The position numbers and the translations under genes were made by a program. Positions 1-64,000 of a stretch of 64,000 nucleotides of DNA are shown here, piece after piece. Source of the stretch: Wuchereria bancrofti (taxonomy: Eukaryota > Nematoda > Chromadorea > Rhabditida > Onchocercidae); assembly GCA_005281725.1 (NCBI GenBank), contig SSBO01000001.1, positions 12,071,475 through 12,135,474 of the forward strand, read 5' to 3'. The notes beneath the pieces are model-generated. The model was given only the letters and a program-made list of their open reading frames with translations. It was not told the DNA's origin and did no database searches. Each line of letters begins with the position of its first letter. Within the stretch, counting starts at the first letter, position 1.

Positions 1-7992
<7,992 letters not shown>

Positions 7993-10900
7993 TTATGGAC
8001 TCAGAACCACTTCATCGAAATCCATATTTGGCGGCGATCGAATTGATCTTTGGAAACTTCAAAAAAAAAAATCCATCATTTCAAAGTTTAAAATATGAAC
8101 TAACATTTAGAAGTCCCAGAAAGTAAAATAAAAAAGTAGGTGAACTTACTTTTCTCGATGTCTGAGTGAGTGGAAGGTGTTATTTGTGATTCGTCCGTTA
8201 TTACATAAATTACGTTGATGTTGAGATTTTCTAAACAATATTTCATCAGATTCATTTTCAATTCGTTCTAAGACATATAATTCTAAGATATAATTTTACA
8301 TTTCATTCAACTATATATTTTTAACTAGCTGCGAAGAGTGGTACAGACAAATGTTACAAGCTATCATTAATTAGATGAGATAACTCTATTGAAATGAAGA
8401 GATATTCAAATATATTATAGGAATTAAGGAACTCGACAACAGCACTTTCAGCCAGCATTTAAATTCGAATTTTGTGTGATTATTAGGTATATTGTATATA
8501 TTGATCAATTCCACTAGTATTAGCTATGTACGCGTTTCAGTGGCGGTTATTGACTGTTTTTTTTTTTTGCATTAGACACAAAAGATTTCTCGAAAAATTG
8601 GTCACAAAAAGTTCGGAATTTTAAAGCCCGTAAACAGCCTATTTAACAGAAAAAAGATTTCGATGGAGATGAAAATGAATTTATCTCCATCAAAATGTCC
8701 ACATTTAATGAGTTTTCTTTGCTTTGTGAATTTAACCTAAGATGAAGATCTCTCGCCAAACTGATATCTTTACCTAAATAATGAACTAAGAAATTACCTA
8801 TAAGAATTTTCCAATGGCAAAGAATGAGTTTGCCAGTTATATCTAAATTCATTTTCATCTCCATCAAAATCTTCGTGGCTAGTGAATTTTTCCCGCTGTC
8901 GTGGATTTAATCTACGGTCCACTGACTGCATGTAAGATGAAGAGCTTGCGCCAACCTGATATCTTTTTCTAAACAATGAAGTTTGACGAAAATTGACTTG
9001 ATATCAAATTCTTGGAATTTTTAACAATGTCAGTATTGCTTCACTGATTTACAGTGACTATCTTCTCACCAGCAGCATTTTTTACAAATGAGAAACTCAT
9101 AATAATCAGCGTATTTGAAAGACAGAAAAAACTTTGGATAATACTACCTTGGTGATTCATGCTTGTTGCTCAAATAAGAACGTTGCGCAACAACATATTC
9201 ATCTTCTCCACTATCATCGGAAATATCATCAAAATCTGTACATTCTAAATCATGCAGACGAGATTCATCTTCTCTTACATGATCACAAATACCATCAACA
9301 AAGCTCGCTAACCTAAAAAATGTATTAAAAGGACTAGTAAAAAGTGCAAAAAAGTAAATCAAATAAATGGACCTACATCAGAATTACTCTAATCGATAAA
9401 TATTAGAAAGCTTACATCATAACAAAAGTTCACCAACCTCTTTGGATCACTCACTGAAGATGTAATTTTCCAAACATCAGCTTCCGGACTCCGACAATAT
9501 CGACGCAATTCCTCTAATGCTTTCCTAGTTTCTTCCTCACCCTGCTGCCGATATTCTTCGATTGTCAGTAAACGTTGACATTGGGGAAATAAAAAAAGCC
9601 TACAACATCAAAAATTTCATCAAATAAAAATTACTAAAACATTGCCTTGAAATTTTGCAAGCGTGACATCTCAGTTGTATGCTTCATTTATTGTTTATAG
9701 TACGAAAAGAAAATTTCTCAAGGTCTAAGAACATATGATATATTGAATTGCAAAGAGAAATTTACAATTTTACCTATATTAACTTTTACCGACTGACTAT
9801 AATATGCACAGGAATTCATTAGTTTTAGAAAAAAATTTTTCCAAACTTATGCAACTTATTTTAACATAACTTATTTTTAATTTACTAACCAAACTGCTTT
9901 GAAAACAGACATGAATCTGGATGCTATATTAATTAACCAATTCTTTGAGACCGACCATAGCAGTAACAAAGCAATGACACCAATAGCTATATCTGTTGTC
10001 TAAAATAAAGATAATAATAACTGACTAAGTTGCAACAAATGACAAGAGTCAAGAAAAAAAAAATAGTATTTTAAACAACATTATCAAAAAGAAAGTAACT
10101 AGTAACTTACTTGACAAGATGAGTATATTAGCAGCAAGGCAATCAATTGCAATGTCCACTGCGCAAGATTATGAGATCTGACGTCCGTTGGTGGTCCGTA
10201 ACGATAACAAACTGCTAATGATACCAAAATTACAGTAGCAAAATATGCTGCCACAAATTTCTGATATAATAAAATTAAAGAAGCGAGATTTTTCCAAACG
10301 GTGTAAATAAAGAAGAACGAAACGGACCAGCCAGTGAACATCAATGGAATTCCCAACCAACTCTGAAAATTTTGCAAATAACTTTACTGCTTCAATCAAC
10401 ATCTTATTTTCATTTCGTACCAGATTCTCCTACAGCATCTGCTGGCTTCATAAATTTTCAGTTACCTTGCTTGTCATATGGAATTAACAGTAAAGCAACA
10501 ATATAAAAATAATGTTATATACATTTCTACTTCAAATTCCTTAAAATAAATATAATTAAACAGCAAAGAGAAGTTTGTAGGACCAGTGTTTTCGGGGATT
10601 TCGCAGTTCAGAGCTTTTCTTACCCATATAAAACTCATTTTGAAAAAAAGCATTGTTTTTATGATGACATTATTACACCCATAATAATAAAGCTAGCAAA
10701 AGAAGTGACAGAGAATGTTATGCCGGGAGAATCGCTTTCAACACCTGTAATCTGAGGTTCCACTTAAACTCATTGAAACGAACCCTTGGAGTCAATCGGT
10801 AAACCACAAATCCAACAATCAAAAGTGATGCCAAAACACCAATCGTACAACCACTGGTATAATAGAAAATAGCATTTTTCACTAATGAATACGCCATCAA

Positions 10901-12123
10901 AAACAAGACTATACCACCAATAAATACAGCCACACGTATGTAATTAATTTCTAAAATTGAAATTAAAAGGCATAAAAAGTTTCTGAAAATTTAAATCCAC
11001 GATAAATTCTTTGTAATAAACATACGTTTCAGCATGTAAAATATGCTTGGAAATAATCTTCCAATTTTAATCTTTGAAATTTTATTTCTGAAATATTTTA
11101 CAAACAAAATAAAAAATAAATAACATAGGTAAACTTACTCCATATGCGTATTCGGATTTCATATGGATGTCGGGTGCTCACGCCAATAACAGTCTTAGAA
11201 AATGGATTTAACTGCTTGTAACGCAATAACTTAACACGTCGTACTAATCCCCAGAAACGCTGATCGTCGTGATAATGTTGTAACACTTCCGAACAATTCT
11301 CACCCTGTAAGTTATACCAAATTACTATAAATGAAGAAAATTTTCGCTGAATTCCATAGCTACTTTATGGAATCACTTTTAATGCGGAAGTATACCAGAA
11401 AAAAAACATTTTTAATATTACAATTAATATTATTAATATCTATTGTGCGAAGGTTAACACTCAACTTCATAGATGATTTTTTATTTTTCAAATTGCATTC
11501 ATCTTAAAGATTGAAACGTAAAATGAGTGCATGCCTGGTAAAGCTGATAAGCATGTTCGTTAGTAAGGTTAATTTGAACATAAACATCCATGAACATATG
11601 CTTCACATGACGAGGAAATCTATTACAGTGATAAAGATCCAAAATGCCAGATGTACTTGACCAACTAGATACTTTTGCTGGTACTGTTATGTACGATGAT
11701 GTAAGCTCTAAAGATAAATAAAAATAAATGAATGCAACTTATAAGTAAGCACATGAGGATGGTGAATAATATTCAACAATCAATACTTTTTCAACTTCCA
11801 TTCGGAGCTCAAAGCACCTATGCTTAACAATAAGTCAAAATACTCAACTGTAAAAAAAAGGAAAAAAACATGGAAAATTTGTTCTGAAGCAGCATTAGAA
11901 TAGTAATTAAAGAAAATTAGCTAAATATTCAATCCATAAAAATATAATTCCCTCAACAAAAAAAAAAAAGTGAACAAATGAATTTAAATGTAAAGTTTCA
12001 TGAAATTATAGCTTTATAAATCTAATGTTTTCACTTACCACGTGTAATGCATTCTTCAGAGTTATCTTCATCGGCAGGCACCAAATAGAATGATAAAAAT
12101 AACAGCACCATTTTTTTCAACAT
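7993..12123 (-). CDS. nemp-1: Nuclear envelope integral membrane protein (NEMP/TMEM194 family)
   Basis: Eleven exons on the minus strand: 12123-12039, 11707-11535, 11304-11139, 10950-10745, 10362-10111, 9999-9890, 9599-9438, 9312-9148, 8968-8798, 8230-8150, 8056-7993. They encode about 544 residues. The protein opens with a short signal peptide (residues 1-17), then a lumenal domain with Cys residues. Four to five membrane segments follow at roughly 144-320. Family hallmarks include FYYTSG..IGVLASLLIV, AVCYRYGPP and WTLQLIALLLIYSS. After the membrane region comes the conserved nucleoplasmic block TIEEYRQQGEEETRKALEEL, then an acidic tail. Known NEMP proteins are inner nuclear membrane proteins needed for nuclear envelope stiffness and fertility. 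The start follows an AG at 12126-12127, compatible with trans-splicing. Intron 2 appears to be GC-AG (CAG|GCATGC). The last two exons rest on splice sites and phase only; without them the protein would stop at 8794. Confidence 0.9.
8655..8785 (-). pseudogene. Degenerate, partly inverted duplicate of NEMP exon 9
   Basis: The segment at about 8676-8785 is a diverged direct copy of exon 9 (8798-8968), lying in the intron just downstream of it. Shared stretches include ATCTCCATCAAAAT, TGTGAATTTAACCTAAGATG-like sequence and CTGATATCTTT. After the corresponding acceptor TTTAG the copy reads a stop codon (TAA) in the parental frame, so it cannot substitute for exon 9. Next to it, 8655-8683 matches the opposite strand of the same exon region, so the two pieces form a foldback. 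It looks like a relic of a local duplication with inversion. Confidence 0.65.
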
Positions 12124-12851
12124 TGCTACAATTATCGATACAAAGATAAAGACTAGAACGAAGACGAAATTAAATAATAAAAATAAATGCCAGTGCTATT
12201 GTTGTCGTTTTGGATTGTTGTAGACTAATAACTGATCGATATTATGGACGAAATAGTGAATTAGCCTAAAATAGCTAAATAAACTAATGAAGATAAACTC
12301 TGTGCCATTAAATCCCTAAAATTCCTGACTTAAGTATTTATCAACTTAAACAATATATTGCACACCATTTATCCATAGACAAGCTGTTATTTACCACTCG
12401 TCCAATTGATAACAATTTAAATCTAACATGGCACTGTTTAATAGCGTGACATTCTTACTTTCTGTAGGTTAGTTACTGTTTGTCTCGGTGCGTGTTCCAC
12501 GTGTAGCATCGTCATTCAAGCCTGGTCACGTGTTTTTACGCGTAACATTAACCATTCAAAACTAATATAACAATTGTCGTGGCGGCATTCTGCGATTGGT
12601 AATGGGTGTATTAGTTATTTAGATCTGTTTCTATCTTTTTTTAATTGTTTAATTTTTAAACCCATGTAAACCTTCTATTTTTTTTAATCTAACTCTTAAT
12701 ATACTTTGATCTCTAGCTGTTATAAAGCTATAACTGTTATTGTCCTCTTTGACCCATAAAATAATATGCACGAGTTTCTTCTCATATACTCATTTAATTA
12801 GATTTGAAGTGATATTGCAGTGATAGAAGTGAAAAATTAACTTCGGAAGAT
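12124..12851. promoter_or_regulatory. Divergent promoter region between NEMP and RPA1
   Basis: The 728 bp between the two start codons transcribe outward in both directions, so the region probably carries both promoters. Two perfect palindromic E-boxes (CACGTG) sit at 12498-12503 and 12527-12532, inside the least AT-rich part of the interval (about 12480-12600). An AG preceded by a pyrimidine tract, about 37 nt upstream of the RPA1 ATG, and an AG 2 nt upstream of the NEMP ATG could be trans-splice acceptors. The regulatory role is inferred from position and motif only. Confidence 0.5.
12498..12532. promoter_or_regulatory. Paired CACGTG E-boxes
   Basis: Two perfect CACGTG hexamers occur 29 bp apart (start to start) in the divergent NEMP/RPA1 promoter. 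CACGTG is the known binding site of bHLH and bHLH-Zip factors. Spacing of close to three helical turns would put both sites on a similar DNA face. Occupancy cannot be judged from sequence. Confidence 0.45.
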
Positions 12852-15800
12852 ATGGTAGGCATTGGCGATCTTAGTCGAGGTTTCATCCGGGAAATATGCG
12901 AGACGAATACTGGCGAAGAGAGACCTGTAATTCAAGTTTTGGTAAATTATTTCATTTATCAGTCTTTCGTTGTGTTTGGTTTTAACTTCTATCTCCTTTG
13001 TAGTTTATCTGAAATAGCATTGTTTCCTGTTGTACAATTATAAAATAATTGTGTTAGAATTAAAAAAGAAAAAAATCTTCCTTCAGGAAGCAAGACCACT
13101 GGTTAACAGTCAAGCGGAATCTGCTTCAGAAGCTCAGTATTTTCGGTTTCGAATATCTGATGGAATGTTCAGCTATAATTGTATGTGTTTTTTTACTTAT
13201 TAATTGTTATTACCACTATAGCCATGTAAAGTGTAGTTAGTTTCTTAATAAAAGTACGTGATTATTGATGATATTAAATATAAAAACAGTAAGAGAAGTT
13301 ATTTTTTCATGTACTAAGTTGCTCATATCAATAACTTATTTCACTGATGTTTGCAGCGTGCCTTAATCAAGCGAGTATAACAGAAAGAATCAAAACAGAT
13401 GCTCTGGATCAGGGTAATCCAGTATTACGCATAAAATATACGATGTGAGTGTTGGGAATTCAAATTTAGCCGCGAATAACTTATGTACTGTATTTCCTTT
13501 CAAAAAAAATTTAGGGATAGTTCATTTGGGAGGTTACAGTTTTTTTTGTTTAAGAAAGACTGCTCAGAAACCATTGCTGAGAATCATGGATTACGAAATT
13601 TTGGGACGCGATTTGCCGGTTTTCGGGAATCCAGTACATCATTCTGGGAATCCAAGTGACTATCGTGGATTAAATCCAAATGCTAATATGCATAATACGC
13701 GTCTTGAACTTCGATCGCCCCAAAAGGGTAGCTCAACTTCGGGACAGAATGCTCCTCGTAATGCTCTGCTTTTCATTTTATTTTTAAGAAATTTTTCATT
13801 GCAAATTCTAACTAGGAATGTTGAGGAAGCTCTTTAATAATTATAATTAATTATCATTTCTGGACTGTACATAATGTTGATTACTGTTGGTTAGAAATGA
13901 CTCAAAGTGCTAGATGCCAAATTTCATTTCATGAATTTATTGCAAATTAAATTTTCGACTTTTTCCATTATTAGAAACGCTCACCAATTTTTTCAGTAAT
14001 TTACAAGCCACTAAGTGGTGCTTTACTAAGTTTCTATATGTCAGTGTTTTTTTACCATTTGTTTTCATATTCTGTAATCGTTAAAAAGCTTTTAATTTTA
14101 TTCTGTAATTGTTTTTTTTTTTCACTTACTTTTCATTAAGTGGAAACTCTAGTTACGAACCAATACTCTCAGTGTGAACTGTATGCAAGGTTTACTCTTG
14201 AAGTAACAACTGAAGAAGATATGTTTCCACATTACACTTCACAATTAAATATTTGTATTATGGGAATGTTCAAGGCATTTCATGGGAAACAGTTTAAATT
14301 TCCTTTCGAATAGAGGAACTGCCGTTATTTTAGTTTATGAGTTATTTTAACTACCTTAACGCTAAAGCGTGTTACATATTTTCACTTGAAGTCTGAGAAT
14401 TAATGTTCCACATTTTTCCTTCCGTACACTATGTTTTCGATTATTAGTCTGTTGAATCCTGTTGACTTTTACCCTTTTCGAGACATAATGAATATGTCGG
14501 AATTGAAATAGTATATTTGAGTGAAAGTAACATCCTTAGAAGTGATATACTGATAACATTTCACTTAATATATGTCATTTTTTTTTTCAGTTCGTTGTAG
14601 TGGTTCATCGTCGCGTCGTTTAGCTAATTTGGTGGGACAGAACTTGACACCGATTAAACTAATTACTCCATACGTCAATAAGTAAATCTTGAAAGTGAAA
14701 TCTGGGTTTTATATTTTGCTCGATTAAAATGTATATGTTCAGCAAAAAAGTAAACTAAATATTTCCAATTTTCTTATTATGTTAATGTTATATAAACATT
14801 TAGGTATTCATATTTTATCTTACAGATGGCGTATTTGTGGGGTAGTAACTGCTAAGGAGGATTTACGAAATATCAGAACAGTTCGAAGGGATATGAAAGT
14901 GTTCAATTTTGAATTAACTGATGAAGAGGGCGGCTGTATACGCATTGCCGCATTTGATGATGTTGCTGAAGAATTCTACTCAATCATTCAGAAGGGATCG
15001 GTATGATATTTGTTTATTTAATCAAGATTATAATTCGCATTCAATGTGTTAATTTTTGAATCTTTAATATTCCCTTTTCATATTGATTCATTTGAAACCA
15101 CCGTTTATTTTATGTTATTTTTTGGCTGTTCAGAGGCTGGCTCATTTTAATTAGCTTAATTAGTTTCAAATTTATTAAGATGTTCTATGTGTCCGGCGGT
15201 ACTGTCAAACAGGCGAATAAACGTTTTAATACGACAGGACATGATTACGAAATCACAATAAGAAGCGATTCTGAGGTATTCTATTACTTGGTTATTTCAT
15301 TAATTATTAGTAAGCAGTTGTTACTATTTTGTCTTGCTATTTTATTTCTTCTATTTCTCATTCAGGAATATTTTGCTTCTGAATATCTACTTTACTAGTG
15401 ATGTTTCAGGTATCGCCGTGTTTGGATCGTGAAAAAATTGAACAACCAAAGCTTTCACTTAGTATTGTTCGTCTTTGCAACGTGGCTAATCACGTCGGTG
15501 AATCGATCGATATCATTGCCATAGTAGAAAAGGTCAATGATATCATGCAAGTAAGTTTCTTACCATAGAATTGTTTTCTTGTTGATAATGTACAGTCTTC
15601 TTTTTAAACATATTTTAATTCTTATTCGAGTTTCTGTCAGATGATGAGTTGGAATGTGAAGAGTGAGTGGTTAGAGTTTTTGATGTTTAATTGTTTTTCA
15701 GGTTACAGCACGAAATACAGGCACCCAACTGGAAAAGCGGGATATAGTGCTAATTGATACATCGGAGACGGAAATCACATTGACATTCTGGGGCGAACAA

Positions 15801-17594
15801 GCTCGACTATATGATAAGGAAATTGAGGGTCAGACTATTGGTATAAAAGGAACATTTGTTAAAGAATTTAACGGCAAGTGATTTATTATTTTTCGTAAAA
15901 ATTGAGATAATTTTTTTCTAATTTCGATGAAGTAATAACCGACAAAAAGTTTTTTTTTTTTGTTTTTCATACCCTAATATTCATGTATTTTTCATACCCT
16001 AATATTTCAGGAAGTTTAAGTCTGAGTACCGCAAGTTCCAGTCGAATAGAGCTGAACATGGATTGTGCTGAAACAGCAAGTTTATATAAGTGGTACCGCG
16101 AAACAAGGCCCTCCGTACAGGCACGTAATCTGACAACGACTGGTCTTACTGCAGACAGTTATGGTGATTTTTTTCTCCTTTTTTTGATTCCGAAATGTTT
16201 TTGTAATACATTTATGCAATCTTTTATTAAATTCTTTAAATCATACAGGACGAGATCTTCGAATCATTCGTTTATCTGAATTTTGTGGACTGGGACGAGA
16301 TTCGGAGAAGGGCACACTTTTCAATATCACAGCAATGATCTCATCTTTGAAAGCTGATGGCGCTCTTTACAAGGTGAGATTATTCTTTCTTTCTTTTTTT
16401 TTTTGATGAGGATTTATTACTTTCGAGATTTCAAGTCATTCTAAGAAAAGAAGTCAAATTCTGTACTTTTGTTTAAAAAAAATTTTATACAAAAATTTTA
16501 TACAATTTTATACACATTTTCTTATAATGTCCCAAATTAGTGTTGCATTACAGAGCTGTGGTACGAATGGATGCAAAAAGAAGGTAATTGAAATAAACAA
16601 TCAGTATCGTTGCGAAAAGTGCGACATAACTTTGGATAAATACAAATATGTCCTTCTCATGACGGTAAATTTTTTCATTTTCATTTTTTAATATTGGCAT
16701 ACGAGATCAGTAAAGAATTTTCATCTTCAATGCAGAACATTCTAGATGGAAATATCGGACTTTTCGGGATCTCACTGGGTAACGGTATTTGAGGATAAAG
16801 CTGTCAAGCTTTTGAAAAGTGATGCAGAGCAGCTTGGACAGTTACTCGATAATGATCTGGTTTAATTTGATTCTTCTAATTTTTGTTTCTTTATTGACTT
16901 TTGATTTAATTTCCCCATTGTTTTTTCTCTTGGAAATCAGTAGTAATTATAACGATTTTAATTGTTATCTTAGAATTTATGAAAAACAACCGTGCTAATG
17001 AATGAGTCATTACATTAACGATGGAAACTTAGAGGGAAAATATGATACAATAAGGCGTATAATTGGAAAGGGGTAAAGGTTCATTGAACGGTTAGGTCAT
17101 AATACATAAGTTGTGAATTCCAAAATTTCAGATTATAATTTCAGCTTGATGAATATAATGAGGTATTCAATGCAGTCCGCTTTCGTGAATATACATTCCG
17201 TATTCGTGCTAAATCGGAGTTTTACAATGTAATTATTTAAATGTTTTTAATTTCCTGCGGATATATACCTCTTACTTTCAAAATGATGAATTGAATTTGA
17301 CGTTATTTTTCCTGAATTTTGACGTTAATTTGACGCTATTTTTAAATGATAGCTACTCCTTTGATTGGTATCCTTTGCTTTGTAAGCAGACAATAAAAAT
17401 TCTAACTGCTCCGTAACGGACGCCTTATAAGGAATGTAAATTACATTTTGTATTCAAACTGTAACATGTTTTATTGATGTTTGTTACAGGGTGAAGAAAA
17501 AATTAAGTGGAGTGTTTTCGATATTAACGAGGTCAACCATGACAAATATATTGATGAACTTACAAGAGCAGTAAGTAAATTGGAGAAATTGTAA
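12852..17594 (+). CDS. rpa-1: Replication protein A 70 kDa DNA-binding subunit (RPA1)
   Basis: Fifteen exons: 12852-12941, 13087-13180, 13357-13444, 13555-13757, 14591-14681, 14826-15000, 15180-15275, 15410-15550, 15702-15873, 16011-16163, 16249-16373, 16554-16664, 16746-16859, 17145-17228, 17490-17594. They encode about 613 residues, close to the 616 of human RPA1. Residues 1-115 are the RPA70N protein-interaction OB fold, followed by a Ser/Asn/Gly-rich linker. OB folds DBD-A, DBD-B and DBD-C follow, starting near residues 175, 295 and 430. DBD-C carries a complete four-cysteine zinc site at C478, C483, C496 and C499. RPA1 binds single-stranded DNA in replication, repair and recombination. 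Intron 9 has a GC donor (ACG|GCAAGT); only this junction keeps the frame. The gene ends about 850 bp from the convergent bZIP gene. Confidence 0.95.
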
Positions 17595-18446
17595 TTATCC
17601 AAATCCTTCTTTTCATCGTTAGCTACGTGAGATCTCGTGTTTGTACTTCACATATGTTCTCCCAGTACTTTATTTTGAAAATTGACATAAATTTTAAGTT
17701 GTAGCAACATTAAAAGTTGATGTTCACTTGGCCTATTATTAATTTCAAGCCATCTTGCTTAAGCTGCAATTTTATCTGTGTTAATTGAGACTAAACTGGA
17801 TAGTATTGTTAATGGGAGAAATTCCTCATTCTCCATTTTTTTAAATTTTTAAATGATTCTTTGGAATATCAAGCGATGGTTTTTATTTCGGTGTTGAATT
17901 ATAACTGGTTGTAAGACCATTTAAATTTGGATATGGAAGTATCGAAATCATGTATTCACTTTTGTTGCTTTGTGAAATTTGTTTTTTCTTTATTCTCACA
18001 TATACGTTTACATTATTCATAGGTCTTATTTTTTGAAATTGATTCTGATATTGTTTGAAAGCATAAATAAAACAAAGATTTTCGGAAGCAACTCTTCTGC
18101 TATGGACAATTTAAAGTTTTCCGAATAATACAAAATCCATCAAATTTTGGGAAGTTTTCGTTAACGGTGTTACAAGTTCCAAATCTCGACTTTAATTATA
18201 ATTTAGCAAACTGCGATTGAAGTCGATAATAAGAGATTCGAAGTTTTCTTATTTCATGAATGAAATGCTGTTACAAATTTAAGTGAAAATTTTATCAAAA
18301 AATCATTGACAGTTATCAAGAAATCATTCCCGCTTCTGTCATCTTTCCGTCCTTCAGAAATTGAAGTAATTTCTGGATTTCCATCTTTCTGATTTCTTAA
18401 TCTCCATAAATTATATAACTATTAGTGCAATCATGCAAATTAACAA
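17595..18446. other. Convergent intergenic spacer
   Basis: This 852-bp AT-rich spacer separates the stop codons of the plus-strand RPA1 gene and the minus-strand bZIP gene. It should contain both 3' UTRs and polyadenylation sites. I saw no further coding segment. Confidence 0.6.
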
Positions 18447-20269
18447 TCAGGTGACAGTTTGCTGAGAAAATGATGGATATAATATGGGTGCTGATTGTGT
18501 CGTTGGTACCAAATTGGTAGGATTATCACGGAGTAATATTCCTTGTTGTTGAGCAGTATAAGATAACGATAATTGTCTTTCATATTCTTTTCGTGCCTAT
18601 AAATCATATTTTAATTATGAAACATTCTTTTTTTCTCAAAAATTTGCATTTATAAATAATTTGAAAGAAAAAAGCGAAAATTATTAATTTAATAATATTG
18701 AAAGATTAATGGTTGATGGGAACTATATGAGTTTGTATTTGTTAAATAATTCTGTCACTGTATGAGACGATGTGTCGTAGTGTATGTTCGGGTAAAAGTG
18801 TTCGGGCAAAAGGTTAACGTAATGTTATTAAGAATAACTTACGTAATCTAATTGTTGCGTATAAATTGCTAATTGAGCGCGTAACGCTTCATTTTCCTTC
18901 TCCAATTCGTCAACTTTACGTTGCATCATCTTTTCTCTCTCTCGTCGATTACTTCTAGATTTTTTTGCTGCTAAATTATTTTTGTCTCGTCGTTCACGAT
19001 ATCTGAATTATATATTGCAATTGTTTCAAATTTAGAAAGTTAGGAATTTTTTATTAAATTTAGGGATTTTTTTTTAATGATTTAATTAAAATTCTAAAAA
19101 TAGAAAAGAATAAATCTCACCAAAATGATGAATATTTTATTTGAGATTAGGAAATTTAAAAATTTAACTACTTTCATCGTTAACTAGAAATGAAGATTTC
19201 GTAATCAGAAATTCATTAATTTTATAAAACATTGCAAAATTAAGCAAAAAATGAAAAATTTGGGCTTGTTGTCTTTTCCAAATCCTGATATTATTCATCT
19301 GTCGTTGGTCTGCAAATAAACTGTTTTGATTCGGACTATGTTGGTCAACAAAAGAGGCCAACGATCATAATAAGATGATTTAAAGCAGTCACCAAACGAA
19401 GACATTTGAAGCCCAATAATACCCGTAAATGTTATCCTGGAAAAGTACAGAAGCCAGCAACAACAACAATGAAAATAATGAAAAGGAATTAAGTCGAAAG
19501 GAAAAAAAAGCACACATACAAAATTAAAAGTTTCAAATTTTTGCTAAAATACAAAATAAAATTTTTGTTATCAAAATTGCATTCATATTGTGAAAATATT
19601 TAAACATTTTACAAAAATATTCCAAGTAAACAACAAAAAAGAAAAAAAACACTAACATTTAAGCAAATAAGCTAATGTGCGCAATATGCAATGTTATTGT
19701 GCTTGCATTTTAGTCAAGTTTTAATTAATATATGTTTGTAAATTATGCAAAAGAAAAAAAAAACGATTAATAATAGTATCAGAAAAGCGGTAATTATTAT
19801 GCAAGACATAACATTTTGCTGCAGATATTGCTTGCTTGGCAGCATTCAGTAGCTTGCATGCATCCTTTCCTGAATATCGTTTGCTTTGGCAACAATCGGA
19901 AAAGCTGGTTTGCAAATTTCATTACTTTTTACGAGCTTCTTCATCTACCGGAACGATCGATCTACGTTGTTGTAATCGTTGTTGTTGTTGTTGTTGTTGT
20001 TGTTCATCACGTTGTTGTTGTTGTTGTTGTTGTGATAATGAAGTTGAAGCGGATGTGACAGAAGATGATGTTGTGGGAAAGTTTTCTTCTTGTTGTTTTG
20101 TAATATTAACCACTGTTTCATATGGTGGCGGTATTGGCATACTATAAGCTGTAAAATTGGCTGGTACCATATTGGTAGCTACTGGTGTCGGATATGAGAA
20201 ATACAGATGATTGGCACCATCACTTTTAACTTCACTCATGTATGCTGGTATCATCGTTGCTACAATCAT
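18447..20269 (-). CDS. Small Q-rich bZIP transcription factor (C/EBP-PAR-like basic region)
   Basis: Three exons: 20269-19926, 19002-18843 and 18596-18447, encoding about 217 residues. The N-terminal half is low in charge, has a Pro/Tyr-rich patch and then two glutamine runs, encoded mostly by CAA (residues about 88-107). Exon 2 holds the DNA-binding basic region (residues about 116-135) with the bZIP signature NNLAAKKSR, then a leucine-zipper helix with Leu at VDEL and NEAL positions. The NxAAxxSR pattern resembles nematode C/EBP- and PAR/CES-2-type factors. I cannot assign an orthologue. The start codon lies 4 nt after the acceptor-like TAATTACAG, so the upstream exon is probably non-coding or a spliced leader; extra 5' coding exons are not excluded. 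Confidence 0.85.
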
Positions 20270-21816
20270 ACACCTGTAATTACCATTTAATGATAAAAAC
20301 AAAAAGCGATCACATGAAAAAAGGTCAAAATCACGTGACAAAGCTTGATAATATTGAATTATAAAGCTTGAATTATTTTAACAAACAAATTAAAGTTATT
20401 TATATGATAATTTCAAGAATTTTACATAGTTTCTTGAAGGAATAATATTTTACACTTGGAGATCTACCATAATCTATATAGATTTAAAAAAAAAATTTTT
20501 TTTCTGAAAAATTGCTTGTATTTTACATATTACATTATTAGATCATATATTTGCTGAATTATAGTATTTGTTGAATACTTGTGATAAGTTTAATTAGTAT
20601 TTCATTATTCTTCTTTCAGAGAAATATCATTTTCCTTCACAACACTAAAATAAATGAAATTTGATAATAAATTCAATATGAAAATATATTATTTCTGTTA
20701 AATTATCAATAAAATTTATCTTGATATATTTATCCCCTTATCTTTTCAAATTTTATGCAATTATGATTACGATCCTCTATAATGTAAAATCTTAAGATCC
20801 CTACCATCCCTATTTAATTCCTTGCTTACTTTGTCACTAATAATACTTTTATTTTAGCAAACATATCAAACCTTTATTTCATATCAAATATTATCCTTCC
20901 TTTTAACAAATACCAAATTAAGTTATTTGGAAATAACATATCCTTTATTTCTTTCATTTGTACAACAATTTTTTATTTTTTACTTCTATTTCATGTAAAG
21001 AACAAACAAATGAAAATTGAAAATGGAAACTTTTTGAAATTTAACCATGATTAATTGTTGAAAATTAACATCCAAAGTGGTTATTGCATGCCATTTACGT
21101 AATAATGATAACGTAAAGAGAGTAATAATACGTAAAGATCAGTTCCTCATTTATTAATGAAATTCATTTTAAAATAATTGATAACTAATCACTTATGCTT
21201 AATTACTACAAGTATAGAAGCTTTTAATAATATTCCGATCAGTTATTATGGTTAATGAATTTATATTGGATATAATACGTATAATTGTTATATCGATACG
21301 ATTATATTAAATAATCCACAATAAATCATTTTTTATACAAATTTAACAAATGCATGAAAAATGAACGATTTTCGGCAAAATTTTTGATATATTACAAAAC
21401 AAACATTTAAAATGCTAATCGTGTAATTAAGTATTTCAATTGCGTAACATTTATTTACTGTCACAATATTTAAATGTCATTTCATAATTACACTATCTTC
21501 AGTTGTAATTATGCAAGTGTAAAAGTATTATATTATACTATGATATACTAATGTTCAGTAAGAATTAAAACATTTTTGGTGTTTGAAATCATTTACCAGA
21601 AAATCTTACCAGAAAAGTTAAAATTTCCAATAAACTTAGTAGATCACATATACGGTTTATAATAGTCAAATGACTCTAATTTTTAAACTCTAGACACAAT
21701 TAAAATTTCTTCGTAGATGAATGAAATATTAATAATTCTAGTATAATATAGAAATGGTACAATGATTTCACAAAATTTTTCTAAATGAATAATTATTAAA
21801 GAGATAAACTATCAAA

Positions 21817-22537
21817 TTTGGATTCTGTAAGTTTATTTGCTCAGGTAATCAATTCAAATAACTGTAATTTACTATTATCAAAAGAAGCAGAGGTGTTGGG
21901 ATAATAATATGTCTTCTGGTAAACAACGCTTCAACGTATCTCTCTCTTAATGCATCTTCTCTTCATCATCAAACTATCTACCATATTCGATAAGTGTTGA
22001 TGACATTTATGTAATCATTACCTGATTGGTGGTTCAATCAATTCATATGAAACATCAATTATTCGTTTGAGAAACTTTTTTAAAATTCAATTTTTATTCA
22101 TAACAATTTTATCTTTTAATTTAATCATAATAGAACATAAATTGCATGTAAAAAAGAAAACTTATAAAGTTTGATTGCAACTTTCATTTAATAATGATTG
22201 CAACTTCTTTCATTTAACTGTTTACAACATTTTCCTGCATTGTAAAGTTATTATAAATAAAAATTAAATTTGAAAAAAAGTTTCTCAAACGAAATAACTG
22301 ACATTTCATACAGATTGATTGAACCACCAATCAGGTAATGATTACATAGATGTCATCAACACTTATCGAATATGGTAGATAGTTTGATGATGAAGAGAAG
22401 ATGCATTAAGAGAGATACGTTGAAGCGTTGTTTACCAGAAGACATATTATTATCCCAACACCTCTGCTTCTTTTGATAATAGTAAATTACAGTTATTTGA
22501 ATTGATTACCTGAGCAAATAAACTTACAGAATCCAAA
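21817..22537. repeat. Long near-perfect inverted repeat (foldback/MITE-like)
   Basis: The left arm at about 21817-22042 is the reverse complement of the right arm at about 22310-22537. I count one substitution and one 2-bp indel (an extra CT in CTCTCT) over roughly 220 bp. Similarity continues, more weakly, inward to about 22085 and 22266. The remaining central spacer is about 180 bp, AT-rich and without an open reading frame. No transposase was seen. The structure resembles a foldback element or a non-autonomous palindromic transposon; an assembly artefact is also possible. Confidence 0.9.
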
Positions 22538-23763
22538 CTTCACAAATGTACAACTTTTTTTTAAATGTCTCTTCCACTTTCTTTCTCTCTTCCTCTCCCT
22601 CTCTCTCTCGTCTCTCTTCCTTCACTTTTTTTACCATTTAAACTGTCCTAATGCTACAGCAATTATTTATGACAATAGAAAACTATTCGATATATCTTTC
22701 TTACAACAAATGATACTTCGTATGCAATGCTACAAAATAAATTTACTGTAGAAGGATAGAATAGTAAGAAGTAAAATTTTGAAATGATCAGAAAACTTTC
22801 ATTAATTTAAGTCTAAATTTTACAATGATACAATTAAGTGGTAACAAAATTGCTTACTAATATAATATATATTTTGACCTCATTATTGTGAATTAAGAGA
22901 ATTAAGTTTAGGTAACAGTGATGAAAGGCTATGTTAAATTTTTGTTATTACGAATAATTATTCTTTTCAGCTAAAAATTTTGAATTTGAAATTTAAAAGG
23001 GAAAAAAAAGGTCAAAATGTATAATATTTCTTATGACTTATAGGAATTATCGAAATAGGAAATGAAATAGAAATGTCATCCGTAGTTTTAATTTCAATAA
23101 GCATTTCAATTTCTGTACATTGAAATCTTTCTAAGTTTTTGAGTTGTTTCATCGATGAAACATTCTAGTAAGTAAGTTAATTAATTAATTAAGATAGCAA
23201 GTTGCAATGAAAATTATTCAAGCTTATACAACTTTGATTAGCAATGCTATTTACAGCTTTTAGATGTAATTCAAAGTTTTCCCAAATAAAAATTTGTCTG
23301 TTGCAAAATATTTGCGATGCACATTTATTTGAAGGATTTTTTCTTTTATTTCCTTTTTTTTTTGAGAGTATTCATAAACAAAATTTTAGCATAAATTTTG
23401 TTATCTTTCACTATCATTATGAAGTTTGCATTAAATTTCAATTCGATTCTCAGTTTGTTTTTCTCTCTCCTTTTTTCATACACACACTTTCTCTCTCTCT
23501 CTCTTTCATCATATATGCATATTGTTTGTTTTGTAAGTGAAAAAAGCTTTAATCGAGGATAAAGTATGTTAAGCCTGAATAATTCTCTGCTAAGAACAGC
23601 TTTTTTTTTATTACTGCAAAATACATTTAATAAATAAGTGAATTTTTATTGATTTATTTCAAAAAAAAAAAAAGATTTAAAAAAAAAAGAAAAAAATAAG
23701 TTGGAAGTTGTATTGCATTGTTTCGGAACTGTAGTTTTTGTGGTACTGTCATACAGGTAGGTA

Positions 23764-23877
23764 TCAAACAACGTTGAGGTAAAGTGAAAGAGCAACAACT
23801 CCAGTAAATACTACTCCAAATCTCCATATTGTCAAATCGTTTGCAGAGATGCAATGACACTTGTCATCATCTTCCAT
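23764..23877 (-). CDS. Weak candidate 37-residue single-pass membrane peptide
   Basis: A minus-strand ORF from an ATG at 23877 to a TGA at 23764 encodes 37 residues. It starts with an acidic, Cys-containing head (MEDDDKCHC) and continues into a hydrophobic segment (GVVFTGVVALSLYLNVV) that could span a membrane. Base composition is less AT-rich than the surroundings. I recognise no family, see no clear splice partner, and cannot exclude a chance ORF. Confidence 0.2.
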   Translation of the reverse strand: MEDDDKCHCISANDLTIWRFGVVFTGVVALSLYLNVV

Positions 23878-25368
23878 AATCAATAATACTTCAGCACATG
23901 TAATAAAGCGCATATACCGTAGGAGATAATTTCAACTTTTACTCGAAAACACCAATGTTAGCAAATTTAGTTAGATATGCAAATGTTGTTTTTCTTCTTT
24001 TTTTTCTTGAAATTACATAAATTCAATGTAATTCATTTTTGTAAATTAAATGACTAAAGATTGGCAGGAAGATACTTACATCTGCTGGAGTTATTACTTC
24101 TATCGTAACAACTTACCGTACTTTTTACCTTCATTACAGAAGACTAAAAATCACAACGGGATGGTTGGAAAACAGATGTGATCGTCTCTATCTGTTAATT
24201 AACCTGGAAACACATTAGTGGTTGAATGCAAATAGATGATGAATACCGTATTTTCATTACTTACACTCAAATAGTATTAAAAGTAATTTTGAATTACCTG
24301 TTTAATTGATATTTTAGCTAAACTATATCATAGCCAATCGAACCATTCAAATTTTGTAAATTTTGGCGCATAATTAATAAAATGTCTCTTTTCATCCATT
24401 TTAACATTGCAATAATTTTCAATAAAATATCAAAAATTTGTTTTCTTCTTACGAACTTCTCAAAAAACTTCTCAAAAACTACACTTAAATTTTGCAACAT
24501 ATTTATTTCAAGTCATAAAATAATGGTACAAAATATGCTAAGAATATGCAAGCACTATGAACTTATCTTTAAAAATACATGTCAGACTATAAATAATTAT
24601 GATTAATGTTATTAATTTAATTCAAAATATTGTTCTTAATTTAAATTTTGTTTTTGAATTTTGTCCATTTTCTGCTTTTCACGTTTGTATTCATATTCTG
24701 TTTCAACTATTCGATATATGCCCGTAGTAACAGTTTGCTATACTTTGGCATTAAATTCCTATTTCTGTTGTTCTTACCTTATTAACAGTCTAATTATGAT
24801 CATATCATCATGAAAGTCATCAGAATCATACTTAAATTTCATTCTGCACATAACGTGATGGAAAACACGATAGCAGTGCTTTCGAACGTAATCATGATCA
24901 TTCATATTTATACTTGCATATAAGCAAGCTTTCATTCCTTTTTCGGTAAAGCAAAAATATTTATTTGGATATTCAGTATTGAATTATAATTAAATCATAA
25001 TTTAAATTATAATTAAATCGTAATTACGATACTAATAAATCACATTTCAATGAACAATTGAAATGTCTAGTAACAATAAATTTTAGGAAATAAATTTATT
25101 CGTTAATTTATAAAAAGATATTTCAATTAAAGGAAAAAAAATATGATGAAACCTGAATTATTCCCGATATATCCTGATATTTTTGTACTCACTGATTAGC
25201 ATTATTATTTTTGCAAAAAGAAAAAAAAAACAACTTCAAATATAAATTAGAAAAAAAAAGAAACAAAAAAAAATTTTTTTTTCTTTTTAAAATTAACATA
25301 AATTTGTCTTAAGATGAACTCTTTAATAGACATAAGTAATTAGGAAGAAGAATGATAGCAAGAAGAAA

Positions 25369-25444
25369 ATGCGCAACTTGACGCAACGTTATATGATTGC
25401 GGCACGTGAGGTGAAATGGGCAGCTATTGTAGGAATTTCAGCAG
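25369..25444 (+). other. Exon-like island with bZIP/E-box-like sites
   Basis: A less AT-rich island in AT-rich DNA. On the plus strand it reads as a possible first coding exon, ATG to CAG|GTAAGA, encoding about 25 residues ending WAAIVGISA, but no following exon was identified. The same bases contain TGACGCAAC, ATTGCGGC and a CACGTG at 25403-25408, which resemble bZIP and bHLH sites. It is therefore equally plausible as an upstream regulatory element. The island lies about 5 kb upstream of the minus-strand bZIP gene. Confidence 0.25.
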
Positions 25445-26159
25445 GTAAGAAAGATTGGAGGGATGAGGAGTAGCGGGTAATTATTCAGTTGAGGTCAAGC
25501 AATGAGCTAGCTCTTTCTCAGGTCATTCATTCATTCATTCAACCGCAAATATTAGAGTGAGAAGGATAACTAACTGTGTCTTATCTCATTCTAATAAAAA
25601 TAAAAAAAAAAAAAAAGAAAATTGTCGCGCAATATAATAAAATTAGTGATGAAAAAAATAGTAACATAGAATTATGCAAATTTTTATTCAGTAAAAAAAA
25701 GTATATAACATACAGATAAAATCAATGAGAAATGAAAAAAAAAGAGAATGAAATGGCGGTATTATCTGCATAAGGACAAGATGAGTCATTGTTGTTTCGA
25801 GTACCATTGCTAGTCTTGAGGTCATAGTTATTTACTGCTAATGCACCTCTTTTTTTTTTTATTGAAGATGACAGAACTCATTAGGAAATAAAAAAGAAGA
25901 GATCACATCACATCACATCAATCAGCTACTGTATCAAATTATAATTGAGGGAATATTTTAAATTGTATATGATAAAACAATCATACAATTATTAATGTTA
26001 TTTTAATATGAATAATATTAATAGAAATATAAACATTTACTTATAATTAACTTATTGCTAAGTTAAGTTATAGAAGTGTTAAGTTATTGTTGTTGCTTAT
26101 GGTATTAAGTTATTGCTTACAGTGTTAGATTATGCTTATAAATGTTAGGTTATGCTTAC

Positions 26160-26265
26160 TGTATATGTATGTATGTATGTATGTATGCATGTATGTATGT
26201 ATGCATGTATGTGTGTATGTACGTATGTAATGTTATGTAATATGTATGTATGCATGTATGTTTGA
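26160..26265. repeat. (ATGT)n microsatellite, imperfect
   Basis: A tetranucleotide run of ATGT/GTAT units with interspersed GCATGT, GTGT and GTACGT variants. It shows a mid-array disruption near 26228-26243, then resumes. The degeneracy suggests an older array than the GATA tract. Confidence 0.9.
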
Positions 26266-27177
26266 TTGATCAATTAGGTTTTTTTTTTTTTTTTTGTATG
26301 CATTATACAGTAAACTTTAGGTCGAAGACATTTTGATCAAATTTTAGTCATTTTGAATATTTTTGACTTTTAGACATTTTAACTCTTCTTCAACTCATTT
26401 CTTTTAATTTTCTTTTTCTTTTAATGTTTCATTTTAAAACATTTTTAATCATTTTTGATCATTTTTGTCAAATAGCCAATGATTAATATTATTTAAAATT
26501 AACAAAAAAATTTCTCAAGGTATTCCTAATTATTCTTACTACAACATTGGCTATTTAACATTTGAACAAAATTTAAAGTTATATAAACCAACTCAACATC
26601 TATAGAACAACGAGAAATTGCGAATTCATTCTTTTTTTTTGTGAAATAAATTTGTTTATGTAGTGAGAATGTTTAAATTATTTACAACTGTTGCCTTTAA
26701 GGATGCAATTTGCACATCATACATTATAATTTGTATCATTAAATTTGTTTTTTTCATATACTTCAGACTGTTGTATCGAGAAAATACATGCAAACCTGAG
26801 GATTTTATTATTTACAAATTTAACATAAAGGAAAAAAAAACAATATAGTTTAGAAAAATGGAGCAACAAAGAGGCATTCATGAGTTGCAATTGTTATTCA
26901 GTTTTATAGCTAATAAAAAAGCTATACATTTTGTTACATAAAAATATACATAAAAAATATACAAAAAATATACCCTAAGACGAAAGCAATTTCATTCAAA
27001 CGTTCATAATTAAATTACTTCTTCACTTCTGTCACCGGTTTTAAATATTCTCAAATGTCGACACAATATTTTTATAATTCAGTCAGCCCTGAAACTTGTT
27101 GCAGTAGAAATTTAGCAACTAAAGTGAAGAATCACGAGTACCTGAAACATTCACAGTTTCAAGTTACAATAATGACG

Positions 27178-30100
27178 TCATAATTGACATTTGAGGACAT
27201 AATAACTTTTGAATGGTTGGTTCTTTTTTTTCTTGAAGGTATTTACAACTTTTCCCAGAGAATGGTGCTGTAATGGAAAAGAAGCAAATTTCTAACATAA
27301 ACTAACAAATTATAACAGCAAAGCAACTATGCAAAATATTTCACAAAAAATCGATAAAAGAAGCGGGAAAGTCAGTCAGCACAACAACTGTCATCCTTAC
27401 CAGCACTGTTGACCTCCCGCCTAGATAATCTTTTGCCGACGAAACTGAACATTTCACAAAACCATAATATTTCCAAATTCAACCAAAAAAAGGATAAGCA
27501 TAAGCGCAAATGCGCTTCACCACATCCTATTCAAATTACCTTTTGGCCGCGGTACAACGGTGGAATGTTGCAGTACCGTAGCAGCCAATTCCTAAAAGAA
27601 AAAAGCTGAGACATATTTAAGCGAAAAAATTCTAATTTAAATCTCAAAATTTCACATTGTAACTTAAATTATGCAAATCTCATTTCCATAGTTATCCACT
27701 GCTAAATTTCTCAATATGCTAAAACCTAACAATTGTTGAAATATGCCAGAAAATAAAATTCCGAAAACAATACTGAATGAAACAATGGGACCCAAGAAAA
27801 TAAGTTAGTATAAGAAAAATACTTTTCTGCTAATTCTAATCCTTTCAAAGCATGGAGTGTTTTCAATTTGTTCATAATAATAAAAGTAATAACTAAACGG
27901 TTGATGTCAATAGGTTATCTCAGGAAAGTCAGGAAACATATATCTATCGTTTGTATTAAAGCTAACACTACGAAGAAACATAAAATCAGACCAAGTGAAT
28001 CTATCTATAATTGATTCAAATTTTAACCAGCGAAAAATAATGTGTACTAAATTGAATGGATAAAGATTACCTGGCAAAACTGCGACAGTATAATAGCTGC
28101 GAAAACAAACTGCTTTGCTCGAGCATGATCCAACGTTACATCACGGCTTTCCATTGCTTTGTGTGTATAAATGCGAAATTCATGTGGATGAGAATCGTTA
28201 CTGGGATAGAGGCGCTTATTGTTGGAAGATCTGAATCTAAAAAAAACATTTATTAAACTTCAACCTCTCTAAAATATTTATAATTTCCTGCTACAGAAAC
28301 TTTCTATTGCACAGTTTTAGCAACTTATTATAACCAGACAGTTTGAAGTCTAATACGGTAGTCCTGTGAATTTCAGTATGTCGAAACAAAGTTGTTTATA
28401 TCATAATAAATTTAATCTTCAACAGAAAGATGTGTGCAACTATGCATCACAGGTATTTTAACATCTTATACTGACAAAAAAGTTAATGATATTAATACTG
28501 AGGTTAGAAAATAACAAAACCAATTAATATAGGATAATCATAATTACCTATTAAATAAACCTCTCGACGAATTCCTCCTTTCCATGTTGCCGTTTCGTGA
28601 AAAGGACTCACCAGATCGTAAGCGCCGACTACTTTCCACAACCTTTAATACCAGAACTTTTAATGAGAAAAAAAAATTCAGAAATCGTTGTAAGGACAAA
28701 CAACTGCAAGAAACTTACTTTCTCATAGCGTTCAGCCCTTGATCGCAGAAATTTAATCCCTCGTTCTAGCAAAACATCAAAACCATCGAGTGATGATGCA
28801 TATGCATCAATTTGCATTTTTAGCGAATCCATAACCTTCGAAAGAAAATGAAGTAAAAAAAATTGATGAGCACAGAAATAAAATTTTTAAAATTCTCAGA
28901 AGAAACATTTCACACCTACCTTAAAAAGATTTTTCACATTAGGCTGCAAAAGCATGCGCTGATCAAACAGATAATGAGCAATGAGTGGCTGAGGATATGA
29001 CGCAAGTGCTGCTAATACCGATGTTGTTTGCAGTGTTACATATAACGAATTATCCAGCATATTCTCCAGCGAACGCATCATAGATTCAAGGAAGGGTCCA
29101 ACACCTTTATAAAAATCATTCACTTCAAAGATATATAAAAATATAAAAAAAATGTTTCGAGTTGAAGCTCTCAATTAATTTACAGCAAGCAAATAACAGT
29201 AATTTTATTGAAAAATTACCTTGATTTCCAAAACATTCGATCGGCTTTCCTAATGGTGCAGGATCCTCATCATCATTATCGTTATTTGTATCACTTTTAA
29301 ATCCATCACTTTCCGTTTCTTGTAATTTGGCTTCAGCTTTCAACTCTTCAAGATATTGAATTCGCGAATCAATTAAAGCCATATTTTCCTCCAAAGAATG
29401 CTTTATTTTCGATGCCGGCACTCTATCCATTAATGCCATAAAAGTATCAGTATCCTGAATGCATGACTGATTTTGGAAACATTTTAAAAATTCCAAAATA
29501 TGAGTGAATGGATTCCTTTGACTTTCAAAGAAAGCATACGCACAAAAATTTTTCCAGAATAAGGGACGAGTTCAGAACAATACTTTACTTATGTGACGCA
29601 TCAAAGAGCATGCTTACTGAAAAGTATATAAGAGATTTCGAATTACACTGCACCTCAATTTGTCCCCATCCTCTCAGAACGAACGATCGTGCCATTTCAA
29701 TATCAGTATCACAATTTGCACTTGTGCTTGCCAAACTTGCTTTGTCCGAAATTGATTCTGCTGGTGCTCCACTCATACTGACCACGCTAGGATTGATCGC
29801 CTCTGTGTCAGTTTCCGACAATTCTCCGTATGCAAATTGAAAATAATCACTCGATGATGTCATCATCATAAGTGATGTGGGTCTAAATGAATAGGTACTA
29901 GTACGGAGTAATTTCAACTTAAATTTAACAATGACGGATGAATAATTCATAAAAGATAAAAACCCTTCAACATTTCATATAGCAAGAACATAACATAAGA
30001 TTTTTTACGAAACTAACGTTAAAGGTGGTATAATAAGTTCGTCGCCTTCATCATCCAAAACTAATGATGAATCTGCAATATCGTACGGAAAGCTACTTCT

Positions 30101-33100
30101 TGATGACGATTCGTGTTCTCCCAGTTCTGGCAGTGGAGTATGTTGACGTAAACTATCAGCAGTAATGTGGGCATTTCGGCTCATGAAATACCGATTCAAC
30201 CCATTTCGCGCTGAGGCCATTGATGAACGTACTGAAGAATGTCGAACAAAAGCCTAAATAAAAAAAATAAACAAAGCAAAGAACAGAATGTTGTGCGCAA
30301 CCACCGTACCAAGCTATGAAAAATCTACTCCAAAATATATTTATTTGGTAGAAATGAATTATAAGCTATCAACAGAAAAGCAATATCACCCATCTTTTTT
30401 AAATGAACAGGCGAGAATCCAATTTTATGTAAAAAGAGAAATTTTTTGATATGGAAACTTGTATTCGGATCCTGACTGTATGCCAGTGAATTTTGCTTAC
30501 AATGTTTCGTAGCAATATCTCACATTGAAGCTTTATTTGAAAAAAATGAAAGTTTACCTATCTGAAGAATAAATTACTCACTCCATTGGAATTAGTCGTG
30601 CTTTCTTCGTCTGAATTTATCTTTGGCATAAGAAATGAATTGCGACCATCGTAACTCCAAACCCATTTTTCATAACAGGCGTCTGTTGTTTCTTGCACAT
30701 AATTTCGACATTCAGAGAGATAAATATGAAGAGTTTCTTGGGAACACAGCTGAAACATGCCTGAGATAAATGTTAATAAATAACTTAAATCTCAATAAAA
30801 ATAAAAAAAAAAAGAACGAATTAGCACAACCAAAAAACACGAACGTATTAGAAACTTACTGCTGAAGATTTATACGTACATTCAGGAATAAACGTTAATA
30901 AAGTTTGAGCAGCAGTCCTTACATACTTCTGATTCTTCAAATGAAGCGTTTGGTTAGGTTGCAGAAATGTACAAGGCAGAAGATATCTAAAAAAAACCAA
31001 TTTCTCTAAAGTTCACAGTGAAGTATCAGTTGAGAGCTTTTTTTCAACTCGAGACTTCTGAAAAAGATGAAGCTATAAAGCAACCGAACTAAAGCATAAT
31101 TGAACTGTCTAAAAACAAGTACAGAAAATATTCTACTTGAAAACGAGATCGAACATGACGTCTTCGCACCGTAAATCAATCAGCGTTCTTACCAACGATA
31201 AACTAACTTGGCTCAGCTGGAAAATAAGAATACAAATACAAAAATAGTACAAGAATACGAAAATAAGACACACCTCAATTAATTCCTAAAATTACATTAT
31301 CATCTTCTGGTAATGTGAAAATCCCCATAACTTATTAAAATTAATTTCGTACGAAAAATTTTGTAGTAAGCGAAAAAAAATTTTTAATAACTTTGAGTAG
31401 TTCTGAGGAAAAATAAATTTCCATCATTTACTGAATATGGTGAATCAAAATATTTGATTAAATAAGGACAACTTTACGACGAGGAAACAAACCCGATTTC
31501 CGGCAGATATCCTTTCTACGATAACGTCAAGCACCGTTTTGTTACTTTCGCAGCTTTCATTAAGAAGCAATTTTACTATTGTTTGTACAAGTACTGCCTC
31601 AGTGACACTATCCAAACAAAGATGATAATAGGCTGTTGATGAGATAAGCTCATCTTGCCCACCCTGAAAAAATTATTACTAAAAGACAGGCTTTTAAAAT
31701 TGTTGCGTTAAATAAAACAATCTAGGAGGAATGATACCTGAAGCAATGAAGGTAGAACGACAGGAAGCAAAAACCCGTGATAGACATACCTAATGACCTG
31801 TGACACAACATAACCATGAGCAACCTAAAAAACTTTTCACAAAGTGATTATGGAAATCCTAACATATGTCTTCAATCTTTTATTATAAAAAAAATTTTTC
31901 TTCAAAGAAACTTTGGAATTTTATGAGTCTTCGTTAATATTATATAACTGATAAATCAGTGACCTGTATAACAGCATTACAGAAAATTAATGACGAATGG
32001 AAATCCAACAAGCTGGAATAAGAATCGATATCAACAGCATTTATCTTATGCCAGCCGTCACTTACATATAGCATTGAACCAAATGAGCGTGATAACTGGG
32101 AAAAGCAACCCGAAAGACCTGTTGCAACCACCGGACAAAAATTTGACTGCAACAGAAAGCATTATACAAAATTTTCATCCAGGATTAAAGGGTCCAGATA
32201 AGGCAAATGAAGTGAAGAAAATTAGTAGAAAATCAGAGTTGGTTTTAAAGAAACCGAGAAAAATATTCAAACTGAAGACTAGCGGGTAATCGGACGCAAG
32301 TTTTGCATGAAACACTTGCAAAGCAACTCATAATCGCCAAAACATTTCATCTAATTCACCTAATGATTAATATTTTCAAAAATACGCCACTCGACTTAAC
32401 TTCATTTATCCATTTTATCTAAAGAAAAAAATTAATAAAGAATTAAAAAGTTTTAACAAACCTTTACAGCGATAAATGTAGCAATACGTTTCAATCGTCG
32501 TGAGACAGAAAGTATAAGAAGTAATGCATCGCGTGCTAACTGTCCAACTTCACCGGAATCATAAAGATATGGAATCAGCAAGTTGAATACCAAAAACTGC
32601 TCATCACAATCATCATCAAAATCGAAAAAAAAGTGCAATAACGTCGCATCTTCCGCCAGTTTTGTGCAGATCTGAAATGTAGAAAACTTATATATTTTCA
32701 AAGTGCAACTCAGTTTGCTTCCTGAATTGTTTTGACCTATCGTCTATAGAAGGTTAAATATTCTAAAAAAATATATTAACGACGTATTATCCATATTTAT
32801 AAATTAATATATTGAAGCTTACACCAAGTCTACATGATACTGTGGGAGAACATATATCAACATATGTTGTTCACTATGAACATATTGTTTTTCCTTATAA
32901 ATAAAATTTATTTAACCTCATCATTAACCTCATCTGTTTGGTCAGAACCATGAAGATACAATTAATTAGATTACAACAGAACTAAATTATATCAAATGTT
33001 AACCTGGTTTAAAAGTAAGACGAAATGTCTATCCGTATTAGATGGAGTGAAATTCCTCTTTTCTGCACTCTTCCTACACCAATCCAGCAATTTCAGCAAC

Positions 33101-34120
33101 GGAAGTAACATCGGCTTGTGTACCAACAAGCAGTGATTCTGTGTATGACTTCCTCCAACAACGATTTCATAAAGACCAATCATATTAACCTGAAGAATTT
33201 AAACTACCTTCACTAAAATTTAGCTAAAACAGACAAACTGTACAACATTATTACAACATTATAAAAAATCTGTACAACATTATTTCTGCTGAAAACAACT
33301 CAGTACCATAAGACCAATTGTGCAGTCCTAATGTTCTAATCCTAGTCATCCTATTTCACTTTTATTCAAGTCAGTAACACTCAATCACAATCAATCTGGA
33401 TACCTGACATGTTGGTGCTAAAAAGTGTGGAGCAGCAATCGCCCAGTCAACTACTCGTTCCATAATTTGGTGAGTAAAATGACGATCCAATATGGGGCCA
33501 ATAGCAGATTCTGGTTGAGCATTTGCTTCCATCATTAACAACTGCACCGTGCAACTTAAGTGTTGGAATACAGTTATCACCTACAAAAATTACGTGAAAG
33601 CTAATAAATTTTCATATTTACAAAAAAGATTAATGAAAAGAAGTGGTAAAGAAGGGAATAATGTTGCAAATGAATTTCAGCATAAATACTGTCAATAATA
33701 GATTCTGAACATTGGAGAAGATTCCGAATAATGAAGGATTCTAAATATTTGAGTGGAAGGATTGTAGTTAAACTAGTAAATTCATCAACTGTACGCGAAA
33801 TTGGTTAACATAATTTCAAGTCATGTTTTATTTGAATTACTAACTTTCTCGTAGCTAATTTCCTCTTCATTTTCCAGCAAATTTTCGGTTGCTTCCCAAT
33901 GTGCATCAAAACAGCTTTCCCATGAGCATGGATCAGATGCGAAATCAACATTCCAATGGATATCCGGCTTCGTAATGATAAACGGTGTTATTGGTGGAGG
34001 AATAGATGAATCAGCAAGCTGTTCCACTGATGCTGATCCAGGAGAAGAAGAAGCAGGTGATGTAACCCGTGATGTGCTAGCCAGGGAACTTGAACCCAAT
34101 TTGGAAAACCATCGTCGCAT
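27178..34120 (-). CDS. FTS and Hook-interacting protein, FHIP1 (FAM160A) family
   Basis: Twenty exons: 34120-33845, 33580-33404, 33189-33004, 32671-32462, 32146-31964, 31824-31738, 31663-31493, 31216-31137, 30986-30860, 30749-30582, 30253-30009, 29882-29654, 29454-29220, 29104-28920, 28835-28719, 28642-28548, 28236-28071, 27591-27540, 27444-27401, 27267-27178. They encode about 1040 residues. The conserved N-terminal helical-repeat half (residues about 60-540) holds family blocks GQLARDALLLILSVS, NFCPVVATGLSG, SLSLVRTLI..RCEDVM and YLLPCTFLQPNQ. A low-complexity acidic linker (about 545-800) follows, then the conserved C-terminal block around TLQTTSVLAALASYPQP. FHIP proteins join FTS and Hook to link dynein to Rab5 endosomes. 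The C-terminus is uncertain: if the last intron is retained, the frame stops at 27341. The ATG lies 2 nt after an AG acceptor. Confidence 0.88.
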
Positions 34121-37100
34121 ATCTATGAGAAATTTTTAACAAACATCTATAGTTTAATGTACAATACCTTCATAATGCATTAAAAATATATTTAACTATA
34201 AATAAAGCCAAAAAATAAAGAGTTCATTAAATAAACAACACATACTACAGTGAACATATTAACACCTAATACATTAAACACTTTCAGTTCTTCTTTTTAT
34301 TCCGATAAAATAAAAAAGAATGTGATGAAAACGAACCGATCATTAAATAAAATAAAAAAAAAGAAAATTTCACTTCATTTGTTCATTTTGTTCGAATGTT
34401 TGTTACAACAAACCGAACAGAGTAAAGGTAAAATCATTTTACACCGACAAAATGAAAAGCATTCAATGAAATATATAGCTGCAATAAATAGCGAAGCGAC
34501 ACATCGCAACTAAATATCACCTAGGATAGACTAATCATGGGAATACTTTTACATACTTACTTACAATTTAAAGATTTCAAGGTTAACTATCAAACAATTT
34601 CTTAATGACATTATGAGAAATTTATTGTTAAAGAATCTCTCCTTTTCTCTCTCTCTCCCTCCCTTTCTTACTTCCTAATAATCATTTTTTTAAATTTTCA
34701 CATATTTCATTTTATTTTTTCTGTTCTACATTATTTCTTGTATACTATATGTTTTTATATTATTTTTTATGCATTATATTTAAATTTTTATATTTTCTAC
34801 ATTATAGACATGTTATAATAGTATATAATTCATAAAATTGGTCAACAATAATTAGACGATACATTGACGATAAATAAAAGTTCACACACATGCGGAAGTT
34901 TTAATCATTTTCTTTTGAAATTGAAAAACTCTGAAAGATTAGCAAATTTCTAAGAGAGTTCGACTAATAGCATAAAGTTAAAAAGGATTAACTAAACAAC
35001 TGAATATGTAAAAATTTTGTGATAAAAGAAAAGAATTGATACTAACTGAGAATCCAAATGCTCCACATTGTTCTTATCATCACTATCACTGCTACTATCT
35101 CACATCACATTATATTCATTTGTTGAGTTGATTGTGGAAGAATGATTTGTTGTTGCCTTTACATTCTAGCATCAAAGTATAATCTGTAAAGATGAAATTT
35201 TTAACTGTAACAAAATTTTTCGAAAAAAAAAACTGAAATTTTCAATTATTCATAATTAGAAAAAGGAAGAAAAAAACGGTATTGACAAAAGTGTCGCATT
35301 CTTTTCAACAAAAGTGTTGCACTCTTTCTCTCACTCTCTATGCAATGACAAATGATCATTTCAAATTGAAAATCAATTGTAAAAAAAAAAAAATAAAGAA
35401 AAAAACAAAAAACGATATGAATATAAGAAGAAGAGTAAAAGAAGGCTGATAATATTTAGTTTTAATTTTTTTGTAAACTAACAATTAACTGATACTATAC
35501 ATGATTTTTTCAAATGAGATAGATAAAGTACAACTAGACTGATAATGTTAACAGTAATACATGTTCTATATTAATGCATAGTGAAAATGAACAGGAATAA
35601 GATTATGTTTATTCTCTCGGATATCTCGATGGATTAATATTTGGTTATAATCGTTATGAATATGTTTAAATGAAAATAGAGTGAAATGAGGTAAGAATTT
35701 TATTACTTATCGAAAAAATATGAAAATTCAAAACAATGCCAAATTAACTTTATTAATGACGGAAATCTTCAAAAAAGGAAAAGTATAAGACAGAAATAGT
35801 CTTTAATAATTTTAAAGTTACTTTCTTCATGCAGACGTATTATGTAATTTTAAAAAATGATGACACATTTTTTGCAAGATGACATATCTTTCTCTATATT
35901 CAACTAATTATAAAGTTATCAATCTATTCACTATTAAAATTCTTTCATAAATCTTTTCGAAAATTCAGGTTTCATAATTAGATAAGAATATAAATTAACG
36001 AATAGAAAACACCATTGCATGTATATTAATAGGTGAAGTGTGAAATACATCTTTAAGCATTCAAGAATTCAGCCTGATTCTGTGAAGTCGGATTTATCTT
36101 ATTTTGTGGATTTTTAATAATTTATGTGTTTAAAATGTTTTAGATTTCTATTTTTAGAGTTAAAATGTTTTAGAGTTAATAGAATCAGAGAATGATAAAT
36201 TGTTGGAATTTGTAGAGGGTTAATTAAACATGTTTGTATTAGTAAGAGGAAAGATCGAAATAATTAGTTAGTGATTGGTTGTTTTGGAAAGCTGCGAATA
36301 CAAAATTATTTCGGAATGCTATTTCAAAAAGCTATAAATCCAAAAATAAAAATTCTTAGTGAAGTTTATGGTTAGAAATCCTTAATAAGAAAAGTAAGAA
36401 AAGAAATAAAACGAAAAAGAATTATTGCTGTCTGACATTCTTCAAGATTTTATATAGCTTTAGGACTTATCATTCAATTATTTCATCATTTAGCTCTATA
36501 TTTGCCAAAAACAATTAATTTTAAGCTTTTCACATGAATGATTGTCTAGCTATCTATAATTATTTCAATTTGTCCAAAAGTTTGTTCTGATCTATTCGCA
36601 TATATTTCTGCTACCCTTAACAAATTCACTTCAACAGAATAATCAATTGTATGCTTTATTTTTTTAAAAAAAGCAATAATAAAAATAATGCATTTGTGGG
36701 AAAACTATCATTTATCAAAAGAGTTAAATGGGTAGAAGACGGTCATTTTTCTTTTTTTTTTTTCATTAAAAAGCTTATTCTCCTTGTAAATGCTTCACTA
36801 ATGGCAATAGTTTGTTAAAATGATTTTTTTTTCTTTTTTTGTTTAAACAAACAAAATGACTAATTCATACATACATTTACTAAGTGCATGATCGATTTAA
36901 TAACAACAATAATATGGAAAAATTTTTTTAAATCTAAAAGAAAAAAAACGAAAACATTGAATCATTATTTTGCATAGTTTGTAACACTGTAAGACAAAAT
37001 TGTACAGTATGGCGAAAAAAAATTGAAATACAGTAATTAATGTATTATGGACGAATGGAAGTACGGTGTATAATATAGTACGATACAAATATTGGCATAA

Positions 37101-39518
37101 TACGTACGTACGATATTAATACACGTACGATATTAAGTATCTTATTTTGAGAAATACATAAATCGGAAATTTTTTCAACTATATGTTTAAAATCAATATT
37201 CCTAAGTTTTTTAGCTATAGGCTTTAATACTATTAATGACATTACTTCTGACATTACTTCACATTTGTATTCAAATTATAATTTCATTAATGAAATCAAA
37301 TCTTACTGGGAGGAAAAAGCGCAAAGAAAAAGGTTAATGAATTTGTAGTGACAGCAACTGAAAGTAAAAAATCCAAAATTGTGAATAAAGAATATTTAAT
37401 AGAATATTTAATTTAAGGTTTCGAAACAATCAAAAATGAATTACAATTTCATCCGATACTTGTGTAGCATATTATTGCAGGCATTGGTAAGAGCATTCAT
37501 TTTCAAAAATGAATTAATTATAATTGATTAAAATTCATTTCGCCGCAAGTATATAATTGATTAAAATTCATTTCGCCGCAAGTATGTCTTAAAGAACTTG
37601 AAGTTTATTTTGTGAAAATCAAGAATCAAACCCACTCAAAGAAGTTTATTTTATATTTTATTTTGGCATTTAATTTTTTTTTTTTTTTTATAAAGGCTGT
37701 GACTGACAATAGATTACTAAAAAAAAAAAGCAGCATAAGTTTTATAGAATGAAGCCAAAATATAGGAAACAAAAATGTCGACTAGTCCTTTCAACAATTC
37801 CAAACTGCACTTTCCCGGATCAATAAGTAGCTTAAAAATGTCATCCCATTTTTTTTTAATCCAACTAATTTTCATCTTTCCCCTTTTACTTCTTATTTTA
37901 ACACGAAATTTTTGTGCAAAATGCATTATATAGCATATACCTTGATGCTTAGCAATTTATCAAATCATCTATTTCAATTAATCTTTCAACTTTTCTTATT
38001 AATATACGTTTTTCCAATCAAAAAGCTTGAAAGTCAGTCGATAATTGATAACACATTCTTTCAAACAAACATATCGAATGCACTTAATTGGTATCACTCA
38101 TGTTTTCAACCTTTAAATTTTTCAATGACGGAAAAAAAAGAAAAAATGGTTGATGAAAATTATTGAGAAGAAATCATTCAATTAATTAAGCTAATTTAAA
38201 CTTTGAATTGTTTAAGCAATTAAACACTTCGTTTTCACATAAAATTTACTGGTTATAAAATAAGTCAACTATCGTCTATTTCCTAAATATTACACACAAC
38301 AAATTTAATCAATCTATAATATAATATTAATAAATCTAAGAATCAAGAACAGTTATTGCTAACAAACACTGTGTAATATATTTTAATTATAACAATATCA
38401 CAAAAATAAAGATTACAAATCTAAATTGACATTCAATTGAAATATTTCTTATGCGAACGTTGTTGTTAAGAAATCATTCAAAGTGATTACGAATGAATGA
38501 ACGATGAAATAATTCAACAATCGACAAACATACATAAAATTGAACGATTATTTTTATAAACCAGTTTAACTAAATGATATAATTAAGTAAATACCAAGTC
38601 ATTTTATAAAGAATTTTGAATGAAATTGTTTCTGCGAATTATTTCATTCATCAAAAAATAATTAGTTAAAGTACAGTGCTATATCATGGAATATTTCAGT
38701 TTAAATTCTTACAAAATTTAGCATACCATCATTTTATATTCAGGATTAGTTCAATTTTAATCTAATTTATAACTTTGAATACTATAATTTAAATATTTAA
38801 ACATCAAATAACAAAAACTTTCACAAATATGTTAAAAGTTTATAATAGTTAAATGAATCCTCCATTAAGATTTTATGTTTCTATCTTGTCATCTTTGTTC
38901 CTTTTTTTTAGTATGATATTTTATTTAGCGTTCTTTTTTAAACTATATATGATATTGTTTAGCGATAATTTTGTGCTAGCATCAAAGATTAGCACTAGTT
39001 TTTAAAGAAAAAAATTCTGAAAAAACGAAAAGAAATTGAAATGAATATTGAAATTCTGGAACTAATTCAATATTTTTCTCGTTCATTTCATCTGACTGAT
39101 ATGTCTTTGCATAAGTCTGCGGCAGATTAATAAGATTCAATATTCATTTCGCTTATCACTTGACAATTACACTTACACAATGCTATCATTGATTGTTAAT
39201 CATATTTTTATGGCATATCTGTGAATAAAATTGAATAATTTCAATAAAAGTATGCAAAATCAATGAACAAACATGAAGTTTAGTCTCTCATTTTATTTCG
39301 TTTCAATATATAAATTTTCCATTTTAAATTTGTTATGTTGAAATGAAAAGAAATTGAAATTAATGGTAGCAATGAAGTATTGTAGTTTAATGCTTTGCAG
39401 ATGTACAGGAGTGGACGTGTGAGGAAGGCAATTTGTATCGCTGTCTGTCGCCTCTCATTTAACGCATTCTTTTATACGTCTTTTCTTATGTCGATAGCTG
39501 TTAAAAATTCTATTTCGA
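34121..39518. other. Long AT-rich intergenic interval
   Basis: About 5.4 kb with no gene I can support. It lies upstream of the FHIP start and upstream of the canonical U1 gene. It includes a CT-rich run near 34640-34670, a 33-bp direct duplication at 37520-37584, and several open frames of 60-90 codons whose composition is simply AT-driven. The FHIP promoter should lie at its left end. Confidence 0.55.
37520..37584. repeat. 33-bp direct tandem duplication
   Basis: Two adjacent identical copies of a unit starting TAATTGATTAAAATTC and including TTCGCCGCAAGTAT. The perfect identity suggests a recent slippage or duplication event. No function is apparent. Confidence 0.85.
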
Positions 39519-39532
39519 CCCACTCGGAGTTT
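39519..39532 (+). promoter_or_regulatory. Putative snRNA proximal sequence element (canonical U1)
   Basis: The sequence CCCACTCGGAGTTT lies about 41-54 bp upstream of the first nucleotide of the U1 gene at 39573. The variant U1 gene has CCCACTCGAAGTT at the same distance on the other strand. Shared sequence and spacing in otherwise diverged flanks is what a snRNA proximal sequence element (SNAPc site) would show. Confidence 0.65.
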
Positions 39533-39572
39533 GGTGTATCGTAGAATGATATCGCTGAATGGAGCAGCTCAT

Positions 39573-39735
39573 AAACTTACCTGGCTGGGAGGATCTCGCG
39601 ATCACGAAGGCGGGACCTCCATGGTGAGGCTTGGCCATTGCACTTCTAGGTCCGGCTGACCCGTGTGGCTATCCCGAGTTGGGGTCAGCCAACAGCAAAA
39701 TTTTTGCGTTTGGGGACAGCGTTCGCGCTTCCCTG
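39573..39735 (+). ncRNA. U1: U1 spliceosomal snRNA, canonical
   Basis: About 163 nt. The 5' end AAACTTACCTGG contains the ACUUACCUG motif that pairs with 5' splice sites. Stem-loop I has the U1-70K loop GATCACGAA. Stem-loop II shows the U1A loop ATTGCACTTC. Stem III follows, then an Sm site AATTTTTG and a terminal stem closed by a UUCG-type loop (GCGTTCGCGC). Order, length and motifs match U1 snRNA, and the 5' end is nematode-like. U1 recognises the 5' splice site at the first step of spliceosome assembly. A proximal sequence element lies upstream at 39519-39532. Confidence 0.95.
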
Positions 39736-40436
39736 CCTAAGCAGAAAAATGAGGGCACGTGGGTGGCATTCTAGCACTACGTATAAATAAGCGCGCTGCA
39801 TCGCATTGGTTGCTAGTGCGGGTAATGAAGCGAGTGTCGCAGACAACAGCGTGCATAGCGAGCCACTGGACACTATAATCACCGCCGTGGAGAGAATTTC
39901 AAACGTAAACTATAATAGATGCTATGCGATATCTGTAGATTATCATCACCGTATCTTTCAATTCACAGGTCAAACACAACTATACAATTTGTGAACTTTT
40001 GCTCTCACATAAAAGCAATATGTCAAGTGCGGGCTTTTATAACTTAAGCATGAATCTAACATATGCCAGTGAACACTTCCCCATTCTAAAAATCAGTATT
40101 CTATCTTGCACCACTTACTTTCATTCCGAAACTCTGTTCAGCTTGTGACAATAAATCAAGATTCACACTAATTCTTAAAACGATGCGCTTTAATATTCTC
40201 TCTATCACCTGGCTTATATTTAATGTAGGATAATTTATTTAGGACTTAGTAATTTAATGAATAACCTATACTTCTTTAGGTTTCCTCGCTGACACTAGCT
40301 AACCCACCCAAGGTCTCTTAGATTGCCTAACTTCAATTGTAAAGTCTTCCTTTGCATAATTCCACCATTACTTGCACTCTCCTAAATCCTCACCACTCAC
40401 ACTACCACCACCACCACCTCTGAACAATACCAACCA

Positions 40437-40600
40437 CAGGGAAGCGCGAACGCTTTCCCCAAACGCAAAAATTAAGCTGCTGGCCAATCCCGACTTGGGA
40501 TTGCCACACGGGTCAACCCGATCTAGAAGTGCAGTGACCGGGCCTCGCCATGGAGGTCCCGCCTTCATGATCGCGAGAAGCCTCTCAGCAAGGTTAGTTT
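40437..40600 (-). ncRNA. Variant U1 snRNA with altered 5'-splice-site recognition sequence
   Basis: A 164-nt U1 homologue on the minus strand, convergent with the canonical copy and about 700 bp from it. Retained features are the U1-70K loop (GATCATGAA), the Sm site (AATTTTTG) and the terminal GCGTTCGCGC hairpin. Stems II and III remain paired despite many substitutions: stem II GCCCGGUC/GAUCGGGU pairs over 8 bp. The 5' end is AAACTAACCTTG instead of AAACTTACCTGG, so it would pair with AAG|GUUAGU. Loop II is ACTGCACTTC rather than ATTGCACTTC, which may weaken U1A/SNF binding. The upstream element at 40641-40653 matches that of the canonical gene. Structure conservation argues against a decayed pseudogene; expression is unknown. 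Confidence 0.85.
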
Positions 40601-40640
40601 AAGAGCTCTTGCTGGCACCCATTCGAAGATGCCATGCATT

Positions 40641-40653
40641 GAACTTCGAGTGG
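40641..40653 (-). promoter_or_regulatory. Putative proximal sequence element (variant U1)
   Basis: CCCACTCGAAGTT on the minus strand, about 41-53 bp upstream of the variant U1 start. It differs by one base from the element upstream of the canonical U1 and sits at the same distance. This implies the variant is still a transcription unit. Confidence 0.6.
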
Positions 40654-42789
40654 GTTCCTCTGTGCAACTCGGCAACCCCTCCCCTCCTTTCTATCTCTGT
40701 TACAAACGTAATTACTGAGACACCTCCATATTCTGCGTAGTCTTTTCGCGTTGAGCTGCAGATTTATTTTTCGATTCACAAATTTTATGCTAATTTATTT
40801 CAGCAATTTGTGTATGTTGGTGGCATTGTTAGGCTGTATCGTAGAAAATTCAGCTTGACTGAGATACAAAACACAAATATGATCTTGTCCGGAAAAATTC
40901 CAAAATGTTTCCTGTTGGAACAATTTTGTTTCACTTACGGAGAAGGTAAAGAATAAACTATTTGTTTAAAAAATCTCAGATATCATAAATGGGGTAACAT
41001 AGATCAGAAGGAAGGTATTCTTGATCTCTTACCGACATATTTTTTTGACATCTACAGTGGCAGATGTCTTTTAAAAGACACAGCAGATTGTAATGGCCAA
41101 ATTACGAAAGTTATTAAATTTTAAATCGTAATCGCCCTCAACTAACCGGGCTAAGTCGAACAAAGAATTAAGTAGTGTTTATTTTGTAAACTGAATCCTT
41201 AGACAGTCGAAAACAATTCACAGTTCGAGGATCCTGAAAATTGTGCTTTTACCATCAATGGTGATACTTTTGTCAACATAAGGATTATGAGTAGGTTGTT
41301 ACATGACTGAAAGATATGATGACATTCATTCTTCAGAAACGATGACAAGGTGATTACGTCAAGACTTCATTCCTCGTATGACATTAAAATACAGCCAAGC
41401 AACTAAAATTTAGTCAATCCCCGAGATTCGCTGTATTGTTCAGCCCTTCTCTTATTGAGGATGCAATTCACCTTCACCAGAGGAGATCTATCCCTCATTT
41501 TCCTTGCCTACAAACTTTTGCTTCTAAAAATGAAGCGTATGGGCAGCCAATAGGGCCGGAGAAAAGTGTGAAATGTGCATTAACAACTAACAAATGGTAA
41601 TATGTTTGCTTTTGACAAACGCGATTTTCAAGAGAAAAATTTCCGCTTTGCTGACATTCGCGTGATTCATTCTTCATTCATCTTCCTCGTAATTTTTTCG
41701 CTGTAATATTTGGATGACAAGTTTTAAATATAGCAAATTTGCATAATTTATTCTTCACAACAATATTAAACAATGGTGAAGAATTAAAAAAAGACAACAT
41801 ATGAAAACTAACAAATAAATATAGGATTTGAACGATGATTTATGCGAAATTCGGCCTCATATGGCGCAGTTCCTGCTCTTCGAATCAATGCTGTATAGAA
41901 AGATGAGGTGAGGGGGAAAACGAAATCGTATTGTGAAACAACTGAAGTAGAAAATAGTGTCGAGAATTATAATGAATTTTCTTTAACCTACTCTCTACAA
42001 CATAAATTGTTTCTTTTTTCATTTCATTCTGCTTCTTAATTTTATTCCATATTCAGTTTTTAGACTGAAAATACTCCGTCGAATATTTCCAAATTTTGAT
42101 GTCTCGCAGACCTGCACTGTAAACGTCCAAAAAGAAAACTAACCGCACAACTAACCACTGCAAATACGTTTAACTAACCAGCAAAATTCGAGATCGAAAT
42201 TTATTTCCATAGCAAGAGAATAAATAGCAAGAAACACCCTCTATCACATTCACAGTAATGTTAATTAGTCGAATTTCAAAGACAAAAAGGAAATTCTTTT
42301 CCGATGTTCCACTTTTTCACCAAAAGAGACTAGAATTACGAGGATGCTCAGGAATCAGATCATATTTTACTTCAAGAAAATAAAATGGGACCAACAAATT
42401 TTCCTTCTGTTTACATATTTATGGAAGAAAGCAATTCACAAGTATATAATCCAAACACGATTCCAAATTTAAAACAGTAAAAAGTGACACATAACCTTGT
42501 GCAACATTGCCGTTAAAAATTCTGTTTAGTGGCAGAGTATGCAAGCTGAAAGTAAAAGGCTTCGAAATTTTCGCAAACATTAACTAATTAATAAGGCTTT
42601 TTGTCAAGGGCACAAAAAAGAATTCCAAAAACATCATTTTGATGGCTTTTAGCTATAAGTATCTTTTGATCGGATTAAAAAAAAGCTGCAACCCTTACGG
42701 TATTCACACTACTGAAAAACACTCAAACAATTCAACAATGATTAAATAAATTAAATTCAAGAAAAAAATCGTAACAGATTGTCCTCATA
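40654..42789. other. Intergenic interval between variant U1 and VPS50
   Basis: About 2.1 kb with somewhat higher G+C than the flanking deserts in places, but no coding frame, RNA gene or element that I recognise. The right end should hold the VPS50 3' UTR. Confidence 0.5.
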
Positions 42790-45700
42790 TTATTCCTCGA
42801 GTGCATTAATAATTCGTGTTCGGGCTTTCTTCGAAATATGTGTCGCCACATTCAAAAGTGTTATGATTTGATTTGTTGTGTATTCCTGTAAAAAAAAAAA
42901 TCAAGAACAATCAAGCCGAAATGAAACCAGCATATCATATTGATTCAATCATGCTTTCAGAACAAAGACTTACCCAAGCAGTGCTACAAAATATTTACTG
43001 CCTTTTCAATATTTCCACTCTCTCAACAAACAGCTAATTTCAGCAAATAGTAATATATGTTCTAAAATGTTGGACGATTTGTTTTTACAGTAATTGACTT
43101 CTGAAAAACAAATTTTAATTTTTAAATCAATCACGAAACCTCTAATAAAGCAATGAATTACTTACTCTGTGCTGCAAAATCCACGATTCCATCGAACTTT
43201 CAGGTAAATAATAAGCTTTGATGTAATTTTCGACATATGCTTTGTATGGGATAGGCATAAAATCGACAAGTTGTTCGAGTTTTGCAATTAACTGTTGGAA
43301 ATCTAATTGCATTAATGCACGTCCTTCATTCGAGCATTTTTTCCCAAATTCACCATAGCTTCAAATAAATCTCTCAATATTAAGAGTGAAGGAATTTTAT
43401 CTTTGTATAGATACAGAGGTAAAAAGAGAAAGAGAAAAACTGCGACAAACATTAGACCAAATGTAAAGTGTGGAAAGGAATATACCCTTTGACAAGTGCA
43501 TTAAATGTGCAATATATAACTATGCTCCAAAAAGTCTTCTGAACCGATCTTGTAATTGGTATTTGTTTTGCGATTTCAGAAAGCAAATCGTTAATCCTTG
43601 AAAATTCCTGCAATGTATGTAATGCGAGTAATACATCTAAAGTTAATAACAAAATATGACAGTATTATTCTGAAACATACATTTGCAGAAAGTTAAGCAT
43701 CAGGGAAACTAGAAGATGCAAAAATCTGGAACCTTCATATAGCTAAATAATGCGAAATATTTTTATCTAGAACAAAAAAAGATTAATGAAGCGGAATGAA
43801 TATACCTGTAAAATATTATCAACATAAGTGCTATGCTGCGATTGCAACTGACAAATGTCCCATTTCGTTGTCACTATATCATTTACAAACCAATCATAAT
43901 CAATTAAACAGCTTATTGCACAAGCATAGATACATTCTCTCATTTTTGGTATCACAGCCAGGATCTGAATTCTTTTAGTTTAGAAAAAGAAAAAATGTTG
44001 AGTATAGCACAAGCCATAACTACGCAGTTATATTAAGAATGCAATACAAGCTCAATACAAGTTATACCACCTCTGCATAGTACTTCTCGATGACATCACG
44101 ATTAACCAGCGATTCAATAACTGGGCGGATGAGATCAAGTTGTTTAGAAATAAAATTTCTGAAAATCTTCACCAATTGGATTTAATAGAGAATTTTAAGT
44201 AAATAATAAAAAATAACATCACTTACACAGATTCAGCGCCAACAATACGTTCACGTAAGGCATAACTAGGTGCTGAATCAAGCTTAACATCTTGTAACAG
44301 TGTGCAGGGAAAACATTTAAATTTCTGAAAAATTATAGTTATAATTCCAATTAAAAGCAAAAGCAAAGAAAGAGGCTAATTTATAAATTATGAGCTTCAA
44401 TATCCAAAAATAAAATTATCCAGGAAATAGAAAAGTTTGGAGGAATTAAAACAAAACATGCCCAAAAATAGACTAGCAATTTGATAAAAAGAAATACAAC
44501 TCACGCTTGCACCTTCTGAAGATGAATCATCACTAAATAAATCATTTTCTAAATTGTCCACAACATTCTTTAAGTTTGGAGAGAAAAAAGATTCGGCAAC
44601 ATTATGTGCATTTGACACGAAAAATGAATATACCTGGAAAAAATACTAAATAGTAATTAATCATTTGAGTTCGGACAAAACAAAATTTGGAGCAGCCAAC
44701 TTGTAACAAATAAAATAAAATTTAAAACAGCTTTACCGCAAAGAAAAAATAGCTGCAGAGTTCAAAAATACCATTTACAGCTTGATCAGCAACTGAGTGA
44801 AGCACATAAGCCATCCGAATGTATTTCCCTAAATTGTCAAACTGACAAACTTGAACAAAGGACAGTTTCTGACAATAAAAAGCAAAAAAAAAAAATGAAG
44901 TTGAATGAAACGAAAACAGACCAATAAAGCGTAAGAGATTCAACGATGCATTACAAAGAATTGGAGCCAGCTGTGAGAAACTACCATCCACACGATATCT
45001 ACCGATGAAATAAAATGTCAGAATTTTAAAGTGAAAATGTTCTCTTAATAATAAAAGTGACTGAAAATTCTTCATTAAATGAGAAATTATTAAGAAGCAA
45101 ACGTACTAAAAATCAGGTTCCTTAGGATAGCTTATTTAATTGGCATATGGCATAGAATTTAGAACAGCAGTACCAGCAATTTATACTATTACAGTTCTAT
45201 ATACTCTATGTTTATTTGCAATGATCTAAAATTATTTCGAAAACACATCTTTTAACTTTACAAAAAATGACAACAAAAGAGAAATTGAAACAAATAAAGA
45301 TCTAAACTAGAAAACTTTATCCTGTTAAGCCTTATAAGAACTGTAAAGATGAAAAGCTTACCTGTCACTGTCCACATCATCGTTTGACGGATTTTTCGCA
45401 CTTGAAATAACGGTGATATCGACATCCTGAAGGGAAAGTTTGAAACATAAAAAACATGCAATAGTTTCTAGTTCCTATCCATTAATAGCAATACAATACA
45501 AAAATCACATAAATACTAACCTTAGCAGAAGAATCCATATCTGTAGCTCCCACCAGAAAAGGATTTACATCGGTCGGCTGAAGAATCTGAAAGTCTAATG
45601 GCTCACCGAGATCCAGATCAATTTTAGAATGTGAAGAAGAATCCAGTCCTCGACATCCATTCGATTCTTTCAGAAAACTGAATTCCTTAAAACCAGAAAT

Positions 45701-48700
45701 ATGTACAAATTGAAATTCTGTACTCCTATTTACTATTTCAATAATTACTGTTAAGAAAATTAGACCAGAGTAAAGCTCCATAATTTAAAGGTGCTCATGA
45801 TCCAATACTATTTAAAGTGTTGGTACGTGTGCATTTCCGTTCATCTTGGTAAGTGCGCAAATATTCCCTAATCTCGAAAATACGTTAGAAACACAGTCTT
45901 TGAAATAAACAGTAAACAGCAATGTAATATTAAATATTTCACCTGAAAATCGAACAAAGTGAATTGTAATGGCACCGGACATAAAGCAAAAGCTTCGTTT
46001 TCCAAAAACATACGTAACTCATCCATCCGATCATAATGGAATCTAAATGAAAAACGTATAAAACTGCTCGATGAATTACAGTTTTATGACAAACCTCTTG
46101 AAGTACTGATGACTCTGCTTTTCCAATGACATCGTAACTTCACCACAAATATTACCAAAATAAGTGCGACCAAATTGTTTGAATCTTTAAATTTATAAAT
46201 TAATGTGTATATTACAGGTAAATAAATGTCCAGGATAATGCTAAACTGTTTAAATCAAAACCTACATAAAACAACATCAAACAAAAAAATCTTTGAAGAA
46301 ATAAAGATACAAACATTTGTAAAGGAAAATGTGGGGAAGTAATAATTGGAACTAACCGGTTTGACATCTCAATAATATCCAGAAATTGATCGATTTTTAG
46401 AAGCGAGAGATCATGACAATATAATAAAGTGCTGAATTTTACTGATGCAGTCTTGAAAATAGAATATAAGGAATCCACGAGAATTTTACGAACAATACCC
46501 ATATTTTCTAGAATGTACCTAACCTAACAATGAACAATAAAGAAGTTGTCATCCTATAACTGCAGTTACGCTGATAAAATTGATTTCATTTCAGACAACC
46601 AGTAATTAATCAGTCCAGTAGCTTGAAAAATATTACTAAAAAAAATTAGAATCTGAGTCATAAAATGATATCAATTGAACAACTGACCTGTTTTTTCGTG
46701 TGCACATTCTAACCTTTCATCTTCATCTATGTGGAAAAACAAAATAGAATGATATGTAAACAACACTTTACAAATAACAAACCCCAACTCGCGCACACAG
46801 TCTAATATTTGTCCCATATCCACAGCCTGTATAAAATCAACAAAATTTTAAGAAACTCTACATCTTCTAATCTTTCATCTTCATCCATGTGAAAGAGCAT
46901 CAAATAAATCAAAACAAACCTCACAAAGCTGCTCATATGATAATTCTTCAATTTTTGCCTCAGTCTTAATCGGCAGTATCTTATCAATGATAACCGTCCT
47001 CGCTGAACTTTCTAAAGTTGCACGAGTGAAGCCAACCACTTTCATCCCACATTCCTTGAAAAAAAAATATAAAAATTAACTGAACAATAAGAATCTGCGG
47101 CATTTTTAGTGTACTATTAAGTAAACCATCTTAAAATGACTTAATTATATTATTTTTCAAATGAAAGAAAATCCACTACCTCAACTTTACCTAACAATTT
47201 ATAGGCAGTATAAATCGATGAGTAACGATCAACGCTGAATAAAATCGTTATTGAGGCCAAACAGTTATCCAAATTTATTTCGATTTCTTCCAAAGTTTCA
47301 TGCAACTTCGTTGATAACTCTCTGTAAATAGCTCCCAACTAAAAAAATTAAACTCAAGAAGAATAAATAAGAATTTAAGAAACATATACTATTAAATATC
47401 CCATTTTTATGTCAGATGTTTAATAAAAGTTTGAGTTTATTAAATATCTGGCACAAAAAATTATTAATTTGCTGTTAAAGCTGAGAAAACACCATTTTCT
47501 AAAATTTCCCATTCGTCCAATTTCGTAAACAACTTTGCACCCTTAACTTCCTTTTCGAAGATGAATTAACATCTAGAACTAGAATCTGGATTTGTACTTC
47601 ATTTTTTAATTGACATAATAAAAAACTTCAAAAATATTTGTGAAGTTATCTTTTATTCTTAAAATTAAGTAAAAATTGTTACTTGACGCAGCTGAACTGA
47701 TTAAAAGTTACTGTAGCTTTCTGTGCTTCGTAGCACATATTAATAGCTGCAGGGAAATTCTCCTCCTGAAAATAACTGGAACATGCAGTAGTGTACTGTT
47801 AATAAAAGTTGATAAGCATCTCTCCCCTAAAAAGCGCTACACAAATAACAACAAAGTACTACAAAAAACAAGGCTAACAACATCCGACCTGGACAAGGTC
47901 CTTAATTTGAAACTGCACTTCGTATAATGTTTTAATGTCCTCGAGGGATGACAATAACTTCTTTAAAAATACTCGATTTCTGTAATTTGCGATTATTTCC
48001 AGACCATTTTGATTTTCAAGTTTCGCTTGAGCAAGTTTCCTGTGATGGAAATAAAAATAAAAAATTGTATTGAAAGAGCGCATATCATTTATACAGGTAA
48101 ACCTGTAACTGCGATAGATCAGAATTCCTGGATTTTTATTTTATTAAGGAACTACAGTCATACGCAGTTGGTAAACAGAATGTATATAATTCTGTATTGC
48201 ATAAATATCATTATCAAAACATCACTGATTAGATTACCACTACATCACTCTTCTAGTTTAAATCTATTGTTTCAAGAAGTAAAAATGGCTGGCATGAAAC
48301 ATTACACAGATTGTGCAAAACAAAACAATTTAGAAGTGAACAGATCACAAGATGCATTTATAATATAAAACTAACTTTCGTATATTTTGCACTACCAAAA
48401 GGATACTATTTAGATCTTTTTGAATTTCAGCAATATCTTCCAGCTGGGATGAATAAGACGGCCAGTCCTGCATAATCACTTCCGATACCCGTTTAGAAAC
48501 AACTTGTAATTGTTGCTTTAATTTGTCCATTTCTCCAGTTAAATCTTCAGGCAAAATATCAGCACCCATAACTTTCTAAATTATGTAATGATTCAATGGA
48601 AGAAAACCTGAAAAATAAAAATTTCTGCAGAACTTCTCACTTAACTAAACTTAAAATTCAAAAATTTCCCACAAAATTCACTTTCAGTTCATAGTCGGTT

Positions 48701-48934
48701 GCATCGAATCCTTCATCGATGAAATATGCTGCATCAATACTTTCCAATATTTCCGTTTCCTTAACCGGATCTGTGATTGGCAAAGCAGTTTGTAACTGCA
48801 AATTATTCCCAAATGAAGCGAATTTATTTAAAGCATTTAAATGTGAAACAAAACAAAAAACATACAATCATAGATTTAGCCGACCCACGACCAGAAGAGT
48901 CTCGCACCACGATTATGTTATCTATCGAATCCAT
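42790..48934 (-). CDS. vps-50: VPS50 / syndetin, EARP complex subunit
   Basis: Twenty-two exons: 48934-48866, 48795-48682, 48575-48376, 48039-47889, 47765-47688, 47338-47180, 47054-46920, 46826-46714, 46518-46357, 46184-46095, 46042-45943, 45685-45521, 45426-45362, 44998-44922, 44828-44737, 44633-44505, 44324-44227, 44158-44071, 43964-43806, 43607-43486, 43358-43166, 42885-42790. They encode about 884 residues. Family-specific blocks run in syndetin order: N-terminal [45 protein letters not shown], then C-terminal [34 protein letters not shown] and YIKAYYLPE. Syndetin replaces VPS54 in the EARP tether and acts in endosomal recycling and, in worms, dense-core vesicle maturation. The acceptor-like ATTCAG directly abuts the ATG. 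Many donors are unusual at +3 (GTT or GTC). Confidence 0.92.
46860..46919 (-). pseudogene. Degenerate copy of a VPS50 exon 8 segment inside intron 7
   Basis: Intron 7 contains sequence clearly related to the 3' half of the next exon: CACATGGATGAAGATGAAAG versus CACATAGATGAAGATGAAAG in exon 8, plus a shared GGTTTGTT start. In exon 8 this ends at the donor AAAG|GTTAGA. In the copy the corresponding bases are AAAGATTAGA, so the donor GT is lost. It looks like a relic of a local tandem duplication of part of the exon. Confidence 0.6.
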
Positions 48935-49175
48935 CTGAATGCATTAAATCGAATTGGTTAAGTTTATCATGAAGATTTATCCATCTTGAGTGCAACACTT
49001 TTACAATAATATAAAAGTGAAGAGTCCCTTATGACAACTGTTGTATCCTTTTATTCAGTTAGTGTTAACACCAAAAACTACTTAAAAGTCATCTGTACAG
49101 GGAGGGAATGAGGAAATTTTTCTTCATTATTTTTTTGAAAATACAAATTTGCAAAAAATTTGAGTTCATTGAAAC

Positions 49176-49379
49176 ATGGCGGCAGGTGCTACGCAGGAAC
49201 AATGCTTGATAACACGAATGAGTATTAACAGCAGTAGAAAGGCTGTTTCTAAAACTAAAGAATTCTATCGAAGTGAAAAGCATAAATCAGTTACTGTAGT
49301 TTCATCCTCTTCATTTCGGCAAAGTTGTACTGAGTTAGACTTTTTCATCGTCAGTTACTCCAATGACTATTTCGGCTGA
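49176..49379 (+). CDS. Weak candidate short ORF, no known family
   Basis: A 67-residue ORF begins in good initiation context (ACATGG). Its composition is Ser/Lys-rich (NSSRKAVSKTKEFYRSEKHK, then VSSSS). It lies in the interval between the divergent VPS50 and RPP25-like genes and is less AT-rich than its surroundings. I see no domain, no homologue I recognise and no obvious splice partners. It could be a small lineage-specific gene or a 5' exon, or chance. Confidence 0.2.
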   Translation: MAAGATQEQCLITRMSINSSRKAVSKTKEFYRSEKHKSVTVVSSSSFRQSCTELDFFIVSYSNDYFG

Positions 49380-50666
49380 CCAGTATTAAATAATCATGGC
49401 AATAACTGTCCAAAGGTCAGCGTTTTGATGTCAAAACAATCTGAAATCACTCCAATTCATAATACAAAAAAAAAAAAAGAATGAATCTTGTTTGATGAAT
49501 TCCTTTGCTGAATCCGCTTGTTTTATGTTTTTCAGTCAAAACTGTATTGGGAGAACTCATAAAGCACAGGAACAATTTTTTCATTCTTCTTTATTATAAA
49601 ATACCAAATCATACAGTGAAATTGTTAGCAAAAATTTTAAATTACATTCCATATTGAAGAAAACATCCCAGGTTCATATCTAACAGATCAAAATAAAAAC
49701 TTCGTAATTCAACAGTTTTAGGTTTCGTGTTTTCGGAATTCCAAAAATAATACGAGGCGGAGTACAGTACAATAACGAGGAAGACTAAAAAACATAAAAA
49801 AATATACTTCCACACTAAATTAAGATATATATTTCGTTTTGAATTACTAAATAATGAACATGTTTTTAATGATAATGTGAAAATACCAAAATTGTGTTTA
49901 CGTCACTAACAACGGTGATTAAGATTGCGATAAATATTGCAAACTTATTAAAATAATACTTGATATTATTATATGAGCTTATATCAGCCATTATAGAATG
50001 ATAGCTGACAAGGCAATAGGACCTCTTGATTTGACTACAACCTGTTTATTTCGATGCATAGTGAGTGACCTGAATAAGTATATATATACATATTATCAAT
50101 AATGATAACAATGATAATGATAGCCACGATGGCAATAAGAATAAAACAAGTTGTGAATAAAAGAACACTATGCTTAGTTTCACTTTCGATTGTTTTTTCT
50201 ACCAATTAATCACTCTTCTAAACTACGCATTTTTCTAATAATCATATTGTAGTGAAAATTTTCGCTACTTTCAGTAATTCTATGTTCCATCAAAATATCT
50301 CCCAGTCCTAAATATATAGTTCCCTGGAAATTATCACCTTAACAAATCATATCAACCAGCCCTCTTATCCTTATCTACGCCCAACGACCATATCAATGAT
50401 AATCCTGATATGTTGCATCCCCTTAGTATGCAACATAATGTGAAATAAGCATTTTGCTATAAGTGAGGGAAACGTGGTAATCTTTTTTCCTTTGAAGGAA
50501 TAAATTGTTTGTCAGATTGATGAGCTATTCAGTATTGGCTATAAAAAGTTATCAGCTTATGTATATATATTCTTTGGAACATGCATACATATCCTAAAGT
50601 AGCATATTTAAGTTTTTGTTGTTAATCGTGCAGTAATTTCAGGATCACTTCATAATTATCAGTGAT

Positions 50667-52229
50667 ATGGAAAACTATATGAAAGCTGACGAAATAAATG
50701 TTCCATGTGTATCGCCTTTTCCGACCGAATTAGCAACTGGTACGAAAGAAATGATAGTGAAAGAAAATACTAAATTCAAAAATATTCTCACCTTCGTGGA
50801 TAAACTTTTTGAGGTATGATTTAATTTAAATTTTTAGAAATAATTGTTATTGCTGTCGCATTTTCCGATTGTCATTTGTTATATGCTATAAAACAGTATC
50901 TAATGTTTTAGTTGATTTTGTTTTACTAATTTAATTCTTCAACTTATGATGTTTTATTTTGCATAGGCAAAATATTTCTAGCATTTTTAGAAAAAAAAAG
51001 AAAGTTTTAAAGATTTGCATCATTGTTTTTTCATAATGAAACTTCAAATTCTTTAAAGAAAACTTAAGCCTTCTCGCTTATATGGTAGTTTTCCTTTAAT
51101 TTCATATTATATTTCACAAATTATTTTAGGATACAAATTGTCGGATGGTGATTTTCAAAGGTGTTGGTGAAGCTACAGCAAAATGTATTTCATGTGTGGA
51201 AGTATTCAAAAGGAATTATAAGGTCAGTTCTAATATACTTGGTTCTAGCACTTTCTCAGATTTTATTTCCAAAAGTGCAATCCTTGATTTGTTTTGTTCA
51301 TCTCTTGCTTAATTTTATTCTGTCATTATTCTACTACCAAAAATTGCAAAAATCGACCTTAATCTCGCTTTCGAAATTATTTTCGTTTCTAACTTTAATT
51401 TTTAATTATCTTTATTTATAGCATCAGAATTATCAAATTTTTAATCTCTTTTTTTTTAAACATTATAACTTCTTATAAGTGGATGATGATTTCAGAATGG
51501 AGTGCTGTATCAATGGAACCAAATAGTGTTCACTCGACGAACTGATTCCTGGTTACCGACGGTTGAAAATTTAAGCAAGTATGTTTTGCAGAGTATTATC
51601 ATTTTCCATCCGAATTAATGCCTTTTTTCGGCTTCTCAACTATCATACAGTAACTTGGGAAAATTAAGCGATAAAAGAAGTTTTTTATCTTCATTTTTGT
51701 TAATATTAAGAAACATAAGCCATTAAGGATTTCGCTATCGATGTTTCAGAATACTGGTCCATGTAGACGTCCCTACGATTTATATTTTAATTTCCAAGGA
51801 TCCTTTTCCGGATAACTACATCAATAAAAGGTTTTATTTGGGATTTTGTAAACTATTACTAAACATTTTAAATAACCGTTTACGTTTTCATAGATTTCTT
51901 ATACTTGCACGAAAGAAAATTTCTTTCTGGCTGAGAGTGATATAAATCAGTTTATTTCATCACCATCGATTTTAAAAAAATACCCAGCAGTTTTTTAATA
52001 AATTCAAATCTTCACATTTCTTTCATAATTCTATTATTTCAGCTGTCAGAATTCATCTGTTGAAACAACGGGATTTGCATCCGATATTGGGACGATTCCA
52101 AACGGTTTAGAGTCACGAAAAGAAAAACCAAAACTTTTACTGGGGTCAGGGTCGAACAAATGGAATAGACCACCGAAAAAAAACTATAAGTCGCAAAAAC
52201 ACCAGTCGATGTCGAAAGATAAATCATGA
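50667..52229 (+). CDS. Alba-domain RNase P/MRP subunit, RPP25-like
   Basis: Five exons: 50667-50813, 51130-51222, 51496-51578, 51750-51830, 52043-52229, encoding about 196 residues. Residues about 38-130 form an Alba-like domain. The lysine-containing first strand and helix KFKNILTFVDKLF are followed by RMVIFKGVGEATAKCISCVEVFKR, which corresponds to the RPP25 block (V)FSGxGxAxxKAVSCAEIxKR. Next come FTRTDSWLP and VDVPTIYILISKDPFPDN, matching TEDSWVP and PAVWVLLSRDPLDPN in RPP25/RPP25L. The C-terminal tail is basic and disordered-looking. RPP25 pairs with RPP20 to bind the P3 stem of RNase P and RNase MRP RNAs in tRNA and rRNA processing. The ATG follows an ATTTCAG at 50641 by about 24 nt, a likely trans-splice or 5' UTR acceptor. 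Confidence 0.85.
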
Positions 52230-55200
52230 CTAAACTCAAAATCTTGTATTTGTGATTTTATATGCTATATTTATAAAACTCTTGTTGCTTCTTATTTCAA
52301 AGCTTTCCTTCACAATGTTCTTATCTCACATCTTAGCAATTTCCTGTGAAAAACATTACCAAATTCTTCGGAATTTTAATTCTTTTGTCCAAAGAATGAT
52401 CTATAATTTAATGAACTTCCGCGTGCCTCAACTTATTGCTTCATAAATATTTCTTCTTTCGAAATCTTTAATGTTTAACAATTTTTTCTTCTTTTTTTGG
52501 CCTTTTGTGATTAAATTTAATTTCTTAGGATTCTTGAATCTTGAAAAAATACTTATGATACCTCAATTAGAAAATTTTTTGCATGCTGATGTGTCATAAT
52601 ATACATAGCAGTATTACAAAGTGAAATCTGTATAAGATCCCACTTTCCTATGCGAACGAATTTTAAGTTTTAAAAAATTATTAATCAGGTATATTTATTG
52701 GTGATTGATTGATCATCTGATGTATCAAAAAGCTTGCATGATTAGTCCCTTTATTCAGGATAACTGGATCTTATATGCAGTCATGTGAGTAGAACGAGAT
52801 AAGATGCATTGAATGATCATTTAGCGAAATATAAATAATAAATTAGGGCAAAATAACTTCGACTAATAGATGATGTTCTATTTTCATGTTTCATTATTAA
52901 TATTACCCTTATCATCTCTGGTGCTAATGTCTTTTTATCACAACAATCCAAAGCTGTTACTAAGTAATAGCCTGTGATATTTTGATAATTTAATATGTTA
53001 TGGCATTGTGTAACAATGAATCATTTGCAAATACCAGAAGTATTACAATACTTTTGGTCAATATCACTTATTTTTATTCTTTTCTAGTCTTTTCTATGAA
53101 ATACATTAGATTTGTTGAGAAATATTAACAGAAATCTTTTTTTGCTTGAATTAAAATATAATACTATACAGTACAATATAGAGAATTAATGCCAATATTT
53201 AAATTACTGCAATTTTTATTTGATTGATTAATTAATTCATCGCTTACTTCAAATGTTATTAATTCTTATCATTAGATGAGGATGTTGAAATGAACTAATC
53301 CTAATTTCATTTCTCTAAATCACTAACTCAATTACATTATCAGTGCTTCCCTTCTGTACTATGTTTGTTTAATAATGACATTATTGACCTTCTACTCACC
53401 ATTGTTCCCTTTTTTTTTTCTCTCTCTCATCCATTTAATTTAGCCACTTTCCTCATCCTCACAATCTTCTATCTTACTCCATTTGCTAGCTTTTGGTTCA
53501 TTTCGTGTCAAACAGTGTCTGTTCACTCATTGTTGCATAAATTAGTAATAGTAAATTATTTAAATTATATTTTTTCTGTTTGTTTATTGTATTTTTCATG
53601 CTATGTATAAAGGAAATTTATTTTCAATGTTCAAAATAAACAAATATAAAAATTTTATGCTCAAAGTAAATATTAATTTTTCTGCATAAACGAATGTATT
53701 ATGAATTTTTCTTTTTTTCTTCTAATACGTTTTTAATTAAATTATTGTAGAAATTCTGATATTACTTATGGATAGGTATATTGATATATGCAATTATTCT
53801 AAGATATGGTAAGAAGGATTGGGCAAAAAAGAAGAAAAAAAACTTTGAATATTTTTAATTTGGATGATTTATGATTGAAATTTACATCTGTTTAAATCAA
53901 CAACAATTCACACATTTCATGAAACATAATGAGCAATGATCTGTAATTATCTTTAAAGTTTCTTATTATTCCTATCAATTCAACTTATTCTTTTCCACAC
54001 TAATATGTGAAGAGTAAAGCGATTAAGATAATCTCAACTTTTTTTTTTTTCTTCTACACTAATTTCATTACATTTTATTCCAGTTTATAGTTAACAATTA
54101 TTGGAAATTCAACAGAATAACAGATTCTTTTCTTCCTTGCGATTAAATTTAAATTGCTAATTTTCTCGATGAAATCAATTTTTTTTTTTACTTGACGAAG
54201 TCAACAGTTGAAATTGTATTATGCATACGACTTGCTTTTTCATTTGCTAGCGTAGGTTTAATTGTTGATAATTGGCTAAGCATCAAATCAGTTCACTTTT
54301 GACCCTCAAATAGATACGCTTTAGAGTCATTGTTACTTTTTAATGCTTATAAGATGTTAAATTATCTTATTTTTCAAAGTAAATTACTCGATTTATTTTT
54401 TCGCAATTTTTTTTCTTTTTTTTTTTTGTAAATTATTCGATTTAATTACCACTCATTCTCAACATTTGAGAATTTTCATAAAAATAAGATTATTAGGCAT
54501 ATATTTATGCATTCCGATATAGTGATTGTAGGCGATGAAAGTATCCTAATTAGACATGATAAAATATGCATTATCAATTGACTGATAAGAAGTTATTTTT
54601 TTCATTCTTGAGTATATGAAAAGATTAGTTTGGCTTTTACTTTTCAATTATTATTTATGAAACTATATGGTCAATTGCTACTCTATTTTACTCTCAATAA
54701 ATAGCTTATTTTCACCAAAATTAATGCTATTTTTCATGCCGATCATATTTTATCACATTTATCATTTCATTCAAATTCACTTCAAATGTTCTATTTTAGA
54801 TTAATTTTGATACTATTATTCCTTTTTTCTTTTTTAAATAAAATCTTATTTAATTTCATTTTTTTAAATGAAGCTTTTTCCATTGATATTTAATAAAAAT
54901 TGCTGGACAAAAATATAATGATTCGAAATCATAAAAGCTAATTATAATTTTCCCAGCATTTATTTGTTCAAACTTTTTGTCATCCGATGTCCTTTCTCTT
55001 CCTCCATGATGATATCATTACAAGAAATAATATAAGCTATCAAGAATTCTTCTCTTTCTATTCTTCTTTATCTATTTTCATCTGTTTCTCCTCTCTTATT
55101 GTTCATTTATTTAACAAATAATACAATAGCAAAAATGTTATGCAAATAATATATTTGTTGTTGTATTGTCCACTTTTTAGTTTGCATTGCTTTACATTGT

Positions 55201-56428
55201 TCATACTCTTCTTTCTCTATTTATTCAGTTAAAAGTATCAAAATTTGAATTATTTAATTTGACTAAATTTTCTTTTCATTCCTTTCTTTTTAGTTGTTTT
55301 ATTTTTTATTATAAAAAGGGTTATTGTATTACTTAAATACATTATATATAGCATGCAAATGTTCAATTCTTGTTTGTTTTTCATTTATTTGATTTAATTT
55401 TTAATTTTTAATTTTCATTAATTTCTTTTTTGATTCATAGTGAATGAAATATACAATTAATTTGTGTATTTAAGTTGAAAATTTCTGTAAAATTACAATT
55501 ATAATCACTGATTTAATATAAAATGAAAGGTTATTGATGAAAGATTGAAATGAGAGAGTGTAATTGTCGCTGATTAATGATAACTTATCATTCGCATCGG
55601 ATCTTTGTTCACAACGTAGTTAGTTAATGTGATAAAAAATAAAATATATATATTTATTACTTGAAATATAAATATATATGATACAATTAAATGATATCAC
55701 TTGTATTTTGTTGTATGAAAAGACACTAACTGATATGATACAATTAATTATTATTTATTGATTTATCAGTGAGCTATAAATATGATAACCGATGTTAATG
55801 ATATTATCAGTAGTGATAATATCGATTCATCATCTCCAATGATATAAAAATTTCAAAAAAAAACTCTATTTTTGAACCTGATGATTTATTATGACCATCA
55901 ATTATCTGCTGAAAAATGGAGCATTGCATTATTGAAATTTTATACAGGAAACAAAATTTCATCAAAATTCAAAATTATTGAATAAAACAAATTAGAGTGA
56001 ATTAGATCGAAAATAGAAACTGGAAATTTTAAACCTAATGTTAATTTGTTGGTTTTTTTTTTTCCATTCCTTACGACTATCATTTTACGATCTGAAAAGC
56101 TAACAGATTATTTGACATAAATTTGCTGCTCTTTTTCAATTGCTTCGCTTTAAAACTAGTTTATTTAAATCGATGATACACTTATTCATTCATTTCCGTC
56201 AAAAATATATAATGCAATCATTGTAAATGTAAAATTTAAACTTTAAAACTTAAACTTTATGATGGCTTCGTTTGCATTTAAATAATAAATCCATCAAGAA
56301 GTTATTTAAGAAATGCTTTTTTTTTCTACAAACATGTATTTGAAATATTAAATTTTAAATTTTAATTTCAGAATATTTCTATTCAACTGTTACGTTACAT
56401 TTTAATGCGAAAAATACAAATGTTTCAG
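52230..56428. other. AT-rich interval upstream of the PDZ exons
   Basis: About 4.2 kb with many homopolymer runs and no supported exon. It is either intergenic or contains long introns of the downstream PDZ gene, whose true 5' end was not found. A short hairpin-forming palindrome (ATATTATCA/TGATAATAT) lies near 55802-55824. Confidence 0.5.
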
Positions 56429-59400
56429 TGGTGAGAAATGTGTAATGGCTGAAATTAAATTGCTATTAAAAAGATCATCCATTAATGTACCTTATGGTTT
56501 TATCATACGACATATCACATCTTATCCGTTTATGGTATCATTCTTTAATCATTTAAATTATTTTATCTTATCTTCCAAAATACACCATTATTACAAATTA
56601 ATCAGTGAATTTAAGGATGAATTGTAGATAAACAAACACTAAACTTTAACCTTAACATTTGGAATTAAAAAATCAAGCAGATAATTTAATTAAGTAACAT
56701 AGACAAATGATATTTATCAACAATATTAAATTAATATGATAATTATATCATTAAGCTAATTAAATTATGCAAATAAATGATTCAATGAACAGATTTGCTT
56801 TATTAGTTGCTTGAAATTCTTCTGCTTATAACTTAATCTTAATATGATGTTATCATTATCATAAACGGTTTATCAACATGAAATAATTCAGTGTTTTTGG
56901 TTATCAAATTCGATGATATCTTCTTAGTACGCATCCTTTCTCTGCCATATGAAAAGTATTCACAATTTTAATTGTTAAAAATTGAACAAATTTTTAGCTC
57001 TATCATTTGAATTGTTCACAATTTCAAATTTTATTAATAAATTGGCAAATTTTTCGCTATAAATTTTTTCAATTTAATAGAACAATTTACAGATTTTTTC
57101 TGAAAAGAAAAAAAAAGCTAGCTAATCACACATTTGAAATCAAAGAATTTGATAATTTATAAAATATTTCAGGATAGTTCAAATGAAGGAATGAAATGTA
57201 CACAGAAACCATTGTATGCCTTAATAATTTTAAATGTTAAACCATCAAGTGCAGCAGATGAAGCAGGCCTTCAAGCTGGTCATCAAATTATCAAAATGAA
57301 TGGACAAAATGTCAACCATTTGACTTACAGCGATATTTGTAGAATTACAGAAAGGTTATTCGAAATTGTACACAATGTTAACATTTATTGAAATATTCTT
57401 TTAAAAATAGATTACATGTAAAATAGGATCAAAGTTCATTTCAATAATGATATGTCTAAATTATATGTCAACAAATGAATGTAGGGAAAATCTAAGATTA
57501 TGATTTGATCTAAGAAAAATTTCTCTATAATTCCTAGAAATTAATCAATACACTATAATTCCCACAATATTGCGTTATTTTTTCTTTTCCCTCTAAGAAA
57601 TTGTTACAGTTATTAAATCAAGAAAAATGATATCATCTGTCGCCAATTGTTAGTTCGCGACAATCGGAAAAATTTTAATAAACAAAAATTTTGTCAAAAT
57701 AACTTTTCATGATAAAATATTGAAAATTTTGCAGTAAACTTCAGTTTTTCATTGGTAGACAATCTTTAATTAAAATAAAATTAATTGAATCATTCATCAA
57801 TAAGAAAAGTGAAATATTTATTTGTTATCTCGTATGCTTTCTTCAATTAGTGAAATCATTTAGCAACACTGTTTGATAATAGATAAACTGCAAATATTTT
57901 GCAATAAGTTAATTATGCATTCCTACGATTTATATTAGCCATACAATTATCAATAAATTAATCATAATTATATTATCAATAAATTAATCATAATTATATT
58001 ATCAATGAATTAATCATAATTATTTGAGATTATTCTATTCTATGATCGATCTTCTTGAGCGGAACGGAAAAATTTGTTTTACAAGCTAATAAGTAATAAT
58101 AACATCATTTGTATACAGTTAATACAGTAGCATTTTTCATCTATAAGAGATCAATTTAAAATTTTAATTTGCAAATTCATTCTTTTGGCTCATAAATGGA
58201 TTATTAATAATTAGGAAAAGAAATGGATAAATTTGATAAGTAATCAGTGACTGGGTAAATTTGACAAATGATCAATGATTAAATTTGAATCAATAACTTA
58301 ATGGTTCATTTTTATAAACATCTGAGATTTTAAATCTTTAAGTAAATAAATAGTCAAATAAATAAACAAACTGACAAACAGTAAACAGAGAGACGGACAG
58401 AAACACATTGTGTTACATCGTTTATCTGTCGCAAAATGTTGTCAATTGGTTTATCATTGAGATATATCGAGAAGGGTTTCTTTGTGTATCCATCATTCGT
58501 CTGCCCCTCTATTAAATATTCAATAATCTCATATACCTCTCATTCTTTCATTTTTTTCCGTCATCTTTCTCTCTCTCTCTCTCTATTTCTCTTCAGTGAT
58601 TATTTAGCTATGCTTTATGAAGGTAACCTTAACTTTCATTTTTCTTTTTTCTTCAATCTAATCTCTTCCTTTCTACCTCTCTCTCTCTCTCTCTTCTTTC
58701 TTATTACACAGTAACAGGTCACATCTCTTATATATATGTCACCAAATGTTCTTTGACAATTGTGACAGCAATTGCTTCATTTTTGTTCAGTGTCACATTA
58801 AGGCGGTCATATTTTTTCTTCCGCTTGTTTTCCCTCATAACCATTTCATATATAATCATCAACAGGAAAAAAGAAAAAATTCTCTCTCTCTCTCTCTCCT
58901 TCTCTCTATTTCTTTCTTTTATCAATTCATAAAATTCTATTGTGGATCTATTTTATTATTCAAAAATTGCAATCCATTTTCACGATAATTTCATCCTATA
59001 AATGTTCTTTTTAAAATTTTATAAATTTAATGATGATTGCTCATTGGGTTGTCATCGTTTGTTTGGTCATTTTCTTTTTTGCAACCAACAATACATGACA
59101 GATTCATTGATAACATTCATCTATAGTTTTAAGCTATGTTTACTGATCAGTTTGATAAACGGTTGTTCACTGATAACGAAGTATTTTAATCAGTGATATT
59201 CGTTTAATGATTTGTTTCTTTGAATGAATTATTTATTGCTTATCGGTGGTAACTTCTAAATGGCTTATGGCTTCACTCTTTGCATTCATTGTCATTTTAT
59301 AATATTTGTCTTTTTCCTTGACCTCTGGCTAAATTAATCTTTGACCTTAGGCCAAATTAATGACCTTTCTGCCGGTTACACTGAAGTACAACTCATTTAT

Positions 59401-62092
59401 TTACTACGATGAGTTTACTTAGATGTCTGAAATATTAAAATATTCTATTCAAACTTTTCCTTACAAATCTGTCAAGTTAGTAATAGTTATTAAAGTAAAT
59501 CATATCAAGCAAATAAGTAAATAGTTATGAAATTTAATAAACTATAAGAATTTCAAATTTTTGAGTGAGCTTAAAAGATTGATAAATGTTAATGTTATCA
59601 ATGAAATGATTTATTATTTGATGAATCTCTTCTACGTAAAATTAGTTAAATTAAAAAAGAAGGATAGACAGGTTTTTCTTTTTCATCTTTGATTAAATAG
59701 TTGAACTCTCACAAAATAAATTTTCAAATGAAAATTAGCTTTTCAAATCAGTCATATTTGAAGTATTCAAAGAAATTCATTAATTCAAAATTTTTCTATC
59801 AAACTTTTGCATGTCCACTCATTAATCCATCGCTGACCATAACCATCTGCCATGCAAACATTTATGAATTAATTAGAATGAAATTGCTAAAACTGAAAAT
59901 GCAATGAAATAATTCTAAGCATCGCGGATTAGTAACCATCAACTGATGATAATTAGCTCACTATCAATGGTTCATAGGATTGATATGATTTGTCAATTTT
60001 ATCATAAAATATCTGGTAACTTTATAAATTTCGCAAAATTCAATTTTCATTTCTATTCACATTAATTTTATTAAAATTTATTTAATAAGCAAATTTGTTC
60101 CTCAGTGATGGATGCATATTAATAAATATTTACTCGGAAATTTTCCAATTTGCTATCAATTATCAATCTTGTTAAAAGATAAAAAATAAAAAGAAGAAAG
60201 GATATCTGCTCGTTTTCTTTCCTTTTCTAAAATATAGAAAATTTTTACAATGTTATTTATTTGAAATGATAATATATTTTTAAGCTTCAAAAGATTTGAA
60301 AATTAAAATTAAAGTTCCGAAGAAGCTAATTCAACAGAAAATTTGAAATATATCGGAAATCTAAATAAGCGATGAATTAGCTAATATATGCGCATAGTAA
60401 TGAATGGGACAATCCAATTCATCGCATATAGATTTGAAATTGAAATATTAAATTGGAATAATAAATGAACTAATTAATAGAATGTTTAAATAGGCTTATA
60501 GAAATGTATGACATACGACATTAATAATTAATATTTCGTAAATTTATTGTTTGTTCGGTTTAACTAAAAATGAATTGATGATGTCATCGTACAGTATTAA
60601 TTTTATTTAAGAGAATGAAATAAAGCAATGATTATTGATAATCATTAATTTTCTCGCTAATTCTTGCATGATTAATTGATTGGTTGGTTGATTGAATGTG
60701 ATAAGAAGATGATAAGATATAATTGAATTCTTTAAACGAATTACATGGGATATATTCACTGTCTCATCTATATTATTTCATTCAACAAATAACTGATAAA
60801 ATTAAATTTCATCAATTTCTAAAGTTTAATGATATTTACTTATCAAAATAAAACAAACATTCTATTGAAAAGAAGCTTAAATTATTGATTTCAAATATTG
60901 TTTCCTTTTCTTTTTTCTTTTTCTGATGACTAATTCCAGATGATTGATATTGCTAAAATTATTTATTTTTCTTAATATTCAAGATGTATTTTTAAGTTAA
61001 ATTTATTTTTCTAATACTTATATTAATCTATCCAATACATTTATAAATTTAATCTTATTTATTAAGTAAATAAAACATTTAATAGGTCAATTACTGGATA
61101 CATTTAACCTTATTACTTCAGCAAATTTTACTTATATGTTAAGTAAATATCATTTTTTGTAATAATTAAAATCTTCGCATATGGTACGGAAAGATATAAG
61201 ATTAAACGGAAAAGGAAGACCGAATATTATGCTAATTGTTTTTGGGTAGAAAAGAAAGCAAAATTGGCTTTGATTCTCCGTTTTTCCCATCAATTGATGT
61301 ATTCAAGTGTGGGAGTATAATGAATAAAGGAATTTCCGGAAATGAAAGACTATGAATGAGGCGGTGAAGTAGTGAATAAATATTGTTTGAACTAATTGTT
61401 TCAACATTGAACAATAAAAAAAAAAATCACATCCTTGACTCAAATTTCTTAATTTAGGTTAATTTAAATTTTGTTATTCCGCATCTGTTTCCACTGACGG
61501 TAAGATGACATTTTTCTGTTTACGGAAATATTTACCAGTAGAGAGCTTAATTAATTCTTATATCTATTATCTTTTTTTTTACCTTTATAGCTAATTTAGG
61601 TTAATTCAAATTTTTGTATTTCAATCTTTGTTTTCTTTTTATCTTTTTAAAAACATCTTTGCAATGGCATTGTAAATATGCAAACAAAAAATAATAATAA
61701 TAATTGCTTACATAAATTACGCGATTATTTGTTTATACTATGAATATATTCATACAAATATAACTATAAATTCAAGATAAATCTGATTTAATCTGATTGA
61801 TGATATTATCTAATCAATAATTTTTCCATTTATCACTTATCATTATAGTGGATTGGAATTAGAAGTAATGGTCGCAACAAGGATGCATTCAAAATTAACA
61901 AAAATTAAATCACTCTCCGACGATCCATTAATGTCAACGGCATCTGTTACCACTGGTATCGATGATACTACAACCAATTTTCAACGTTTCCCATCATCGA
62001 TAATTGTGGAAGGTCATTCGGAGATAACCCTAAAAAGTCATCAATACGCAGCAGAAACATCAACAACAACAACAACAACAACAATAAATCCG
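56429..62092 (+). CDS. PDZ-domain protein, partial (ARHGAP21/23-like PDZ)
   Basis: Three phase-compatible exons: 56429-56534, 57173-57354, 61849-62092, the last intron being about 4.5 kb. Together they complete a PDZ domain. Strand one and the carboxylate loop read EIKLLLKRS...YGFIIRHITSYP. The core reads VKPSSAADEAGLQAGHQIIKMNG. Then come helix NHLTYSDICRITES and final strand GLELEVMV. The GFxxRHxxxYP loop followed by an insertion resembles the N-terminal PDZ of ARHGAP21/23-type RhoGAPs, so a PAC-1-like protein is possible. No PH or RhoGAP domain is in the window. Exon 1 is open upstream of the ATG at 56445, so translation may start earlier. A Ser/Thr-rich tail with (ACA)n-encoded threonines follows, then a strong donor (CCG|GTAAGT), so the gene continues rightward. 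Confidence 0.6.
57945..58022. repeat. 26-bp tandem repeat, three copies
   Basis: Three adjacent copies of a unit containing ATCAATAAATTAATCATAAT, with one substitution in the third copy (AATGAATT). It lies in a long intron of the PDZ gene. No function is apparent. Confidence 0.8.
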
Positions 62093-63787
62093 GTAAGTAA
62101 ATTAATTTACAAAAAATGGTTTCATTGATGGAATAATTAATGTTCTTAATAATCATTCTTATTTGTTTCATTTTTTTTTCTCAGTTTAAATTATTCAAAC
62201 TTTTCTGGACAATCTTAAATGTAATTTTCTTCCATTTCCATATCATTTCATTCATTGATATCAAATTTTAGAAGTAGTTTTTTAGTAGGAAAACTAATTA
62301 ATAATACATCATAATGATTATCGTATTATATCATAATGAGTAATTATCATTATTCCTGATTTTTTTTAAAAACTATCTAAAAATTTTCATTTTTTTTTTT
62401 TTTGATCCTATCATTCTTCATTATCGAATTTGAATTGCTTATCATCAAATTGAATCTTTCCGCACTATTTATGACAGTGAAATAAAATGCTAGCGATTTT
62501 GAAAGTTTTATAAATTTATTGTAGCTAAAAAGTAGTAAATTTATTATTTGTCCTATAACGCTAACGATAAGATTTAAATATTGAATGATAATAATTAATA
62601 ATTAATAACAATAATAGTAATAATAATAATAATAAATTAAAACGGAATAAAATAAATTGTTGCTATGCACAAATATGTTGATTTACTTCTTATCACACTT
62701 ACTTCATCTTCAAATCCTACTAATATCAAAAGTTATTTTCATTAATATCGAAATTGAATTGTAAGTGATATCAATTAAAATTGAATGAAATTGATTTTTT
62801 TTTGCCCATAGTTAGATTAAGCGATGAAATAATTGTGGAATAATAACTTCATTTAATAATAACGTCCTTTAAATTATTACTATCAATTCTTCAATATTAA
62901 AATGTTAAATTCAATTACCAATAATAGCGATCTGATCTCACACATTGATTATTTTCTAATACTAAGCAAACAACTAATTCAATCGTTTTTTTTTTTTATT
63001 TCAAAAATTTCTTTTTATGCGTATTCGATGAAAAGTTAATACTAAACTGGAATATATCAACAAAAATTGTTGTTTATTTTTACTTTCTTTCATTTATCCT
63101 TTTTTCTTTATGTAAAATTTATTTATTGCACACCTGTACAACACATTGCTAAATACGATGAACAGAAACTAGTTTGATGCACTGTTATCCGATTTCAATT
63201 AATAGTTTGTGAATTCATTCCGTATATTTACTGAAAATTCAATAATATCACATGCAGAAATGTTCTCTCTTTTTTTTTCTCTCTCTTTCTTTATTTCATT
63301 ACAATTTCGATGAGCTAATTTTTATCCTTTTAAATTTTATTATTTTTTTTGCGCAATCTTAAATTAAATTCTGATACATTAAACAAATGGTTTCCATTTG
63401 AATTTCAATTAAATTACCATCTGTGCAAAATCATTTCAGAAGAAAAATGCAATAATTTTCCTCATTTTTATTCTAATTTATCAGCTAATACTTGAATACT
63501 TGTCCATTCTTTTCCACTACTGATAATCTTGACAAAATTGTCATCAATTATCACAAAGAAATTTCATGGATCAGTAATATGATACTGAAATAGAAAAACT
63601 GGATTTTAATCTTTATTTGCTTCTAAAAATTTCAGTCAAATTCAATTCATCGTAAATTCCAGATTGAGAAATTTAATCTCAAATTCCACTACGATATATC
63701 CTTTTAAATTTATATCAATTAACGATGTTTGTGCATTGATACAACGAACAATAAAAATTTGATAGGAAATCTTTTTCCTAACATTAT
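62093..63787. other. AT-rich intronic sequence of the PDZ gene
   Basis: This tract follows a strong donor at 62093 and no matching downstream exon was found before the window ends. It contains an (AAT)n-like run near 62580-62640 and CT-rich runs near 63270-63290. Nothing else is recognisable. Confidence 0.5.
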
Positions 63788-64000
63788 ACCCTTCACTTTC
63801 CACGTCATCCGTCATTTTCATCGTCATTTTCATCCTTCATTCTCACTCATTTTCCACGTCATCCGTCATTCTCATCCTTCATTCTCACTCATTTTCCACG
63901 TCATCCGTCATTCTCATCCTTCATTCTCACTCATTTTCCACGTCATCCGTCATTCTCATCCTTCATTCTCACTCATTTTCCACGTCATCCGTCATTCTCA
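63788..64000. repeat. 42-bp minisatellite running off the window edge
   Basis: Units of 42 bp (key parts TTTTCCACGTCATCCGTC and ATCCTTCATTCTCACTCA) begin at 63850, 63892, 63934 and 63976. A diverged leading unit starts at about 63788. The last three units look identical. All three plus-strand frames are open through the repeat, because 42 is a multiple of 3 and the unit has no plus-strand stop. The array length beyond the window is unknown. Confidence 0.92.

Follow-up and report, generated by a model that had tools for sequence, protein, structure and literature searches.

The U1 gene pair and its surroundings

The window, i.e., the whole 64,000-nt stretch of Wuchereria bancrofti DNA that was analysed, contains two U1 snRNA genes lying tail to tail: a canonical one on the plus strand (39573..39736) and a variant of 164 nt on the minus strand (40437..40600). 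The arms of this inverted pair are separated by 701 nt. A scan of the window with Rfam at gathering scores gave two matches, both to the U1 covariance model (RF00003, gathering cut-off 69.5 bits) and both end to end, with 127.3 bits for the canonical copy and 112.4 bits for the variant (E 1.6e-27; model positions 1-166 of 166). Since both matches lie far above the cut-off and run end to end, their identity as U1 is not due to chance, and the segment 40600-40437 (-) is, by sequence match, a full-length U1 snRNA. No RNA family other than the two U1 genes was found between 34 and 44 kb (E up to 0.1).

A syndetin (VPS50/CCDC132) gene occupies 42793..49348 on the minus strand; about 2.2 kb separate its last matched codon from the variant, which lies downstream. 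This gene was recognised by its Pfam domains Vps54_N and Syndetin_C and follows a W. bancrofti protein (P0001) in 23 exon blocks. Its full-length query, which contained mispredicted exons, was 92-93% identical to W. bancrofti entries and 83-88% to those of Brugia. Twenty-two junctions were reported, of which the 21 that translate without mismatch were used; the remaining one, with 6 mismatches, was discarded because a spurious block had produced it, the true junction there having +3C in the gene model. The window also holds a long simple repeat (4227-5145), whose translation is (LSIY)n in several minus-strand frames that overlap one another. A single model on one strand fuses bystin with mitochondrial ribosomal protein L3 (L039-L048, 24162-33704 of the joined 100 kb), and these close same-strand genes possibly form an operon.

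The 86.5-Mb genome contains at least five U1 loci above the cut-off (41 of 852 first-look candidates were scored), and a DNA search with the variant returned the same five loci plus a truncated fragment at C3. A scan for U1 genes of relatives, with one U1 pattern run against the collections genome_contigs and viral_contigs, gave 0 matches. Three of the five carry the canonical 5′ arm; the other two are the variant and a copy at C12 (L005:1501-1668; G000 C12:21117108-21117275), whose arm AAACUUACUUGG has C changed to U opposite donor position -1. The terminal hairpin of the C12 copy is strongly different, and the copy retains 40 of 46 consensus pairs. Another copy, at C2 (L003:1501-1662; G000 C2:607446-607607), has the canonical arm, and its binding of 70K may be altered because its SL1 loop reads GACCAACAAG in place of GAUCANGAAG. 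A decayed 3′ U1 fragment (L010:1501-1580) and a decayed U2 copy without promoter element (L023:1501-1679) are usable as local pseudogene controls.

Mutual identity among the five copies is only 72-88%, and the family is therefore diverse rather than homogenised. The canonical 5′ arm is nevertheless identical in three copies whose remaining sequence differs by 12-18%, showing that the arm is not generally free to drift. In SL3 (26 columns), the three canonical copies differ from one another at 0-1 positions, whereas the variant shows 6-7 differences and the C12 copy 7-8. Four informative sites, all in SL2 or SL3, separate the variant and C12 from the three canonical copies, while the next-best splits have 2 sites, or 3 if a third-letter site is counted; the variant and C12 also have an extra nucleotide at a common column, with different letters. 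These few and unrooted sites hint that the two copies form a second U1 lineage.

Anatomy, promoter and flanks of the variant

The altered 5′ arm AAACUAACCUUG (40589..40600, minus strand; read from the sequence and from alignment with the four other copies) is complementary to CAAG|GUUAGUUU, and the corresponding arm of the canonical neighbour is AAACUUACCUGG. Comparison of the two arms, AAACTAACCTTG and AAACTTACCTGG, shows a U-to-A change at U1 position 6, opposite donor position +3, and a G-to-U change at position 11, opposite -3. Where a canonical U1 has an arm complementary to the consensus donor (ACUUACCUG), this gene has AAACUAACCUU, departing at both positions, and it is therefore named a variant rather than a canonical U1.

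The SL1 loop GAUCAUGAAG (40563..40572, minus strand), which we take to be the binding loop of U1-70K, is kept according to the Rfam match and the five-copy comparison, and SL1 as a whole has one extra nucleotide. In SL2, the 5′ stem arm GCCCGGUC (40536..40543) and the 3′ stem arm GAUCGGGU (40516..40523), both on the minus strand, pair fully if G-U is counted, whereas the canonical stem GCUUGGCC/GGUCCGGC has one U-C mismatch; a C-G pair has also been replaced by a compensatory U-A pair at alignment columns 64/79. The loop between these arms (40529..40535, minus strand) reads ACUGCAC in place of the AUUGCAC of the four other copies and of the Rfam consensus, which is presumably a U1A-type binding site; this change, CAUUGCAC to CACUGCAC, occurs in the variant only. 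The Sm site AAUUUUUG (40466..40473, minus strand) is kept in the alignment with the other copies, and the terminal hairpin SL4 (40438..40460, minus strand) is paired.

The preliminary description of this DNA was accurate in the coordinates, strand and letters of the variant, as checked against the window sequence, and in placing a canonical copy about 700 bp away, and the covariance-model search that it proposed for both copies is the one reported above. It was likewise right about the shift of donor pairing in the arm (+3 to U, -3 to A), about the lost mismatch and compensatory change in stem II, and about the retention of the U1-70K loop, Sm site, terminal hairpin and promoter element. It mentioned neither the changed U1A-type loop nor the extra nucleotide in SL1, and it was likewise silent on the six SL3 differences and on the genomic U1 copy whose 5′ arm is altered in a different way.

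The variant differs from its neighbour in 25 columns, comprising 23 substitutions and 2 gaps. The substitutions are distributed over the arm (2), SL1 (3), SL2 (8), SL3 (6), H3/Sm (3) and SL4 (1), and polarisation by the other three copies makes 18 of the 23 derived in the variant and 2 in the neighbour, with 3 unclear. The variant-derived substitutions are not concentrated in the 11-nt arm (2 of 18), which counts against retargeting. SL4 and SL1 are much nearer the neighbour (1 difference in 24 aligned columns and 3 in 32, respectively) than columns 54-128, which carry 17 of the 23 (P=0.006), and gene conversion could therefore have helped to keep the variant similar to its neighbour.

Decay of the variant was assessed by pair retention, using 20,000 random sets in which substitutions of equal number and type were placed on the neighbour copy. 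Of the 46 pairs in the five-copy consensus structure, 45 are intact in the variant (random mean 37.7, P 0.00005-0.0001); with the numbers of paired and unpaired changes matched, the random mean is 39.8 (P 0.0005-0.0007). Because this consensus had included the variant itself, the test was redone on a structure built from the four remaining copies, and the variant retained 43 of 45 pairs against a random mean of 37.7 (P=0.005). Pair retention above random (P 0.02 or less) was also seen when three of these four copies were compared with the neighbour in the same manner, and the test therefore measures decay, not specialisation.

As is the case for variant U1 genes with an snRNA promoter of their own, a predicted PSE-like element is found upstream of the variant (40636..40657, minus strand), starting at -57, a position shared by all four other U1 genes, including the canonical neighbour (39516..39537, plus strand). 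The promoter model describes a 22-nt element from 11 promoters of U1, U2, U4, U5 and U6 genes, with the variant left out, and gives the variant a held-out score of 13.0. This is the sole minus-strand site in the window with such a score, and two sites on the plus strand reach it, one of which is the canonical U1 promoter. The other U1 genes have leave-one-out scores of 15.7, 14.2, 9.9 and -0.1, which are mildly favoured by motif positions fixed beforehand, and the variant falls between these extremes; with no U1 gene in the training set, the score of the variant is 16.4. The decayed U2 copy scores -7.8.

Identity to the neighbour is 85% in the gene, 81% in the promoter core (-57..-42) and 70% in -10..-1, next to the start, where the alignment places GAGCTCTT (40601..40608, minus strand) opposite GAGCTCAT, AAGCTCAT and CAGCTCAT of the canonical copies. 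The segments -32..-11, -100..-61, +165..+200 and +201..+500 match the neighbour no better than shuffled letters do (P 0.41-0.95). A weak excess over shuffles in -400..-101 (P=0.023) counts against the reading preferred below. The conserved parts thus flank a saturated spacer, suggesting that purifying selection has acted since the two U1 genes separated. The sequence gives good support for an intact and probably functional gene.

Donor sites and the altered arm

Donors with U at +3 exist in this genome. They account for 5 of the 21 protein-verified syndetin introns, where 3 donors read GTTAGT and 2 others read GTAAGT (one donor is TAAG|GTTAGTATT). In four genes with homology-supported parts, 8 of the 31 introns within these parts have +3U, and the gene finder gives it at 26 of its 103 filtered introns and at 68 of all 241, these three sets overlapping one another. 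The gene finder was self-trained and blind to -3 and +3; one setting, giving 57 introns, was too strict and was replaced by the last of three looser settings, across all of which +3U amounts to 28-33%. At the filtered donors, +3U is rarer than after GT inside introns (25% vs. 41%, P=0.0009), and since U follows 41% of intronic GT, the 25% at donors represents a depletion rather than a preference.

Predicted duplex energies for the 103 filtered donors favour the canonical arm by at least 1 kcal at 66 and the variant arm at 13, with 24 in between. Counted as Watson-Crick pairs, the two arms are even, with averages of 6.69 and 6.67; the variant forms more pairs at 31 donors, fewer at 39 and equal numbers at 33. 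The spliced-leader donor was considered as a target of the variant and rejected: in the five SL1 copies examined (L011-L014, L016), it reads GAG|GTAATT or, in one, GAG|GTAAAT, which the variant mismatches at +3. The genome has nine SL1 RNA matches (L011-L019), seven of them above the cut-off.

Genome-wide, there are 254 copies of the word MAGGTTAGTTT, one of them within a U1 gene, compared with 103-148 expected from Markov models of order 1-4 built from 264 kb; for MAGGTAAGTTT there are 214 copies, three of them within U1 genes, against 148-226 expected. A control word, MAGHTWAGTTT, fits the models roughly (1750 vs. 1690-2160). The 12-mer matching the variant, CAAGGTTAGTTT, is found 33 times (9-18 expected), and the canonical 12-mer, CCAGGTAAGTTT, 14 times (6-12 expected). 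When reversed words, which do not preserve dinucleotides, serve as the control, there is no excess of CAAGGTTAGTTT (33 to 33), MAGGTTAGTTT (254 to 358) or MAGGTWAGTTT (468 to 778), and the canonical 12-mer stands at 14 to 7. The excess of MAGGTTAGTTT over the Markov models may in part consist of ACTAAC elements on the other strand. Altogether, the genome-wide word counts on retargeting are mixed.

The second arm change predicts that A at -3 should accompany U at +3. Among the first 100 of the 468 places, with 4 that lie in U1 genes set aside, the ratio of -3A to -3C is 42:18 with +3U and 25:11 with +3A, and these near-equal ratios therefore give no sign of linkage. Nor does the ratio of U to A at +3 differ between the donor word (253:211) and the first 100 places of the control word (49:51; P=0.32).

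A dedicated class of +3U donors thus leaves no clear sign in the intron sets or in the genome-wide words. The preliminary description had called the variant a functional, specialised U1 retargeted to GUUAGU 5′ splice sites and not a dead copy. The structure, promoter and flank controls bear out the part that the gene is not dead, and GUUAGU donors do exist, but no clear donor class accompanies the altered arm, -3A being unlinked to +3U and +3U lying below the intron background. Retargeting of the variant to such donors is possible, but only in the sense that it is compatible with the data.

Readings of the variant and known U1 variants

The explanation that we prefer, with a probability of roughly 0.5, is that the variant is the RNA of an auxiliary U1 particle that surpasses canonical U1 in binding +3U (GUUAGU-like) donors. 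The variant snRNA would be transcribed from an RNA polymerase II-type snRNA gene and would then assemble into a particle with an Sm ring and 70K, probably with weakened or altered U1A binding. The changed 5′ arm would form Watson-Crick pairs with donors that carry +3U and -3A, and the particle would be used in the cell on +3U donors. Judged by the anatomy of the variant, such retargeting appears to be the simplest mechanism on offer.

It is somewhat unlikely, though a serious alternative, that the variant is a functional U1 paralogue without any donor specialty, whose arm, SL2 and SL3 drifted under relaxed constraint while the canonical copies sufficed; it would still enter particles and add to the general U1 dose or shield transcripts from early cleavage. 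The diversity of the five copies, the dispersal of changes over arm, SL2 and SL3, the C2 copy combining a canonical arm with an altered 70K-type loop, and the donor-like words without association of -3 and +3, together with +3U below background, all speak for such drift, but the arm has stayed invariant in the three canonical copies in spite of their divergence elsewhere. Rather doubtful is a descent of the variant and C12 from an older second U1 lineage, with later partial conversion of the variant by its neighbour, a history that would be compatible with the auxiliary-particle explanation. The 4 sites in SL2/SL3 and the extra nucleotide at one column argue for it; however, the sites are few and have no root, the 5′ arms of the variant and C12 are unlike each other, and the SL4 and promoter of the variant side with the neighbour.

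It seems quite improbable that the variant is a pseudogene, either young or in decay, whose resemblance to its inverted neighbour 701 nt away is maintained by gene conversion. Such a history would fit the uneven differences between SL4 or SL1 and columns 54-128, the Rfam score below those of all three canonical copies and the changed U1A-type loop. Against it, the changes in SL2 retain or improve pairing, the promoter element is still at -57 although the spacer is saturated, and two decayed snRNA copies of this genome, the truncated U1 at C3 and the U2 copy lacking a promoter element, look unlike the variant. A broader scheme, which we regard as clearly unlikely, is that Wuchereria and its relatives split donor reading between canonical U1 and a second lineage (the variant and C12, both changed in SL2/SL3), with the variant serving the roughly one quarter of donors with +3U and the ratio of the U1 types tuning the choice, perhaps by stage.

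If the variant is used as the auxiliary-particle explanation proposes, it would represent a naturally occurring U1 with an arm change that fits a donor type present in about one quarter of the sampled introns of the same genome. It would also offer a clean system in which to study how U1 paralogues set splice-site choice, with one gene, two arm changes and an adjoining canonical copy, and filarial gene prediction and splicing models should then allow two U1 specificities.

Compared with canonical U1 (Rfam RF00003), the variant has the same length, four stem-loops, 70K-type loop and Sm site, and its promoter sits where the remaining U1 genes of the worm have theirs; what differs are two positions of the 5′ arm and one of the U1A-type loop. 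With changes at positions 6 and 11 and in the SL2 loop, it falls in the class of variant U1s, i.e., paralogues altered in the arm and in a protein-binding loop. The available parts of the literature on nematode and filarial U1 snRNA, including a C. elegans Integrator paper (PMC6390993), contain no filarial U1 variant, which does not imply its absence from print.

According to the accessible portions of a planarian study (PMC6312358), Schmidtea has variant U1 snRNAs, U1C1/U1C2, with C changed to U opposite -1 and with measured expression, for which the authors raised special donor recognition as a possibility. In common with the filarial variant, they have a very similar predicted U1 structure, an altered base within the 5′ splice-site motif and protein loops that have changed. 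Their arm change, in contrast, equals that of the C12 copy rather than that of the variant. In humans, as described in the excerpts at hand (PMC13172311, PMC5159530), vU1.3/.4 carry a C-to-T change by which AT rather than GT donors might be read, the U1A site of vU1.8 is affected by a small deletion, and vU1 genes have been tested by knock-out. These are likewise paralogous U1 genes with changes in the 5′ arm and in protein loops, although the change in vU1.3/.4 would concern AT/GT reading, whereas -3 and +3 are affected in the filarial variant. Variant U1s with an altered arm are already known in humans and planarians, and the filarial gene adds to a known kind.
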